From NCBI RefSeq assembly GCF_018555685.1, contig NZ_JAFLWW010000009.1, forward strand, positions 124,001 to 188,000: 64,000 nt of DNA, written 5' to 3'. The position numbers and the translations under genes are program-made. The notes under the pieces were generated by a model, which worked only from the letters and a program-made list of their open reading frames with translations, was not told where the DNA came from and ran no database searches. The stretch's first letter is position 1. Each line of letters opens with the position of its first letter. This stretch comes from Aminobacter anthyllidis. GTDB taxonomy: Bacteria; Pseudomonadota; Alphaproteobacteria; Rhizobiales; Rhizobiaceae. This document shows positions 1 to 64,000 of the stretch, one piece after another.

Positions 1-1107
1 ACTGTCGGCGCCGTGATGGACAGCAAGCTGGTGCTCGAGCACGTCGCACCGGTGACACCGACCGACGACTACAAGTTCGACAACGATTTCGGCAATGGCT
101 GGCTCAAGACAGGTTATGCCGGCTCGGGTCCGTTCAAGATCCGCGACTGGCGCGCCAACGAAATCCTCGTGTTGGAACGCAACGACAACTACTACGGCGA
201 CAAGCCGGCCCTCGCCCGTGTCATCTATCGCCACGTCAAGGAAAGCGCGACCCAGCGCCTGATGCTCGAAGCCGGCGACATCGACGTCGCCCGCAACCTC
301 GAGCCAGGCGACCTCGAAGCGGTCTCGAAGAACGCCGATCTGACCACCACCAGCGCGCCCAAGGGCACCGTCTACTACATCAGCCTCAACCAGAAGAACC
401 CCAACCTGGCCAAGCCCGAAGTGCGCCAGGCGCTGAAGTACCTGGTCGACTACGACGCCATCGGCTCGACGCTGATCAAGGGCATCGGTGAAATCCGCCA
501 GACCTACCAGGCCAAGGGCGTGCTCGGCGCGCTCGACTCCAACCCGTTCACCTTCGACGTCGCCAAGGCCAAGGAACTGCTGGAGAAGGCAGGGCTGAAG
601 GATGGCTTCACCGTCACCATGGACGTGCGCAACACCCAGCCGGTGACGGGCATCGCCGAATCCTTCCAGCAGACCGTCGGCCAGGCCGGTGTCAAGCTCG
701 AGATCATCCCCGGCGACGGCAAGCAGACGCTGACCAAGTACCGCGCCCGCAACCACGACATGTATATCGGCCAGTGGGGAATGGATTACTGGGATCCGAA
801 CTCCAACGCCGAGACCTTCACCTCCAACCCCAACAATGCCGACGACGGCACCGTGAAGACGCTGGCCTGGCGCAATGCCTGGGACGTGCCGGAGCTGACC
901 GAAAAGACCAAGGCCGCCCTTCTGGAGCGCGACAACGACAAGCGCGCCACCATGTACAAGGAGCTGCAGCAGGCAGCGCTCGACACCAGCCCGTTCCTGC
1001 TGATCTTCCAGCAGACCGAGGTTGCCGGCCTGCGCGGCAACGTCAAGAACTACAAGCTCGGGCCGAACTTCGACTCCAACTTCGTCGCCCCCGTGACCAA
1101 GGAATGA
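1..1107 (+). CDS. ABC transporter family 5 substrate-binding protein, 5' end cut by the window
   Basis: Periplasmic binding protein of a peptide/nickel-type (Dpp/Opp) importer. The frame is open from the first base, so the signal peptide and N-terminal lobe lie outside the window; an internal ATG at position 13 is not a credible start. The visible ~368 residues show the family's C-terminal features: the SGPFKIRDW segment, a DNYYGDKP stretch and a WGMDYWDPNSNAETF region. The stop is followed after about 20 bases by the first of two permeases and then two ATPases, the standard SBP-permease-permease-ATPase-ATPase order. The ligand cannot be read from sequence; family members bind peptides, opines, nickel or oligosaccharides. 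The nearby fucU-like gene hints at a sugar-containing ligand, which is inference only. Confidence 0.9.
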   Translation, partial: TVGAVMDSKLVLEHVAPVTPTDDYKFDNDFGNGWLKTGYAGSGPFKIRDWRANEILVLERNDNYYGDKPALARVIYRHVKESATQRLMLEAGDIDVARNLEPGDLEAVSKNADLTTTSAPKGTVYYISLNQKNPNLAKPEVRQALKYLVDYDAIGSTLIKGIGEIRQTYQAKGVLGALDSNPFTFDVAKAKELLEKAGLKDGFTVTMDVRNTQPVTGIAESFQQTVGQAGVKLEIIPGDGKQTLTKYRARNHDMYIGQWGMDYWDPNSNAETFTSNPNNADDGTVKTLAWRNAWDVPELTEKTKAALLERDNDKRATMYKELQQAALDTSPFLLIFQQTEVAGLRGNVKNYKLGPNFDSNFVAPVTKE

Positions 1108-1126
1108 TCTCACAAAGATCACTCCG

Positions 1127-2194
1127 TTGAGCAGCATGGAAAACCAAACCCAAGCGAGGCGCGCCAACAAGCGCGCCTCCGACATTCTCAAGGCGGTCGC
1201 CAGTTTTGTGGTGATCGTGGCAACGACCTATCTCGGCCTATTGGCGGTGACCTTCTTCATCGGCCGTGTCGTGCCGATCGATCCGGTTCTGGCCATCGTC
1301 GGCGACCGGGCGCCCGCTCATGTCGTCGAGCGCACACGCATCGAGATGGGCTTCAACCTGCCCTACTACCAGCAGTTCTATCTCTATGTGAAAGGCGTGC
1401 TGCAGGGCGATTTCGGCACCTCGGTGCTGACCACCAACCCTGTCATGGCTGACATCCGCCGGGTCTTCCCGGCGACCATGGAACTCGCCACCGTCGGCAC
1501 CGTCATCGGTGCGGCGCTCGGCATCCCGCTCGGCGTGCTCGCCGCGGTCAAGCGCGGCAGCCTCGCCGACCAGGTCGTGCGCATCATCGGGCTGATCGGC
1601 TATTCGGTGCCGATCTTCTGGCTCGGCCTGTTGGCGCTATTGGTGTTCTATGCCCGGCTCGGCTGGACCGCCGGCCCCGGCCGCATCGACGTGGTGTTCG
1701 AATACACCTTCACCCCGATCACCGGCTTCTATTTGCTCGACGCGGTGCTCAACCGCGACTGGGCGGCGTTCAAGGACATCTTTGCCCACATCATCCTGCC
1801 GGCCTCGCTGCTCGGCTACTTCTCGCTCGCCTATATCAGCCGCATGACTCGCTCCTTCATGCTCAACGAGCTGAGCCAGGAATACATTGTCGCCGCGCGC
1901 GCCAAGGGCCTGTCGGAAACCCGCATCATCTGGGGCCACGCGCTGCGCAACGCCGCCGTGCCGCTGGTGACGGTCATCGCGCTGTCCTACGCCGGCTTGC
2001 TCGAAGGCTCGGTCCTGACCGAGACGGTCTTCGCCTGGCCCGGCCTTGGCCTCTATATCACCAACTCGCTGCAGAACGCCGACATGAACGCGGTGCTGGG
2101 CGGCACGATCGTCATCGGTTCGGTGTTCATCGCGCTCAACCTGCTCTCTGACCTGCTTTATCGCCTGCTCGACCCAAGGACGCGGATCCGATGA
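1127..2194 (+). CDS. ABC transporter permease, DppB type
   Basis: Inner-membrane channel subunit of the dipeptide-type importer. It is about 355 residues from a TTG start at 1127; an ATG at 1136, three codons in, is equally possible. A first hydrophobic segment near residues 25-47 is followed by the long periplasmic region typical of DppB and five more hydrophobic segments. The cytoplasmic ATPase-contact (EAA) loop reads EYIVAARAKGLSETRIIWGHALRNA near residue 247. Its stop overlaps the ATG of the second permease by four bases (ATGA), so the two are translationally coupled. Confidence 0.92.
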   Translation: MSSMENQTQARRANKRASDILKAVASFVVIVATTYLGLLAVTFFIGRVVPIDPVLAIVGDRAPAHVVERTRIEMGFNLPYYQQFYLYVKGVLQGDFGTSVLTTNPVMADIRRVFPATMELATVGTVIGAALGIPLGVLAAVKRGSLADQVVRIIGLIGYSVPIFWLGLLALLVFYARLGWTAGPGRIDVVFEYTFTPITGFYLLDAVLNRDWAAFKDIFAHIILPASLLGYFSLAYISRMTRSFMLNELSQEYIVAARAKGLSETRIIWGHALRNAAVPLVTVIALSYAGLLEGSVLTETVFAWPGLGLYITNSLQNADMNAVLGGTIVIGSVFIALNLLSDLLYRLLDPRTRIR

Positions 2195-3108
2195 GCGACA
2201 CTGTCATGACCCGCCGCGAATGGCTCCTCACCGACCGTCCGCAATCGCGCCTGCAGGCCCGGCTCGGCCGCGCCTATCTGACGTGGAGCCGCTTTGCCGC
2301 AAACAAGCTTGCGGTCATCGGCCTCGGCATCATCCTGCTGCTGCTGTTCGTCGCCGCAGTTGCGCCGCTGCTGGCTCCCCATTCGCCCTATATCGGCGAC
2401 CTCAAGAACGCCCGCCTGCTGGCGCCCAGCGCCACCAACTGGCTCGGTACCGACGACCAGGGCCGCGACATCCTCTCGCGCCTGATCTACGGCTCGCGGC
2501 TGACCTTGCAGGTCATCGTTCTGGTCGCGGTCATCGCCGCTCCCATCGGCCTGTTGGTCGGCACTGCCGCCGGTTATGCCGGCGGCTGGGTCGATGCGGT
2601 GTTGATGCGTATCACCGACATCTTCCTGGCGTTTCCCAAGCTGGTGCTGGCACTGGCCTTCGTCGCGGCACTCGGGCCCGGCATCGAAAACGCCATCATT
2701 GCCATCGCTTTGACCTCGTGGCCGCCCTATGCCCGCATCGCGCGTGCCGAAACGCTGACAGTGCGCAACTCCGACTACATCGCGGCGGTCAAGCTGATGG
2801 GTGCTTCGCCGATGCGCATCGTGCTGCGCCACATCATGCCGCTGTGCATCTCGTCGCTGATCGTGCGCGTCACGCTCGACATGGCCGGCATCATCCTGAC
2901 CGCCGCCGGCCTCGGTTTCCTCGGCCTCGGCGCGCAGCCGCCGCTGCCGGAATGGGGTGCGATGATCGCGTCGGGCCGCCGCTTCATCCTCGACCAGTGG
3001 TGGGTCGCTGCCGCTCCCGGTGCGGCCATCCTCATCGTCAGCCTTGGCTTCAACCTTCTCGGCGACGGGCTGCGCGACGCCCTCGACACCCGCAGCGGTG
3101 GCCAATGA
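2191..3108 (+). CDS. ABC transporter permease, DppC type
   Basis: Second channel subunit, 305 residues. The DppC layout is visible: a cytoplasmic N-terminus of about 40 residues, a hydrophobic segment, the LGTDDQGRDILSRLIYG motif near residue 85, and the EAA loop with DYIAAVKLMGASPMRIVLRHI. It starts with an ATGA overlap on the upstream permease and ends with an ATGA overlap on the downstream ATPase. The whole transporter is therefore one tightly packed operon. Confidence 0.93.
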   Translation: MSDTVMTRREWLLTDRPQSRLQARLGRAYLTWSRFAANKLAVIGLGIILLLLFVAAVAPLLAPHSPYIGDLKNARLLAPSATNWLGTDDQGRDILSRLIYGSRLTLQVIVLVAVIAAPIGLLVGTAAGYAGGWVDAVLMRITDIFLAFPKLVLALAFVAALGPGIENAIIAIALTSWPPYARIARAETLTVRNSDYIAAVKLMGASPMRIVLRHIMPLCISSLIVRVTLDMAGIILTAAGLGFLGLGAQPPLPEWGAMIASGRRFILDQWWVAAAPGAAILIVSLGFNLLGDGLRDALDTRSGGQ

Positions 3109-3938
3109 GCACCCTGCTGCATGTCGAAGACCTGAGGGTTTCGTTTCCTACCCGCACTGGCGTAGTCGAGGCCGTGCGCGGTGTTTCCTTCGCGCTCGGC
3201 CAGGAGCGGCTCGGCATTGTCGGCGAGTCCGGCTCCGGTAAGTCGCAGACCGGCCGCGCCATAATGGGGCTGACGCCGCTGCAGGCCGAGATCAAGGCCA
3301 GGCGGCTTGAATTCAACGGCATCGACCTGTTGAAAGCCTCCGCTGCCGAGCGCCGGGCACTGCGCGGCAACCGCATCGCCATGATCCTGCAGGATCCGAA
3401 ATATTCGCTCGATCCCGTCATGACCATCGGCCGGCAGATCGTCGAGACGCTGCGCACGCACGAAAAGGTTGGCAAGTCGGAGGCGCGTGCGCGTGCGCTC
3501 GACATGCTCGCCGCCGTCCAGATCCGCGACCCCAAGCGCGTCTACGACCTCTACCCGCACGAGGTGTCGGGCGGCATGGGCCAGCGCGCGATGATCGCCA
3601 TGATGCTGATCGCAGGCCCGGAGCTTCTGATCGCTGACGAGCCGACATCGGCGCTCGACGTCACCGTGCAGCTCGACATCCTGCGCATCCTCGACCGGCT
3701 GGTCATCGACCGTGGCATGGGGCTGATCTTCATCTCGCACGATTTGCGCCTGGTCTCGACCTTCTGCGACCGGGTGATCGTCATGTATGCCGGCAAGATC
3801 GTCGAGGAGCTCAAGGCCTCCGAGCTCTCGCAGGCGAAGCACCCCTACACGCAAGGCCTGCTCAACTGCATGCCCAAGATTGGCGAGAACCGGCACCCGC
3901 TGCCCGTGCTCGACCGCCAGCCGGAGTGGCTGCTTTGA
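3105..3938 (+). CDS. ABC transporter ATP-binding protein, DppD type
   Basis: First of two nucleotide-binding subunits, 277 residues. The Walker A is GESGSGKSQTGRA near residue 40, the signature is VSGGMGQRAMIA, the Walker B is LLIADEPTSALD and the switch histidine is in FISHD. The usual ABC signature LSGGQ reads VSGGM here, as is common in DppD proteins. The start at 3105 is fixed by the four-base overlap with the preceding permease. The same reading frame stays open far upstream, but that part lies antiphase to the permease and is not coding. The 3' end overlaps the next ATPase gene by about 13 bases. Confidence 0.93.
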   Translation: MSTLLHVEDLRVSFPTRTGVVEAVRGVSFALGQERLGIVGESGSGKSQTGRAIMGLTPLQAEIKARRLEFNGIDLLKASAAERRALRGNRIAMILQDPKYSLDPVMTIGRQIVETLRTHEKVGKSEARARALDMLAAVQIRDPKRVYDLYPHEVSGGMGQRAMIAMMLIAGPELLIADEPTSALDVTVQLDILRILDRLVIDRGMGLIFISHDLRLVSTFCDRVIVMYAGKIVEELKASELSQAKHPYTQGLLNCMPKIGENRHPLPVLDRQPEWLL

Positions 3939-4684
3939 CCCCTGCGCTTGCGATCGACAAACTGCGCGTCGTCTATGACGATTTCATCGCGTTGAAGGAT
4001 GTCAGCCTGACCGTCGCGCAGGGCGAATCCTTCGGCCTTGTCGGCGAATCCGGCTCGGGAAAATCGACGCTGCTGCGCGCGGTCGCCGGTCTGGCGCCCG
4101 TGACCTCCGGCACCATCGACGTCGGCGGCAAGCGCCTGGGCAAGACCCGCGAAAAGGAATTCTATCGCCAGGTCCAGATGGTGTTCCAGGACCCCTATGG
4201 TTCGCTGCACCCGCGCCAGACCGTCGACCGGCTGCTGCTCGAACCGCTCGATATCCACGGTTTTGCCGACACAGAAAAGCGCATCCAGCGCGCGCTCGAC
4301 GAGGTCGGCCTCGGCTCCGGCTTCCGTTTCCGCTATTCGCACCAGCTGTCGGGCGGCCAGCGCCAGCGCGTCGCCATTGCCCGCGCGCTGATCCTGGAAC
4401 CCTCGGTGCTTCTGCTCGACGAGCCAACCTCGGCGCTCGACGCCTCGGTGCAGGCGGAAGTGCTCAATTTGCTCGAACAGATCCGCCGCAACCGCAAGCT
4501 GACCTTCGTCATGGTCAGCCACGACCTCGGCGTCATCACCCATATGTGCGAGCGGCTGATGGTGATGCAGACCGGCGAGGAGGTCGAGCGGCTCGAAGCC
4601 GGCGATCTCGCCTCCCGCAAAGTCACCAAGGATTACACGCGCAACCTCCTGGTCGCGAGCGAAGGGTTTGTTCGGGAGCCTTGA
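3926..4684 (+). CDS. ABC transporter ATP-binding protein, DppF type
   Basis: Second nucleotide-binding subunit, 252 residues, with Walker A GESGSGKSTLLRA, a QDPYGSLHPRQTV stretch typical of DppF/OppF, signature LSGGQRQRVAIARAL, Walker B LLLDEPTSALD and switch MVSHD. The start is uncertain between GTG 3926 and TTG 3935, both inside the end of the previous gene; the GTG is chosen as the more common start codon. It completes a five-gene importer. The next gene (fucU-like) begins 81 bases later on the same strand without an evident terminator, so cotranscription is plausible. Confidence 0.92.
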   Translation: MAALTPALAIDKLRVVYDDFIALKDVSLTVAQGESFGLVGESGSGKSTLLRAVAGLAPVTSGTIDVGGKRLGKTREKEFYRQVQMVFQDPYGSLHPRQTVDRLLLEPLDIHGFADTEKRIQRALDEVGLGSGFRFRYSHQLSGGQRQRVAIARALILEPSVLLLDEPTSALDASVQAEVLNLLEQIRRNRKLTFVMVSHDLGVITHMCERLMVMQTGEEVERLEAGDLASRKVTKDYTRNLLVASEGFVREP

Positions 4685-4765
4685 GCCAAGGCTTTCGCTT
4701 GCCTGTTGCCGACCACGCCTGCACATTGCAATCGAGCCGCAACCCGCATCATCAGGTATCCGCCC

Positions 4766-5206
4766 ATGCTCTTAGGGATCGATCCACTGCTCAGCGCCGA
4801 CGTGCTCTACGTGCTGCGCTCCATGGGCCATGGCGACGACCTGATCATCGCCGACGCCAACTTCCCGGCCGATGCCATGGCCAGGCAGACCGTCCATGGC
4901 CGTCCGCTGCGCATCGACGCCGACATCGTCCGGGTGATGAAGGCCGTGCTGTCGGTGATGCCCGTCGACACCTTCGTCGACGATGCCTTCGGCCGCATGG
5001 AGGTCGTCGGCAAGCCGGACGAGATCCCGGACGTCCAGAACGAGGTCGGCAAGTTGATTGCCGGCACCGGCACCAAAATGGTCGGCATCGAGCGCTTTGC
5101 CTTCTACGACCGCGCCAAGCAGGCCTATGCGGTCATCCAGACGCAGGAGCGCCGCTTCTACGCCGACTTCGCCGTGCGCAAGGGTGTCATCCCGCCGGAT
5201 GCTTGA
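4766..5206 (+). CDS. fucU: RbsD/FucU family sugar mutarotase, probably L-fucose mutarotase
   Basis: Catalyses interconversion of alpha and beta anomers of a free sugar, usually L-fucose or ribose, to feed the catabolic enzyme the anomer it accepts. The protein is 146 residues, the usual length of the family. It opens with MLLGIDPLLSADVLYVLRSMGHGDDL, matching the FucU N-terminus with the catalytic His in GHGD, and ends in the RKGVIPPDA segment typical of the family. The ATG at 4766 is chosen because it starts the conserved domain. It lies between a peptide-type importer and a full L-fucose catabolic locus, so L-fucose is the best substrate guess. Confidence 0.85.
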   Translation: MLLGIDPLLSADVLYVLRSMGHGDDLIIADANFPADAMARQTVHGRPLRIDADIVRVMKAVLSVMPVDTFVDDAFGRMEVVGKPDEIPDVQNEVGKLIAGTGTKMVGIERFAFYDRAKQAYAVIQTQERRFYADFAVRKGVIPPDA

Positions 5207-5230
5207 AGCTTCCACTTTCCTTCGACACTA

Positions 5231-5364
5231 CCCCCACCCCTAACCCCTACCCCCACAAGGGGGAGGGGGATAGCTGCCGTCGCGCCAAGATCGCCGACAT
5301 CAGCTTGGGGTGACCGTGACGAAAAGTCCCCCTCCCCCTTGTGGGGAGGGGTTAGGGGTGGGGG
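5231..5364. repeat. G/C-rich intergenic inverted repeat
   Basis: Two arms of about 38-40 bases (5231-5270 and 5327-5364) are reverse complements apart from a two-base insertion, separated by about 56 bases. Each arm is itself made of C-rich and G-rich blocks around a CACAAGG core. It sits between two convergent genes (fucU-like and the IclR gene), where a folded transcript could act as a bidirectional terminator. A related element is at 49165-49279 in this window, which points to a dispersed repeat family. Confidence 0.75.
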
Positions 5365-5391
5365 TTTTGCCGGCGAAGAGGCCCCTTCGAG

Positions 5392-6174
5392 CTACGACAG
5401 CGAAAGCTTCGCCGCCACGTCCTTGAGCAGGACGAGCGTCTGGTCGATGTCGGCCTGCTTGTCGTCGAGCCTCTGGATATAGGGGCAGGTCAGCACGGCG
5501 ATCGCATAACCGTCGGGCGACAGGATCGGCACCGAGATATCCTCGATGGCGCGCATCTGCTGGCTCGGCCCGACACGGTGGCCGGCCTGGCGATAGGCTT
5601 CCAGCACCGGCTCGAGCTTGTCTCGTGCCTCGGCCTGTTTCGTGCCTTCCCAGCGCATCGCCAGCTCCGATTGCGCCTGCTCATCCAGGAAGGCGAGCAG
5701 GATATGGCCGGAGCTGGTGGTCAAAAGCTCGATATGGGCACCGATGCGGATGCCGAACTCCCAGTTGCCGGGGCAGCTGGCATGCGCGACGACGAGTGCC
5801 GCGCCGCCTTCTGGAACGACGAGATGGCAGGATTGGCCGGCCTCGCTGGCGAAGGCATCCATCAGCGGCAGCGCGCGCGCCACAAGGCGGCGCACCGGCG
5901 GATGGCGGTGGGCGAGGATGAACAGCTTCATCGTCAGGGCGTAGCGGTCGCCTTCGGGTGAGCGGCTGACATAGTCACGCGCCACCAGCCGTTCGAGCAT
6001 GCGGTAGACCTCGCTTGGCCCCCGGCCCATCGCCTTGACGATTTCAGCGCGGGTCAGCCCGCCCGGCTGCTCGGACAACAGCTCCAGAATATCGAGCCCC
6101 TTGTCGAGCGCCGGCGCCCGGTAGCGCTCATCCTTGTCCTGGTCGTTCGCGGCATTGATCGGCCGTTTTGGCAT
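5392..6174 (-). CDS. IclR-family transcriptional regulator, probable regulator of the L-fucose locus
   Basis: About 260 residues with an N-terminal winged helix (ALDKGLDILELLSEQPGGLTRAEIVKAMGRGPSEVYRMLERL, shown here only as residues about 22-60) and a C-terminal IclR effector domain containing the HLVVPEGGAALVV stretch. The ATG at 6174 is preferred over an in-frame one at 6216 because an AGGGAGGA ribosome site lies just upstream of it. It is divergent from the fucose genes, separated by 118 bases, the classical arrangement for a local regulator. A TTCAT-TT-ATGAA palindrome in the gap is a candidate operator. The effector is presumably L-fucose or a pathway intermediate; that is inference. 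Confidence 0.9.
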   Translation of the reverse strand: MPKRPINAANDQDKDERYRAPALDKGLDILELLSEQPGGLTRAEIVKAMGRGPSEVYRMLERLVARDYVSRSPEGDRYALTMKLFILAHRHPPVRRLVARALPLMDAFASEAGQSCHLVVPEGGAALVVAHASCPGNWEFGIRIGAHIELLTTSSGHILLAFLDEQAQSELAMRWEGTKQAEARDKLEPVLEAYRQAGHRVGPSQQMRAIEDISVPILSPDGYAIAVLTCPYIQRLDDKQADIDQTLVLLKDVAAKLSLS

Positions 6175-6227
6175 CGCTCGAAGTCCTCCCTCGTGACCGC
6201 CCTCGCATTTCCCCATTGCAAGGTCGG

Positions 6228-6239
6228 TTCATTTATGAA
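6228..6239. promoter_or_regulatory. Candidate IclR operator in the divergent promoter region
   Basis: TTCAT-TT-ATGAA is a perfect 5-bp-arm palindrome in an A/T-rich patch (about 6225-6262) between the divergent IclR gene and the SDR gene. Its position suits autoregulation and control of the fucose operon. No family consensus specific enough to confirm it is visible. Confidence 0.35.
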
Positions 6240-6292
6240 TAGTATGTTCGTATATAGACAGACGCAAGCAGTTTGCTGGGAGGGCAACGGTT

Positions 6293-7042
6293 ATGCGACT
6301 AAGCGGGAAACGCATCTTCATTTCCGCCGCCGCCCAAGGCATCGGCCGCGCCAGTGCGCTGGCCTGCGCCGCTGAAGGCGCCCACATCATTGCCACCGAT
6401 ATCAACGCCGAGGCACTGACAGCGCTTGCCACGGAAAGCGACCGCATCGAGATCCATCGTCTCGATGTGCGCGATAGTGCGGCTGTCGCCGCCTTCGCCA
6501 AGCATCAGGCTCCACTCGACGGGCTCTTCAATTGCGCCGGCTTCGTCCACAACGGCACCATTTTGGACTGCAGTGACGAAGACTGGGATTTCAGCTTCGA
6601 CCTCAACGTCAAGAGCATGTACCGCACGTCAAAGGCCTTCCTGCCCGGCATGCTGGAGCAGGCTGAAAAGACAGGCAGCGTCGCCATCCTCAACATGGCG
6701 TCGATGGCCTCCTCGATCAAAGGCTTCCCCAACCGCCTGCTCTACGGCGCCACCAAGGCGGCGGTGATCGGCTTCACCAAGGGCATGGCCGCTGACTACA
6801 TCCGCCGCGGCGTGCGCTGCAACGCGCTCTGCCCCGGCACCGTCGACACGCCGTCGCTGCGCGGCCGTATCGCTGCCGCCGCCGACCCTGTGCAGGCCGA
6901 GAAGGACTTCATCGCCCGCCAGCCGATCGGCCGGTTGGCGACCGTGGACGACATCGCGCCGCTTGTCGTCTACCTGTTGTCCGATGAATCCCGCTTCGTC
7001 ACCGGCCAGGCTGTCCTGGTCGACGGCGGCGTCACCATCTAG
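6293..7042 (+). CDS. SDR dehydrogenase, probable 2-keto-3-deoxy-L-fuconate 4-dehydrogenase
   Basis: Short-chain dehydrogenase of 249 residues that probably oxidises 2-keto-3-deoxy-L-fuconate to the 2,4-diketo acid. It belongs to the DHRS6/BDH2-like branch, recognisable by SAAAQGIGRA as nucleotide-binding turn (the usual TGxxxGIG threonine-glycine replaced), the NCAGFVHNGTILDC stretch, NMASMASS with the catalytic Ser, YGATK with the catalytic Tyr and Lys near residue 152, and CPGTVDTPSLRGRI. The same branch holds known KDF dehydrogenases. An AGGG ribosome site precedes the ATG. It is the first gene of the fucose operon, 14 bases before the lactonase gene. Confidence 0.85.
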   Translation: MRLSGKRIFISAAAQGIGRASALACAAEGAHIIATDINAEALTALATESDRIEIHRLDVRDSAAVAAFAKHQAPLDGLFNCAGFVHNGTILDCSDEDWDFSFDLNVKSMYRTSKAFLPGMLEQAEKTGSVAILNMASMASSIKGFPNRLLYGATKAAVIGFTKGMAADYIRRGVRCNALCPGTVDTPSLRGRIAAAADPVQAEKDFIARQPIGRLATVDDIAPLVVYLLSDESRFVTGQAVLVDGGVTI

Positions 7043-7056
7043 GCGGGGCGGCGGCC

Positions 7057-7941
7057 ATGATCGAAAGGATCGACGGCCACTGCCACTACTGGGCGCTCCA
7101 GCGCGGCGACTATGGCTGGCTGACGCCTGATGCCGCCCACCTTGCGCCGATCTATCGTGATTTCGGCACTGCCGACATGCGGCCGCTCGCCGAGACGGCT
7201 GGCATAGGCCAGCGCATTCTCGTCCAGGCCGCGCCGACTGAAGCGGAGACGCTGTTCCTGCTCGATCAGGGGCGCGAGGACAAAGCGGTCGCCGGCGTTG
7301 TCGGCTGGGTTGATCTTTCCACCGCTGAAAGCGTGGCCTCTCTGGAGAGCCTGGCGAGAAACCCGCTGTTCAAAGGCGTCCGGCCGATGCTGCAGGACCT
7401 CGACGATCCCGACTGGATCGCCACCCGCCCTCATCCTGAAGCGATCGCCGCGCTGAAGCGCCTCGGCCTGCGTTTCGATGCGCTGGTCATGCCGCAGCAT
7501 CTCCAGTCGCTCAGCCGTTTTGTCGAGATGCACCCGGATCTGCCCGTCATCATCGACCATGCCGCCAAGCCGGCCTTCGCCGCCCCTGCCGAGGACCCGC
7601 GCCATGGCATGTGGAAGATCGGCATGGCCGAGCTTTCCGGCCACACGCAGGTCTATTGCAAGCTTTCGGGCCTGCTCACCGAACTGCCGTCCGGGCGCCG
7701 CACAACACCCGTGGCCGCCGCCGCCGCACTGATGCCGACGGTCGAGCGGCTGCTCACCTGGTTTGGCCCAAAGCGCGTCGTCTGGGGCTCCGACTGGCCC
7801 GTGCTGACGCTTGCGGCGGGCTATGATTTCTGGATCGAGGTCACCGAACTTCTGCTCGCCGAGCTTGGCGCCGCCGAACGCGCGAGCATCCATGGTGGCG
7901 CAGCCAAGCTCTTCTACGGCCTCGAAGGAGGCCGCGCATGA
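7057..7941 (+). CDS. Amidohydrolase family lactonase, probable L-fuconolactonase
   Basis: TIM-barrel amidohydrolase-2 family protein of 294 residues. It probably opens L-fucono-lactone to L-fuconate, the second step of the non-phosphorylated route. Visible metal-site features are the N-terminal DGHCHYW motif (HxH near residue 8-10), IIDHAAKP near residue 165-172, and WGSDWPV near residue 245 that supplies the conserved aspartate. Its stop overlaps the next ATG by four bases (ATGA). The assignment between fuconolactone and other sugar lactones depends on the neighbourhood. Confidence 0.85.
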
Positions 7942-9485
7942 ACGCCGTCGTCGTCATGAAGGACATCGAAAAGTCGTTCCCCGGCGTACGCGCTTTGCAC
8001 AATGCCCAGCTCGAACTGCGTTCGGGCGAAGTGCATGCGCTGATGGGCGAGAACGGCGCCGGCAAGTCGACGATGATGAAGATCCTCGCCGGCATCTACC
8101 GCCGCGACGGTGGCGAGATCCTGCTCGATGGCAAGCCGGTCGACATCAACTCGCCGCGCCAGGCGCAGGATCTCGGCATCGGCATCATCCATCAGGAACT
8201 CAACCTGATGCCGCATCTGACGGCGGCGCAGAACATGTTCATCGGCCGCGAGCCGCGCAAGGCGGCCGGCCTGCTGCTCGACGAAGGCAAGCTCAACGGC
8301 CAGGCCGCCGAAATCTTCGCCAGCATGCATCTGAAGCTCGACCCGCGCACGCTGGTCGGTGGGCTGACCATCGCCCGCCAGCAGATGGTCGAGATCGCCA
8401 AGGCGCTGTCCTATCGCTCACGCGTGCTGATCATGGACGAGCCGACGGCTGCCCTGAACGACGCCGAGATCAACGAGCTGTTCGCCATCATCGCCCGCCT
8501 CAAGGCCGAAGGCGTCGGTATCGTCTACATCTCGCATAAGATGGATGAGCTGAAGCGCATCGCCGACCGCGTGACCATCATGCGCGACGGCGAATACATT
8601 GGCACCGTGCCGGCCGAGACGACGCCGGTGGAAAAGATCATCTCGATGATGGTCGGCCGCGCCCTCACCGATGAGCGCCCAGACGTTCCCGATCATTCGA
8701 ACTCCGAGGTCGTGCTCGAGGTCAGGAACCTCAATCGTGGTGCCACCATCCGCGACGTCAGTTTCTCCGTGCGCAAGGGCGAAATCCTCGGTTTCGCCGG
8801 GCTGATGGGTGCCGGCCGCACCGAGGTCGCACGCGCCATCTTCGGCGCCGACCGCCGCGACGGCGGCGACATCTTCATGCATGGCAAGAAGGTCGACATC
8901 CATATGCCGCAGGACGCCGTACGCGCCGGCATCGGCTACCTCTCCGAGGACCGCAAGCATTTCGGCCTCGCCACCGGCATGGACGTGCGCAACAACGTCG
9001 TGCTGGCAAGCCTTCGCCGCTTCACCGGCCCGGGCGGGTTGCTGAAGGAGGCGGCGATGCACGATGTGGCGGTCCGCTACATCGACCAGCTCGCGATCAA
9101 GACCCCGTCCGACAAACAGGAAGTTCGCCTGCTCTCCGGTGGCAACCAGCAGAAGATCGTCATCGCCAAGTGGCTGTTGCGCGACTGCGAGGTGCTGATC
9201 TTCGACGAGCCGACGCGCGGCATCGACGTCGGCGCCAAGAACGAGATCTACAAGCTGCTCAACGCACTGGCCCAGCAGGGCCGCGCCATCATCGTCATCT
9301 CGTCCGAGCTGCCCGAGGTACTTCGTCTCAGCCACCGTATCGCCGTCATGTGCGAGGGCAGGCTTACCGGCATTCTTTCAGGTGGCGCCAGCCAGGAAGA
9401 GATCATGCACCTCGCCACGCTGCGCGGCGAAGGCGCGAACAACAATAACAAACAAACAAAGCCGGCTAAGGGAGAGGCCAAATGA
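7938..9485 (+). CDS. Sugar ABC transporter ATP-binding protein (RbsA/MglA type)
   Basis: Double-length ATPase of a CUT2-type monosaccharide importer, 515 residues with two nucleotide-binding halves. The first half has Walker [13 protein letters not shown] near residue 36 and Walker B MDEPTAAL. The second half has the typical degenerate Walker [14 protein letters not shown] near residue 293, the signature [15 protein letters not shown], and [13 protein letters not shown]. It is coupled by ATGA overlaps to the lactonase gene upstream and the permease downstream. Given the neighbours the substrate is most likely L-fucose. Confidence 0.93.
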
Positions 9486-10477
9486 GTGCGACAGCATCCA
9501 GTGGAACTGCCTCGATAGGCTCGAAATTCTCCGGCGCGCACCGACTGCTCGCCTTCGCCAGCCTGATCGCGCTGGTCCTTGTGTTCAGCCTCGCCTCGCC
9601 CAACTTCATGCAGACCTCCAACATCATCGCCATCCTGCAGGCGACCTCGGTCAACGGCGTGCTGGCGATTGCCGCGACGCTGGTCATCATAACCGGCGGC
9701 ATCGACCTGTCGGTCGGCACGCTGATGACCTTCTGTGCTGTCATCGCGGGCGTGGTGCTGACCTTCTGGGGCATGCCGCTCGGCCTTGGCGTGCTTGCCG
9801 CCATCCTCGCCGGCGCCGCCAGCGGGACGCTCTCGGGCACCTTCGTCGCCAAGCTCAAGATCCCGCCCTTCATCGCCACGCTCGGCATGATGCTGATCCT
9901 CAAGGGGCTGTCGCTGGTCATCTCCGGCACCCGGCCGATCTATTTCAACGGCACCCCCGGCTTCACCCAGATCTCGCAAGGTTCGCTGATCGGCACGGTC
10001 ATTCCCGGCCTGCCCATACCCAATGGTGTGCTGATCCTGTTCCTGGTGGCGATCGCCACGAGCTTCATCCTTGAGCGCACCATCCTCGGCCGCTTCACCT
10101 TCGCGCTGGGATCGAACGAGGAGGCGGTGCGACTGTCGGGCGTCAACACCGACCGCTGGAAGATCGCCGTCTACGCGCTCGCCGGCGGCATCTGCGGCAT
10201 CGCCGGGCTGCTGATCGCGTCGCGCCTCAACTCGGCGCAGCCGGCGCTCGGCCAGGGCTACGAACTCGACGCCATCGCGGCGGTCGTCATCGGCGGCACC
10301 TCGCTGTCAGGCGGCCGCGGCACCATCATCGGCACGCTCATCGGAGCGCTCATCATCTCCGTGCTCGCCAACGGGCTGCGCATCCTATCGGTCGCCCAGG
10401 AGTGGCAGACCGTGGTCACCGGCTCGATCATCATTCTCGCCGTCTACACCGACATTCTGCGGCGCCGCAGGCTTTGA
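9482..10477 (+). CDS. Sugar ABC transporter permease (RbsC type)
   Basis: Inner-membrane channel protein of 331 residues with the hydrophobic-segment pattern of RbsC. The family motif [17 protein letters not shown] is near residue 60-77 and [20 protein letters not shown] near residue 270. The start ATG overlaps the ATPase stop. A hairpin and about 100 bases of spacer separate it from the binding-protein gene. Confidence 0.93.
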
Positions 10478-10491
10478 GCAAGGCTTGCTTC

Positions 10492-10513
10492 GCGCAGCGC
10501 CGTCGTGCTGCGC
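10492..10513 (+). promoter_or_regulatory. Stem-loop between permease and binding-protein genes
   Basis: GCGCAGC (10492-10498) and GCTGCGC (10507-10513) form a 7-bp stem with an 8-base loop, without a T-run. It sits in the leader of the binding-protein gene, where such hairpins often stabilise or separate the SBP message from the membrane-subunit message. This role is inferred. Confidence 0.4.
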
Positions 10514-10579
10514 CAACACCAAGAAGAGAGCGAAAGCGCTCCCCCGGCAACGATCAACCAAGATTCAATCGGAGGAAAC

Positions 10580-11527
10580 ATGTTCACTAGACGCACCGTG
10601 CTTGGCGCCCTCAGCGCCATGACAATCCTCGGCTACGGCTCGACCATGGCAATGGCCCAGGACAAGATGTACATCCCGCTCATCTCCAAGGGCTTCCAGC
10701 ACCAGTTCTGGCAGGCCGTGAAGGCGGGCGCCGACAAGGCCGCCGCCGATCTCGGCGTCACCGTCACCTTCGAAGGTCCGGATTCGGAAACGCAGGTCGA
10801 CCGCCAGATCGACATGCTGGCGGCGGCGCTCGCCAAGAAGCCGGCGGCGATCGGTTTCGCCGCGCTCGACAGCCAGGCAGCGCTGCCGCTGCTGCAGCAG
10901 GCCAAGGACGCCAAGATCCCGGTCGTCGCCTTCGACTCCGGCGTCGAAGGCGACATCCCTGTCGCCACCGCATCGACCAACAACATCGCCGCCGCAGCGC
11001 TTGCCGCCGACAAGATGGCCGCGCTGATCGGCGACGAAGGCAAGGTGGCGTTGGTCGTGCATGACCAGACCAGCCGCACCGGCATCGATCGCCGCGACGG
11101 CTTCGTCAACCGCATGAAGGAAGCCCATCCGAAGGTCGAGATCGTCGCCATCGAATATGGTGAAGGCGATCACCTCAAGTCGACTGAGATCACCAAGGCG
11201 ATCCTGCAGGCCAACCCTGATCTCAAGGGCATGTTCGGCGCCAATGAAGGCTCGGCCATCGGCGTCGTCAACGGCGCCAAGGAACTGGGCCGTCAGCTGG
11301 TGATCATCGGCTACGACTCGGGCGCCCAGCAGAAGGCGGCGATCCGCGACGGCCAGATGGCCGGCGCCATCACCCAGAACCCGGTCGGCATCGGCTACAA
11401 GACCGTCGAAGCGGCGGTCAAGGCAGCCAAGGGCGAAGCCGTTGAGAAGAACATCGACACCGGCTTCTACTACTACGACAAGACCAACATCGATCAGCCC
11501 GAGATCGCAGCGGTGTTGTACGACTGA
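10580..11527 (+). CDS. Sugar ABC transporter substrate-binding protein (RbsB type)
   Basis: Periplasmic type-I binding protein of 315 residues. A signal peptide is visible (MFTRRTVLGALSAMTILGYGSTMAMAQ), with a likely cut after AMA. The fold hallmark FEGPDSETQVDRQIDML follows around residue 60. GGAGG lies seven bases before the ATG at 10580, so an upstream in-frame ATG at 10505 is rejected. It completes a CUT2 importer with the two preceding genes. L-fucose is the likely ligand from context. The gene is followed by a strong hairpin with a T-rich tail. Confidence 0.92.
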   Translation: MFTRRTVLGALSAMTILGYGSTMAMAQDKMYIPLISKGFQHQFWQAVKAGADKAAADLGVTVTFEGPDSETQVDRQIDMLAAALAKKPAAIGFAALDSQAALPLLQQAKDAKIPVVAFDSGVEGDIPVATASTNNIAAAALAADKMAALIGDEGKVALVVHDQTSRTGIDRRDGFVNRMKEAHPKVEIVAIEYGEGDHLKSTEITKAILQANPDLKGMFGANEGSAIGVVNGAKELGRQLVIIGYDSGAQQKAAIRDGQMAGAITQNPVGIGYKTVEAAVKAAKGEAVEKNIDTGFYYYDKTNIDQPEIAAVLYD

Positions 11528-11543
11528 TCCCGCGCAACTCTCC

Positions 11544-11574
11544 CCGGAGGCGGTGTGCCGCCTCCGGTTTCTTT
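11544..11574 (+). terminator. Intrinsic terminator or attenuator inside the fucose gene cluster
   Basis: A perfect 10-bp stem CCGGAGGCGG/CCGCCTCCGG with a TGTG loop is followed by TTTCTTT. It lies between the binding-protein gene and the FAH-hydrolase gene, all on the plus strand. It should end most transporter transcripts or set a lower level of the downstream enzymes by read-through. Confidence 0.8.
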
Positions 11575-11591
11575 CAATCAAGGTGATCCAG

Positions 11592-12446
11592 ATGAAACTG
11601 CTCCGCTACGGCCCCAAGGGTACCGAAAAGCCCGGCGTCCTTGACACTGCCGGCCGCGTCCGCGACCTCTCAGGCATAATCGACGACATTGCCGGCGACG
11701 TGCTGACGCCTGCAGGCCTCGACCGCCTCCGCGCTGTCGACGTCGCCACGTTGCCGCTTGTTGCCGGGACCCCGCAGCAGAACCTGCGCCTCGGCGCCTG
11801 CGTCGGCCGCATCGGCAAATTCATCTGCATCGGCCTCAACTACGCCGACCACGCCGCTGAGACCGGCGCAGCCATCCCCGCCGAACCCATCGTATTCAAC
11901 AAATGGACCTCGGCCATCGTCGGTCCCGACGACGACGTCGAAATCCCACGCGGCTCGGTCAAGACCGATTGGGAGGTCGAGCTTGGCGTCGTCATCGGCA
12001 AGCCCGGCCGCTACATCGACGAGGCAGACGCGATGAGCCACGTCGCCGGCTATTGCGTCATCAACGACGTCTCCGAACGCGAATACCAGATCGAGCGCGG
12101 CGGCACCTGGGACAAGGGCAAGGGCTGCGACACCTTCGGCCCGACCGGCCCCTGGATGGTGACGGCTGACGAGATCGCCGACCCGCAGGACCTCAAGATG
12201 TGGCTCGACGTCGACGGCAAGCGGTTCCAGGACGGCTCGACCAGGACCATGATCTTCACCGTCCAGCAGGTCGTTGCCTACCTCAGCCGCTTCATGAGCC
12301 TGCAGGCCGGCGACGTCATCTCCACCGGCACACCGCCCGGCGTCGGGCTCGGCCAGAAGCCCCCAGTCTATCTCAAGCCCGGCCAGACGATGACCCTCGG
12401 TATCGAAGGCCTCGGCACCCAGAGGCAGCGCGTCGTCGCTGCCTGA
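11592..12446 (+). CDS. FAH-family hydrolase, probable 2,4-diketo-3-deoxy-L-fuconate hydrolase
   Basis: Fumarylacetoacetate-hydrolase fold protein of 284 residues, expected to cleave 2,4-diketo-3-deoxy-L-fuconate to pyruvate and L-lactate at the end of the pathway. The FAH core is clear: FICIGLNYADHAAETGAAIPAEPIVF near residue 78, DWEVELGVVIGK with metal-binding Glu residues near 136-140, GYCVINDVSEREYQ, and GDVISTGTPPGVGLG near 240. The ATG at 11592 opens the conserved MKLLRYG N-terminus; the frame is open further upstream but that overlaps the previous gene. Confidence 0.88.
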   Translation: MKLLRYGPKGTEKPGVLDTAGRVRDLSGIIDDIAGDVLTPAGLDRLRAVDVATLPLVAGTPQQNLRLGACVGRIGKFICIGLNYADHAAETGAAIPAEPIVFNKWTSAIVGPDDDVEIPRGSVKTDWEVELGVVIGKPGRYIDEADAMSHVAGYCVINDVSEREYQIERGGTWDKGKGCDTFGPTGPWMVTADEIADPQDLKMWLDVDGKRFQDGSTRTMIFTVQQVVAYLSRFMSLQAGDVISTGTPPGVGLGQKPPVYLKPGQTMTLGIEGLGTQRQRVVAA

Positions 12447-12467
12447 ACCCCTCAGGGATACCCTACC

Positions 12468-14527
<2,060 letters not shown>

Positions 14528-14625
14528 CGCCGACGCCCCCATGTTGCCAAGGTTCGCATGTCGTGCGATGTGCAAAGCCATTGCAAGAGCGCCTGCCCCG
14601 CTCAGCCATTGTCGGGGAATCGTGA

Positions 14626-15909
14626 GTGCACAAGAAGCTGGACGAGCTGTCGGTTGAGACGTCAGCATCGAATTTGTCGCTTGGCGGGATTTTGCTCAAC
14701 GAGCTGGCGCCCGAACCGGTAACCTACCCGCTCGTCTCTTTCATCATCCGCAACTGGAACTACGCCCGCTTCGTGGGATCGGCGATCCGCTCGGTTCGCA
14801 ACCAGACCTACCCCAACTTCGAGGCCATCGTCGTCGACAATGGCTCGACGGACGACAGTCGCGCAGAGATCGAGGCAGAGATCGCCGACGACCCGCGGTT
14901 TCGCACGATCTGGCTCGACGAAAACCTCGGCGCGCTCGCCGGCGCATTGAAGGGCCTCGATGTCGCGCGCGGCGATTTCGTCACCTTCGTCGATTCCGAC
15001 GACTATCTGCTCGCCGACTTTGCCGCCATGCACGTCCAGGCGCATCTGGCGCTGCCGCGCGGTGTCGCCTTCACATCGAGCGCGGTGATCGAGATCGATG
15101 CCACTGGCGCCGCATTGGGGACTGGCCTGAGGGGGTTGCAGCTCGAGACACGCAATGGCGGCCTGCGAAGCTCGTTTTTGGTGCTGCGGTTGTCGGAGGT
15201 CAGCGGCGCGCAGTTCGATCAACTCGACCGCAGCATCGTTGCTCATCCGCCCACCGAAAATGGCTGGCTGTGGTCACCGGGCACATCAAACATGTTCCGC
15301 CGTTTCCTGCTCGAAACGATACGGCCACGCGCCAAGCCGGATGTCATGTTCGGCCTTTCGGCCGACGGCCATTTTTGCCGGCTCGCCCATGTATTCGGCG
15401 GCTCAGCCACGATCGCCATGCCGCTGTCGGCTTACCGGCTGCATGGCGACAACTTCTTCGCCGGCAACCCGGCGCTGGACGGCGTGGTGGACGTCTCCGG
15501 CCCTGCGAGGCGATTTTTCCCCGCGCGCCGCCGCGAGGCGATGCGCGTTCTGGTCGAGGACGCCGCATCACTTTCGGCGCGCATGGGCGCGTGGCGCTTC
15601 TGGTCCTCGATCGCCCAGGTTCTCGACAGCGACGGTGTCTCTTCGGTGCAGGTTTTCGAAGCACCGCAAGCCCAGGCCATCATCTCTGAAAACCTGCCAT
15701 TGCTCTTCGCCACCTTCGGCAAATGGAACACTCTGCGCAAGCTGCGGGAGCTGATGTCACGAAGCGCATTGCAAGCGATCCTCCACGCGGCCGACCATGG
15801 CTCTGCTGCTTACGCACCGCGCATGATCGGCATCGAAATCTCGATGCTTGAAGCCAGGCTACGGCGCAAACGTCGCGCCAAGGCCGCAAGGCGCGGGCTG
15901 CGACGATAG
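14626..15909 (+). CDS. Glycosyltransferase family 2 protein
   Basis: Cytoplasmic or membrane-associated glycosyltransferase of 427 residues with a GT-A domain in the N-terminal half. The nucleotide-sugar site is marked by SFIIRNWNYARFVGSAIRS near residue 40, VVDNGSTDDS near 72 and the metal-binding FVDSDDY near 125. The C-terminal ~200 residues have no motif I recognise, and no strong membrane segments are visible. The start is GTG at 14626. It stands alone between the fucose locus and a convergent luxR gene; donor and acceptor are unknown. Confidence 0.82.
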   Translation: MHKKLDELSVETSASNLSLGGILLNELAPEPVTYPLVSFIIRNWNYARFVGSAIRSVRNQTYPNFEAIVVDNGSTDDSRAEIEAEIADDPRFRTIWLDENLGALAGALKGLDVARGDFVTFVDSDDYLLADFAAMHVQAHLALPRGVAFTSSAVIEIDATGAALGTGLRGLQLETRNGGLRSSFLVLRLSEVSGAQFDQLDRSIVAHPPTENGWLWSPGTSNMFRRFLLETIRPRAKPDVMFGLSADGHFCRLAHVFGGSATIAMPLSAYRLHGDNFFAGNPALDGVVDVSGPARRFFPARRREAMRVLVEDAASLSARMGAWRFWSSIAQVLDSDGVSSVQVFEAPQAQAIISENLPLLFATFGKWNTLRKLRELMSRSALQAILHAADHGSAAYAPRMIGIEISMLEARLRRKRRAKAARRGLRR

Positions 15910-15927
15910 CGGCCGTCGTCCTTGCGA

Positions 15928-15946
15928 GGCAGGCCTTCAGCCTGCC
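15928..15946. terminator. Hairpin between convergent glycosyltransferase and LuxR genes
   Basis: GGCAGGC-CTTCA-GCCTGCC forms a 7-bp stem between the two convergent genes and overlaps the last codons of the LuxR gene. It lacks a T-run on the plus strand, so termination is only likely. Confidence 0.45.
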
Positions 15947-16770
15947 GGCATGTGTCCGCGCACATGCTGGAGAAAAAGCGACAGGAGCTCAGCCTGGGTC
16001 GAGATGCCCAGCCTCTCATAGGCATGCTTGCGATGGGTTTTGACCGTGGCGCGCGAGATGTCGAGAAGTGCCGCGATCGATTCCGACGAGTGCCCGCGCA
16101 GCACCAGCACCATGACCTCACGCTCGCGGTTGGTCAGAAGATCGCTGCCGAAGTTGTTGTAGGCCGCCTCGGCCCAGCCAGCACCATGCGAGACCCGCTC
16201 GGCGGCATGCCGCGCCTTGATGCGCTCCCAATGCTGGCGAAAGCTCGCCTCGATCAGCGGCAGCATGCCGGCGAGCCTCTCGATCGCCGCGCCGTCGAAG
16301 CTCCCCGGCTCGGCCCTGTATATGCCGATCTCGGTCGTCTCGCCGTCGTCGAGCGTCACCGCGATATCGATCTCCTCGAGCCCGCGCGGCCAGCCTCGGG
16401 TGATGTAGCCGATCTCCTCCGTCTCCGAGATGATGATCTCGTAGGAGCGGTAGACCTCGCTCTGAAGGTAATGATCGGGCGCAAGATCGCGGATGCGGTA
16501 GACGCCTGAGGCGATGCCCTTGAGATGGCTCTGGTAGAACGGGTTGAGCAGGTAGGTCTGCGCCAGATATTGCCTCAGCCCGTTGCGCGCCTGCTCGCCC
16601 TTGAAGTCGTCGTGGATGTGCAGCGGCGGATGGCTGCCGCGATAAACGACGATCGCGATCATGTCGAACGCAACGTGGCTGCGCATCCAGCCGGCCAGGA
16701 TCGATGGAAACGCCGGCGCGCCGATGGCACCGACCAGTTCCGCCACATCGCGATAGTCGTCCTGCGGCAT
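15937..16770 (-). CDS. LuxR-family transcriptional regulator
   Basis: DNA-binding regulator of about 277 residues. The C-terminal LuxR helix-turn-helix is clear: LLTNREREVMVLVLRGHSSE with SRATVKTHRKHAYERLGIST, residues about 210-265. The N-terminal ~200 residues do not match an autoinducer domain by eye and probably sense a small molecule. The ATG at 16770 is preferred because residues before it are arginine- and serine-rich and overlap the promoter region. It is divergent from a PLP aminotransferase gene 131 bases away and may control it. A 16-bp palindrome lies in that gap. Confidence 0.85.
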   Translation of the reverse strand: MPQDDYRDVAELVGAIGAPAFPSILAGWMRSHVAFDMIAIVVYRGSHPPLHIHDDFKGEQARNGLRQYLAQTYLLNPFYQSHLKGIASGVYRIRDLAPDHYLQSEVYRSYEIIISETEEIGYITRGWPRGLEEIDIAVTLDDGETTEIGIYRAEPGSFDGAAIERLAGMLPLIEASFRQHWERIKARHAAERVSHGAGWAEAAYNNFGSDLLTNREREVMVLVLRGHSSESIAALLDISRATVKTHRKHAYERLGISTQAELLSLFLQHVRGHMPAG

Positions 16771-16802
16771 GCCCTTGCTGCGTCCCCTTGTGCTCGCAAA
16801 CC

Positions 16803-16818
16803 TCCTCCCCTGGGAGGA
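16803..16818. promoter_or_regulatory. Palindrome in the luxR-aminotransferase divergent promoter
   Basis: TCCTCCC-CT-GGGAGGA is a perfect palindrome with 7-bp arms, midway between the divergent LuxR and aminotransferase genes. Its size and position fit a LuxR-type dimer site, although the sequence does not match a known lux box. Confidence 0.4.
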
Positions 16819-16901
16819 TGGCTTGCCATGGCGATCCTGACTAACGCTGTTCGCCGACATGATCGCAACGGCTGGCATGCCGTGGGACGGGAGAGCGCAA
16901 G

Positions 16902-18008
16902 ATGAACTACGCCAGGATGGTAATCGAAAAGGAAGCACCGGAGGAATATGGCTACGACCGTATTCGCTACAATCTCTCTGAAAGCTCGATTGCCGACCAG
17001 AAGCTGTCCGAGATCGGCCTGTCCTTGCCCGACCTGACACTGTTTTACGGCGAGCATCGCGGCGACAAGGCCCTGCGCGACCTGATAGCCGGCCAGGATG
17101 CGGGGCTTTCGGCCGACCATGTCCTGGTCACCGCGGGTGCGGCCGGCGCGCTGTTCATCATCGCCACCAGCCTGCTGTCTGATAAGGACCACCTCGTGGT
17201 GGTGCGGCCCAACTACGCCACCAACATCGAAACGCCGCGCGCCATCGGCTGCGCCATCAGCTACATCGACCTCGATTTCGACAACAACTTCGCCATCGAC
17301 CTCGCCGAAGTCGCTGCCGCCCTGCGTCCCGATACGCGCTATATCAGCGTCACCTGCCCGCACAACCCAACCGGCACAATCATGAGCCGCGCCGACCTCG
17401 ACGGGCTGATCGCCCTTGCCGAGCGCCATGGCTGTTACCTGCTGGTCGACGAGACTTATCGCGACCTGAGCTACGGCCAGCGCCTGCCCGCCGCCGCATC
17501 GCTCAGTGCGAGCGCCATCAGCGTCTCGTCGCTGTCCAAGGCCTTCGGCATCCCCGGCATCCGCATCGGCTGGCTGGTCACCCAGGATCCAGAGCTGTAC
17601 GAACGGTTCCTTGCTGCCAAGGAGCAGATCGGCATTTGCGGCAGTGTCATCGACGAGGCCATCGCGCGCGCCATGCTCGAACGCCGCGACGATTTCCTTG
17701 GCGCGCTGATGCCCGAGATGAAGCTCAGGCGCGACATCGTCCAGCAATGGATCGACCGCGAGCCGCTCGTCGACTGGGTCCGGCCGGAAGGCGGCGTCGT
17801 CGGCTTCCCCCGGCTTAATGTCGGGTCCGATTTCGATCTCGACCGCTTCTATAACGGCCTGCTCGAAAAGCACGGCGCCTATGTCGGCCCCGGCCACTGG
17901 TTCGAGATGCCGCGCAACTACTTCCGCGTCGGCTTCGGCTGGCCGACCGAAGCGGAACTGAGGAGCGGGCTCGAAGCCATTTCCGCCGCCCTGCGCGAGC
18001 AGAACTGA
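16902..18008 (+). CDS. PLP-dependent aminotransferase class I/II
   Basis: Fold-type I aminotransferase of 368 residues. PLP-site landmarks are visible: ACGxG-like TAGAAGALF near residue 80 for phosphate, HNPTG near 161, LVDETYRD near 183 with the ring-binding Asp, and SSLSKAFGIPGIRIGWLV with the Schiff-base Lys near residue 212. A conserved Arg for substrate carboxylate is likely in YFRVGFGW near the C-terminus. The amino-group donor is unknown. It precedes arginase and ornithine cyclodeaminase on the same strand, so a role near arginine or ornithine metabolism is possible but unproven. Confidence 0.88.
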   Translation: MNYARMVIEKEAPEEYGYDRIRYNLSESSIADQKLSEIGLSLPDLTLFYGEHRGDKALRDLIAGQDAGLSADHVLVTAGAAGALFIIATSLLSDKDHLVVVRPNYATNIETPRAIGCAISYIDLDFDNNFAIDLAEVAAALRPDTRYISVTCPHNPTGTIMSRADLDGLIALAERHGCYLLVDETYRDLSYGQRLPAAASLSASAISVSSLSKAFGIPGIRIGWLVTQDPELYERFLAAKEQIGICGSVIDEAIARAMLERRDDFLGALMPEMKLRRDIVQQWIDREPLVDWVRPEGGVVGFPRLNVGSDFDLDRFYNGLLEKHGAYVGPGHWFEMPRNYFRVGFGWPTEAELRSGLEAISAALREQN

Positions 18009-18035
18009 GCCTCTTGGCCTGGCAAAAAGCGATAG

Positions 18036-18242
18036 CGACGGCGCCGGGCCAAAACCGCCTTCGTGACGGCAGCACTTGAGACCGGCACCATCAGGCATCT
18101 GCGCCCATCAGTGGACGCCACGCTCGGGGCATATTATGCCTTGGTGCATGCGCGCTCGAACGTCGCCGACGCCTTCGTCGCCTGGCTGAAGAGCGAGGGC
18201 AAAGGCGCAGAGGCTGGACACATCAGCGAGTGCGAGAATTGA
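18036..18242 (+). pseudogene. Remnant of a LysR-type regulator (C-terminal fragment only)
   Basis: Translation of this stretch gives about 68 residues that read like the end of a LysR effector domain: ALETGTIRHLRPSV, then AYYALVHARSN, then AFVAWLKSEG. An in-frame stop lies directly upstream at 18033-18035, and the DNA-binding domain and most of the effector domain are absent. It is in the same direction as the flanking genes, immediately upstream of arginase, where a regulator of arginine catabolism would be expected. A GTG at 18063 could restart translation of 59 residues, but function is unlikely. Confidence 0.65.
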
Positions 18243-18250
18243 AAACAGCA

Positions 18251-18266
18251 CCGGGCCACGGCCCGG
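18251..18266 (+). promoter_or_regulatory. Strong hairpin just upstream of the arginase ribosome site
   Basis: CCGGGCC-AC-GGCCCGG is a perfect 7-bp G/C palindrome a few bases before the GAGGAG ribosome site of the arginase gene. It could limit read-through or ribosome access, or be an operator. There is no T-run. Confidence 0.35.
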
Positions 18267-18281
18267 CGAGGAGATATTGAG

Positions 18282-19202
18282 ATGCATTGCCGGATCATTG
18301 GCGCCCCCATCCAGGAAGGCACCGATCGCAGGGGCTGCGACATGGGGCCAAGCTCGCTCCGCACCGCTGGCCTCGTCGAGGCACTGGTCGAGCTCGGCCA
18401 TTCCGTCGCCGACATGGGACAGGTGGTGCCGACACCGGGGCCGCTGCAGGCGCACCCAAACAAGGCGTTGAAAGCCTTGCCAGCGATCGCCGCCTGGACC
18501 GCCGCCCTGGCCGAGGCTGCCTACCAGATGAGCGCCGACGCCCTGCCGATCTTCCTCGGCGGCGACCACAGCATGTCGGCAGGCACGGTCAGCGGCATTG
18601 CCCGGCGCGCCGACGAGCTCGGCAAGCCGCTGTTCGTGCTCTGGCTCGATGCGCACCCGGATTTCCACACGCTCGACACCACGACCAGCGGTAATCTGCA
18701 TGGCGTGCCGCTTGCCTATGCCAGCGGCCTGTCCGGCTTTCAGGGCTATTTCCCGAAGCTTCAGGCCAATGTCAGCCCTGAGCGCATCTGTGCGATTGGC
18801 ATCCGCAGCGTCGATCCGGCCGAGCGTGTCGCGCTCGCCGAGGCCGGCGTCGTCGTCCACGACATGCGCGCCATCGACGAGCATGGCATCGCGCCTTTGC
18901 TGCGCGCCTTCCTTGAGCGCGTCGCGGCGGAAGGCGGCATGCTGCATGTCAGCTTCGACGTCGACTTCCTCGATCCGGCGATCGCACCGGCCGTCGGCAC
19001 CACCGTGCCTGGTGGCGCGACCTTCCGCGAGGCGCACCTGGTGATGGAAATGCTGCATGACAGCGGCCTGGTCACCAGCCTCGACCTCGTCGAGCTGAAC
19101 CCCTTCCTCGACGAACGCGGCCGCACCGCAACGCTGATGGTCGACCTGACGGCGAGCCTGATGGGCCGCCGCATCATGGATCGTCCGACCCGGAGTTTCT
19201 GA
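18282..19202 (+). CDS. rocF: Arginase
   Basis: Hydrolyses L-arginine to L-ornithine and urea. The 306-residue protein has the ureohydrolase manganese ligands in order: GGDHS near residue 95, WLDAHPDFHT (DAHxD) near 122-130, and SFDVDFLDP (DxDxxDP) near 226. The N-terminal GAPIQEGTDRRGCDMGP segment and ELNPFLDERGRTA near the end are typical of arginases rather than agmatinases. The downstream ornithine cyclodeaminase two bases later makes a two-gene arginine-to-proline module. Confidence 0.93.
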   Translation: MHCRIIGAPIQEGTDRRGCDMGPSSLRTAGLVEALVELGHSVADMGQVVPTPGPLQAHPNKALKALPAIAAWTAALAEAAYQMSADALPIFLGGDHSMSAGTVSGIARRADELGKPLFVLWLDAHPDFHTLDTTTSGNLHGVPLAYASGLSGFQGYFPKLQANVSPERICAIGIRSVDPAERVALAEAGVVVHDMRAIDEHGIAPLLRAFLERVAAEGGMLHVSFDVDFLDPAIAPAVGTTVPGGATFREAHLVMEMLHDSGLVTSLDLVELNPFLDERGRTATLMVDLTASLMGRRIMDRPTRSF

Positions 19203-19204
19203 TC

Positions 19205-20257
19205 ATGACCGAAAAACTGAACGTCGTTCCGTTCGTCAGCGTCGACCACATGATGAAGCTGGTGCTGGCGGTCGGCGTCGAACGCTTCCTGACCGAGCTG
19301 TCGGCCTATGTCGAAGAGGATTTCCTGCGCTGGGAGCAGTTCGACAAGACCCCGCGCATCGCCTCGCACAGCCATGACGGCGTCATCGAGCTGATGCCGA
19401 CAAGCGACGGCCACCTCTACGGCTTCAAATACGTCAACGGCCATCCCAAGAACACCCGCGACGGCCGCCAGACGGTGACCGCCTTCGGCGTGCTCGCCGA
19501 CGTTGGCAACGGCTATCCGATGCTGCTGACCGAAATGACCATCCTGACGGCGCTGCGCACCGCGGCCACCTCGGCGGTGGCGGCCAAGTATCTCGCGCCC
19601 AAGGGCGCCGACACCATGGCCATCATCGGCAACGGCGCCCAGTCGGAGTTCCAAGCCCTGGCCTTCAAGGCACTGCTTGGCGTGAACAAGCTGCGCCTCT
19701 ACGACATCGACGCCTCGGCTTCGCAAAAATGCCAGGCGAACCTTGCCGGCATGGGCTTCGACATCGTCATCTCAGACAATGCGCAGGACGCGGTCGAAGG
19801 TGCCCAGATCATCACCACCGTCACCGCCGACAAGCAGCTTGCGACGATCCTCACCGACAACATGGTCGGCACCGGCGTGCATATCAACGCCGTCGGCGGC
19901 GATTGCCCGGGCAAGACGGAGCTGCACCGCGACATCCTGCTGCGCTCGGACATCTTCGTCGAGTTTCCGCCACAGACCCGCATCGAGGGCGAGATCCAGC
20001 AATTGCCCGCCGATCACCCTGTCATCGAGCTGTGGCAGGTCATGGCAGGCAAGGCGCAGGGCCGCAGTTCGAGCGCGCAGGTGACGCTGTTCGACAGCGT
20101 TGGCTTTGCCATCGAGGATTTCTCCGCGCTGCGCTACGTCAGGGACAAGCTGATCGACACCGGCCTGTTCGAGGAACTCGACCTTCTCGCCGACCCCGAC
20201 GAGCCGCGCGACCTGTTCGGCATGCTGTTGCGCGCCGCCAAGGCGTCAGCCATCTAG
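19205..20257 (+). CDS. ocd: Ornithine cyclodeaminase
   Basis: Converts L-ornithine to L-proline and ammonia using bound NAD. The 350-residue protein has the mu-crystallin/OCD layout: KYVNGHPKNTRDGRQTVTAFGVLAD near residue 77, LTALRTAATSAVAAKYLAPKGADTMAIIGNGAQSEFQ (shown from about residue 116, containing the Rossmann GNGAQS), and the catalytic Asp region INAVGGDCPGKTEL near residue 230. It follows arginase with a two-base gap. Confidence 0.93.
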   Translation: MTEKLNVVPFVSVDHMMKLVLAVGVERFLTELSAYVEEDFLRWEQFDKTPRIASHSHDGVIELMPTSDGHLYGFKYVNGHPKNTRDGRQTVTAFGVLADVGNGYPMLLTEMTILTALRTAATSAVAAKYLAPKGADTMAIIGNGAQSEFQALAFKALLGVNKLRLYDIDASASQKCQANLAGMGFDIVISDNAQDAVEGAQIITTVTADKQLATILTDNMVGTGVHINAVGGDCPGKTELHRDILLRSDIFVEFPPQTRIEGEIQQLPADHPVIELWQVMAGKAQGRSSSAQVTLFDSVGFAIEDFSALRYVRDKLIDTGLFEELDLLADPDEPRDLFGMLLRAAKASAI

Positions 20258-20581
20258 CTGGGGTCGTCACGTCGCCAAGCAGACTGCCAGGCTTACGGCG
20301 AGACTGGCCCTGGCATCTGTCGAGGGCTGACGCCAGCACGCTACCTTGTACGTTCGGCCCTGTAGAGGGTGTGCTGGGCTCTGGGCCGGCCGCGCCGCAA
20401 CCGCGATACTGATTCTGTCGCGCTTCGAGCGCCTGACGCGAATCTAGCGGCCACGGTGACGATACGGACATTGCCGTGGACCAAGCCATTCGACCGTGCT
20501 TCGAGGACAAGCTGAATCGAAGCGTCGCGGTTTCACCGCTTACCAGAAACGACGAAGGCCGCGGTAAACCGCGGCCTTTTT
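20258..20581 (+). other. Gene-free stretch ending in a terminator, possible small RNA
   Basis: This stretch between ocd and the tRNA shows no credible protein-coding gene on either strand. It ends on the plus strand in a very good intrinsic terminator, almost 300 bases after the ocd stop. That placement suits either a long ocd 3' untranslated region or an independent small RNA. No known RNA family is recognised by eye. Confidence 0.3.
20555..20581 (+). terminator. Intrinsic terminator
   Basis: A 10-bp stem AAGGCCGCGG/CCGCGGCCTT with a TAAA loop is followed by further T residues on the plus strand. The tRNA gene ends just beyond on the opposite strand and could also use the hairpin, but its T-rich tail is weaker in that direction. 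Confidence 0.8.
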
Positions 20582-20592
20582 CGTGGGATATT

Positions 20593-20667
20593 TGGAGCGG
20601 GTGAAGCGATTCGAACGCTCGACCCCAACCTTGGCAAGGTTGTGCTCTACCCCTGAGCTACACCCGC
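20593..20667 (-). tRNA. tRNA-Gly (GCC anticodon)
   Basis: Read on the minus strand, the gene opens with GCGGGTG (acceptor stem), has TAGCTCAGGGGTAGAGCA as D-arm, an anticodon loop TTGCCAA with anticodon GCC, and GTTCGAATC as T-loop. It closes with CACCCGC, a T discriminator and an encoded CCA at 20593-20595. All four arms pair. GCC reads the GGC and GGT glycine codons. Confidence 0.96.
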
Positions 20668-20881
20668 TCGCCGCAGCTCGTCGCCGCAACGGCGCCTATA
20701 TGGCCGATGCTCGCGGCGAATGCAACAGGGAAAGCGCGATCTTTTTCCGCTATTTTTCATATGCCTGCGAAAGCCCGGAATTCTGCGGAAAGCGCGCCTG
20801 TGGATGATCGGAGCGGGCTTGTCTTGGCGGCGGCCTTTGCCCATAAACCGTTGCAACCAGCAATTTTTGGCGAAGGCATGC

Positions 20882-21394
20882 ATGACCGGCGCAACGAATC
20901 CCAAGACCAGGGCCGAGCTTTTGGCCTTCCTCGACAGCCTCGGCATCGCTGTTCAGACGCACGATCATCCGCCGCTATACACCGTCGCCGACTCACAGGC
21001 GCTGCGCGGCACAATCCCCGGCGGCCACACCAAGAACCTGTTCCTCAAGGACAAGAAGGACAACTTCTTCCTGGTCACGGTCGACGAGGAGGCAAGTGTC
21101 GACCTCAAGCAGATCCACCAGCTGATTGGAGCGTCGAGCCGGGTCTCGTTCGGCAAGCCGGAAGCTCTGATGGAGTTGCTCGGCGTTGTGCCTGGCGCGG
21201 TCACCGTCTTCGGGCTCATCAACGACGCCTCTGCCAGGGTGAAGCTGGTGCTCGACAGCGCGCTGATGGAAAACGCCGTCATCAACGCCCACCCGCTGAC
21301 CAACGAGGCGACGACCTCCATCACCAAGGCCGACCTGCTGCGATTCGTCGAGGCAACCGGCCACGATGCTGTTATCTTGAAAGTCTCGGGCTGA
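20882..21394 (+). CDS. YbaK/ProX-type aminoacyl-tRNA deacylase domain protein
   Basis: Free-standing editing-domain protein of 170 residues, probably hydrolysing mischarged aminoacyl-tRNA (family members clear Ala- or Cys-tRNA-Pro). Visible features are HDHPPLYTVADSQALRG near residue 26, GGHTKNLFLKDKKDNFFLVT near 46 with the conserved lysine, LIGASSRVSFGKPEALMELLG near 85, and PGAVTVFGLIND near 106. The length is typical of ProX/PrdX proteins. The ATG at 20882 is chosen because residues encoded upstream are unlike the family. Confidence 0.88.
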   Translation: MTGATNPKTRAELLAFLDSLGIAVQTHDHPPLYTVADSQALRGTIPGGHTKNLFLKDKKDNFFLVTVDEEASVDLKQIHQLIGASSRVSFGKPEALMELLGVVPGAVTVFGLINDASARVKLVLDSALMENAVINAHPLTNEATTSITKADLLRFVEATGHDAVILKVSG

Positions 21395-21467
21395 TCGCCA
21401 CATGGTTGCCTGACAGCCGCGCGGCCGAACAGGTCGCATGCGGGAACGACACACCGGAAGAGTGAAG

Positions 21468-22436
21468 ATGAGCAACGAAAGCAATCCCTTCGGCGGCATG
21501 GGAAGCCAGTACGCCACCAACGTGCAGTTTGGCGCGGCACCGGCCAACGGCGCTGCACCTGCGGCCGACCTCATCAAGGATACGACGACCGCGGCCTTCA
21601 CCACCGATGTGATCCAGGAATCGCGCAACCAGCCGGTGCTTGTCGACTTCTGGGCGCCGTGGTGCGGCCCATGCAAACAGCTGACCCCGGTCATCGAGCG
21701 CGTCGTCCAGGCCGCTGGTGGACGGGTGAAGCTGGTCAAGATGAACATCGACGACCATCCGGCGATTGCCGGCCAGCTCGGCATCCAGTCGATTCCTGCC
21801 GTCATTGCCTTCAAGAACGGCCAGCCGGTGGACGGTTTCATGGGCGCCGTGCCCGAAAGCCAGATCCGCGACTTCATCGACAAGATCGCCGGCAAGGATG
21901 GCGGCCAGCCTCAAATCGCCGAGGCGCTGGCGGCCGCGACGGAAGCGCGCGACGCCGGTGACCTGCAGACGGCGGCGCAGATCTATGACGCGGTGCTCGA
22001 ACAGGCGCCGGACAATATCGACGCCATCGCAGCGCTTGCCGATGTCCTCTTCGAGGCCGGTGACATCGAAGGCGCAAACGACGTGCTGGCCCGCGCGCCG
22101 GACGACAAGAAATCTACCCCTGCCCTCGTTTCGGTTCGGGCCAAGATCGCACTCGCCGAAGAGGCGGCAGCCCTTGGCGATTCCGCCGAGCTCGAGCGCA
22201 AGCTGGCGCAGAACCCCGGCGATCACCAGGCGCGTTTCGACCTCGCCATGATCCAGAACGCCAAGGGTCAGCGCACCGAGGCGGCCGACAATCTGCTCGC
22301 CATCGTCAAGGCGGACCGGACCTGGAATGACGACGGTGCACGGGCACAACTGCTCAAGCTGTTCGAAGCCTGGGGCTTCACCGACGAGGTGACGCTCGCC
22401 ACACGGCGCAAGCTGTCGTCGCTGCTGTTTTCGTGA
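21468..22436 (+). CDS. Thioredoxin domain protein with C-terminal TPR region (CnoX/YbbN type)
   Basis: Cytoplasmic redox chaperone or holdase-type protein of 322 residues. The thioredoxin domain spans about residues 42-150 with an intact active site WAPWCGPCKQ near residue 65 and the cis-proline in IQSIPAVIAF. Residues about 155-320 are alanine-rich helices in TPR-like repeats, the layout of E. coli CnoX (YbbN). Unlike E. coli CnoX, which has an altered active site, the CGPC pair is retained, so reductase activity is expected. A ribosome site GAAGAGTGAAG precedes the ATG. Confidence 0.9.
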   Translation: MSNESNPFGGMGSQYATNVQFGAAPANGAAPAADLIKDTTTAAFTTDVIQESRNQPVLVDFWAPWCGPCKQLTPVIERVVQAAGGRVKLVKMNIDDHPAIAGQLGIQSIPAVIAFKNGQPVDGFMGAVPESQIRDFIDKIAGKDGGQPQIAEALAAATEARDAGDLQTAAQIYDAVLEQAPDNIDAIAALADVLFEAGDIEGANDVLARAPDDKKSTPALVSVRAKIALAEEAAALGDSAELERKLAQNPGDHQARFDLAMIQNAKGQRTEAADNLLAIVKADRTWNDDGARAQLLKLFEAWGFTDEVTLATRRKLSSLLFS

Positions 22437-22502
22437 CGACAGCCTCGCTGCGGCCTTGCGTTTGACCGCGACGACCCCAGATGAATAGCAGCTGAGGACA
22501 AG

Positions 22503-23174
22503 ATGCAGGCAGGAAACGCGCATTACCGGCTCGACAGCGATCTGCCGACAACGCTGGCAGTGTTCCCGCTGACGGCCGCGTTGCTGCTACCGGGCGGACG
22601 CATGCCGCTCAACATCTTCGAGCCGCGCTATCTCCAGATGATCGACGACGCGATGGCAGGCTCGCGGCTGATCGGCATGATCCAGCCATCGCTCGACGGC
22701 ACTCTGCGGCCGGACGGCGAGCCGGCGCTCTGCCCGGTCGGCTGCATCGGCCGCATCACCTCGCTCGCCGAAACAGGCGATGGCCGCTACCTGATCTCGT
22801 TGCAAGGCGTCTGCCGCTTTCGGGTCACCCAGGAACTGGTCGTCAAGACGCCATTCCGGCAGTGCAAGATCGCCTCGTTCGCCGCCGACCTCGGCGAGGA
22901 CAAGGCCGGCGCGGAAGTCGACCGGCCGGCACTGCTCAAGGCATTCCGCACCTATCTCCAGGCCAACGAACTGGAGGCCGATTGGGAGAGCGTCAGTCGC
23001 GCCGACAACGCTATACTGGTCAACGCGCTGTCGATGATGGCGCCCTATGGTGCCGCCGAAAAACAGGCGCTGCTCGAAGCCCCCGATCTCAAGACCCGCG
23101 CCGAAACGCTGATCGCCATCACCGAAATGGCGCTGGCACGCGAAAACGAAGATTTCGGGTCGAGCCTGCAATAG
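22503..23174 (+). CDS. Lon-protease substrate-binding-domain (LON N-terminal) protein
   Basis: Stand-alone LON substrate-binding (PUA-like) domain protein of 223 residues without the ATPase or protease part. The family signature begins with LAVFPLTAALLLPGGRMPLNIFEPRYLQMIDDAM (here residues about 18-50), then IGMIQPS, GCIGRI, and GRYLISLQGVCRFRV near residue 97. Function in bacteria is not well defined. It sits between the thioredoxin and Trm112-like genes, a common rhizobial arrangement. Confidence 0.88.
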   Translation: MQAGNAHYRLDSDLPTTLAVFPLTAALLLPGGRMPLNIFEPRYLQMIDDAMAGSRLIGMIQPSLDGTLRPDGEPALCPVGCIGRITSLAETGDGRYLISLQGVCRFRVTQELVVKTPFRQCKIASFAADLGEDKAGAEVDRPALLKAFRTYLQANELEADWESVSRADNAILVNALSMMAPYGAAEKQALLEAPDLKTRAETLIAITEMALARENEDFGSSLQ

Positions 23175-23194
23175 GCAGCCGCCAGGAGAGCTGA

Positions 23195-23422
23195 ATGGTC
23201 GATACCAACAAGCGCGACATCGACGTCAAGCTGCTTGAGCTTTTGGCCTGCCCGCTGACCAAGGGGCCGCTGAAGTGGGATGCCGAACGCGGCGAGTTGG
23301 TCTCCAGGCTCGCACGCCTCGCCTACCCCGTGCGCGACGGAATTCCGGTGATGCTGCCGTCTGAGGCGCGGCAGATTCTCGACACCGAGGTCGCGCCCAA
23401 GAACACCTCGTCGACGGACTAA
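23195..23422 (+). CDS. Trm112-family small protein
   Basis: Small protein of 75 residues of the Trm112/YcaR group, which in eukaryotes activates methyltransferases. The motif [17 protein letters not shown] near residue 14 and [16 protein letters not shown] near residue 46 are characteristic. Only one cysteine of the four-Cys zinc site found in some homologues is present (CP), as in most alphaproteobacterial versions. AGGAGAG precedes the ATG at 23195, 20 bases after the upstream stop. Confidence 0.88.
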
Positions 23423-23428
23423 TTCTCG

Positions 23429-23457
23429 ACACCGAAAATCGGAATCGATTTCGGTGT
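23429..23457. terminator. Hairpin between convergent Trm112-like and dnaE2 genes
   Basis: ACACCGAAAATCG and CGATTTCGGTGT pair with one bulged A around a short loop. There is no long T-run, but the position between convergent genes suggests a bidirectional terminator. Confidence 0.5.
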
Positions 23458-23517
23458 TCATGTGCACACTCAAGGCTTCCGGCCCCTGCGCCCAAGCTCG
23501 CTTTTAACGTACCTCCT

Positions 23518-26500
23518 TCATTGAAAATTACGCCCCTTGGGCATGACGCTGCTGGCCTTGCGGGCAAGCCTTTCATACGTTTGCACAACGCGTGGATCCT
23601 TTGCCGCTTTTTCGGCAACGCTTTGTCTTGCTCCGTTCGCCTGAGCAGGCGCGGCTTGAGCATCGGCGGATGCCTGCAGCTCTTCCGACATCGCGGCCAA
23701 CCAATGCGTCAGGTCCTCCATCTTGTCGGCGACGATGTGGATCACGCCTGATTCCGCCTGCAGCTTGCCGGTGACGCGGATGAACTTCGATCCCATGATG
23801 ACAGGCCGGAAACGCTCGAACACCCGCGACCAGACAATGACATTGGCGATCGAATGCTCGTCCTCCAGCGTGAGGAAGATGGCATTTCCCTTGCCCGGCC
23901 GCTGGCGCACCAGCACCAGCCCTGCGACGGAGACGCGCTGCCCGTCGGCCACGTTGCCGAGCCGGGCATTCGGTGTGATGCCAGCACGGTCGAGGTGATG
24001 CCTGAGAAAGGCCACCGGATGCGCCTTCAGCGACAGGCCGAGCGAGCGGTAGTCGTGGATGACATGTTCGCCGAGGGGCATTGACGGCAAATGCATCTCG
24101 GGTTCGTTGTTGGCCAGCTGGACGTCGGGACGGTCGAACAGCGGCAGCATCTCGGCGGCACTCCTGCCGTCGAGCGCACGCACCGCCCAGAGTGCGGCAC
24201 GCCTGTCGATATCGATCGAGCGGAAAGCATCAGCCTGGGCAAGCAACTCGATCTCGCCGACATCGAGCCCCGAGCGCAGCCAGACATCACGTACCGAGGC
24301 GTAGCCCTTGCCGCGCCGCTCGACGAAAACCTGCATCTTCTTGTCGGAAAGCCCCTTGATCTGGCGGAAGCCGAGCCGGACAGCGTGGCTGGTCCTGATG
24401 ACATCCCGCATTTCGGCGTGGCGTTGCTGAATGCGTTTTGGGTCGAAGCCTGAGCGCTCGAGCGTGCAGTCCCAGACGGATTGGTTGATATCGATCTGTC
24501 GGATCTCGACGCCGTGGTCCTGCGCATCGCGTACAAGCTGAGCCGGCCGGTAGAAGCCCATCGGCTGAGCGTTCAGGATCGCCGCGCAGAACACGTCTGG
24601 ATAGTATGCCTTGAACCAGCAGGAGGCGTAGACGAGCAGCGCAAAGGCCGCGGCATGGCTCTCGGGGAAACCGTACTCGCCAAAACCCTCGATCTGCTTG
24701 AAACAACGCTCGGCAAAGTCGCGCTCGTAACCACGCTCCACCATGCCCTTGATCATGCGGTCGCGGTAATTGCCGATCGTGCCGGTGCGCTTGAAGGTCG
24801 CCATGGCGCGCCTGAGCTGGTCGGCCTCGCCGGGCGTGAAGCCACCTGCGACGATGGCGATTTTCATCGCCTGCTCCTGGAACAGCGGCACGCCCAGCGT
24901 CTTGCCCAGGATGTCTTCGAGCTCCTTCTTGGGGAAATCTACCTTTTCCTTGCCCTGCCGCCGCCTGAGATAGGGGTGCACCATGTCGCCCTGGATCGGA
25001 CCGGGCCTCACGATCGCCACCTCGATGACAAGGTCATAGAATTCGCGCGGCTGGAGCCGCGGCAACATCGACATCTGCGCCCGGCTTTCGATCTGGAAGA
25101 CTCCAAGCGTATCGGCGCGGCAGATCATGTCATAGACTTTCTGGTCCCCCGCTGGAATCGTCGCCAATTCGAGTGGGCGGTCATGCTCGTCGCGGACACC
25201 ATATTGCTTGGTCAGCATGTCGAAGGCCTTGCGCAGGCAAGTCAGCATGCCGAGCGCCAGGACGTCGACCTTCAATATGCCGACGGCATCGAGGTCGTCC
25301 TTGTCCCACTCGACCATCTTGCGCTCGTCCATCGCCGTCTTGACGATCGGCACGATCTCGTCGAGTCGGTCGCGAGTGATAACGAAGCCGCCGACATGCT
25401 GCGACAGGTGGCGTGGAAAACCCATGATGCCGTTGGCATGTTCGATCACATGCCTGGTCACCGGATCAGCCTTGTCGAGCCCTCCGGCTGCCGTTTCCTT
25501 CTCGCCAAGCACGGAGGAGTACCAGCCCCATATCGACCCCGACAAAGCCCCCCTGACGTCATCCGACAGTCCCATCGCCTTGGCCACCTCGCGCAGAGCC
25601 GAGCGACCGCGATAGGTGACGACGGAGGCGGCGAGCGCGGTCCGCTTGGAGCTGTATCTTTCGTAGATGAACTCGATGACCTCGTTGCGCCGCTCGTGCT
25701 CGAAGTCGACGTCGATATCTGGCGGCTCGCCACGCTCCTCCGAGATGAAGCGCTCGAAAAGCACATCGACGATGTCGGGTCCGACGTCGGTGATGCCGAT
25801 GCAGAAGCAGATGACCGAATTGGCAGCAGATCCGCGCCCCTGGCAGAGGATTTCCTTCGAGCGGGCGAACTTCACGATCTCGTGGACGGTGAGGAAATAG
25901 CGGGCGTAATTGAGCTTTTCGACGATACCGAGCTCATGCCGGATGATGCCCTGCACCTTCTCCGGAACGCCATCCGGGTAGCGCTTTTTTGCTCCTTCCC
26001 AGGTCAGCCTTTCCAACTCCGCCTGAGGTTCGAGGCCCGATTCCGTCGGTTCGTCGGGATAATTGTATTGGAGCTCCTTCAGCGAGAAATGCAGGCTTTC
26101 AGCAAATCGCAGCGTCTCGGCAAGGGCCTCCGGATGATTGCGGAAAAGCCTCGCCATATCGGCCGGTGGCTTGAGGTGGCGTTCGGCATTCGCCTTGAGC
26201 TCAAGGCCGGCCTCGGCAACAGGCACGCTGAGGCGGATCGCCGTCAGCACGTCCTGCAGCGGCCGCTGGCTCGGGGCATGGTAGAGCGCATCATTGGTCG
26301 CCATCAGCGGCACGCCTGCCATGGCGGCCATGGTCGCGGCCTGCTCGATCCTGAAACGGTCGCTGCCGCCAAAATTCGGCGCCACCGCCAGCCACAAGGA
26401 GGTGCCAAACCGCTCCTTGAGACTGCGCAGAAGCGTGACGTCATCTTCGGTCGCAGCCGTGACGTCGGGCAGGACGGCAAGCGACAGCAGGTCGCCCCAC

Positions 26501-26865
26501 TCGAAAAGATCTTCCCGGTAGAGAAGCGGTGCACCCTTTTCGCTCTCATCCCGGGTATTGGCCTGGGTGAGCAGGCGGCACAGATGACCCCAACCCTTGC
26601 GATCCCTTGGGTAGGCGAGCATGTCGGGCGTGCCATCAGCGAAAACCAGGCGGCATCCCGGGTGGTAGGCCAGCCCCTCCGTCTGGGCCATCTTCCAGGC
26701 GCGCACGGTGCCCGCCACGGTGTTGCAGTCGGCAAGGCCGATGGCGGAAAGCCCCAGGAACTTCGCCGCGATCACCAGCTCTTCCGGCGCGGAAGCACCG
26801 CGCAGGAAAGAGAAATTCGACTGGATGCCGAATTCGGCATAGGCGATCGGAGCTGCGGCGCTCAT
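23518..26865 (-). CDS. dnaE2: Error-prone DNA polymerase III alpha subunit DnaE2
   Basis: Catalytic polymerase of the SOS mutasome, 1115 residues. An N-terminal PHP domain ([19 protein letters not shown]), a C-family palm with the metal-binding [12 protein letters not shown] near residue 380, a [16 protein letters not shown] segment, the helix-hairpin region and a C-terminal OB fold are visible. The ending PKGRNFQ is the DnaE2 tail. The ATG at 26865 overlaps the imuB stop by four bases (ATGA); the 47 residues encoded upstream in frame overlap imuB and are rejected. With ImuA and ImuB it performs translesion synthesis and damage-induced mutagenesis. Confidence 0.96.
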
Positions 26866-28463
26866 GCGAAGACCCCGTGCAGGAACCAGCGTGGCACCGC
26901 TTGCGCATTGTAGAGGCCCTGCCGGTAGAGCCAGTAGCGACGGCCCTCGGCGTCCTCGATACGGTAGTAGTCGCGCGTCGGCGCGTCCGCGTCCTCGCGC
27001 CACCACTCCGGTGCGATGCGCTCGGGCCCTTCCGCTCGAGCCACGCGATGCAGCGCCCGGCGCCAGTGGAAATTGAGCGGCGGGCCATCGGGGACCTCGG
27101 TCGCCGGCACGTCGATGGGTTCGGGTTGCCGGAACAGGCGGATGGGGCGGTCGACCTGTCGAGGGTGCCGGCCGGCTTGCTGCACCGCCCTGGCCGGACG
27201 CGCGACCTGGCCTTTGCGCGCCTCCTCCTGGGCATAGGGCCGGGCAGGCGCGGCACGTTCGGGCAAATGGCTCTCGACGGGGACGGCTTCGAGCACCGCA
27301 GCCTCACCAAGGCGGGCACCGATGCGATCGGCAAAGATCGCCAGCTCCTCCCCGCCATCCTCGACCTCGCCGGCAAGGTCGGCCTGGCGTGCGTCGAATC
27401 GGGCTGTCGACAGGGCGGAGAGACGCACGAGGTCGAAGCCGTAGCCGGCATCGATGGTCTCGCCGAGCGTCGCCAGCCGCTCATGGAACAGTCTGCGCAC
27501 CAGTGTCGGCTCGCGGATGGGGCGCGAGGCGCCGACAGTTATGCGGCTGACCATGCCGTCGACCCTGAACAGCAGGAGTTCGAGGGCGCGTGCGCCCTCT
27601 TCCCTGCGTTCGAGATCGACCTTGAGGGTGGCGGCGAGCAGGCCGATCAGCCGCTCGATGTCGTCGATGAGCGACAGCGGGTCGGCGAGATGGCGTTCGA
27701 CCGAAAGCGGCGCGACGGGCAGGCGCGGCGAGATCGCCTCCTCGAGCCGGCCCAACGCCTGGTCGAGGCGCTCGATGAGCTCGGTACCGAAGCGGCGGAC
27801 GAGCGGCGCGCGCGGTCCGTCCATGATGGCACCCACTGTCCGTAGCCCGACGCTTTCGAGGCTCGCCTTCGTCCTGGCATCAATCCGCAGCGCCGACAGC
27901 GGCAGGCGGGAAAGGAAATTGCGCTCGCTGCCCGGGGCCAGAATATGGCCGGTGGCGAAACGGGCCGCCGCCCATGCCGCGCCCGGTGTGGAGGCAAGAC
28001 CGGCACGCACGTCGAAGCCCTGGTGGAAAAACCGCGCCATCAGATCGGCGAGCAGCGCCTTTTCGCCACCGAAGAGATGGGCACAGCCGGTAATATCGAG
28101 GAACAGCCCGTTTTCACCGTCGATCGCGACCAGCGGCGTGTAGCGGTCGCACCAGTCGGCAAGGCCTTCGAGCAGCCGGCGGTCGGCCTCGGGATCGGCT
28201 TCGACGACGTCGATGTCGGGGTGCATGGCGCGCGCCTCGGCGATGCCCATGCCCGGCTTCAGCCGGAGCGCCTCAGCCCGTGCGTCGAGGCCGGCGATGC
28301 GCTGGGTGTTGCTCTCGCGATGGCTTGTTACCAGCGGTTTCAGCGGCTGCGGGCTTGAACGCCAGGACCGCCCCAGCCTGCGCCGGAGGACGCGTTCGGC
28401 CGCGAGATGGGGAAACCACAGCGACACGATTCTCTGGGTTTCGTTCTGCGAGGGTGCGTGCAT
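26862..28463 (-). CDS. imuB: Y-family polymerase-like mutasome protein ImuB
   Basis: Adapter of the ImuA-ImuB-DnaE2 mutasome, about 533 residues. It has the Y-family fold but begins [18 protein letters not shown], lacking the acidic catalytic residues of true Y polymerases, as known for ImuB. The segments [29 protein letters not shown] and [26 protein letters not shown] follow family order. The ATG at 28463 gives the conserved N-terminus, which places its first 191 bases inside the end of imuA in a different frame. Confidence 0.92.
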
Positions 28464-29259
28464 CGGGGTTCCATTCCAGAATGAAGCTGCCGGGAAGAGC
28501 CGTGCGGCTCTTGCCGATCTCGACAGCGAAGGCGGGTGCTGCGATCGAACCGGCCAGCGGACCGAGAAGCGTCTGCCGCAGGTTGGCAGGCGCGGGAGAG
28601 ACGACCAGCCGGACGGGTGCCGCCGTCGGCTCCGGCGCGGCCGACTGGCGCAGCAGGAAGACGGGCCGGCCGCTGTCTTGCGCCCGGCGGTGCAGGCGCC
28701 GCGTCGCCGTGAGGTCAACGATGCGCGGGTTGCCGCGCAGTTCGACGACGATGGCCGCGATCTCCTCGATGCGGGCGGCCTCCTCGGCGATCCAGAGCAC
28801 GTCTGAGGCTTTCGGCGCCTCGGCAAGCAGCAGGCTTTCGGCTGACATGCCGAAGAAGCTGGCGAGACCCGGCGCGTAGGGAAGCCCCGCCTCCCGGAAC
28901 ATCTCGGTGGTGCCGACCCACAGCACCAGATCATTGCGCCGCGACCGCTCCTTCAGCATGCCGCTGACGAGACAGAGGGCGAGCCCCGCGGCGGCACCGG
29001 CATTGCGGGTTTCGGTGCCATGGATCTCGGTCAGCGCCGCCTTCGGCAGGCCACCGCCGAGCACCTTGTCGAGCCGCTCGACACCCGTCGGCAGGAAGAA
29101 GTCGCGCGCCGAGGCATGGCCGTTGCGGCGGACCAAAAGCCCCGCGACCGGCTGGCCGTCGGCAGGCGCGACCAGCCTTTCGGCCAGCGTGCCCTCGATC
29201 TTCGCGATCTTCTGGCGCAAGGCAAAAACGACGTCCTGCGCCACGGCGCTGGTCGCCAT
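28273..29259 (-). CDS. imuA: Mutasome protein ImuA (RecA/SulA-like)
   Basis: First gene of the SOS mutasome operon, 328 residues. The RecA-like core is recognised from LPTGVERLDKVLGGGLPKAALTEIHGTE near residue 50 and LVLWVGTTEMFREAGLPYAPGLASFFGM near 112. A GGAGG site precedes the ATG at 29259. The C-terminal ~60 residues are proline- and arginine-rich and overlap the imuB start. A LexA box lies 23-37 bases upstream of the start. Confidence 0.9.
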   Translation of the reverse strand: MATSAVAQDVVFALRQKIAKIEGTLAERLVAPADGQPVAGLLVRRNGHASARDFFLPTGVERLDKVLGGGLPKAALTEIHGTETRNAGAAAGLALCLVSGMLKERSRRNDLVLWVGTTEMFREAGLPYAPGLASFFGMSAESLLLAEAPKASDVLWIAEEAARIEEIAAIVVELRGNPRIVDLTATRRLHRRAQDSGRPVFLLRQSAAPEPTAAPVRLVVSPAPANLRQTLLGPLAGSIAAPAFAVEIGKSRTALPGSFILEWNPDARTLAERNPENRVAVVSPSRGRTRPPAQAGAVLAFKPAAAETAGNKPSREQHPAHRRPRRTG

Positions 29260-29281
29260 GTCGATCTGCCTCCGGCTAATT

Positions 29282-29296
29282 GTTCCTGTTATGTTC
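29282..29296. promoter_or_regulatory. LexA (SOS) box of alphaproteobacterial type upstream of imuA
   Basis: GTTC-CTGTTAT-GTTC matches the direct-repeat GTTC-N7-GTTC LexA site known in alphaproteobacteria with no mismatch. It is centred about 30 bases upstream of the imuA start, so DNA damage should derepress imuA-imuB-dnaE2. Confidence 0.85.
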
Positions 29297-29452
29297 TTAT
29301 AGATTCCAGAGGCGCCGGTGAGAGTCAAGCCGATTCACAGGGAATTTATTCCTCTCTCTGGAGAGCCCTGCTCATCGCTTATTTGTCGCCCGAGCGGCAA
29401 AGGCCTCGTAAGCGCGGCGGCAAAGGGCTATATGCCCCCAAAAGGACAAAGA

Positions 29453-29875
29453 ATGGCCCGCATTTACAAGACTCGCGCCTGGCATGACCAGCTTTCGCCC
29501 TCGATCGAGGAGATGGAGCTTCTGGCGCTCGAAGCCTATGCGCATCTGCCGGAGGAGTTTCGCCAGCTGACCGGCGAGGTCGTCATCCTGCTGACCGAAT
29601 TCCCCACCGACGAGATCATGGACGACCTGTCGCTGGAGACGCCGTTCGACCTGCTCGGCCTGTTCGAGGGACGCGGCATCGCCGAGCGCTGGAACCCGCA
29701 GACCGGCGAAGGCCCCAACCGCGTCACGCTCTACCGCCGCGCCATTCTCGACTACTGGGCCGAGAACGAGGAGACGCTGGGCGACATCGTCACCCATGTG
29801 CTGATCCATGAGATCGGCCACCATTTCGGCCTGTCCGACGAGGACATGGAGCGGCTGGAGGAAGCCGCCGAATAG
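29453..29875 (+). CDS. Metallopeptidase family (zincin-like) protein
   Basis: Small zincin-like protein of 140 residues. The zinc motif HEIGHHFGLSDEDM near residue 121 fits HExxHxxGxxD. Before it lie the conserved PDEIMDDLSLETPFDLLGLFEG-like segment (residues about 52-72) and NRVTLYRRAILDYW near 92. The family is conserved and of unknown substrate. The ATG at 29453 starts MARIYKTRAW; the open frame upstream overlaps the SOS promoter region. Confidence 0.85.
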   Translation: MARIYKTRAWHDQLSPSIEEMELLALEAYAHLPEEFRQLTGEVVILLTEFPTDEIMDDLSLETPFDLLGLFEGRGIAERWNPQTGEGPNRVTLYRRAILDYWAENEETLGDIVTHVLIHEIGHHFGLSDEDMERLEEAAE

Positions 29876-29892
29876 CGGCAACTCCCCGACAA

Positions 29893-30099
29893 TCAGTAGT
29901 CGCCGAGCTTGATGTCAGGCGTATACTCGGCGCCTTCGACATCCTTCACCACCGCCTGGCCGCAGCGCATCGTCCTGGTTTCGGCGTCGAACGAATAGGT
30001 CGGCGAGCCGAACAGGTGCCAGCCCTTGTTCACGGCAGCCGTGACCTTGTGGCAGAAGGTGGCGTCGTCGGGGCCGGTCAGGAAGCGGTAGAGTTTCAT
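29893..30099 (-). CDS. DUF1737-type small protein
   Basis: 68-residue protein beginning MKLYRFLTGPDDATFCHKVTAAVNKGWHLFGSPTYSFD (residues 1-38), the pattern of DUF1737 proteins (a short domain with the KGW-LxGSP core). No signal peptide or membrane segment. It starts 14 bases after the end of the CoA-ester lyase gene on the same strand, so it is probably cotranscribed. Function unknown. Confidence 0.8.
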   Translation of the reverse strand: MKLYRFLTGPDDATFCHKVTAAVNKGWHLFGSPTYSFDAETRTMRCGQAVVKDVEGAEYTPDIKLGDY

Positions 30100-30112
30100 G
30101 GCGGTGTCCCTT

Positions 30113-31003
30113 TCAGTGCCTGAGGCTTTCGAGCTGTGCTGCCCGTGCCAGAAGCCGCTCGGCCTCCGCAAGATGCAGCCGCTCGACCATCTTGCCGCCG
30201 AGTGAGATTACACCTGAGGACGCATTCTCCGGAAGCGCGAAGGCGTCGACGACGGCACGCGCCTCGGCGAGTGCGGCGACTGAGGGCGAGAACGCCACGT
30301 TGGCCGGGCCGATCTGGGCCGGGTGGATGACGGTCTTGCCCGAAAACCCCATCGCGGCCGCCTCGCCGCACTCGGCGGCGAAGGCATCGAGATCGCGGAA
30401 ATCGTTGGAGACGCTATCGAGCATGTCGACCCCGCCGGCACGGGCGCAAAGCACCATCTGCATCAGCCAGGGCTGGAGATAGCGGCGGTCGGGCGTGAGC
30501 TTGACGCCAGTGTCCTTGGCGAGGTCGTTGAGCCCGGCGATCAGGCACGACAGCCGTGCCGCGGGATCGCGGCCGAGTTCGGCGATGGCGGCGAGATTGA
30601 CCAGCGCGCGCGGCGTTTCGATCATCGCCCACAGCTTGAACGTGTCAGGCGCATCGGCCTCGTCGAGCACGTCATTGGCTTCCAGCAGGTCGCGCGGCGT
30701 CTCGATCTTGGGCAGCACCACGCCGTCGGCATTCCAGCCGCTGGCAGCAGCGAGATCGTCCACTCCCCATGCGCTTTTCAGCCCATTGATGCGCACGACA
30801 TATTCGCGCGCACCGGCCGGCCTTGCGGCGAAGAACTGGGCCAGCCTGTCGCGCGCCGATGCCTTGTGCTTGGGCAGCACAGCATCCTCCAGGTCGAAGA
30901 TGACGGTATCGCAGGCAAGCGAAGCAAGCTTCGCAATCGCCTTTTCGTTGGTGGCGGGAACGAAGAGCACCGAGCGGCGCGGGCGAGGCAAAGAATGTGA
31001 CAT
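30113..31003 (-). CDS. HpcH/HpaI aldolase/citrate lyase family CoA-ester lyase
   Basis: Citrate lyase beta-like or malyl-CoA lyase-like enzyme of 296 residues. It cleaves or hydrolyses a 3-hydroxyacyl-CoA of unknown identity. The core is RRSVLFVPATNEKAIAK near residue 9, VIFDLEDAVLPKHK near 34 with the metal Asp/Glu, VVRINGLKS near 67, LPKIETPRD near 95, MIETPRALVN near 126, and GFSGKTVIHPAQI near 230. The ATG at 31003 is chosen as first before the domain. It is divergent from an FAD oxidoreductase gene. Confidence 0.88.
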   Translation of the reverse strand: MSHSLPRPRRSVLFVPATNEKAIAKLASLACDTVIFDLEDAVLPKHKASARDRLAQFFAARPAGAREYVVRINGLKSAWGVDDLAAASGWNADGVVLPKIETPRDLLEANDVLDEADAPDTFKLWAMIETPRALVNLAAIAELGRDPAARLSCLIAGLNDLAKDTGVKLTPDRRYLQPWLMQMVLCARAGGVDMLDSVSNDFRDLDAFAAECGEAAAMGFSGKTVIHPAQIGPANVAFSPSVAALAEARAVVDAFALPENASSGVISLGGKMVERLHLAEAERLLARAAQLESLRH

Positions 31004-31100
31004 CTGGTCTTCTTGCCCGGCAATGCTGGCCCTTGCAAGGGCTTGCCGGGCGATGGCGTAACTGCTTTTGTCCTCCATCACTGACAGACGGGAACACTCC

Positions 31101-32270
31101 ATGGCACGCTACGACGTGGTCATCACAGGCGGCGCGATCGTCGGCAGCTCGATCGCCTATTATCTGCGCGAGGAGGGTTTCACCGGCTCGATCGCGCTGA
31201 TCGAGCGCGACCCGCAATTCGCCCATGCGGCGACCACGCTGTCGTGTGCTTCGATCCGCCAGCAGTTCTCGATCCCCGAAAACATCCGCCTGTCGCAGTT
31301 CACGCTTGGCCTGTTCCGGCGGCTCACGGACGAGTTCGGCCCCGACGCCGACATCGGCTTCCGCGAGGGCGGCTATTTGATCCTCGCCGGCGACAACGGC
31401 CTGCCGATCCTCAGGGCAAACCACGCGACGCAGATGGCCGAGGGCGCCGACATCGTGCTCGAGGACGCCGAGCAACTGCAAAAGCGCTTCTCCTGGATCT
31501 CGACCGAGGGCATTTCCGCCGGCGCATACGGCCGCACGGGCGAAGGCTGGTTCGACGCGCATGCCATGCTCGGCCTGTTCCGCAAGGCGCTGAAGACCAA
31601 AAACATCGACCTGATCACCGCAGAGGTCACCGGCATCGAGCGTGTCGGCAACCGCGTCACCGCCGTCACGCTTGCCACTGGCGAGCGGCTGGAGGCCGGC
31701 ACGCTGTTCAACGCGGCGGGGCCGAACGCCGGCAAGGTCTCCGCCATGGCCGGCCTCGCGCTGCCAGTCGAGCCGCGCAAGCGCAACGTCTTCGTCTTCG
31801 AGGCGCGGGAAAAATTCGCCGACATGCCGCTGATGGTAGATCCCTCCGGCGTCTATGTCCGGCCCGAGGGTTCGGTCTACATCACGGGCGGGGCCGAGAG
31901 CGAGGACGGCGAACTGGCCGCCGACGTCAACGATTTCAACCCAGACTGGGGACTGTTCGAGGAGGTGATCTGGCCGGTACTGGCGACCCGCGTGCCGGCC
32001 TTCGAGGCGATCAAGGCGACGCAAGCCTGGGTCGGGCATTACGACTACAACGCGCTCGACCAGAACGCCGTCATCGGCCCGCATCCCGAGGTTACCAATT
32101 TCATCTTCGCCAACGGCTTTTCCGGCCACGGCCTGCAGCAGGCGCCGGCGGTGGGCAAGGCGCTGGCCGAGCTTCTGGTGCATGGCGCCTACCGCACCAT
32201 CGACTGCTCGGCCTTCGGCTACCAGCGCGTCGCGGAGGGGCGGGCGTTCAGGGAGCTGAACGTGATCTAG
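31101..32270 (+). CDS. FAD-dependent oxidoreductase of the D-amino-acid oxidase (DAO) family
   Basis: Flavoenzyme of 389 residues. The N-terminal dinucleotide motif VVITGGAIVGSSIAYYL near residue 5 is followed by IERDPQFAHAAT with the ribose-binding acidic residue. The C-terminus has FANGFSGHGLQQAPAVGKALAEL typical of glycine/D-amino acid or FOXRED1-like oxidases. It likely oxidises a secondary amine or D-amino acid; the substrate is unknown. The ATG at 31101 is the obvious start. The gene is divergent from the lyase with about 100 bases between them. Confidence 0.88.
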   Translation: MARYDVVITGGAIVGSSIAYYLREEGFTGSIALIERDPQFAHAATTLSCASIRQQFSIPENIRLSQFTLGLFRRLTDEFGPDADIGFREGGYLILAGDNGLPILRANHATQMAEGADIVLEDAEQLQKRFSWISTEGISAGAYGRTGEGWFDAHAMLGLFRKALKTKNIDLITAEVTGIERVGNRVTAVTLATGERLEAGTLFNAAGPNAGKVSAMAGLALPVEPRKRNVFVFEAREKFADMPLMVDPSGVYVRPEGSVYITGGAESEDGELAADVNDFNPDWGLFEEVIWPVLATRVPAFEAIKATQAWVGHYDYNALDQNAVIGPHPEVTNFIFANGFSGHGLQQAPAVGKALAELLVHGAYRTIDCSAFGYQRVAEGRAFRELNVI

Positions 32271-32290
32271 CCTCGTTTCCAGTCGATTTG

Positions 32291-32403
32291 CCCCTCACCC
32301 TCACCCTCTCCCCGTGAAGGACGGGGCGAGGGGCGCGCCGGCGTAGCGGCCAGCCTCCTTCGCCCCGCCTGCGGGGAGAAGGTCCCGGCAGGGGGATGAG
32401 GGG
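32291..32403. repeat. G/C-rich intergenic repeat with imperfect inverted arms
   Basis: C-rich block 32291-32334 and G-rich block 32358-32403 pair imperfectly, with an internal CGGGGCGAGGGGC/CCTTCGCCCCG core. It follows the FAD-oxidoreductase stop and resembles the other intergenic G/C-rich elements of the window in composition rather than exact sequence. Confidence 0.5.
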
Positions 32404-32442
32404 CCCTGCACCAGGGATGAAGGGGCATCCGCCAGCACCGCC

Positions 32443-32556
32443 CTATGCCTCTCCCGCGCCCATCGACAGCGCGGCGAGGAAGGTCATCATCGCCTCGACC
32501 TCGGATATTGCCCGGCCCGACAGGCCGTGAGGCAAGAAGAAGGGCGTTGTAATCAT
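32443..32556 (-). CDS. Possible 37-residue small protein
   Basis: A short frame starts at ATG 32556 and encodes MITTPFFLPHGLSGRAISEV followed by a hydrophobic AMMTFLAALSMGAGEA tail. A GAGGG stretch lies about 11 bases upstream. It is the only credible content of the 300-base gap between the FAD oxidoreductase and the LOV protein apart from the repeat. It might be the leftover end of a degraded gene. I recognise no family. Confidence 0.25.
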   Translation of the reverse strand: MITTPFFLPHGLSGRAISEVEAMMTFLAALSMGAGEA

Positions 32557-32570
32557 GGTCGCTCGAGCCC

Positions 32571-34289
32571 TCAAACCAGCGCTTCAAACCCTGCGGCGCT
32601 GACCGGCCGACCGAACAGAAATCCTTGCCCGAAATCGCAGTCCATGTCGCGCAAGAGTGTGCGTTCCACTTCTGTCTCTATTCCCTCGGCGACGACATGA
32701 AAGCCGAGTTCACTGGAAATCCTGATGATCGACTCAATGATGACCCGCTTGGATCGGCTTTGCGCTAGCCCTTTGACAAAACCGCGATCGATCTTGATTT
32801 CTGTGAGGGGGAAATCTTCGAGATAGCGCAGATTTGCGTAACCGGTACCGAAATCGTCGATCGATAGGCCGACGCCCAGTTCGCGCAAATGTCTCATGAT
32901 CGACAGCATTTCCGCAGAACTCTCGACCATCAAGCTCTCGGTGAGCTCAAGCTTGATCCATGCGGCATCGGCGCCGCTGGCCGTCAGTACGTCGGAAACA
33001 AATTTCGGCATGTCGCGAAGCTTGAACTCGATCGGCGAAACATTGAACGAGAAGACTATCGGCACCGGTCGGTCCCTGTTCACGCGTGTGGCAAAGTCCG
33101 CGACGGTGCGAAGGCCACTGGCGCCAATGTCGAGTATGAGACCCGTGTCTTCGGCATGGCCGACGAACTTGTCCGGCGACTGCATTCCAAACAGGCCATG
33201 GTGCCATCGCAATAGGGCTTCAGCGCCGACAATAGTTCCTGTGGCGAGGTCGACCTGCGGCTGGTAGTGAAAATCGAACTCGTCATGTTCCAGTGCCTGC
33301 TGCATTTCGTTGGTCATTCGCAGTCGGTTTCGGGCGCGCCGATCATCCTCAGGGCTGAATGCGCAAACATCGAGGAATGCGGACGACTTCGACCGATGCA
33401 AGGCGGCCCCGGCACGACGAACCAGCGTCATGGCGTCCGTCGTTTGGTTGCCAACGACATAGCCCATTGCAAAACGTATCCTGATCGTTGCGCCGGCAAC
33501 GAGATAGCGCGGCGCCAGGGAATGCCGGATCATTTCAATTGTAGCTTGAGCCTCGTCGGCATTGCCAAGCGGATGGGCGAGCGCAAACTCATTGGATCCC
33601 GTACGGCAGACCAGTGCCGCGCCAGTGTTGGTCAGGCGTCGGGCAATCTGCACCAGCACCTGGTCGCCAACATCATATCCGTAACCTTCGTTGATGTCAT
33701 GGAACCGAGCCATGTCGATCTTGGCAAGCAGGATCGGCCGCTCCCTGGTACGAAGGAGGATGTCGGTGTCCTCGACGAAGGAATATCTGTTGAGCACACT
33801 GGTCAGCATGTCGGCGCGAGTGCTCTGGGCAATTTGAGCCGCAGCGGCCCTGCTCGCCGTCACGTCCCGCATCAGTCCCAAATAGTGCGTCGGCTCGCCA
33901 CCAGCTATGCTCACGGCCGCGAGACGGAGTTCGTTCCAAAACAAGCTACCGTCCTTGCGATAGTTCTTCAGCGTGACGGCAACATCCGCACGACGGGCGA
34001 TTGCGTCGCGCATGGACTGGATTTCGGGTTGAAGGCAATCGCTGCCTTGCAGGAACCGGCAGTTTCTCCCTATCAGTTCGTCACTAGAATAGCCGGTGGT
34101 ATCCTGGAAAGCGCTGTTGACGTAGACGAGCGGCATACCCCTTTCACGCAGATCGCTGATGGCCACACCATCCCTCGATAGATCGGGCAGCCGGGCGGCG
34201 ATCGCTTCCGGCACGCTTGGGCGGCGCGGGTTGGCGGCCGCGGTAGTCCGGATCAGACTACCAAACCCGGCCTTGAAAAGCTCTGTCAT
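32571..34289 (-). CDS. LOV-GGDEF-EAL protein, probable light-regulated c-di-GMP phosphodiesterase
   Basis: Three-domain signalling protein of 572 residues. Residues about 30-145 are a PAS domain of LOV type, with GRNCRFLQG (photoadduct Cys77), NSAF (Asn58), NYRKDGSLFWNEL (Asn109, Asn119). The last strand reads YLGLMRDVT, with Met140 where LOV domains carry a signalling glutamine. Residues about 155-310 are GGDEF-like with GSNEF (231-235) in place of GGDEF, so cyclase activity is unlikely. Residues about 325-570 are an EAL domain with Glu357 (EALLRW), Asn416, Glu448, DDFGTGY at 478, Lys499, EGIET at 535 and QGFLFG at 555, all expected for hydrolysis. No membrane segment is visible, so it is probably cytoplasmic. 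It is divergent from a MEDS-LuxR gene. Confidence 0.9.
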   Translation of the reverse strand: MTELFKAGFGSLIRTTAAANPRRPSVPEAIAARLPDLSRDGVAISDLRERGMPLVYVNSAFQDTTGYSSDELIGRNCRFLQGSDCLQPEIQSMRDAIARRADVAVTLKNYRKDGSLFWNELRLAAVSIAGGEPTHYLGLMRDVTASRAAAAQIAQSTRADMLTSVLNRYSFVEDTDILLRTRERPILLAKIDMARFHDINEGYGYDVGDQVLVQIARRLTNTGAALVCRTGSNEFALAHPLGNADEAQATIEMIRHSLAPRYLVAGATIRIRFAMGYVVGNQTTDAMTLVRRAGAALHRSKSSAFLDVCAFSPEDDRRARNRLRMTNEMQQALEHDEFDFHYQPQVDLATGTIVGAEALLRWHHGLFGMQSPDKFVGHAEDTGLILDIGASGLRTVADFATRVNRDRPVPIVFSFNVSPIEFKLRDMPKFVSDVLTASGADAAWIKLELTESLMVESSAEMLSIMRHLRELGVGLSIDDFGTGYANLRYLEDFPLTEIKIDRGFVKGLAQSRSKRVIIESIIRISSELGFHVVAEGIETEVERTLLRDMDCDFGQGFLFGRPVSAAGFEALV

Positions 34290-34465
34290 GTTGGGGCCAC
34301 AGCTGGTAGTCTCTCCGGAGGTGCACGCCCCATAAATGGCCAGTTACCCCGCACATTCTACTGGTACGATCATCAGGTTCCGCAACGGAATGGTCGACGT
34401 AGCGTCGGCTGCGACCGTTTTTGTGGGTCAGTGAAGTACCCGTGCATCCGGAAAGCGGCATCGAC

Positions 34466-35317
34466 ATGAACGATGAGCCTGCCTATGCGCCCCGCAAGTC
34501 CGGCATCCGCGTCATGGGCGAGATCTCCTGGGGCACACATATCTGCGTCTTCTACGAAGCGGAACAGGACCTGCTTGCCACCAACTCTTCCTATTTCGCG
34601 GCTGGTCTGGAGGACAACGAATTCTGCATCTGGGCGGTCTCCGATCCGATCGACGCGGAGATGGCGAAGGATGCATTGCGGCAGTCCATCCCCGACATCG
34701 ATACACGTCTGGTGGCCGGCCAGATGGAGATGATCCCTGCCGCTGACTGGTATCTTCCGGGCGGAGAGTTCGACATGCAGCACATCACCGGCGGCTGGAA
34801 TGAGAAGCTGCGTTCAGCCTTGGAAAAAGGCTTCGCTGGGATGAGAGTGAGCGGTAACGCATTCTGGATCGGCACCAGCCACTGGAAGGAGTTTTGCCAA
34901 TATGAGCATGAACTCGACCGGTCACTGGCGGGTCAGAAGATGGTCGTGCTGTGCACTTATTCCCTGTCGAAAAGCAGGGCCGTGGACCTGCTTGACGTCG
35001 CGCGCGCCCACCAATTCACCATCACCCGGCGAAAGGGAGAATGGGAATTTCTAGAAACGCCAGAGCTACAGGCCGCCAAGCAGGAAGTCAGAAAGCTGAA
35101 AGGCGCACTTGATGTCCTCTCGGATGCCGGCCATGCCGCTTTCACGGCCCGCGAGCGTGTCGTGCTCGCCCAAATCGTCAGGGGTTATTCGAGTAAGGAG
35201 ATTGCCCGCACCTTGGGAATTGCCCCGCGAACGGTCGAGTTTCACAGGGCCAATCTTCTCAAGAAAACCAACGCACGAAGCACGGTCCACCTCTTGCGCA
35301 TAGTTCTTGGCGAGTAG
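34466..35317 (+). CDS. MEDS-domain sensor with C-terminal LuxR DNA-binding domain
   Basis: One-component regulator of about 283 residues. Residues about 15-190 match the MEDS (DcmR-type) sensory domain, with the GTHICVFYE motif (His25, Cys27), EDNEFCIWAVSDP near residue 49, GQMEMIPAADWYL near 85, and LCTYSL near 162. Residues 224-280 are a LuxR helix-turn-helix (AFTARERVVLAQIVRGYSSK, TVEFHRANLLKK). The start is uncertain: ATG 34466 is preceded by GGAAAG, and a TTG at 34421 or GTG at 34442 would add 8-15 residues. It is divergent from the LOV-EAL gene with about 175 bases between. The ligand of MEDS domains is not firmly known. Confidence 0.85.
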   Translation: MNDEPAYAPRKSGIRVMGEISWGTHICVFYEAEQDLLATNSSYFAAGLEDNEFCIWAVSDPIDAEMAKDALRQSIPDIDTRLVAGQMEMIPAADWYLPGGEFDMQHITGGWNEKLRSALEKGFAGMRVSGNAFWIGTSHWKEFCQYEHELDRSLAGQKMVVLCTYSLSKSRAVDLLDVARAHQFTITRRKGEWEFLETPELQAAKQEVRKLKGALDVLSDAGHAAFTARERVVLAQIVRGYSSKEIARTLGIAPRTVEFHRANLLKKTNARSTVHLLRIVLGE

Positions 35318-35526
35318 CACAACTCCGGACTTGCTCTTGCGATAGGAAGCTGGACCGGATTTGCGCGGCGATGAAACAGCACTATGCAATACGTTTCCGG
35401 GCAGCCTCAGCGGGTTGAACGTCCGCTATCGCTTCCCGGCAGCCACAAGCTGCGGGTCCGATTCCGGCCCCAATCGAGACATTCAATAACTCGATACCGA
35501 GCATCCGCAAAACAACCTTGCGCCCC

Positions 35527-36771
35527 CTACGCCCTCTCCTCCCAAACCCTCGCCAGCTCTACGATCGTCTTCACCGCCTTTTCCATGTCCTGGCGGCTGA
35601 CCCATTCGAGGGGGGAGTGGAAGGCGTGGCCGCCGGCGAAGATGTTGGGGCATGGCAGGCCCATGAACGACAGGCGCGAGCCGTCGGTGCCGCCGCGGAT
35701 GCTGCCGCGCACCGGCTCCATGCCGGCGCGGCGGACGGCTTCGAGCGCGTTTTCGACGATCTCGGGGTGGCGGTCGAGCACCACCTTCATGTTGCGGTAC
35801 TGCTCCTTGACCGTGAAGGCGTAAGACGAGCCGGGATAGGCTTGGAGGACGTCCCTGACGGTATCTTCGAGCATCTGCTCCTTGGCGGCGAGGCCTGCCT
35901 CGGTGAAGTCGCGCACGATCAGGCTGAGCGAGGCCTTTTCCATCGAGCCCGACAGGGCGGTGGGGTGGAGGAAGCCTTCGCGGCCCTCGGTGGTTTCGGG
36001 CGCCATGTCCTTGGGCAGCCGGTCGACGATGGCGCCGACAATCTTGATGGCGTTTTCCATGCGGCCCTTGGCGAAGCCGGGGTGGATGGCGACGCCCGAA
36101 ATGGCGATGTCGACGCCGTCGGCCGAAAAGGTCTCGTCCTCGATATGGCCGGCGGTTTCGCCATCCATGGTGTAGGCGAAAGTGGCGCCGAGCTTGGCGA
36201 AGTCGACCTTGTCGACGCCACGGCCGATCTCCTCGTCTGCGGTAAACAGCAGCTTGACCGCGCCGTGCTTGATGTCGGGATTGGCGATGAGGAACTGCGC
36301 TGCCGTCATGATCTCGGCGATGCCGGCCTTGTCGTCGGCGCCGAGCAGCGTGGTGCCGTCTGATGTGACGATGTCATTGCCGATCTGGTTGGCAAGCTCG
36401 GGGTGATCGGTGACGCGGATGACCTGCTGCGGGTCGCCTGAAAGCCGGATGTCGCCGCCGGCGTAGTTGCGCAGGATCTGCGGCTTGACGTTGGTACCGG
36501 TGAAATCGGGCGCGGTGTCCATGTGCGAGCAGAAGCAGATGACCGGCACCTGCTTGTCGGTGTTGGCGGGCACCGTGGCGTAGACATAGCCGTGCTCGTC
36601 GAGATGGGCGTCGGCGAGGCCGATCGCCAGAAGCTCCTCGACGAGCAGGCGGCCGAGGTTCTTCTGCTTTTCGGTCGAGGGCTGGGTCGAAGAGCTCGCA
36701 TCGGACTGGGTGTCGATGACGACGTAGCGGAGGAAGCGGTCGAGCACGGTGTCGGTGGTCGTGGCGGTCAT
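35527..36771 (-). CDS. pepT: Peptidase T (tripeptide aminopeptidase)
   Basis: Zinc-dependent M20 family peptidase releasing the N-terminal residue of tripeptides, 414 residues. Metal-site motifs are visible in order: FCSHMDTAPD near residue 76, LLGADDKAGIAEI near 137, FTADEEIGRGVDKVD near 171, and AGGHAFHSPLEWV near 374. YVVIDTQSDASSS near residue 15 is the PepT N-terminus. ATG 36771 is used; an in-frame TTG four codons upstream is less likely. About 210 bases between this gene and the MEDS gene hold nothing I recognise. Confidence 0.95.
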   Translation of the reverse strand: MTATTTDTVLDRFLRYVVIDTQSDASSSTQPSTEKQKNLGRLLVEELLAIGLADAHLDEHGYVYATVPANTDKQVPVICFCSHMDTAPDFTGTNVKPQILRNYAGGDIRLSGDPQQVIRVTDHPELANQIGNDIVTSDGTTLLGADDKAGIAEIMTAAQFLIANPDIKHGAVKLLFTADEEIGRGVDKVDFAKLGATFAYTMDGETAGHIEDETFSADGVDIAISGVAIHPGFAKGRMENAIKIVGAIVDRLPKDMAPETTEGREGFLHPTALSGSMEKASLSLIVRDFTEAGLAAKEQMLEDTVRDVLQAYPGSSYAFTVKEQYRNMKVVLDRHPEIVENALEAVRRAGMEPVRGSIRGGTDGSRLSFMGLPCPNIFAGGHAFHSPLEWVSRQDMEKAVKTIVELARVWEERA

Positions 36772-36941
36772 GGCGGGCTCCAATGCATCGGCGATGCACT
36801 GCTATAGCCGCCCGGGCGGGTGCCGTGAACGGGTTTCGCGCCTGCTATGGCCGCTGTCCGCGCGATCGGCGCGCTCTGGCCCAAGGCGCGCCCGGCGGGC
36901 CGGGCGCTTCACCAGACGCTTCCGGGCGACGTGCCTGCGCC

Positions 36942-37895
36942 TCAGCGCGGCGCTGTGCTGTTGTTAACGATGGCCGGGATGACGATGCCCCAGTCGTCCT
37001 CGTGCAGCTCGTGGCCGCCGCCGTCGACAACGAGATAGGTCGAACCCGCGACCGTGTCGGCGATCGCCTTGCCGTGGACGATCGGGAAAATCGGGTCGGC
37101 GGTGCCGTGGATGACCGCAAGCGGCACCTTGAGGCCGGGAAGCTTGCCCTTCACCGCCTCGCCGCCGGTGAGCATGAAATGGTTGGTCGCCGAGAGATAA
37201 CCGCCCGAGCGGTCATGGTCGCGCTCGATGAAGGCGCGGGTCTTCGCCGCATCATGCGGATGGGCAGTGCTTGCGATCACCCGGGCCTCGCCGGCAATGA
37301 AGCCGGTCGCCTGGGCGCGGTCCGACCAGTCGACGCCCTCGCCCGTCGCGGCATGCTCCATGTAGCTGGGCGTGGGCGGCGGCAGGTCGAGATCGAGGCC
37401 GATGGGCGTCGTCGACACCAGGGTCAGCGAGGCGACGCGGCCAGGCGACGACAGCGCCAGGATCTGGGCGATCATGCCACCCAGCGACATGCCGACGACA
37501 TGGGCCTTTGCGATGCCGTAGGCGTCGAGCACGGCGATGGCGTCGGTCGCCATGTCGTCCATCGAATAGGGCGGCTTGCCGGGCGCGAACTTGGTCGACA
37601 GGCCGGTGTCGCGGTTGTCGTACCGGATGACATAGCGGCCGCTGGCAGCGATGCGGCGGCAGAAATCTTCCGGCCACCACAGCATCGAGGCCATGGCGCC
37701 CATGATCAAAAGCACCGGCGGCGCCGAGGGGTCGCCAAAGGCCTCGGTGGCGATCTCGACGCCATTGGCGCGGACGGTCCTGGTGGTGGTTTCGCTGGCC
37801 ATCGCCTTGCTCCTGAGGGTTGCGCCAACGACGGCAATTGCTGCTGCGGAAAGCAGGAAGCGGCGCCGGCTGGTCGTTGTGGTGTCGTTCGACAT
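36942..37895 (-). CDS. Tat-exported alpha/beta hydrolase
   Basis: Alpha/beta hydrolase of 317 residues carrying a twin-arginine signal (SRRRFLLSAAAIAVVGA, residues 9-25), so probably periplasmic. The catalytic triad candidates are Ser in VGMSLGGM near residue 135, Asp in HGTADPIFP near 264, and His in GGGHELHEDDW near 293. LLIMGAMASMLWWPEDF near residue 62 is the oxyanion region. The substrate is unknown; the family includes esterases and epoxide or lactone hydrolases. It is divergent from a GlxA-type regulator, which could control it. Confidence 0.85.
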   Translation of the reverse strand: MSNDTTTTSRRRFLLSAAAIAVVGATLRSKAMASETTTRTVRANGVEIATEAFGDPSAPPVLLIMGAMASMLWWPEDFCRRIAASGRYVIRYDNRDTGLSTKFAPGKPPYSMDDMATDAIAVLDAYGIAKAHVVGMSLGGMIAQILALSSPGRVASLTLVSTTPIGLDLDLPPPTPSYMEHAATGEGVDWSDRAQATGFIAGEARVIASTAHPHDAAKTRAFIERDHDRSGGYLSATNHFMLTGGEAVKGKLPGLKVPLAVIHGTADPIFPIVHGKAIADTVAGSTYLVVDGGGHELHEDDWGIVIPAIVNNSTAPR

Positions 37896-38005
37896 TTCGG
37901 TCTCCTCGCGCCCGTTGGGCGGCTTGGATGGACACTAGGGGTGTCGAAGTCGGCTCGCGAGAGCGATACTGGACAAAAACAAGGCATACGTGCCACTCAT
38001 GGTGC

Positions 38006-39022
38006 ATGAATGCACAAGCCGAACCTCTCCGCATCAGCCTGCTTGCCTTGCCGCAGACGACACCGGCGGCGGTGTACGGACTGTTCGAGGTGCTGTCGGC
38101 GGTGGGCTCGATCTGGGACCGGCTGACCGGGCAGCAGACAAGGGCACGGCGCATCTCAACCGAGATCGTGGCAGGGCGCAAGGAGGCGTTCACCTGCGCC
38201 ATCGGCACGCCGATCCAGCCGCATGCGACGTTCGCCGACACCAAGAGCACCGACGTGGTGATCGTCACCGACCTGGCGCTGCCGCTCGACGGCGACGCTG
38301 CGGGCGGCTGGACCGACGAGATGGCCTGGGTGCGGGCGCAGCTGGATGCGGGCGCGACCATCTGCTCGGTCTGCACCGGCTCGATCTTTCTCGCCGAGGC
38401 CGGCCTGCTTGACGGCAAGGACGCGGCCTCGCACTGGATCGCCGCCGACATCTTCCGCGACCGCTACCCCCGGGTGAAGTTCCGGCCCGAGCGCATCGTC
38501 TGCGACATGGATCCCGAGGGACGGCTGATCACCACCGGTGGTGCGTCGTCATGGGAAGACCTCGCGTTGCACCTGATCGCCCGCTACAGCGGCAAGGAGG
38601 AAGCCGCACGCATCGCAAAAGTATTCCTGCTCGGCGACCGCAGCGACGGCCAGCTGCCCTTCGCCGCGATGGCGAAGCCGAGGCGTCACGAGGACGCGGC
38701 GATCGGCAACTGCCAGGTCTGGATCGCCGACAATTACGCCGCCGCCAACCCGGTGACGCGCATGGTCGCCGAAAGCGGCCTGCCAGAGCGCACCTTCAAG
38801 CGCCGCTTCAAGGCGGCGACCGGCTACACGCCTGTCGACTATGTCCAGAGCCTGCGCATTGAGGAGGCCAAGCAGATGCTGGAGGCCACCACCGAGGCCA
38901 CAGACGCGATCGCCGAGACGGTCGGCTACGAGGACCCGGCGTTCTTCCGGCGGCTGTTCCGGCGCCACACCGGCATCACGCCGGCGCAGTATCGGCAGCG
39001 GTTTCGCATGAGGCGACCGTAG
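38006..39022 (+). CDS. GlxA-family transcriptional regulator (DJ-1/PfpI domain plus AraC HTH)
   Basis: Regulator of 338 residues. The N-terminal ~190 residues form a DJ-1/PfpI-like amidotransferase fold with the nucleophile-elbow-like ATICSVCTGSIFLAEAGLLDG near residue 115. The C-terminal ~100 residues are an AraC helix-turn-helix pair (VAESGLPERTFKRRFKAATG, then DPAFFRRLFRRHTGITPAQYRQRF). It begins at ATG 38006. A GACAC-TAGGG-GTGTC inverted repeat at 37931-37945 in the gap to the divergent hydrolase is a possible operator. Confidence 0.88.
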   Translation: MNAQAEPLRISLLALPQTTPAAVYGLFEVLSAVGSIWDRLTGQQTRARRISTEIVAGRKEAFTCAIGTPIQPHATFADTKSTDVVIVTDLALPLDGDAAGGWTDEMAWVRAQLDAGATICSVCTGSIFLAEAGLLDGKDAASHWIAADIFRDRYPRVKFRPERIVCDMDPEGRLITTGGASSWEDLALHLIARYSGKEEAARIAKVFLLGDRSDGQLPFAAMAKPRRHEDAAIGNCQVWIADNYAAANPVTRMVAESGLPERTFKRRFKAATGYTPVDYVQSLRIEEAKQMLEATTEATDAIAETVGYEDPAFFRRLFRRHTGITPAQYRQRFRMRRP

Positions 39023-39093
39023 CGGCTGGCCCTTCCCTTCATCCAGTCCCGCCGTCATCATCCAGCGCGGACCAGCCTGCGGAGGAGCGATGC

Positions 39094-39768
39094 ATGGACT
39101 TCATGCGACTGCTGAAATCGATCGAGGAACTGCTCTACGAAGTCGTGTCGTGGCTGCTGTTTTACCCGCTGACGATGTGGCGGGCATTGCGCGATCCCGA
39201 CAAGATGATGCGCTACGCCAATGTCGAGCTGTCCGACGACGTGGACGAGCAGTACCAGGACACGATGAGCCCGCCGATGTTCCTGCTGCTGACGCTGCTG
39301 ATCGTGCACGGCCTGGAGCTCGGCTTCATCAACGATCGTTCCTGGGTGGCACCATCGATGCTCGCCAGCGACTCCAACCTTCTGATCTTTCGCGCCGTCA
39401 TCTTCAGCATCTTCCCGCTGCTGATGGCGGTGAAGCTGCTGCGCTTTCGCGGCGCCCGGATCGACCGGGCAACCTTGAAGCCGCCGTTCTACAGCCAGTG
39501 CTATGTCGCGGCACCCTTTGCCCTCGGCGTCAGCCTGGCGGGCGTGGTGTGGCGCGTCCACAACAGCACCGCCAGCGTCGCGGCGCTGCTGCTGCTGGTC
39601 GTTGCCATCGTCTGGTACGTGGCGGTGGAGACGCGCTGGTTTGCCCGCAATCTCGACCTTGGTCTTGGCCGAGCGCTGCTCAGTGTCGTTGTCACCGTGC
39701 TGCAAGGCGTGGCAGCCATCCTGATCGTCGGCATGGCCATCGCCCTGACGCAGGTGTCGGGGAGTTAG
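39094..39768 (+). CDS. Polytopic membrane protein of unknown function
   Basis: 224 residues with about five hydrophobic segments (near 66-78, 95-112, 133-150, 160-177 and 196-218) after a charged N-terminal region of about 60 residues. A good ribosome site GGAGGAGCG precedes the ATG at 39094. It could belong to a permease-like or Yip1-like group, but I cannot assign it. It is probably a single-gene unit. Confidence 0.7.
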   Translation: MDFMRLLKSIEELLYEVVSWLLFYPLTMWRALRDPDKMMRYANVELSDDVDEQYQDTMSPPMFLLLTLLIVHGLELGFINDRSWVAPSMLASDSNLLIFRAVIFSIFPLLMAVKLLRFRGARIDRATLKPPFYSQCYVAAPFALGVSLAGVVWRVHNSTASVAALLLLVVAIVWYVAVETRWFARNLDLGLGRALLSVVVTVLQGVAAILIVGMAIALTQVSGS

Positions 39769-39842
39769 CGCAACAACCATCGCCGTCGCGGTATGCCGGC
39801 CACTTGCCGCCACCCCGCGACGTGTTGCCTGCGACGGTTGAG

Positions 39843-40085
39843 CTAGCGCATCGATTGCAGTTTGGTCATGAGTCCGGCCTCGACCTCGAGGCTGGCAATG
39901 TCATCGACAACAGGATAGCCGATGTCCTTCATCTGCTCCGGGCTGAGTGCGGCGATGATCCGCCGGCTCTGGGCGCGGCGGTACCACGCCTCGGCTGCCG
40001 CGATGCGGCGAGCGGTTGCCTGGAGGAACCGGATCGTCAGATCCGCCGTCTGCTGTCCGTGGCTGGAATGCACTGAGTAAGCCAT
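39843..40085 (-). CDS. Small DUF1127-like protein
   Basis: 80 residues with a basic helix and the ending RRIIAALSPEQMKDIGYPVVDDI (residues about 41-63), the DUF1127/YjiS motif in which L-x-x-M-DIG is typical. A GGGAGG ribosome site lies before ATG 40085. DUF1127 proteins in alphaproteobacteria are tied to RNA or phosphate/carbon regulation. It is divergent from the DUF2189 gene, and a FixK/FNR box lies between them. Confidence 0.75.
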   Translation of the reverse strand: MAYSVHSSHGQQTADLTIRFLQATARRIAAAEAWYRRAQSRRIIAALSPEQMKDIGYPVVDDIASLEVEAGLMTKLQSMR

Positions 40086-40191
40086 CTCGGCCTCCCGTCT
40101 ACTGACATGACCCGGCAAGCTTGCCATGCAGGCGTGAGTACAGCGTATCAGGCGCGTGAACGGGGCGTATTAAAGTGCCGCCCCCCGGCGC

Positions 40192-40205
40192 TTGATCTCG
40201 ATCAA
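40192..40205. promoter_or_regulatory. FixK/FNR-type box
   Basis: TTGAT-CTCG-ATCAA is a perfect FNR/FixK palindrome. It lies 107 bases upstream of the DUF1127-like start and about 107 bases upstream of the DUF2189 start on the other strand. A distance of about 100 bases allows a class II site for a transcript with a 5' leader of about 60-65 bases in either direction, so oxygen-responsive control of one or both genes is expected. Confidence 0.7.
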
Positions 40206-40311
40206 TGCGATCCGCGGCACGTTATGCAGCTTTGGTTGGCAACCTGCCGTGACTTGCGTCCAAAACACTGCGTGGCGCGGTAAGGTGCGGCGCCATGCGA
40301 GGGAGGAAGCG

Positions 40312-41109
40312 ATGGCTGACATAGGCAACAAGGCGGGCGGCAAGCGGCCGGGCGCACTGCCTGAGATTCGGGCGCTGACCGTCGACGACATCAGGCAAAG
40401 CCTGTCGAAGGGTGCAGCCGATTTCGCCAACTGCCCCATCATCGGGCTCGTCATCGCACTGGTCTTCGTCGTCATCGGCCTGGCCATCACCACCTCGCTT
40501 CTGGTGCTGCACAAGCCCTGGCTGATCTATCCCTTCGCCATCGGCTTTCCCCTTGTCGGGCCCTTCGCGGCCGTGGGCCTCTACGAGGTGAGTCGCAGGC
40601 TTGAGGCCGGGCAGGTGCCGACGCCTGGAGAGGTCCTGAAGGTGATCTGGGCCCAGCGCCGCCGCGAAGTGTCGTGGATGGCCTTCGTCATGCTGTTCGT
40701 GTTCTGGGTCTGGATGTACCAGATCAGGCTGCTGATGGCGCTGATCCTCGGCCGCATGTCCTATGCCACGCTCGACCGCTTCGCCGATCTCGTGCTGACC
40801 ACCCCCGAAGGCTGGATCTTCCTCGGTCTCGGCCACGTCGAGGGTGCCGCGCTGGCGCTGGTGCTGTTTTCGATCACCGTGATCTCGATACCGATGCTGC
40901 TCGACCGCGAGGTCGACTTCATCACCGCCATGCTGACCTCGATCCGGACAGTGCTTGCGAGCCCGCTGGTCATGCTCGGTTGGGGTCTGGTGGTCACCTT
41001 GATGGTGCTGGCCGCCTGCGTGCCGTTCTTCCTTGGCCTGCTGGTGGCGCTGCCGGTGCTCGGCCACGCCACCTGGCACCTCTACCGCCGCGCCGTGGTG
41101 AGCGACTGA
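40312..41109 (+). CDS. DUF2189 integral membrane protein
   Basis: 265-residue polytopic membrane protein with about six hydrophobic segments and the DUF2189 pattern: ALTVDDIRQSLSKGAADFANCPIIGL near residue 19-44, then GPFAAVGLYEVSRRLEAGQVPT near residue 81. GGGAGGA precedes ATG 40312. Function is unknown, but relatives are described as cytochrome-oxidase-related or membrane proteins found in low-oxygen gene sets. The FixK/FNR box upstream agrees with expression in low oxygen. Confidence 0.85.
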   Translation: MADIGNKAGGKRPGALPEIRALTVDDIRQSLSKGAADFANCPIIGLVIALVFVVIGLAITTSLLVLHKPWLIYPFAIGFPLVGPFAAVGLYEVSRRLEAGQVPTPGEVLKVIWAQRRREVSWMAFVMLFVFWVWMYQIRLLMALILGRMSYATLDRFADLVLTTPEGWIFLGLGHVEGAALALVLFSITVISIPMLLDREVDFITAMLTSIRTVLASPLVMLGWGLVVTLMVLAACVPFFLGLLVALPVLGHATWHLYRRAVVSD

Positions 41110-41112
41110 CGC

Positions 41113-41154
41113 CCTCTCCCCCCATCCTTCGACACGCTCGGGAGGGGGGAGAGG
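41113..41154. terminator. C/G-rich hairpin between convergent genes
   Basis: CCTCTCCCCCC (41113-41123) and GGGGGGAGAGG (41144-41154) are perfect reverse complements with a 20-base loop, directly after the DUF2189 stop and before the end of the convergent decarboxylase-family gene. It probably works as a bidirectional terminator. Confidence 0.6.
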
Positions 41155-41192
41155 CAATGGATGAGAACGCGACGGATGGTGCCGATCGAGAC

Positions 41193-41651
41193 TCAGTTCC
41201 AGGCGGCGCCCGCCACCTGGCGGACCGCGGCGTTGAGGCGGTTCCAGACATTGATCGCCGCAATGGCGAGCAGCAGCGCCGAGATCGCCTTCTCATCGTA
41301 GTAGCGTGTGGCCTCTTCCCAGACGTCGTCCGGCACCGGGTCGGACTTGTCGGCGATGCGGGTGACGGCTTCGGTAAGCGCCAGCGCGGCGCGCTCGGCC
41401 GGCGTGAACCAGGGCGTGTCGCGCCAGGCGGCCACGGCAAAGATGCGGTCGTCCTTCTCGCCCAGCTTCCTGAGTTCGAGCGAGTGCATGTGGACGCAGA
41501 CGCTGCAGCTGTTGATCTGGCTGGCGCGCAGGTGGACCAGCTTGCGCGTCACCTCGGACAGGCCGTCCTTTTCGGTCGCCTTGTTGAGCGCAAACAGCGC
41601 CTGCATGGCATCGGGAAGCAGGATGGCGGGGTTGGTCATACGAGCTTGCAT
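41193..41651 (-). CDS. Carboxymuconolactone decarboxylase (AhpD-like) family protein
   Basis: 152-residue protein with the AhpD/CMD thiol motif: LVHLRASQINSCSVCVHMHS near residue 38 holds the CxxC pair and following His. Members are peroxidase-linked or decarboxylating enzymes; CxxC suggests a redox role. AGGAGA precedes ATG 41651. It is divergent from an ECF41-type sigma factor, the most frequent genomic partner of that sigma family, so it is its probable target. Confidence 0.88.
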   Translation of the reverse strand: MQARMTNPAILLPDAMQALFALNKATEKDGLSEVTRKLVHLRASQINSCSVCVHMHSLELRKLGEKDDRIFAVAAWRDTPWFTPAERAALALTEAVTRIADKSDPVPDDVWEEATRYYDEKAISALLLAIAAINVWNRLNAAVRQVAGAAWN

Positions 41652-41732
41652 CGGAATTCTCCTCGAAATCTCAGTTGTTGTTCCGGCTTTACGCCTCACG
41701 TTATTGACGCCGCTGCCCCCGAACCGGTCTCG

Positions 41733-41759
41733 TGTCACATCGGCCGGGATTCGTTCGTC
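41733..41759 (+). promoter_or_regulatory. ECF41-type promoter upstream of the sigma factor gene
   Basis: TGTCACA (41733-41739) and CGTC (41756-41759) are separated by exactly 16 bases, matching the published ECF41 promoter pattern. It lies 37 bases upstream of the sigma gene start, consistent with autoregulation. Confidence 0.75.
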
Positions 41760-41767
41760 ATGGCCTT

Positions 41768-41794
41768 GACGAAACAGCAGCAGGGAATGTGACT
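41768..41794 (-). promoter_or_regulatory. Probable ECF41-type promoter for the carboxymuconolactone-decarboxylase-family gene
   Basis: On the minus strand AGTCACA (41794-41788) is followed after 16 bases by CGTC (41771-41768). It differs from the ECF41 pattern by one base in the -35 element. Transcription would begin near 41761 and reach the gene after a leader of about 110 bases. It interleaves with the opposing promoter, so the two cannot be occupied at once. Confidence 0.55.
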
Positions 41795-41795
41795 G

Positions 41796-42668
41796 ATGAA
41801 CGAAGAAATTTTTCTGGCCGATCGATTTGCCGCCAATCGCGGGCATTTGCGCGCCGTGGCCTACCGTATGCTGGGCTCGGCCAGCGAGGCCGAGGATGCG
41901 GTGCAGGAGGCCTGGCTGCGCCTGGCGCGCACTGACGCGCAGGAGATCGACAATCTATCGGGATGGCTGACGACCGTGGTGGCACGCGTCTGCCTCGACA
42001 TGCTGCGCCAGCGCAAGTCACGGCGTGAGGAGCAGCTCGAAACCGAAGGGCCCGACGAAGTTGCCGACGAAGCCCCTGCCGTCGATCCCGAGCGCGAGCT
42101 GGCAATGGCCGATGCCGTGGGCCTGGCTCTGCTTGTGGTGTTGGAGAAGCTGGCGCCGGCCGAGCGCATCGCCTTCGTGCTGCACGACATGTTCGACCTG
42201 TCCTTCGACGACATCGCACCCATCGTCGAGCGAACGCCGGTTGCGGCACGGCAGCTGGCGAGCCGGGCCCGGCGCCGGGTCCAGGGCAGCGACGAGGCTC
42301 GTGCGCCCGACCGTACGCGCCAGCGACAGGTTGTCGACGCGTTTCTCGCGGCATCGCGCGGCGGCGATTTCGCCGGCCTGCTGGCCGTGCTCGACCCTGA
42401 TGTGGTGTTCCGCGCCGACGCTGTCGCTGCCCAGCTGGGCGCGGTGGCCGAACTGCGCGGCGCGCAGGCCGTGGCGCAAAGCTTCAAGGGCCGGGCGCAA
42501 GGCGCGCTGCCGGCACTTGTCGACGGCGCCATCGGCCTGCTGGTCGCGCCGATGGGCAAGCTCCGCGTCGTGCTGATGCTCAAGCTCGACGGCGACAGGA
42601 TCGTCGGCATCGACGCCGTCGCCGATCCGGACCGGCTGGGGCAGCTGGATCTGGTCCTGCTCGATTAG
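41796..42668 (+). CDS. ECF41-type sigma factor with SnoaL-like C-terminal domain
   Basis: 290-residue extracytoplasmic-function sigma factor without an adjacent anti-sigma gene. Sigma-2 spans about residues 8-80 (HLRAVAYRMLGSASEAEDAV, then WLTTVVARVCLDMLR), sigma-4 about 115-165 (LEKLAPAERIAFVLHDMFDLSF). A fused SnoaL-like domain fills residues about 175-290 and carries a DPDRL stretch near 280, similar to the NPDKL motif through which ECF41 factors regulate themselves. The carboxymuconolactone-decarboxylase-family neighbour and the matching promoter confirm the group. It overlaps the convergent lysR stop by four bases. Confidence 0.9.
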   Translation: MNEEIFLADRFAANRGHLRAVAYRMLGSASEAEDAVQEAWLRLARTDAQEIDNLSGWLTTVVARVCLDMLRQRKSRREEQLETEGPDEVADEAPAVDPERELAMADAVGLALLVVLEKLAPAERIAFVLHDMFDLSFDDIAPIVERTPVAARQLASRARRRVQGSDEARAPDRTRQRQVVDAFLAASRGGDFAGLLAVLDPDVVFRADAVAAQLGAVAELRGAQAVAQSFKGRAQGALPALVDGAIGLLVAPMGKLRVVLMLKLDGDRIVGIDAVADPDRLGQLDLVLLD

Positions 42669-43552
42669 GCGACAAACAGCCGTTCGGCCATGAAGTCGAC
42701 GAAGACGCGCGTCTTGGGTGCGAGGTAGGGACCAGCGGGCCAGAGCGCGCGCATGATGCCGCGATTGTCGAGGAATGGCTCGAGCACGGGCACCAGCGTC
42801 GCTGCGGCGAGCTGGTGCCTGACAGCATAGTCGGGCAGGCAAGCGATGCCAAAGCCTTGTTCGGCGAGGTGGATGCGCGCCTCGACGGTGCTGGCGATGG
42901 CGGCCACCGGCAGGTCGAGCTCCAGCAATGCCCCGTCGCGCAGCAATGGCCATGGTTCCAGCTTGCCGGTGACCGGATGGCGGTGGTGCAGGCACGCGTG
43001 AGCCAGAAGCTGTTCCGGCGTTTCCGGCACGCCAGCACGGGCGAGATAGGCTGGGGCGGCGACAAGCAGATGGCGGAACGCGCCGAGCTTGCGGCTGATC
43101 AGCCTCGAGTCGGCAGCCTTACCGGTGCGGATCACGACGTCGAAGCCTTCCTCGATGACGTCGACGAGCCGGTCGGTGAAATCGAGCTCCAGCTGGACCT
43201 CGGGCCAGACGCGCATGAAGTCTGCGAGTGCAGGCAGGAACAAGATGCCTGCGACGGGCAGGCTGACGCGCAGCGGCCCTCGCGGCGAGGCGCGTGCTTG
43301 CGACAGCTCCTCTTCGGCCGCCTCGAACTCGCCGGCGATGCGACGGCAGCGCTCGAGGAACAGGCTGCCTTCGGCGGTCAGCGCAATGCTCCTGGTGCTG
43401 CGGTGAAACAGGCGCACGCCCAGCCTGTCCTCCAGCCGCGCCACCGCTTTGCCGACGGCGGATGCGGAGATGCCGAGCTGGCGGCCGGCGGCGACGAAGC
43501 TGCGTGTTTCCGCCACCTGCATGAAGACGTTAAGCGCGCCTAGCCCGTCCAT
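42665..43552 (-). CDS. LysR-family transcriptional regulator
   Basis: 295 residues. The N-terminal winged helix (NVFMQVAETRSFVAAGRQLG, then VGKAVARLEDRLGVRLFHRSTR) is followed by a LysR substrate-binding domain with PVAGILFLPALADFM near residue 100 and DVVIRTGKAADS near residue 140. It ends FVDFMAERLFVA. It is divergent from two small DMT transporter-like genes about 130 bases away and may control them. Confidence 0.9.
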   Translation of the reverse strand: MDGLGALNVFMQVAETRSFVAAGRQLGISASAVGKAVARLEDRLGVRLFHRSTRSIALTAEGSLFLERCRRIAGEFEAAEEELSQARASPRGPLRVSLPVAGILFLPALADFMRVWPEVQLELDFTDRLVDVIEEGFDVVIRTGKAADSRLISRKLGAFRHLLVAAPAYLARAGVPETPEQLLAHACLHHRHPVTGKLEPWPLLRDGALLELDLPVAAIASTVEARIHLAEQGFGIACLPDYAVRHQLAAATLVPVLEPFLDNRGIMRALWPAGPYLAPKTRVFVDFMAERLFVA

Positions 43553-43682
43553 CGTTTGTGCCTAGCCATTGCGGACCAAAATGTCCTGAGTGTTCAGAAT
43601 TGTAGCCGGATTTTCTTGTCGTTGCAGGAGGCTATTTTCAAGCTGGGCAGCTGCTGCCGGCGCGACGTGGAGCACAGACAGA

Positions 43683-44144
43683 ATGATCGGACGTTCGGCG
43701 GACTGGCTTTCGGCGCTGGCGGCAGGTGCGCTGCTGGCGGTGATGATCGCCTGCAACGGCCTGTTGGCCAAGCACAGTGCACCGGTGTTTGCCTCATGGG
43801 CGGCGCATGGAACCGGCGCGGCGGCCGCCTTGCTGCTTGTCGCCGGATGGTCGCGGATTTTCAAACGCCAAGAAGCCGGAACGCAGAAAAAGGGCCCGGC
43901 CTGGGCCTATCTCGGCGGCGTGCCCGGAGCGTTGACCGTGGTGCTTGCGGCGATCACCACCAACAGCCCGCTGGCGCTGTCCGGCACCATTGCTTTCATG
44001 CTTGTCGGGCAAGTCATCTTCGGCATGGCGATGGACTGTTTCGGGCTCTTCGGCGTGGCGAAAAGGCCGTTTGCCGCAACGGATGTTGCGGTCGTCGCAC
44101 TGGTGCTGAGCGGCAGCGTGCTGCTTACTTTTGGCGGGCGATGA
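43683..44144 (+). CDS. Small DMT/YdcZ (DUF606)-type membrane protein, first of a pair
   Basis: 153 residues with about five hydrophobic segments. The N-terminal half begins LSALAAGALLAVMIACNGLL and the middle has GGVPGALTVVLAAITTNSPLALSGTIAFMLVGQV (residues about 79-113), a YdcZ/DUF606 pattern. It is half the length of ordinary DMT exporters, so a dimer with the adjacent gene is expected. Its stop overlaps the second gene's ATG. Confidence 0.8.
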   Translation: MIGRSADWLSALAAGALLAVMIACNGLLAKHSAPVFASWAAHGTGAAAALLLVAGWSRIFKRQEAGTQKKGPAWAYLGGVPGALTVVLAAITTNSPLALSGTIAFMLVGQVIFGMAMDCFGLFGVAKRPFAATDVAVVALVLSGSVLLTFGGR

Positions 44145-44614
44145 TGAGCGGCTACATCTTCCTCGCGGTGCTCAACGGCCTGCTGATCGGCTTGAGCCGG
44201 GCATTGAACGGAAAACTCGGCCTGATGATCGGGCCGCTGCGTGCCTCGTTCTGGAACCACCTCGTCGGGTTTGTCTTCCTCGCCGCCGTACTGATGATAC
44301 TCGGCGGGTGGAGCGTGGAAAACCTGTCGGCAGCGCCTGCCCTTGCCTGGCTCGGCGGCACGTTCGGGGCGCTGTTTGTCGCCACCAACAGCCTCGTCTT
44401 GCCAAGGCTGGGGGCAATCAGGACGGTGGTGCTGGTGATCTGCGGCCAGATGGTCGCCGGCCTGCTGATCGACTATCTCGCCAATGACGCAGCAATCGAA
44501 CCACTGCAGCTGGCTGGCATCGCCATCATCATGCTCGGCGTATTTGCCGCCAGGCTGTCGGGCACGCGGAAAGCCAGCGGCACGGCTGGCCAGTCCGCCG
44601 CCAAAACTGGCTGA
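44141..44614 (+). CDS. Small DMT/YdcZ (DUF606)-type membrane protein, second of a pair
   Basis: 157 residues with four or five hydrophobic segments, opening MMSGYIFLAVLNGLLIGLSR with FWNHLVGFVFLAAVLMILGG near residue 37. It overlaps the previous gene by four bases (ATGA), which suggests coupled synthesis and a heterodimeric transporter. Starts at 44141 or 44144 (second ATG) cannot be told apart. The substrate is unknown; the divergent LysR regulator may respond to it. Confidence 0.8.
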   Translation: MMSGYIFLAVLNGLLIGLSRALNGKLGLMIGPLRASFWNHLVGFVFLAAVLMILGGWSVENLSAAPALAWLGGTFGALFVATNSLVLPRLGAIRTVVLVICGQMVAGLLIDYLANDAAIEPLQLAGIAIIMLGVFAARLSGTRKASGTAGQSAAKTG

Positions 44615-44618
44615 AGGG

Positions 44619-45974
44619 CTACTGCATCAGGTGCTTGGCCACCGCCTCATAGGCCGGCAGCGAGGTCGGGTCGTTGGCGGCATTGCCGGCCGTCGGATGT
44701 GACGAGAAGCGGGCGATGACGACGCGCGCCTTGGGGTCGATGTAGAGCGCCTGGCCATGCACGCCACGCGCCGAATAGGCGCCGTTGGCATTGTTGGTGA
44801 TCCACCACATGCCGCGATAGCTCCAGCCCTTGAGCAGCGCATAGCCGGCCTTTTCAAACGCCGCCTTGTCGCCGCCGGCGCGGATACGGGCGATCGCCGC
44901 CTCGGGTATCAGGCGCTGGCCGTTGGCAACGCCATCGTCGAGCAGCAGCTGGCCGACGCGGGCCATGTCGCGCAGGCCGGCATTGAGGCCACCGCCGGCA
45001 TAAGGCGTGCCGGTCGAATCGACGGTGTAATAGGCGTCCTGCTCGGCGCCCATCTTGCTCCAGATACGCTCCGACAAAAGCTCGGCGACCGACTTGCCGG
45101 TGACGCGCGCGATGATCCAGCCAAGCGCGTCGGTGTTGACGGTCTTGTAGCCGAACGCATTGCCGTGCTCGCCTTCCTTGCGCACCGTCTGGAGGTATTC
45201 GAAATAGCTGCGCGGCCCGGTATAGCCTTCCGGCTTGGGCAGCGGACTGCCGGCGGCCGAATAGATCCAGACGTCGGCATTGGGGTCGGCATAGTCCTCG
45301 CTGTAGCGCAGGCCGGTGGTCATCTCGAGCACCTGCTTGACGGTGGCGTCGCCAAACGCGCTGTTGGCGAGTTCGGGCACGACCGATGCCACCTTGGCGT
45401 TTTCGTCGAGCTTGCCTTCTGCGACCAGCATCTCGCCGAGCAGGCCGGTGAACGACTTGGTGACCGACATCGCGCCGTGCTGGCCGGCATCGTCGAGGCA
45501 GCCGAAATAACGCTCATAGACGATCTTGCCGTCATGCAGGACAACGATGCCGTCGGTGTAGTTGGCATCAAGCGACTGCTCCCATGTCATCTCGGCGTCG
45601 CCGCCGAGCGGGGTGAACTTCACCGCATCGATGGTCTCGTCCAGTTTGCGTTCGAGCAGAACCGGCGCGCCAAGCCCGCGGCTGACATTGGCCGTCGGCA
45701 TCAGCTGGCGGAAGTTGCAGACGGTCCAGCGCATCTTGGGGAAGCTGAAATAGTCCGGATCGGTAAAGCGGATGATCTTGTCGTCCGGCGGCGGCGAACC
45801 GACCATCCAGCCGAGCTTGACGGGATCGGACTCTGCGGCTGACAGCACTTTTGCCTCCTGCGCATGGGAGATCGACGACGTCGCTGTCAGAGCAGCCATC
45901 GCCGCGGCCAACACGGCGCCCGCGAGGCCGTTGCGCCTTGTTGCCGTTTTGGCCTCAGAAATTGACGACGACAT
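44619..45974 (-). CDS. Exported serine hydrolase (beta-lactamase-related, NylB-like)
   Basis: About 451 residues with a cleavable signal peptide (cut near SHAQ, about residue 38). The serine beta-lactamase fold is marked by SVTKS (the SxxK nucleophile) near residue 171, the second-motif Tyr likely in RYSEDYADPN near 229, and a GVHGQALYIDP segment near 405. It resembles 6-aminohexanoate-dimer hydrolases and other family-S12 enzymes. ATG 45974 with AGGAGG eight bases upstream is used, not the upstream alternative at 46004. The start overlaps the end of the outer-membrane barrel gene by 20 bases, so they form one operon. Confidence 0.87.
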   Translation of the reverse strand: MSSSISEAKTATRRNGLAGAVLAAAMAALTATSSISHAQEAKVLSAAESDPVKLGWMVGSPPPDDKIIRFTDPDYFSFPKMRWTVCNFRQLMPTANVSRGLGAPVLLERKLDETIDAVKFTPLGGDAEMTWEQSLDANYTDGIVVLHDGKIVYERYFGCLDDAGQHGAMSVTKSFTGLLGEMLVAEGKLDENAKVASVVPELANSAFGDATVKQVLEMTTGLRYSEDYADPNADVWIYSAAGSPLPKPEGYTGPRSYFEYLQTVRKEGEHGNAFGYKTVNTDALGWIIARVTGKSVAELLSERIWSKMGAEQDAYYTVDSTGTPYAGGGLNAGLRDMARVGQLLLDDGVANGQRLIPEAAIARIRAGGDKAAFEKAGYALLKGWSYRGMWWITNNANGAYSARGVHGQALYIDPKARVVIARFSSHPTAGNAANDPTSLPAYEAVAKHLMQ

Positions 45975-47469
45975 TGACGAAGCCTCCTGTCCAGACGGGC
46001 GCATTGGAATTGACCACGGAGTCGGATCCGGGACCCGGAAATGAGACGCTGAAGCCGGCCGTCAGATATGTGTTGGGGTTCAGCACGCGGTTGTATTCGA
46101 GGAAGATGTCGTCCGAGAGATGCTTGGCGGAGACGCCGGCAACCGGGTTGGGCACGCCGTTGATGATTTCGAGATGCGTGCCCTGGCCGAACTGGATCGG
46201 GCTGCGCAACTCGTTGGCGCTGATATAGGCATAGCGCAGGGTCAGCGTGTCGCGCTCGGTCGGCGTGACGCGCAGGCTGAGCTGATGGGCGTTGACGTTG
46301 GAGTTGATGAACACCATCGACGATTTCGACCCTGTCGACCAGGAACTCGGGCTGCCCTCGTAGTAAAGCGGGTCGAAGCGCTCCAGCCGCGACGTCGACG
46401 GATCGTCGCCGGAAAACGTCTGGTACGAATAGGCGATCGTCGGCGCCCAGGAATATTCGGCGAAGGTATAGCCGACCTGGATGCGGCCGCCCCATGCCCG
46501 CATGTCGATGTCTTCGTTCCATTGATAGGCGAAATCGCCGGCAACGAAGAAATTCTCGAAGCTGTCGCCGAACGGAATGGCGCGGCCGTAGAAATTGACG
46601 AAGTTCAGGCCGTCGCGGCCATTGGCGACCAGCGTCGGCACGCCGATGCCGCCAGACGCGGCCTTCGGGTAGGGCGAATCGGACTTGAGCACATGGCCGA
46701 AGGTCAGGCCGGCGAAGGTGTTGTTTTCGCCGTCATAGCGGACGTCGCCGCCGACGATCCTTGTGTGGCTGTCGCTTTCGTTCTGCTCGTTGGCGTCGAG
46801 ATAAAAGGCCGTGCCGGTGAAATCGCCGAAGCCGAAGCGACCGATCGAGGCCATTTCCCACGCCTTGCGAGGGCCGAGCTTGAGCGCGCCGCGGTCGAAA
46901 CCGCTCGAACCGCCATTGGCGAGCAGCATGCCGGTGCCCGCCTTGAACTCGCGCGGGCCGACCGAGACATCGAAGGATGGGTCGCTCTTTTCGCCGGAGC
47001 GCAGGCCGAGATAGCCCTCTTCCAAAGTTACCCGGCCTGTGTTGCCGGTGGCGTAGGCATCGATGCCGAGCGTGCCCGAGGCAACGGCCGAGACCTTGCC
47101 GTAGGCCGCCATCCCGCCCAGGTCCTTGGTGAAGCTGAGACCGGGCAGGATGTAGCCCTCAAGCCAGGTCTTGTTCGAATCAAAGCCGGCCGACGGCGCG
47201 AATGTATCGGCATAGTTCCAGAACACATTGTGCTCGGCGACCACGTTCAGGCCGGCTTGAAGATGCATCCTTATGGTCAACCCGTCATGGTCGAGGAGAA
47301 GCATGCGGTCGTCGGCGGCAAGCGCCTGATGGCAGGCGAGAAGGCTTGCAAGCGTTGCCGCACCGAACCAGCCGACACGCCTGGGTATTCGCGGCCTGGA
47401 ATTCAGCTTCTGTCTATCAGCACCAACTTGCAGCGCCCTCTGTTCGATGTCGCTGCCCTTGCACCCCAT
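45955..47469 (-). CDS. Outer-membrane beta-barrel protein (alginate-export or porin-like)
   Basis: About 504 residues from ATG 47469. A signal peptide-like stretch (WFGAATLASLLACHQALAAD) lies near residues 34-53, with a long n-region, so the start may be elsewhere. The rest has repeated amphipathic, aromatic-rich strands and ends with an aromatic residue (VNVVVNF), the signal for insertion by the BAM machinery. It resembles the alginate-export/AlgE-like or DUF1302-like families rather than classical rhizobial porins. It is the first gene of a two-gene unit with the exported serine hydrolase. Confidence 0.72.
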   Translation of the reverse strand: MGCKGSDIEQRALQVGADRQKLNSRPRIPRRVGWFGAATLASLLACHQALAADDRMLLLDHDGLTIRMHLQAGLNVVAEHNVFWNYADTFAPSAGFDSNKTWLEGYILPGLSFTKDLGGMAAYGKVSAVASGTLGIDAYATGNTGRVTLEEGYLGLRSGEKSDPSFDVSVGPREFKAGTGMLLANGGSSGFDRGALKLGPRKAWEMASIGRFGFGDFTGTAFYLDANEQNESDSHTRIVGGDVRYDGENNTFAGLTFGHVLKSDSPYPKAASGGIGVPTLVANGRDGLNFVNFYGRAIPFGDSFENFFVAGDFAYQWNEDIDMRAWGGRIQVGYTFAEYSWAPTIAYSYQTFSGDDPSTSRLERFDPLYYEGSPSSWSTGSKSSMVFINSNVNAHQLSLRVTPTERDTLTLRYAYISANELRSPIQFGQGTHLEIINGVPNPVAGVSAKHLSDDIFLEYNRVLNPNTYLTAGFSVSFPGPGSDSVVNSNAPVWTGGFVNVVVNF

Positions 47470-47717
47470 CGTTTGATCGGTCTCCGATTTCGCCGCGCTC
47501 GAAGCACTCAACTAACTGAGCTGTTTGACACTATGGCGACTGGGTTTCGTCACGACAAGGCGCGAAGCCGACGGGCACGGTTCGGGCGACGACACGGCGC
47601 AGCCATCACTTTTGCGCAAACGTGCCGCCCTTGTCCTTGTCCATCGAACGGCTGAGGCGCACAATCGACGGCTTGCGGTGCAAGAGGAGGCCTTTTCTCT
47701 GTTCGGAGGAAAGCCCC

Positions 47718-49157
47718 ATGAACGACCTGAACCTGACGACCCTTGACGGCGGGCTGGCGACCGTGAGCGCGCCCGTGCTCGATGCCTTCGCGGCAAGCCT
47801 GCGCGGCCAAGTGCTCAATGCCGGCGATGCCGGTTACGACGAGGCCCGCACCGTCTGGAACGCCATGATCGACCGACGCCCCGGCCTTGTCGTGCGTTGC
47901 ATCGGCGCCAGCGACGTCATCGCCGCGGTCAAGTTCGCGCGCGACAACAGGCTGCTCGTCTCCGTGCGCGGCGGCGGCCACAACATCGCCGGCAGCGCCG
48001 TGTGTGACGGCGGCCTGATGATCGATCTGTCCCAGATGAAGTCGGTGCGGGTCGACCGCGTGGCACGGCGCGCCTGGGTCGAGCCGGGCGCTATACTCGC
48101 CGATGTCGACAAGGAGACGCAGGCGTTTGGCCTTGCAGTGCCGACCGGCATCAACTCGACGACAGGCATTGCGGGGCTGACGCTGGGCGGCGGCTTCGGC
48201 TGGACGACACGCAAGCTCGGCTTGACCATCGACAACCTGCTGTCGGCGGATGTGGTGACGGCGGATGGCGAGCTGGTGCGGGCAAGCACCGCCGAGCATC
48301 CCGACCTGTTCTGGGCGATACGTGGCGGCGGCGGCAATTTCGGCGTCGTCACCGCCTTCGAGTTCAAGCTGCACAAGCTTGGCCCGCAGGTGCTGTCGGG
48401 GCTTGTCGTGCATCCGTTCGACGAGGCCAAGTCGGTGCTTCGGCAATATCGCGAGGCGCTCGAGGACGCGCCCGACGAACTGACCTGCTGGACCGTGATG
48501 CGGCAGGCGCCGCCGCTGCCGTTCCTGCCGGCGCAATGGCATGGCAAGGAGGTTCTGGTGCTGGCCATGTGCTGGTGCGGCGACCTCGAAGCTGGCGAGA
48601 AGGCGACGGCGGCCCTGCGCGGCATCGGCCAGCCGATCGTCGATGTCGTCGGGCCTAACCCGTTCACCGGCTGGCAGATGGCTTTCGATCCGCTGCTGCA
48701 GCCCGGCGCGCGCAACTACTGGAAGAGCCACGACTTCATCGAGTTGTCGGATACGACCATCGACATGCTCGACAACGCGGTCCGCGCCCTGCCGGGGCCC
48801 GAATGCGAAATCTTCGTCGGCCATGTCGGCGGCGCTGCCGGGCGGGTGGCGACGGATGCAACGGCCTTCCCGCAGCGCAGCTCGCATTTCGTCATGAACG
48901 TGCATGCGCGCTGGCGCGAGGCGTCGATGGACAAGACCTGCATCGGCTGGGCCCGCAACATCTACGAGGCGACCCGGCCGCAGGCTGTCGGCACCGCCTA
49001 CATCAACTTCATGCCGGCGGACGAGGCCGACCGCGTCGAGGCGGCCTATGGCGCCAACTATGCCCGCCTGCTCGAGGTGAAGCGCAAATACGACCCCGAG
49101 AACCTGTTCCGCATGAACCAGAACGTTCACGCCAAGAAGACGCGCAAGGCGGCCTGA
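47718..49157 (+). CDS. FAD-binding oxidoreductase, berberine-bridge-enzyme (BBE) family
   Basis: Flavoenzyme of 479 residues in the PCMH/BBE family. RGGGHNIAG near residue 91 supplies the flavin-linked His, and GLTLGGGFGW near residue 153 is the second flavin loop. The position usually holding the second flavin-linked Cys is not cysteine here, so attachment is probably single. The C-terminal BBE motif reads YDPENLFRMNQNV. GGAGGA precedes ATG 47718; upstream in-frame residues are low-complexity and rejected. Substrate unknown; the family oxidises sugars, alkaloids or cannabinoid-like compounds. Confidence 0.9.
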   Translation: MNDLNLTTLDGGLATVSAPVLDAFAASLRGQVLNAGDAGYDEARTVWNAMIDRRPGLVVRCIGASDVIAAVKFARDNRLLVSVRGGGHNIAGSAVCDGGLMIDLSQMKSVRVDRVARRAWVEPGAILADVDKETQAFGLAVPTGINSTTGIAGLTLGGGFGWTTRKLGLTIDNLLSADVVTADGELVRASTAEHPDLFWAIRGGGGNFGVVTAFEFKLHKLGPQVLSGLVVHPFDEAKSVLRQYREALEDAPDELTCWTVMRQAPPLPFLPAQWHGKEVLVLAMCWCGDLEAGEKATAALRGIGQPIVDVVGPNPFTGWQMAFDPLLQPGARNYWKSHDFIELSDTTIDMLDNAVRALPGPECEIFVGHVGGAAGRVATDATAFPQRSSHFVMNVHARWREASMDKTCIGWARNIYEATRPQAVGTAYINFMPADEADRVEAAYGANYARLLEVKRKYDPENLFRMNQNVHAKKTRKAA

Positions 49158-49164
49158 ATGCCTC

Positions 49165-49279
49165 TGCCTCTTGTGGGAGGGTCAGGGGTGGGGTGAACCC
49201 GGAGCAATACCGGGAGACTTGCTGCGAGCAACGCGAGGAACCCCCACCCTGTATCCCTCCCCACAAGGGGGAGGGAGGG
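49165..49279. repeat. G/C-rich intergenic inverted repeat, second copy
   Basis: Arms at about 49165-49194 and 49241-49279 are reverse complements around CCTCTTGTGGGAGGGT and CCCTCCCCACAAGGGGGA cores. It repeats the element at 5231-5364. It lies between the BBE-type gene and the ArsR operator. Confidence 0.65.
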
Positions 49280-49331
49280 CGTCGGCGTTGCGCCTGCCCA
49301 ACTTCAAACTTGACCGGCCTCTGCATTCTAT

Positions 49332-49347
49332 ATAACCTTTCAGTTAT
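49332..49347. promoter_or_regulatory. Candidate ArsR operator
   Basis: ATAAC-CTTTCA-GTTAT is a palindrome with 5-bp arms 19 bases upstream of the ArsR gene start, within an A/T-rich core promoter (49328-49350). ArsR/SRPBCC units often carry ATAAC-type operators. It would allow autorepression. Confidence 0.55.
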
Positions 49348-49366
49348 GGAATGAGAGAGCACCGCA

Positions 49367-49708
49367 ATGACGCCGTCCGAACGTCTCGACGCAACCTTCA
49401 CCGCACTGGCCGATCCGACACGCCGGGCGATCCTGGCGCGGCTGATGACGGGCGAGGTTTCGGTGATGGAGCTGGCCGAGCCCTTTGCCATGAGCCAGCC
49501 GGCGATTTCCAAACATCTCAAGGTGCTGGAGCGCGCCGGGCTGATCTCGCGCGGCCGCGACGCCCAGCGCAGGCCGTGCCGCATCGAGGGCGAGGCGCTG
49601 GCCGAAGCGACCGGCTGGCTCGACGAGTACCGCGAGGTCTGGGAGGGCAACTACAAGCGCCTGGACATGCTGCTCGCCGACCTGCAGGCGAACCAGGGCA
49701 AGGCCTGA
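49367..49708 (+). CDS. ArsR-family HTH regulator
   Basis: 113-residue winged-helix protein with FTALADPTRRAILARLMTGE near residue 11 and MSQPAISKHLKVLERAGLIS near residue 42. It lacks the cysteine-rich metal site of metal-sensing ArsR proteins. It is cotranscribed with an SRPBCC gene 26 bases downstream, a standard pairing in which the regulator represses the small ligand-binding protein. Confidence 0.92.
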   Translation: MTPSERLDATFTALADPTRRAILARLMTGEVSVMELAEPFAMSQPAISKHLKVLERAGLISRGRDAQRRPCRIEGEALAEATGWLDEYREVWEGNYKRLDMLLADLQANQGKA

Positions 49709-49734
49709 GACGCGGACCGAGGTGAGGAACGACG

Positions 49735-50223
49735 ATGAGCCACAGGCTGGAAGTGACCACGCCGAGCGACCGCGAAATCGCCATGACGCGTGTCTTCGAC
49801 GCACCGCGCGACCTGGTTTTCGACTGCTGGACGATCCCGGCGCTGCTGAAGCGTTGGATGACCGGGCCTGATGGCTGGTCGTTCGCCGTCTGCACCATCG
49901 ACCTGCGCGTTGGTGGCAAATACCGCTTCGTCTGGCGCCACGACGACGGCCGCGACATGGGCATGACCGGAACCTATCGCGAGATCGTCAGGCCGGAAAG
50001 GATCGTCAGCGTCGAACTGTTCGACATGGACTGGACCGACGGCGAGGCCCGTTCCACGCTGGTGCTGACGGAAAAGGATGGCCGCACGATTTCGGTCAAC
50101 ACCGTGCTCTACAGCTCGCGCGAAGCGCGGGACGGCGCGGTCGCCATTGGCATGGCCAAGGGCGTCGAGGCCGGATACGACAGGCTCGACGGCGTGCTGG
50201 CCGAACAGGTGGCGGCGAGGTAG
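49735..50223 (+). CDS. SRPBCC (AHSA1-like) small protein
   Basis: 162-residue START/AHSA1-like protein with RVFDAPRDLVFDCWTIPALLKRWM near residue 19 and SRE-containing AMAKGVEAGYDRLDGVLAE at the end. These domains bind hydrophobic ligands or chaperones; the ligand here is unknown. ATG 49735, after the ArsR stop. Confidence 0.9.
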   Translation: MSHRLEVTTPSDREIAMTRVFDAPRDLVFDCWTIPALLKRWMTGPDGWSFAVCTIDLRVGGKYRFVWRHDDGRDMGMTGTYREIVRPERIVSVELFDMDWTDGEARSTLVLTEKDGRTISVNTVLYSSREARDGAVAIGMAKGVEAGYDRLDGVLAEQVAAR

Positions 50224-50295
50224 TTCGGAGCAGCCAGGAGGTTCGTCAGTCGGCTGGTTCAGCCTTCGACAGGCTCAGGATGAGGGGCGTGCCGC

Positions 50296-50610
50296 TCAGC
50301 GGCAGACGCGTCGGGAGATGTTGCCGAACATCTCTATCTGGCAGTGCGACTTCATCACAGGCACTTCGAGCCGCTGGACCTGCGGCACCACGATCTGGCG
50401 ATCCTGTTCGCGCTGCCGCTGTTGTTCGGCCTGGAAGGCGCGGCGGTTCTGCTGGGCCTGCAGGATCTGCAGCTCGTTGATCCGGCCCTCGCGGGCAAGC
50501 TGGTTGCGGTCGGGCTGGCCGGGCAGATCGATGGCATGAGCCTGCATCGCGCCGGCAAGCAGCACGCCCGCCACGATCAAAGCCCGTTTCGATCTCGCCA
50601 TCTTCATCAT
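50296..50610 (-). CDS. Small secreted glutamine-rich protein
   Basis: 104 residues with a signal peptide (MMKMARSKRALIVAGVLLAGAMQAHA, cut after AHA) followed by a glutamine- and arginine-rich helical region (LQILQAQQNRRAFQAEQQRQ) and two late cysteines, likely a disulfide. GGGAAG precedes ATG 50610. No recognised domain; probably periplasmic. It is convergent with the SRPBCC gene. Confidence 0.65.
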   Translation of the reverse strand: MMKMARSKRALIVAGVLLAGAMQAHAIDLPGQPDRNQLAREGRINELQILQAQQNRRAFQAEQQRQREQDRQIVVPQVQRLEVPVMKSHCQIEMFGNISRRVCR

Positions 50611-50677
50611 CAGCAACTTCCCGCGCGAAAGCCCGCACCTTGCGAAGGTAGTGCTCATATCCGCCGAAACAATGGCG

Positions 50678-51580
50678 TCAGCCAACACGCGTTTTGTCGG
50701 CGAGGAAATCGATGAAGGCGCGGATGCGCGCGGCGAGATGGCCGTGGCCGGCGAAGACAGCATGGATCATCTCGATGTCCTCGGGATTGTAGGCTTCGAG
50801 CACCGGCACCAGCGTGCCGGAATCGATGTCGGCCTGGACCTGGAAACGACCGCTGCGGATCAGGCCGACGCCATCGAGGCAGAGCCGGCGCAGGCTCGGG
50901 CCGTTGTTGGCGAGCAGGTTGCCGCCGATACGCTGGGTGAAGGTCTCGCCGCTCTCCGGATTGCGAAAAATCCATTCGTCGCGGTTGCGCAGGAAATTGA
51001 AGCGCAGGCAATTGTGGCCGGCGAGATCGGCCGGCCTTTCGGGCACGCCGTGTTTTTCCAGATAGGCGGGCGAGGCGACGACGACGCGGCGGATTTCCAG
51101 GATCTTGCGCGCCTTGAGCGATGAGTCCCGCAGCTTGCCGGAACGGATGGCGACGTCGGCCCGCTCTTCGTAAAGGTCGATGACGCTGTCGGTGAGTGAC
51201 AGGTCTAGCTCGACCTCGGGGTAAAGTGCCAGGAACTCGGCCATGTGTGGCACCACATGGCTGGCGCCGAAGGCAACCGAGGCGCTGACCCGCAGCAGGC
51301 CGCGCGGCACCGCATTGGCACGGCCGGCGACAATGCGCTCGGCCTCCTCGATCTCGCCGAGTATGCGGCTTGCGCGCTCGAGATAGACCTCGCCTTCCGG
51401 CGTCAGCTGCAGGCTGCGCGTCGAGCGCACGACGAGGCGGGTGCCCAGCCTGTCCTCGATGCGTGTGATCAGCTTGCTGACCGCCGACGGCGAGAGGCCG
51501 AGCTGCCGGCCAGCGGCGGAGAAGCTCTTGAGCGAGACGGCCCGGACGAAGACCTCCATCTCACCGGCGCGATTGTCCAT
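50678..51580 (-). CDS. LysR-family transcriptional regulator
   Basis: 300 residues. The N-terminal winged helix (VRAVSLKSFSAAGRQLGLSP, then KLITRIEDRLGTRLVVRSTR) precedes a LysR substrate domain with SVAFGASHVVPHMAEFLALYP near residue 104. ATG 51580 is fixed by MDNRAGEMEVFVRAVSLKSF. It is divergent from an MFS transporter and probably controls it; a 17-bp palindrome lies in its leader. Confidence 0.9.
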   Translation of the reverse strand: MDNRAGEMEVFVRAVSLKSFSAAGRQLGLSPSAVSKLITRIEDRLGTRLVVRSTRSLQLTPEGEVYLERASRILGEIEEAERIVAGRANAVPRGLLRVSASVAFGASHVVPHMAEFLALYPEVELDLSLTDSVIDLYEERADVAIRSGKLRDSSLKARKILEIRRVVVASPAYLEKHGVPERPADLAGHNCLRFNFLRNRDEWIFRNPESGETFTQRIGGNLLANNGPSLRRLCLDGVGLIRSGRFQVQADIDSGTLVPVLEAYNPEDIEMIHAVFAGHGHLAARIRAFIDFLADKTRVG

Positions 51581-51591
51581 GTCTGGGCCTC

Positions 51592-51608
51592 TGTGAATCA
51601 AATTCACA
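51592..51608. promoter_or_regulatory. LysR-type operator candidate in the lysR-MFS divergent region
   Basis: TGTGAAT-CAA-ATTCACA is a perfect palindrome with 7-bp arms, 12 bases upstream of the lysR start and 129 bases upstream of the MFS start. It contains the T-N11-A pattern of LysR sites. Confidence 0.6.
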
Positions 51609-51736
51609 AGCATTGGTCCATCACTGCGGATTATTGCGCAAGTCCCCTCACCCCATATTGCGAAGATCATCAACACGGCGGTCCAAGGCCGCCCCCAGAA
51701 ATCCGCCCGCGACCAGCGGATGGAAACGGTGCTGTC

Positions 51737-52918
51737 ATGCCTCTTACCATTTTCGCGCTCACCATCGCGGCCTACGCCATCGGAACAACGGAGTTCGTCA
51801 TCGTCGGGCTGTTGCCGACGGTGGCCAAGGATCTTCAAATCACGCTGCCGCTCGCCGGCCTGATCGTCAGCGTCTACGCGCTGGGCGTCACCTTCGGCGC
51901 GCCGGTGCTGACAGCGCTCACCGGCCGGATCGAGCGTAAGCCGCTGCTGCTCGGGCTGATGGCGCTGTTCGTCGTTGGCAACGTGGCGGCAGCGCTGAGC
52001 CACAGCTACGAACTGCTGCTGGTCGCGCGCGTGTTGTCGGCCTTCGCGCACGGAGTGTTCTTCTCGGTCGGAGCGACGATCGCCGCCGATCTCGTGCCGG
52101 AAAACCGCCGTGCCTCGGCAATTGCCATGATGTTCATGGGCCTGACGGTGGCGATCGTCACCGGCGTGCCGCTCGGCACCTTCATCGGCCAGACCTTCGG
52201 CTGGCGCGCCACATTCTGGGGTGTGTCACTGCTCGGCGTCATCGCCTTCGCCGGCATCGCCGCCCTGCTGCCTTCGACCCTGAACAAGGCAGCACCTTCT
52301 AGCCTGCTCGACCAGGTCCGGGTGCTGGGCTCCGGCCGGTTGCTTCTGGTGTTCGCGATGACGGCGCTCGGCTATGGCGGCACCTTCGTCACCTTCACCT
52401 ATCTTGCCTCGATCCTCGAACAGGTCACCGGTTTCCAGGCCTCGAGCGTCAGCCTGATCCTGGTGCTCTACGGCCTGGCGATTGCCATCGGCAACATCGC
52501 CGGCGGCCGCATCGCCGACCGCAACCCGGTGAAGGCACTGACGGTACTGTTTGCGCTGCAGGCCGCCGTGCTGGTGCTGTTTTCGTTCACCGCCGTATCG
52601 CCTATGTGGACGCTGGTGACGCTTGCCGGGCTTGGCTTCCTGTCCTTTGCCAATGTTCCGGGCCTGCAGCTTTATGTCGTGCAGCTGGCCAGGGAGCATC
52701 GGCCGGGCGCAGTCGACGTCGCCTCGGCGCTGAACATCGCCTCCTTCAATCTCGGCATCGCACTGGGCGCGTGGATCGGCGGCATGGTTGTCGCCTCGCC
52801 GCTCGGCCTTGGCGCCACGCCATGGGTGGGTGCCGTACTGGTGGCAGGGGCGTTTGTCCTGACCGTATGGAGCGGCGCACGGGACCGGCGCCAGGAACCG
52901 CTGTGCCAGCCGGCTTAG
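51737..52918 (+). CDS. MFS transporter (drug/sugar efflux, YdhP/AraJ type)
   Basis: Twelve-helix major-facilitator exporter of 393 residues. ALTIAAYAIGTTEFVIVGLLP near residue 6 and ARVLSAFAHGVFFSVGATIAADLVP near residue 97 are typical of the DHA1 drug/sugar efflux group. The LysR regulator is divergent and an aldo-keto reductase gene follows in the same direction 95 bases downstream. The pair recalls LysR-controlled stress or export units. Confidence 0.9.
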   Translation: MPLTIFALTIAAYAIGTTEFVIVGLLPTVAKDLQITLPLAGLIVSVYALGVTFGAPVLTALTGRIERKPLLLGLMALFVVGNVAAALSHSYELLLVARVLSAFAHGVFFSVGATIAADLVPENRRASAIAMMFMGLTVAIVTGVPLGTFIGQTFGWRATFWGVSLLGVIAFAGIAALLPSTLNKAAPSSLLDQVRVLGSGRLLLVFAMTALGYGGTFVTFTYLASILEQVTGFQASSVSLILVLYGLAIAIGNIAGGRIADRNPVKALTVLFALQAAVLVLFSFTAVSPMWTLVTLAGLGFLSFANVPGLQLYVVQLAREHRPGAVDVASALNIASFNLGIALGAWIGGMVVASPLGLGATPWVGAVLVAGAFVLTVWSGARDRRQEPLCQPA

Positions 52919-53013
52919 AATGATTGACCGGCATTACTCCCGACCTACCTAAAGGGCGGAGCCATCCGCCCGAATTTCCTCCCCGCCCCCGATTTCCCCT
53001 CAAGGAGACCATC

Positions 53014-53847
53014 ATGAAATACGTTACCGTCAATGGCGCGACAATTCCTGCCCTGGGCTTCGGCACCTTCCGCATGCCAGGCGCAGAGGTTCTGAAAGTG
53101 GTGCCCGAGGCAATCAGGCAAGGCTTCCGCCACATCGACACCGCCCAGATCTACGGCAACGAGGCCGAAGTCGGCCAGGCCATCGCCAGCTCTGGCGTGG
53201 CCCGCACGGACATCTTCCTGACCACCAAGGTCTGGGTCGACAAATACCAGCGTGATGCCTTCGTGAAGTCGGTCGACGACAGCCTGAAGAAGCTTCGCAC
53301 CGACCATGTCGACCTGCTGCTGCTGCATTGGCCGAACGACGCGGTATCGCTGGCCGAGCAGATCGGCGCGCTGAACGAGGTCAGGAATGCCGGCAAGGTG
53401 CGCCACATCGGCGTCAGCAACTTCAACACGACGCTGATGGCCGAGGCAGTGAAGCTGAGCGACGCGCCGCTGGTGACCAACCAGGTCGAGTATCACCCCT
53501 ATCTCGACCAGACTGCGGTGCTCGAAGCGGCGCGCAAGGCCGGAATGTCTGTTACCGCCTACTATGCCATGGCCGACGGCAAGGTGATTTCCGATCCCGT
53601 TCTGAAGCAGATCGGCACCAGCCACGGCAAGACGGCGGCACAGGTGGTGCTGCGCTGGCTGGTGCAGCAGGACGGTGTCGTGACCCTGACCAAGACGGCG
53701 ACGCTGTCGCGCTTGCCCGAGAACTTCGACATCTTCGACTTCGAGCTTTCGACAGACGAGATGGCGGCGATCCATGCCTTGGCTGCTCCGGGCGGACGCA
53801 TCGTCAGCCCCGGCGGGCGGGCCCCAGTGTGGGACAAAGCCGCCTGA
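53014..53847 (+). CDS. Aldo-keto reductase
   Basis: NADPH-dependent TIM-barrel reductase of 277 residues. GFGTFRMPGAEV near residue 15, HIDTAQIYGNEAEVG with the catalytic Asp44 and Tyr49 near residue 42, TKVWVDK near residue 70 with the catalytic Lys, LLLLHWPND near residue 102 with His. VRHIGVSNFN near residue 131 completes the family pattern. Similar to 2,5-diketo-D-gluconate reductases and small-aldehyde reductases. AAGGAGA precedes ATG 53014; the upstream frame is not used. Confidence 0.93.
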   Translation: MKYVTVNGATIPALGFGTFRMPGAEVLKVVPEAIRQGFRHIDTAQIYGNEAEVGQAIASSGVARTDIFLTTKVWVDKYQRDAFVKSVDDSLKKLRTDHVDLLLLHWPNDAVSLAEQIGALNEVRNAGKVRHIGVSNFNTTLMAEAVKLSDAPLVTNQVEYHPYLDQTAVLEAARKAGMSVTAYYAMADGKVISDPVLKQIGTSHGKTAAQVVLRWLVQQDGVVTLTKTATLSRLPENFDIFDFELSTDEMAAIHALAAPGGRIVSPGGRAPVWDKAA

Positions 53848-53858
53848 ACCCCGCTTCC

Positions 53859-53883
53859 GGCGCGCCCTCATTGACGGCGCGCC
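53859..53883 (+). terminator. Terminator-like hairpin after the aldo-keto reductase gene
   Basis: GGCGCGCC (53859-53866) and GGCGCGCC (53876-53883) pair with a 9-base loop, followed by a pyrimidine-rich tail without a pure T-run. It follows the aldo-keto reductase stop by 12 bases. Confidence 0.55.
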
Positions 53884-54057
53884 TGCTTCTTCCTATCTGA
53901 GGGCGGTCAAGGGCGGGGAGCCCCTGCCGCCCGCAGCCGAAAGGCACGGTGAAGCTTCCCTTCAAATATTCGTTTCCCTGTCGATGCGACGGCCGAAGCG
54001 GCAATGCGGGCTCCCGACTTTCACCACGCCGTTCGCGCATCGCGAAGGAGCGAAACC

Positions 54058-54498
54058 ATGACCACAGGTCAAGACTACAAAACCAATGCCCGCAGGCTGC
54101 GCGACGCGCTCGCTAGCGAAGGCATCGCCATCAGCCACGCCAAGGCGCTTGAACTCGTCGCCCGCCAGGAAGGCGCGCGCGACTGGAACACGCTGGCCGC
54201 GCGTCCCAACGACACCAAGGTCGAAGAGGCCGCCGGTGGCGTACCCTTTGCCGTCGGAGAGACGGTGTCTGGTACCTTCAACGGCAACCCGGCCAAGGGA
54301 CGCGTCATCGGCCTCGAGGAGACGATCAAGCCGGATCTCTGGCGCGTTACCGTCGCCTTCAACCCGCCGGTGGACGTGTCGACGTCGAAGCTGTTTTCGT
54401 CTGAACGCCGCCGCATCCAGATGGTGGTCGGCGCCGACGGCCGTTCGCGCCGGCTGACCGGCACCGAAACAGGCGTGATGGCGCTCAACCGCGCCTGA
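54058..54498 (+). CDS. Small conserved protein related to the glyoxalase-superfamily/toxin-neighbour group
   Basis: 146 residues. The first 50 residues, QDYKTNARRLRDALASEGIA then SHAKALELVARQEGARDWNTLAA, match the N-terminal region annotated as glyoxalase-superfamily protein in many rhizobia. Residues about 65-145 form an unassigned domain (VSGTFNGNPAKGRVIGLEE and onwards). AAGGAG precedes ATG 54058. Function is not known; the link to glyoxalase is by annotation similarity only. Confidence 0.65.
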   Translation: MTTGQDYKTNARRLRDALASEGIAISHAKALELVARQEGARDWNTLAARPNDTKVEEAAGGVPFAVGETVSGTFNGNPAKGRVIGLEETIKPDLWRVTVAFNPPVDVSTSKLFSSERRRIQMVVGADGRSRRLTGTETGVMALNRA

Positions 54499-54522
54499 CA
54501 CGCGCGCACTTTCCGCATCAAG

Positions 54523-54560
54523 CGGCCGTGGATCGTCGAAGCGATCCGCGGCCGTTTTCG
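54523..54560 (+). terminator. Intrinsic terminator
   Basis: A long stem CGGCCGTGGATCG/CGATCCGCGGCCG (one G-T wobble) with a short loop is followed by TTTTCGTTTT. It closes the 54058-54498 gene. Confidence 0.8.
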
Positions 54561-54942
54561 TTTTGGGCCGGGCCTCCACGCCCCTCACCTAGGCACCGCA
54601 CCAACAACCATCTGGACGAATTTAAATGCATATGCAAATATCTAACTGAGGAGGACGGAGGAGGCGCCAGGGTAGCATCGAGACTTTCGCGCTCGCGCAT
54701 CGGCAACGATGGCGTGCACGGAATACTTGCCCGGAACCCTCGTACGTAACCTAAACAAGGCATAGTTCGCCAAATTTGGTGGTAGCCAGGACGGCGCGCC
54801 ACAGAATTCGCGATTGTGCCGGGGACGGATAGGATCCGCCACTAGCCATATGCCCATGCATACTTACACGCTTGAAGCAGCGACATGCGACCGACAACTA
54901 CGTCGCCTGTCATCGTCAAATCGATCAAAGGGAGGAAGAAAA
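54561..54942 (+). other. Gene-free, partly A/T-rich regulatory region before the amino-acid binding protein
   Basis: No gene is seen on either strand. An A/T-rich patch at about 54618-54646 contains the palindrome TGCATATGCA (54627-54636). A second palindrome, CCAAATTTGG, lies at 54770-54779. They are candidate operator and promoter elements for the downstream transport unit. A GGGAGGAAG ribosome site ends the stretch. Confidence 0.4.
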
Positions 54943-55737
54943 TTGACATTCTCTAAACTAGCGGCCGGCATGGCCATGGCATTTGCCCTCGCGCTGTCGG
55001 CACCGGCCAGCGCCCAGGAAAAGCTCGTCGTCGGCGCCTACCCGGCCAATCCGCCGTGGGAGTTCAAGACCGAGAGCGGCAGCTTCGAAGGTTTCGAGAT
55101 CGATGTCGCGACAGAAGTGGCCAAGCGCCTCGGCCGGCCTGTCGAATTCCAGGACATGGGTTTCCAGGCACTGTTTGCCGCATCGAGTTCCGGCCGCATC
55201 GACTTCGCCGTGTCGTCGATCTCGGTCAACAACGAGCGCCTGCAGAACCAGTCGTTCACGCAGCCCTATTATGATGGCGACGGCACGGTCATCGGGCGCG
55301 AGGCGTCGACGATCACGGGGCTCGACGGGCTCAAGGGCAAGGTCATCGGCGTCGTCGCCGGCACGACAGGCGAAGCCTGGGCCAAGGAAAACACCGAGAA
55401 GCTCGGCTTGGCCGAAGTGCGCAGCTACAACGCCCAGCAGGATCTGCTGCTCGACATCCAGGCCCAGCGCGTCGATGGCGGCGCAGGCGAGCTCGCCGGC
55501 TTCCAGTACGCCATGACCAAGACGCCGGGCTTCAAGGTGCTGGTCCGCATTCCGACCGGCGAGCGCTTCGCCATGATGGCGCGCAAGGACCATCCTGCCA
55601 TCGTTGCCGCCAACGACGCCGTGTCGGCTATGAAAGCCGACGGAACGATGGCCACGATCCACAAGAAGTGGTTCGGCGTGGAACCGGACGCTGGCACCAG
55701 CACGACCACCGCGATGCCGCTGCCCAAGGCCGAGTGA
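54943..55737 (+). CDS. Amino-acid-type ABC transporter substrate-binding protein (family 3)
   Basis: Periplasmic binding protein of 264 residues. A TTG start at 54943 is chosen: GGGAGGAAG lies just before it and it opens a signal peptide (LTFSKLAAGMAMAFALALSAPASAQ), cut after ASA. The family-3 features are PPWEFKTESGSFEGFEIDVATEVAKRLG near residue 40, NERLQNQSFTQPYY near residue 95 and GKVIGVVAGTTGEAW near 130. It likely binds a polar amino acid or related compound. A hairpin separates it from the permease gene. Confidence 0.9.
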   Translation: MTFSKLAAGMAMAFALALSAPASAQEKLVVGAYPANPPWEFKTESGSFEGFEIDVATEVAKRLGRPVEFQDMGFQALFAASSSGRIDFAVSSISVNNERLQNQSFTQPYYDGDGTVIGREASTITGLDGLKGKVIGVVAGTTGEAWAKENTEKLGLAEVRSYNAQQDLLLDIQAQRVDGGAGELAGFQYAMTKTPGFKVLVRIPTGERFAMMARKDHPAIVAANDAVSAMKADGTMATIHKKWFGVEPDAGTSTTTAMPLPKAE

Positions 55738-55768
55738 GCCGACGGCTCCACCCGCAAACCGCTGAAAC

Positions 55769-55798
55769 GACGCTGCGGCCGGCCAAGGCCGCGGCGTC
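55769..55798 (+). promoter_or_regulatory. Hairpin between the binding-protein and permease genes
   Basis: GACGCTGCGGCC (55769-55780) and GGCCGCGGCGTC pair with one G-T mismatch around a six-base loop. It probably reduces permease expression relative to the binding protein. No T-run follows. Confidence 0.5.
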
Positions 55799-55816
55799 CT
55801 GCTCCCGGACCCCGCC

Positions 55817-56494
55817 ATGGACCTGATCACCACCTTCTTCAACTGGGACATACTGGTCCGCAGTTTTCCTATGCTCATGCGCGGTGTCGGCAACACCATC
55901 CTTTTGGGCATAGCCAGCATCATCTTCGGCGGTGCGGCCGGGCTGCTCGTCTGCCTGATGCGGCTCTACGGGCCGAAGCCGGTGCGCTTTTTCGCTATCG
56001 CCTATGTCGATTTCCTCAGGGCGATGCCGATCCTGGTGCTGCTGATCCTGATCTATTACGCGCTGCCCTTCGTTGGCATCCGCTTCTCGTCCTTCACGGC
56101 AGCCACCCTGGCGCTGTCGCTGGTGCTGTCGGCCTTCACCGCCGAGGTCTGCCGCGCCGGCATCGAAAACGTGCCGAAGGGCCAGTTCGAGGCGGCATCG
56201 GCGCTGGGCATCGGCTTCTGGACGACGATGCGCACGGTGATCCTGCCACAGGCGTTGCGCGTCATCATCCCGCCGCTGACCAGCAACTGCGTCTCGATCT
56301 TCAAGGATACGGCGCTGGCCTCCGTCGTCGCCATGCCCGATTTGTTGAAGCAGGCGACCGACGCCCAGGCGCTGATGGCCAATCCGACGCCGCTGATCGG
56401 CGCCGCCGCCATGTATCTCATCTTCCTGCTGCCGTTGGTTCGACTGGTGAGCTACCTCGAAGAACGCGGCAAGCGCCAGATGACGGCGCGCTGA
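55817..56494 (+). CDS. Amino-acid ABC transporter permease (HisM/GlnP type)
   Basis: Inner-membrane subunit of 225 residues with four or five hydrophobic segments and the polar-amino-acid EAA loop EVCRAGIENVPKGQFEAASALGIGFWTTMRTVILPQALRVIIPP, shown as residues about 110-155. Only one permease gene is present, so a homodimeric channel is expected. No ATPase gene lies next to it; an ATPase encoded elsewhere must be used, or the genes are incomplete. Confidence 0.9.
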   Translation: MDLITTFFNWDILVRSFPMLMRGVGNTILLGIASIIFGGAAGLLVCLMRLYGPKPVRFFAIAYVDFLRAMPILVLLILIYYALPFVGIRFSSFTAATLALSLVLSAFTAEVCRAGIENVPKGQFEAASALGIGFWTTMRTVILPQALRVIIPPLTSNCVSIFKDTALASVVAMPDLLKQATDAQALMANPTPLIGAAAMYLIFLLPLVRLVSYLEERGKRQMTAR

Positions 56495-56520
56495 GCCCCT
56501 GCCATACGGAATTCTGAACG

Positions 56521-57651
56521 ATGAACACGCCAGACGGCTCCGCCTACTTCCTCTACCACTCGATCGGCATGTATCCCGGCAAGGCCGAGGCCATGGCGGC
56601 AGGGCTCTCCGACTTCGCGGCGAGCTGGGGCGCCTTTGACGACGGCCAGTGGATGCGGGCACTCACCAAGCGCCAGCGTTTCATCGACCTCTGGAGCGAC
56701 CTGATCGGCGCACCCAAGGGCACGCTGACCTCGGCCGAAAACGTCACCACCGCACTCTACAGCCTGATCGGCGCGCTGCCTGGCCACCATCTTGCCGGCC
56801 GCCGCGTGCTGGTGACCGCCGACTGTTTCCCGAGCCTGCACTTCCTGCTCGCAGGGCTTGCGCCACGCTTCGGCTTCACGCTCGACACGGTGCCGTTGCG
56901 CGATGGCCAAGCTTGGGTCCACGACGACGATGTCATCGCACAATGGGGCGAAGATGTCGGCCTGGCGCTGCTGACGCAGGTGACGTCGACCGCCTCGCAT
57001 CGCTGCGACCTCGACCGGCTGGTCGCCCATGGCCGCGAGATGGGCAGCCTCGTCGGAGTCGACATCACCCAGGGCGTCGGGCTGATCCCCTTCAACGTCA
57101 ACGCACCGGCAATCGACTTCACGGTGTCGACGAGCTTGAAATGGCTGTGCGGCACGCCTGGCGCCGGCATCATTCACGTCGCCGAACCGTTGCTAAGCGA
57201 GTGCCGGCCCGAGCTGCGTGGCTGGTTCAGCCAGGACAACATCTTCTCCTGGGACCTCGACGCCTTCGCCTACGCCCCGGATGCCCGCCGCTTCGACCAT
57301 GGCACGCCGTCAGCACTTGCCTGTATCGGTTCTGTGCCGGCGCTGGAATGGCATGCGGCGCAGGACAAGGCCGCACTGCTTGCCCACAACCGCAAACTCG
57401 GTGCCGCCATCATCGCCCAGGCGGACGCCATGGGCCTGACGCTTGCCAGCCCTCGCGACGAAACGCGGCGCGGCGGCAGCATCATGCTGCGCCTGCCCGC
57501 CGACATCGACACGGCGACGGTCGTCAATGGCCTGCGCGAGCGCGATGTCCATACCGACTGCCGTGGCCGTATCCTGCGCCTGTCGCCCGGCACGATCACC
57601 ACCGAAGCGGGCATCGAGCGGCTGTTCCAAGAGCTGCGCGAGTTGCTGTGA
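56521..57651 (+). CDS. Class-V aminotransferase-fold PLP enzyme
   Basis: Fold-type I PLP enzyme of 376 residues from the class-V/kynureninase-like group. The Schiff-base Lys is in STSLKWLCGTPGAGIIHV near residue 210, and VGVDITQGVGLIPFN near residue 179 holds the pyridine-ring Asp. VTSTASHRCDLDRL near 158 is another conserved region. It could be a kynureninase-like hydrolase, a lyase or a racemase. It follows the permease by 26 bases, so it probably acts on the imported compound. Confidence 0.8.
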   Translation: MNTPDGSAYFLYHSIGMYPGKAEAMAAGLSDFAASWGAFDDGQWMRALTKRQRFIDLWSDLIGAPKGTLTSAENVTTALYSLIGALPGHHLAGRRVLVTADCFPSLHFLLAGLAPRFGFTLDTVPLRDGQAWVHDDDVIAQWGEDVGLALLTQVTSTASHRCDLDRLVAHGREMGSLVGVDITQGVGLIPFNVNAPAIDFTVSTSLKWLCGTPGAGIIHVAEPLLSECRPELRGWFSQDNIFSWDLDAFAYAPDARRFDHGTPSALACIGSVPALEWHAAQDKAALLAHNRKLGAAIIAQADAMGLTLASPRDETRRGGSIMLRLPADIDTATVVNGLRERDVHTDCRGRILRLSPGTITTEAGIERLFQELRELL

Positions 57652-57711
57652 GCTGGCGAGACAATCGCCCAAACGATAAGGCCATGGGCCGTTGCCCCGA
57701 TCCGCCGCCGT

Positions 57712-58527
57712 TTAAGCAGCCGGGGCTGCTCCGAAGCGCGGCGACGAATTGCGGATCGGGATGCACAGCGGGCGGTTGTGCACCGGATCCTCGATGACGC
57801 GGCAGCTGATGCCGAAGACGTCCTCGATCAGCGCTTCCCGCATCAGCTCGACCGGGGCGCCATCGGCAACCATGCTGCCGTCCTTCATGAACACCAGCCG
57901 GTCGGCATAACGCGCCGCGAGGTTGAGGTCGTGCAGCACCAGCACCACGGTGCGGCCATGCTCGCGGTTGAGCCTGCCAACGAGGTCGAGGCAGTCGATC
58001 TGGTGGGCCATGTCGAGATGGTTGACCGGCTCGTCGAGGCAGATGATGTCGGTCTCCTGCGCCAGCACCATGGCGATCCAGACGCGCTGCAGCTGGCCGC
58101 CCGACAGCGAGCCCAGCCGACGCTCAGCGAGATGCGAAACGCCGGTGCCGAACATCGCCGCCTGGATGGCGTCGGCGTCCGCAGCGCTCCATGGCTGTAG
58201 CATGGTCTGGTGCGGATAGCGGCCGAGCCTGACCAGCTCCTCGACGCTCATGTCGTCGGGCGCCGACGGGCTCTGCGCCAGAAGGCCGATGTGGCGCGCC
58301 AGCTCCTTCTCCTTCAGGCCGGAGATCGGCATGTCGCCGAGCCGGATTTCGCCCGATTTCGGCTGGTGCAGCCGGCGGATGGCGCGCAACAGCGTGGACT
58401 TGCCACAGCCATTGGGGCCGGCGAGCACGGTGACCTTGCCCTTGGCGATGTCGAGGTCGACGGCGCTGATCGCCGTCGCCGCGCCATAGGCGATGGTCAG
58501 TGCCTTGACGCTGATGGCCTTATCCAT
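57712..58527 (-). CDS. Iron-siderophore ABC transporter ATP-binding protein (FecE/FhuC type)
   Basis: 271-residue ATPase with Walker A GPNGCGKSTLLRAI near residue 37, signature LSGGQLQRVWIAMVLAQE near 140, Walker B ICLDEPVNHLD near 165 and switch LVLHDLN near 197. It is cotranscribed with two FecCD-type permeases upstream, overlapping the neighbouring permease gene by eight bases. The companion binding protein is divergent at 60681. Confidence 0.93.
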   Translation of the reverse strand: MDKAISVKALTIAYGAATAISAVDLDIAKGKVTVLAGPNGCGKSTLLRAIRRLHQPKSGEIRLGDMPISGLKEKELARHIGLLAQSPSAPDDMSVEELVRLGRYPHQTMLQPWSAADADAIQAAMFGTGVSHLAERRLGSLSGGQLQRVWIAMVLAQETDIICLDEPVNHLDMAHQIDCLDLVGRLNREHGRTVVLVLHDLNLAARYADRLVFMKDGSMVADGAPVELMREALIEDVFGISCRVIEDPVHNRPLCIPIRNSSPRFGAAPAA

Positions 58528-59572
58528 TGGTGCTCCCCCTGCGCAGCACGAGGTAGAGGAAATAGGGCGTACCGATCACCGCCGTCACAGTGCCGGCAGG
58601 CACTTCGGTCGGCGCGAACAGCACGCGCACGATGAGATCGGCGCCGATCAGCATGATGGCGCCCAACAGAAAGCTGGCGGCGATGCCGGCTAGCACCGGT
58701 CGGCCGACGATCAGTCGGGCGAGATGCGGTGCCATCAGGCCGATGAAGCCAACGCCGCCGGCGAAGGCGACGGCAAGTGCCGTCAGCGCGGAGGCCAATG
58801 CGAACACCAGGATGCGGAACACCGGCAGGTTGAGGCCGAGGCCGCGCGCCGAGACCTCGTCGAGATCGGTCGGCGGCAAGCGCCGCGCCACCGCGACGAC
58901 GCCGACCATGGCGATGGCGAGACCGATGGCGACGACCTGGACCTCGCCCCAGTTGATCTCGTTGACCGCACCGGCCAGCCAGCGGCTGGCCTGGGTGGTC
59001 CGATAGATCGGCCCGACGATCATCAGGATCAGGGTCGCCGCCTTGGCGACCGCGCCGACGGCGATGCCGAACAGCAGAAGCCGCACCGCCGACGAAGCCT
59101 GCTGGCCGGAGAGCAGGAACACGGCGGCGATGGCGACGCTGGCGCCGATCATCGCCGCCACGGGCTGCCAGACGATCGAGGTGACGAGCGAATTGCTCTC
59201 GTCGGACAGCAGCGCCAGGAAGATGACGACGCCGAGGCCAGCACCGCCGATGACGCCAAGCACGCCGGGCGAGGCCAGCTCGTTGCGCGTGACCTTCTGC
59301 AGGAGGTAACCTGCAACCGCCATGGCACCACCGGCGAGAGCGGCGATGGCAACGCGCGGCGCGCGCAGCTGCAGCACCACGACACGCTCGCCGCGGGTGC
59401 CCTCGCCGATCAGGATCTCGACGATGCGGCCTGGGTCAATCCAGGTCGAGCCGAAGCCGATGCCGCATAGCGCAAGGGCGACAGTGATCAGCGCGATGAT
59501 GGCGACCGCCATCCAGGCGCGGCGATTGATGCGGGCCAATGCCGGCGACAGGCCCCGAGCAGCGATACTCAT
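58520..59572 (-). CDS. Iron-siderophore ABC transporter permease (FecCD family)
   Basis: 350-residue polytopic membrane protein, nine or ten hydrophobic segments. LASPGVLGVIGGAGLGVVIFLALL near residue 98 and GGVGFIGLMAPHLARLIVGR near residue 267 are FecCD signatures. It overlaps the upstream permease stop by four bases (ATGA). Confidence 0.93.
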   Translation of the reverse strand: MSIAARGLSPALARINRRAWMAVAIIALITVALALCGIGFGSTWIDPGRIVEILIGEGTRGERVVVLQLRAPRVAIAALAGGAMAVAGYLLQKVTRNELASPGVLGVIGGAGLGVVIFLALLSDESNSLVTSIVWQPVAAMIGASVAIAAVFLLSGQQASSAVRLLLFGIAVGAVAKAATLILMIVGPIYRTTQASRWLAGAVNEINWGEVQVVAIGLAIAMVGVVAVARRLPPTDLDEVSARGLGLNLPVFRILVFALASALTALAVAFAGGVGFIGLMAPHLARLIVGRPVLAGIAASFLLGAIMLIGADLIVRVLFAPTEVPAGTVTAVIGTPYFLYLVLRRGSTNG

Positions 59573-60591
59573 GCTGCGCGCCTCCTGAGTAGGAGCAGAA
59601 GCAAACAGCCGCCAACGATCGCCGTGACCGCGCCGACCGGTGCCTCACGCGGAAAGATGACGAAGCGGGCGACGATGTCGGCCAGCGTGGTGTAGACGGC
59701 ACCGACAAGGGCGGCGGCCACGATCTGCAATCGATGTTCGAGGCCGACAAGCGCGCGTGCCGCATGCGGCACGACGAGGCCGACGAACAGCACCGGCCCG
59801 GCCATCGCCACCGAAGCGCCGGAGAGCAGTGCCACCGCAACGAAGCTCAGCCCGCGCACGACGCCGAGCGGCACGCCGAGCCCGCGCGCCGTGGAGTCGT
59901 CGGTCTGCAGGATGTCGAGCGAACGGGCGAGGTAGAAAGCGATGCCGCCGCCGACCAGCACGAATGGCAGGCCGTTGAGCGCCAGGCTGAGCTTGCGGTC
60001 GGCGAAGGATCCGGCGAGCCAGAACAGCAGCTGGTCGAGCATCGTCTCGTTGACCGTCAGCACGACGTTGACGAAACTGTCGAACAGGCCGGCGAAGGTG
60101 ACGCCGACAAGCACGATCCGGAGCGGCGAGATGCCGCCGGCGGCAGCAGCGAGGCCGAAGACAAGCAGGCTGGTGGCCAGCGCACCGGCCGCCGCCGCCA
60201 GCGACAGGCCGGGCAAGGAGGCGACACCGAACAGCCCGCTCGCCATGACCACCGCGAAGGCAGCGCCAGCGTTGAGGCCGAGCGTGTCGGGCGAGGCGAT
60301 GCGGTTGCGCGAAAGAGTCTGGACCAGCACGCCGGCAATGCCGAGTGCTGCGCCGACAAGCGGCGCCATCAACGCCCGCGGCAGCCTGAGGTCGCGGATG
60401 ACGACATGTGCTTCACTGCCGTCGAAGGCCGTCACCGCGCGCCAGATCTCAGCGGGCGAATAGAGGCGATAGCCGATCGCCAGGCTGAGATACATCAGGA
60501 TCAGCAGCAGCACCGCCAGCCCGGAAAACAGCGCGTGCCGACCGATGCGCCGAGGCACTCGGATGCTCGTGTTCGACGAAGCGAGGGGCAC
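59569..60591 (-). CDS. Iron-siderophore ABC transporter permease (FecCD family)
   Basis: 340-residue FecCD protein, the first gene of the minus-strand iron unit, starting with GTG. IASPDTLGLNAGAAFAVVMASGLFG near residue 97 and GPVLFVGLVVPHAARALVGLEH near residue 265 are the family signatures. Divergent from the binding-protein gene; the iron box lies between the two. Confidence 0.92.
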   Translation of the reverse strand: MPLASSNTSIRVPRRIGRHALFSGLAVLLLILMYLSLAIGYRLYSPAEIWRAVTAFDGSEAHVVIRDLRLPRALMAPLVGAALGIAGVLVQTLSRNRIASPDTLGLNAGAAFAVVMASGLFGVASLPGLSLAAAAGALATSLLVFGLAAAAGGISPLRIVLVGVTFAGLFDSFVNVVLTVNETMLDQLLFWLAGSFADRKLSLALNGLPFVLVGGGIAFYLARSLDILQTDDSTARGLGVPLGVVRGLSFVAVALLSGASVAMAGPVLFVGLVVPHAARALVGLEHRLQIVAAALVGAVYTTLADIVARFVIFPREAPVGAVTAIVGGCLLLLLLRRRAA

Positions 60592-60606
60592 GCGGCAGCC
60601 TTAATA

Positions 60607-60621
60607 TGAGCTTGACAGTCA
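60607..60621. promoter_or_regulatory. Iron-responsive operator (IRO box) candidate
   Basis: TGA-GCTTGACAG-TCA matches the TGA-N9-TCA pattern of the rhizobial IRO box bound by RirA. It lies between the divergent permease and binding-protein genes of the iron importer. A second inverted repeat GTCAG-N8-CTGAC overlaps it (60618-60635). Confidence 0.5.
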
Positions 60622-60680
60622 GGGTTTGTTCTGACCCTTTGCCAAACCTTCTCGCCCCCGTCAAGTTTGGAGCCATGATC

Positions 60681-61595
60681 ATGAAGCTCTTCGCCAAAGC
60701 CGCACTCGGCCTCGCACTGGCCGCCTTCGCCGCCAGTTCCGCCTTCGCCCACGAAGTGAAGCACGCCATGGGCGTGACCGACGTTCCCGAAAATCCGCAA
60801 CGCATCGTGGTGCTGACCAACGAAGGCACCGAAGCCGTGCTGTCGCTGGGCTTCAAGCCGGTCGGCGCCGTGCGTTCCTGGACCGGCTCGCCCTGGTACA
60901 AGCACATCGCCGGCAAGATGGACGGCGTCGAGGTTGTCGGCGAGGAATCGGCCGTCAACCTCGAGCTCATCGCCGGCCTGCAGCCGGACCTGATCCTCGG
61001 CAACAAGACGCGCCAGGAAAAGATCTACGACCAGCTCTCGGCGATCGCGCCGACGGTCATGTCGGAGCGACTGCGAGGCGACTGGAAGGTGAATTTCGCG
61101 CTTTATGCCGACGCACTCGGCAAGAAGGCCGAAGGCGAGGCGCAGCTCAAGGCGTTCGACGACAGGGCGGCCAGGCTCGGCGAGGCACTCGGCGACAAGA
61201 AGGCCGAGAAGGTATCGCTGATCCGCTTCATGCCCGGCCTGACCCGCATCTACTACAAGGACACATTCCCCGGCATGATCTTCAGCCAGATCGGCATCCA
61301 GCGGCCTGCGGTGCAGGACAAGCCGGGCTTTGCCGACGACGTGACCAAGGAACGCATCCCCGAGTTCGACGGCGACCACCTGTTCTACTTCGTCTACGAG
61401 ACCGGCAACGGCAAGGCGAGCAAGCAGTCGGAGGAATGGCTGTCCGAGCCGCTGTGGCAGAACCTGCCGGTAGTGAAGGCCGGCAAGGCCGTACCTGTGG
61501 ACGATGCGGTGTGGAATACGGCGGGCGGTGCCATCGCTGCCAACCTGCTGCTCGACGACATCGCCCGCGTCTATGGCGTGACGCCGGCGAAGTAG
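60681..61595 (+). CDS. Iron-siderophore ABC transporter substrate-binding protein
   Basis: Periplasmic type-III (FecB-like) binding protein of 304 residues with a signal peptide ([23 protein letters not shown]). It has [20 protein letters not shown] near residue 39 and [28 protein letters not shown] near 98. ATG 60681 is eight bases after GGAG and preferred to ATG 60675. The identity of the siderophore is not readable. Confidence 0.92.
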
Positions 61596-61731
61596 CCGGC
61601 ATCAGGCCTCATGCGTGGCCGCGCATGAGGCCAAGGCTCCTTCCCCAGCGTCGAAACGCTTTGATTCCCGGCCAAGCTTGTGTAAAGCGGGGCAAGCCAA
61701 AATCCCCGCAACAGCCAGACGGGCAAAAGCC

Positions 61732-62337
61732 ATGGAAAAATTCACCAAGCTCACGGGCGTCGCCGCCCCCCTGCCGATCGTCAATGTCGACACCGACATG
61801 ATCATCCCCAAGGATTATCTCAAGACGATCAAGCGCACTGGCCTTGGTACCGGGCTTTTCGCCGAAATGCGCTTCAATGAGGACGGTTCGGAGAACCCCG
61901 ATTTCGTGCTCAACAAGCCGGCCTACCGCAAGGCGCAGATTCTCGTTGCCGGCGACAATTTCGGCTGCGGCTCCAGCCGTGAGCATGCGCCATGGGCACT
62001 GCTCGACTTCGGCATCCGCTGCGTGATCTCGACGTCTTTCGCCGACATTTTCTATAACAACTGCTTCAAGAACGGCATCCTGCCGATCACCGTCAGCCAG
62101 GAAGACCTCGACAAGCTGATGGACGACGCTTCGCGCGGCGCTAACGCCACCGTGTCGGTCGATCTCGAAGCCAAGGAAATCCGCGGCCCCGACGGTGGCG
62201 TGGTCACCTTCGACCTCGATGATTTCCGCCGTCATTGCCTGCTCAACGGGCTCGACGACATCGGCCTGACCATGGAGAAGGCGAAGTCGATCGACAGCTA
62301 CGAAAAGAAGGCTGCCGAGAACCGCCCCTGGGCCTGA
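61732..62337 (+). CDS. leuD: 3-isopropylmalate dehydratase small subunit
   Basis: Swivel-domain subunit of isopropylmalate isomerase in leucine synthesis, 201 residues. [27 protein letters not shown] near residue 19, [18 protein letters not shown] near residue 73, and CFKNGILPI near residue 113 are the LeuD signatures. ATG 61732 starts [13 protein letters not shown]; the upstream frame is not used. The large subunit leuC is not in this window. A terminator follows. Confidence 0.96.
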
Positions 62338-62376
62338 GCCCTCGGTATCCGGTCAACCTCAAGCTGAAATTCTGAA

Positions 62377-62411
62377 AAGCCCCGCCCGACACGCTCGCGG
62401 CGGGGCTTTTT
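62377..62411 (+). terminator. Intrinsic terminator of leuD
   Basis: AGCCCCGCC/GGCGGGGCT stem with a 12-base loop followed by TTTT, 40 bases after the leuD stop. Confidence 0.85.
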
Positions 62412-62539
62412 GCTGGAACAATCGGCTTCGGCTGACAGGCCTGCCGTGCCATGGCATGGTCGCGCCTCGGGATTCGGAGCGCGCGCAGGCCAAGACCAGC
62501 CGCTCCGTGACATCGCAGGCCGATCTCCAGGAGCAGACC

Positions 62540-63370
62540 ATGAAATCTTTCGCCCTCCTCGCAGCATTTGCGCTGGCGTTGACCATCTCGACTTCGGCGC
62601 TGGCGCAGGACAGCAAGCCGGAGACGATCCCGTTCGAAGGCGGCAACTTCACCATCGTCGAGAACGCCGAAGGCGAAAAGGTCGTCGCCTATGAGGGCAA
62701 GGAAATCGCCCGGAACTACGTCGCCTTCCTCGACCGCACGGTGGAGGTTGCCGGCACCAAGGTGGCGATGTTTGCGGTGGGTGACGGCGGCAACGCTTGC
62801 AGTCCGGAGACCGTACTGGCCTGGAAGACCGACGCCGGCATCCAGTCGACAACAGTCGGCGATGGCGAATGCGGCACACCGCCCGCGGCCGCCACCGGAG
62901 ACAACATCTTCTTCGTGCCCTATCCGCTGCCGGGCGAGACGCTGCCGGTGAAGGCGTGGTCGCCGGAAGGCGGCCTCCTGCTCCATGGCAACCTCGCCTA
63001 CGAACCACAGCCCGGTACAGACTGGGCCGACCTCGATGCCAAGCAATTCGAAGACGGTATCGTCGCGGCCTTCAAGAACGAGGCGGTCTACAAGGCTGCG
63101 CAACAGTTGCTGGGCGATGGCATGCCTGAATTCGCCACCAGCCTGCTGGTCAGTGGCGGCACGGAAAAGCTGCCGTCGGGTGCCTTCTACGCCAGCGGCT
63201 GCATCCCGCATGCCTGCGGCGGCGGCAACGGCTTCATGGCGATCGATGCGAAGGCCCAGAAGCTCTATCTCGCGCAGCAGACGGAAACGGAGCCGAAGGC
63301 CTGGCCGGCACTGGCCGAATGGCCAGCCGAGTTCAGGGGTGCCCTGACCAAGGCTCTGGCAGACGAATGA
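62540..63370 (+). CDS. Secreted protein of unknown function
   Basis: 276 residues with a signal peptide (MKSFALLAAFALALTISTSALAQ). The mature part contains several cysteines (GNACSPETV, GDGECGTP, ASGCIPHACGGG) that may form disulfides, and no recognised catalytic motif. CAGGAG precedes ATG 62540. A RidA-type gene follows eight bases later, so the two are probably in one transcript. Its role is unknown. Confidence 0.75.
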   Translation: MKSFALLAAFALALTISTSALAQDSKPETIPFEGGNFTIVENAEGEKVVAYEGKEIARNYVAFLDRTVEVAGTKVAMFAVGDGGNACSPETVLAWKTDAGIQSTTVGDGECGTPPAAATGDNIFFVPYPLPGETLPVKAWSPEGGLLLHGNLAYEPQPGTDWADLDAKQFEDGIVAAFKNEAVYKAAQQLLGDGMPEFATSLLVSGGTEKLPSGAFYASGCIPHACGGGNGFMAIDAKAQKLYLAQQTETEPKAWPALAEWPAEFRGALTKALADE

Positions 63371-63377
63371 GGGAGAC

Positions 63378-63764
63378 ATGACAATGCGCAAGCTGATTTC
63401 GACCGGATCGCCCTTCGAAAAGACGGCGGGCTACTCGCGCGCCGTGGTGCAGGGCGACTGGTGCTTCGTCTCGGGCACGACGGGCTACGACTACACCACC
63501 ATGACCATGCCCGAGAGCGTCGAAGCGCAGACCCGCAACTGCCTGGCGACCATCGCCAAGGCGCTCACCGACGGCGGTTTCGAAATGGCCGACGTGGTGC
63601 GCGCGCATTACTACATCACCGACCAGGCCTATGTGGACGCGGTGTTTCCGATCCTCGGCGAGACCTTCGGCGACATCCGCCCGGCGGCGACGATGATCGT
63701 CTGCCAGCTCAACAAGCCCGAGATGAAGATCGAGATCGAAGTCACCGCGCTGAAGCGCACCTGA
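63378..63764 (+). CDS. RidA (YjgF/YER057c/UK114) family protein
   Basis: 128-residue enamine/imine deaminase-type protein that detoxifies reactive intermediates of PLP enzymes. VQGDWCFVSGTTGYDYTT near residue 24, DVVRAHYYITD near 71, and IRPAATMIVCQLNKPEMKIEIEV near 98 with the conserved Arg fit the family. The usual RidA residues near the C-terminus are present in modified form. Confidence 0.9.
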   Translation: MTMRKLISTGSPFEKTAGYSRAVVQGDWCFVSGTTGYDYTTMTMPESVEAQTRNCLATIAKALTDGGFEMADVVRAHYYITDQAYVDAVFPILGETFGDIRPAATMIVCQLNKPEMKIEIEVTALKRT

Positions 63765-63787
63765 CGGAGCCGAAACGGAGAACATTG

Positions 63788-64000
63788 GTGCGCATCCTAT
63801 CGCTGAACGGCTGGGGCGGCAGGCTCGGCGAGGAGCTGGTCGGCTACATCGGTGACGCCAAACCCGACGTTTTTTGCCTGCAGGAAGCGACCAATACGCC
63901 GGGGGCGACGTCGCCGTGGCTGGTCTATCGCGACGGCGGCGGCGAGCTTTTGCAGCGGGCGAACCTGTTCGACGAGGTGGCTGAGGCCCTGTCCGGACAC
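63788..64000 (+). CDS. Endonuclease/exonuclease/phosphatase family protein, 3' end cut by the window
   Basis: The first 71 residues from GTG 63788 (or TTG 63785) begin VRILSLNGWGGRLGEELVGY, then KPDVFCLQEATN near residue 29. LSLNGWGG with DVFCLQE is the opening of the exonuclease III/DNase I-like phosphatase superfamily, with the metal-binding Asn and Glu. GGAG precedes the start. The rest is outside the window, so the substrate cannot be told. Confidence 0.8.
   Translation, partial: MRILSLNGWGGRLGEELVGYIGDAKPDVFCLQEATNTPGATSPWLVYRDGGGELLQRANLFDEVAEALSGH

Follow-up and report, generated by a model that had tools for sequence, protein, structure and literature searches.

The LOV-GGDEF-EAL protein encoded in the window, by which is meant the whole 64,000-nucleotide stretch of Aminobacter anthyllidis DNA analysed here, is probably a working blue-light photoreceptor of the published LOV-deltaQ kind, operating by the steps set out below taken jointly. 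An earlier note on this DNA had pointed out that residue 140 is Met where LOV domains have Gln, and that observation is correct. The finding is real, and its central surprise, LOV signalling without the Gln, is already published (PMC9098866). Because the question of Gln-less signalling has been answered in print on a very probable orthologue, the window copy is mainly confirmatory, and what it confirms is that the loss of Gln is an old and stable state of a whole clade and not an accident. Still potentially important is the degenerate GGDEF motif set against reported cyclase activity, and a recurrent partner gene, for a MEDS-LuxR regulator, offers a concrete idea of what might be under the control of the light signal.

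In the proposed mechanism the LOV domain would bind flavin and, as its intact residues suggest, form an adduct between Cys77 and the flavin in blue light. With no Gln at residue 140, water and neighbouring polar groups would relay the protonation of N5, as Dietler et al. propose (PMC9098866), and the change would travel by way of helix 144-158 into the GGDEF-EAL part. There the GGDEF domain would probably be a regulatory domain of the GTP-binding type and a poor cyclase, with the catalytic output of the full-length protein likely to come from the EAL domain, and the net effect would most likely be lower c-di-GMP in blue light. The adjacent MEDS-LuxR product would be a probable functional partner in loci of the Mesorhizobium type.

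The protein and its LOV core

The gene (32571..34289, minus strand) is a continuous open reading frame of 572 amino acids from an ATG start, and the architecture assigned to it earlier is borne out by Pfam matches, all above cut-off, to PAS_9 (residues 40-145, 4.3e-18), GGDEF (residues 159-303, 1.9e-19) and EAL (residues 327-562, 1.9e-65). Pfam, PDB matches and an AlphaFold2 model together place the LOV domain at residues 37-146 (33852..34181, minus strand). The model, for which a 24-row alignment served as input, has a mean pLDDT of 85.4 and a pTM of 0.58; in it residue 140 lies within a strand formed by residues 135-142, and helix 144-158 then leads into the GGDEF domain (33381..33815, minus strand), whose degenerate character is apparent from the motif and active-site table of the family alignment. 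The EAL phosphodiesterase domain that follows (32604..33311, minus strand) is located by Pfam, alignments and fold matches, and has its catalytic residues intact.

At E<=0.001 there are 148 distinct PDB sequences that match the LOV stretch, foremost among them 8c05 (3.7e-29) and 7a6p. Translation together with PDB and family alignments assigns the codon of Cys77, the adduct-forming cysteine within GRNCRFLQG, to 34059..34061 and that of Met140, at the LOV glutamine position, to 33870..33872 (both minus strand). Cys77, Asn109 and Asn119 occupy the positions of the LOV cysteine and the two flavin Asn residues in a 96-row family alignment, Arg78, Leu80 and Gln81 of the core are likewise present, and both Asn residues are invariant in the 24-row alignment. 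The earlier description of an intact core has thus held up against PDB and family alignments alike, as has the Met at residue 140, which stands opposite Gln in all five of the PDB alignments printed. Having the conserved LOV residues and a residue other than Gln at the Gln position, the protein is a LOV-deltaQ as that class is defined in the account of PMC9098866.

According to that account, by Dietler et al. in 2022, there are about 350 putative natural LOV receptors without Gln, the Gln is generally dispensable, and water is proposed to relay N5 protonation when it is missing (PMC9098866). Loss of the Gln is consequently not the open puzzle for which it had been taken, and because the published work treats the residue as dispensable it no longer defines LOV function. 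Among the proteins described is the LOV-deltaQ-GGDEF-EAL protein of Mesorhizobium loti NZP2037 (WP_140774521.1 / ANN58260.1), reported to have Met at residue 140 (PMC9098866). Its fragment 1-326, which comprises LOV and GGDEF but no EAL, was read out in an Escherichia coli csgB-lacZ reporter of c-di-GMP at 145 Miller units in darkness and 30 in blue light, compared with about 2 for the empty vector and about 450 for a DgcE control, while red light had no effect on the output and the substitution M140Q brought little change, the mutant behaving like wild type (PMC9098866).

A clade without the glutamine

Relatives were scanned by genome contigs, the best 80 of 486 being kept. The 96 rows of the family alignment, the window protein included, come from 143 loci and were required to cover the query from residue 60 at the latest to residue 535 at least with an open frame of at least 400 amino acids; loci with partial matches, seven duplicates and a frame-broken copy on pMspAR07a were left out. 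Cys77 is kept in 46 rows. When a tree was built from these 46 without the Met140 and GGDEF-motif columns, the window protein fell in a clade of 22 rows (support 100/100), in which the Cys is present by choice as only Cys77 rows were taken. Since the Cys had been the basis of selection, a second, quick tree was made from all 96 rows with the Cys, residue 140 and motif columns removed, and there the same 22 rows and one Cys-less sequence, L008, form a 23-row group (SH-aLRT 100). L008 stands on a long branch beside or inside the 22, with a branch support of 2.

Tabulating the equivalents of residue 140, as the earlier note had suggested, yields Gln in none of the 23 clade rows; the 22 have Ile (9), Leu (6), Met (5) or Val (2), and L008 has Met. 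The alignment thus shows that members of the clade normally carry a hydrophobic residue here, be it Met, Ile, Leu or Val. The GGDEF motif is degenerate throughout, reading GANEF in eight of the 22 rows, GSNEF in six, GSDEF in three, GNDQF in two, and GSNDF, AADEF and GGNEF in one each, with GADEF in L008, and GG(D/E)EF is matched by no row of the 23. The LOV cysteine and the full EAL catalytic set are kept in all rows except L008. That sequence (L008, 6001-7608; from a Caulobacteraceae metagenome-assembled genome) has lost the LOV Cys, GG(D/E)EF and most of the EAL residues, with EWGQENKRQ where the others have ENEEDDKEQ, and is perhaps a relative without any catalytic function, branching either with the Gln-less clade or next to it.

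Outside the clade there are 24 Cys-bearing rows, of which 16 keep the Gln and 20 have a motif matching GG[DE][ED]F. The fewest changes that the Cys-row tree requires are five for presence or absence of Gln and four for an intact or degenerate motif. That loss of Gln causes degeneration of the GGDEF motif is not supported generally, and a causal link is not claimed, because outside the clade the Gln has usually gone without loss of the motif: seven of the eight Gln-less rows there retain the match. A literature search found nothing on the joint occurrence of Gln loss, degenerate GGDEF and intact EAL across the clade. One relative with Leu140 and GANEF, on plasmid p3 of Pararhizobium qamdonense (L131, 5905-9761), lies directly before a second EAL-domain gene that has an intact GGDEF; the plasmid is typed as conjugative.

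Phosphodiesterase or cyclase output

Family and PDB alignments place GSNEF at residues 231-235 (33585..33599, minus strand), where an active diguanylate cyclase has GG(D/E)EF. This reading of the motif was not mentioned in the earlier note. By alignment, Asn occupies the position of PleD E370 and Ser that of the second Gly. An RxxD I-site is absent from the domain, and where PA0575 has Arg after the residue matching Lys301 the window protein has Phe, a site that by its position would correspond to PleD R446. In PleD, as described in PMC7288161, E370 is a ligand of metal and phosphate, and N335 and D344 bind the base. D192, N200 and D209, the equivalents of the metal Asp and the base-binding Asn and Asp by the roles given there, are retained in the family alignment (PMC7288161), and the 24-row alignment shows no variation at K301.

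In the EAL domain E357, N416, E448, E451, D478, D479, K499, E535 and Q555, by their roles the catalytic residues of such a domain, form a complete set. None of the three best NCBIfam models reaches its cut-off; all three are models of phosphodiesterases (DibA, DosP and GepA). The fold matches of the modelled structure are headed by DosP and PA0575. As the EAL domain is intact, breakdown of c-di-GMP is the more likely output of the full-length protein, while the GSNEF motif and the missing I-site make the GGDEF domain probably a regulatory one of the GTP-binding type. Cases are known in which a degenerate GGDEF domain binds GTP and activates the EAL domain next to it, CC3396 being one described in PMC7288161.

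A rival reading, and a somewhat unlikely one, is that the GGDEF domain is an active cyclase, as in the M. loti fragment, with the EAL domain contributing a minor or opposing activity. The 145 Miller units in the dark, set against about 2 for the empty vector, argue against a dead GGDEF domain and were interpreted as cyclase activity (PMC9098866), and the substrate and metal residues that are kept, with the invariant K301, point the same way. Against it stand the Asn at the E370 position and the Ser for Gly, the missing I-site with Phe at the R446 position, and the variability of the motif across the clade; further, section 9 of PMC9098866 contains neither a catalytic-site mutant nor an assay of purified enzyme. 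The conflict could reflect an unusual cyclase, or some other cause of the reporter effect, or a difference between NZP2037 and the relatives compared here. The output proposed in the earlier note, breakdown of c-di-GMP, is therefore upheld in part: the intact EAL residues and the degenerate GGDEF domain favour it, but it is at odds with the cyclase activity of the fragment of the probable orthologue. EAL-driven breakdown by the full-length window protein is plausible on its residues, and the published fragment result would fit that mechanism in sign, though not in the assignment of a cyclase. Whether by EAL or by cyclase, blue light should leave less c-di-GMP, the sign for the full-length protein being an extrapolation. 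If a GSNEF domain is indeed the source of the published dark activity, that domain would count as a cyclase to which the GG(D/E)EF rule does not apply.

Light or redox

The earlier note had also raised, from the loss of Gln, a redox or constitutive sensor. In a fuller version of the redox proposal, the Met raises the midpoint potential of the flavin, and reduction, not light, is the main signal, or else light and redox are combined. Its support comes from AsLOV2, in which the same replacement, Q513M, is described as shifting E0 to -252 mV from the -278 mV of wild type (PMC11151830). The adduct of the mutant still formed, with an attenuated light response by circular dichroism, photoactivation was almost tenfold slower (0.005 compared with 0.048 per s), and recovery was slower as well (0.002 compared with 0.013 per s), according to the same account (PMC11151830). 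In AsLOV2 with the Gln substituted the spectrum is shifted to the blue by about 6 nm. The Met is not conserved, however; the clade has Ile, Leu, Met or Val at the position, and Ile or Val replaces it even in some orthologues 90-92% identical to the window protein. Cys77, in contrast, is kept in 22 of the 23 rows, as a light-sensing role would lead one to expect. The published Met140 protein, moreover, responds to blue and not to red light, and its M140Q form is reported to be like wild type (PMC9098866), so that the suggestion made from the Gln loss is not sustained. With residue 140 interchangeable and the cysteine retained, a redox or constitutive sensor was set low as the main reading and is quite improbable, though the window protein may have a secondary redox role beside the sensing of blue light preferred here.

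Orthologues, origin and selection

For the distribution of the gene, 146 genomes were taken as Mesorhizobium, a genus group in which proteins of the M. jarvisii and M. norvegicum loci recur unchanged. The genome searches score the best few first-look candidates per genome (among those listed, 9 of up to 60 for the LOV protein and 16 of up to 35 for the MEDS-LuxR protein), and a genome without a match in them is not thereby proved to lack the gene. Among the candidates so scored, a LOV-GGDEF-EAL match at E<=1e-120 occurs in 11 of the 146 genomes. Identity to the window protein is 90-92% in five of these, 84% in one, 65-66% in three and 48% in one; the remaining one is a frame-broken copy whose pieces are 85% and 94% identical. 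Three copies with Met140 are among those at 90-91%, and all three have GSNEF. In the window's own genus, ten genomes including that of the window itself, only homologues of 46-47% with a LOV part were found, in two of the others, which makes it probable that the window gene arrived horizontally from the Mesorhizobium pool.

The frame-broken copy, on pMspAR07a (L130, 10001-11721; NZ_CP080529.1, 238147-239867), has a change of frame near residue 256 and one in-frame stop further on. Its motif is GSKEF, its residue 140 is Ile, and the adjoining MEDS-LuxR gene is open.

When the window gene was set against orthologues, nine comparisons gave dN/dS values of 0.06-0.14 for the EAL domain, 0.16-0.28 for the GGDEF domain and 0.16-0.30 for the LOV domain, the last being computable in six of the nine, as LOV dS was saturated in three. 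The EAL value was lower than that of GGDEF in all nine and than that of LOV in all six computable. Five further pairs of orthologues gave 0.06-0.10 (EAL), 0.08-0.20 (GGDEF) and 0.05-0.24 (LOV). In one of these five, L138/L140, EAL was not the most constrained, with a LOV value of 0.05 below the 0.10 of EAL, and in L003/L138 the EAL and GGDEF values were nearly equal (0.076 and 0.082). With values well under 1, all three domains are therefore maintained, EAL usually the most strictly. That the protein is instead a dead or decaying sensor, with the loss of Gln part of a degeneration to which the GGDEF motif, the broken pMspAR07a copy and the distant L008 without Cys77 and most EAL residues might be referred, is very improbable, because dN/dS is low in every domain and the loss of Gln is general in a deep clade that keeps Cys77 and the EAL residues in 22 of 23 rows.

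Upstream of the LOV gene, comparison of loci delimits a conserved promoter-like element, GGAACCTGATGATCGTACCAGTAGAAT (GGAAC-N16-TAGAAT; 34355..34381, minus strand). At each of the 11 loci compared, the LOV start lies 54-72 nucleotides downstream of the end of the core, CCAGTAGAA, which has T or A as its next base and is the only part of the element kept down to the orthologues of 65% identity. It is found also at three tandem loci with the MEDS gene upstream and at a locus with the MEDS gene downstream, and since it is kept at all 11 whatever the position of that gene, it goes with the LOV gene and not with the divergent order.

The MEDS-LuxR neighbour

Divergent from the LOV gene is a gene for a MEDS-LuxR regulator (34466..35317, plus strand; alternative start 34421), in whose product Pfam recognizes a DcmR-type MEDS sensory domain (PF14417, 1.8e-42) and a GerE helix-turn-helix (PF00196, 4.1e-17). 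Its predicted structure, with a mean pLDDT of 47.7, is too poor to use. The two genes form a unit (32556..35359, spanning both strands) which blastn delimits as a block conserved between unrelated flanks. When the whole window was compared with eight loci, homology extended only over the pair, from about 32556 to 35359 (about 2.8 kb), reaching about 35485 in two of the eight, and the sole match outside the pair was one of 99 bases, to L130; this comparison took in flanks of 6 kb on each side at L001, L002 and L003, of 10 kb at L130 and of 1.5 kb at the remaining four. The near flanks of five Mesorhizobium loci represent at least two settings. Elsewhere in the window, at 23518-29328, an ORF with the Pfam domains of a DNA polymerase III alpha subunit, DnaE2-like, adjoins ORFs resembling ImuB and ImuA, in the manner of the usual SOS mutagenesis cassette.

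Among the best candidates scored per genome, a MEDS-LuxR match at E<=1e-40 occurs in 10 of the 146 Mesorhizobium genomes, exactly the 10 with a LOV orthologue of at least 65% identity (one of them frame-broken); none was found among those scored in the eleventh LOV genome, G420, which has the 48% homologue. In all 10 the two genes are adjacent, in three orders: divergent in six, as in the window, convergent with the MEDS gene downstream in one (L002/L137), and tandem with the MEDS gene upstream in three (L003/L139, L138 and L140). Because these genomes are related by descent, the cases of co-occurrence do not count as independent of one another. Among the candidates scored in 394 genomes of the family, four have a MEDS-LuxR match at E<=1e-30, two adjoining a LOV gene, one (in G001) without such a neighbour and one (in G296) at a contig end. 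The corresponding figure for 397 genomes of the order is six matches: the window, G223 and four others that reach no more than 32-38% identity. The fetched flanks of L005, L006 and L007, relatives outside Mesorhizobium, have no MEDS gene.

The G001 copy (L161, 5860-6798), from the window's own genus, is 69% identical to that of the window and has no LOV-GGDEF-EAL gene nearby. A strict obligate pairing of the two genes was rejected on account of this copy.

It may be, though this can be offered only tentatively and is on the doubtful side, that the pair is a mobile two-gene light module, in which a Gln-less LOV domain and a GSNEF GGDEF domain without an I-site would control c-di-GMP by light, through unconventional cyclase chemistry or through an allosteric relay to the EAL domain, and would act together with the MEDS-LuxR factor. 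Literature searches found nothing on the linkage of LOV-GGDEF-EAL and MEDS-LuxR genes, and nothing joining both DcmR and MEDS with c-di-GMP. Among the papers found for NZP2037 and LOV, PMC9098866 alone concerns LOV receptors by title and abstract; a search on Mesorhizobium with LOV, GGDEF and blue light found, besides it, only work on Ralstonia.

Comparison with known systems

Several known systems share one or other part of the design. PDB 8c05, a LOV-activated diguanylate cyclase which we take to be MsLadC, has a LOV domain fused to a GGDEF domain and is the best PDB match of the window LOV domain, but unlike the window protein it has Gln at the 140 position, and its chain of 321 residues is too short for an EAL domain. 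DosP, the oxygen-sensing phosphodiesterase of E. coli, and PA0575, presumably RbdA, resemble the window protein in joining a sensor to GGDEF-EAL, and both are strong sequence matches as well as top fold matches; DosP, unlike the window protein, is an oxygen sensor, sensing through haem, and not a LOV protein. Caulobacter CC3396 is presumably PdeA, EAL structures of which are among the fold matches of the window protein model. Like the window protein it has a degenerate GGDEF domain beside an EAL domain, which in CC3396 is active and is activated by binding of GTP; the account in PMC7288161 names no LOV domain in it. AsLOV2 Q513M has the same residue swap at the same LOV position, but is an engineered plant domain without a c-di-GMP output.

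The closest system is WP_140774521.1 of M. loti, which has the same architecture and, by the same numbering, Met140; the border of its published fragment, residue 326, matches the window's border between GGDEF and EAL domains, the latter starting at 327. The text of PMC9098866 bearing on it describes a cyclase and leaves a phosphodiesterase, and likewise a MEDS-LuxR neighbour of the gene, unmentioned. From the residue numbering, the domain border and the Met140 Mesorhizobium copies at 90-91% identity, the window protein is very likely its orthologue, and the same Met140 copies lead one to expect that the M. loti protein, too, has the GSNEF motif.
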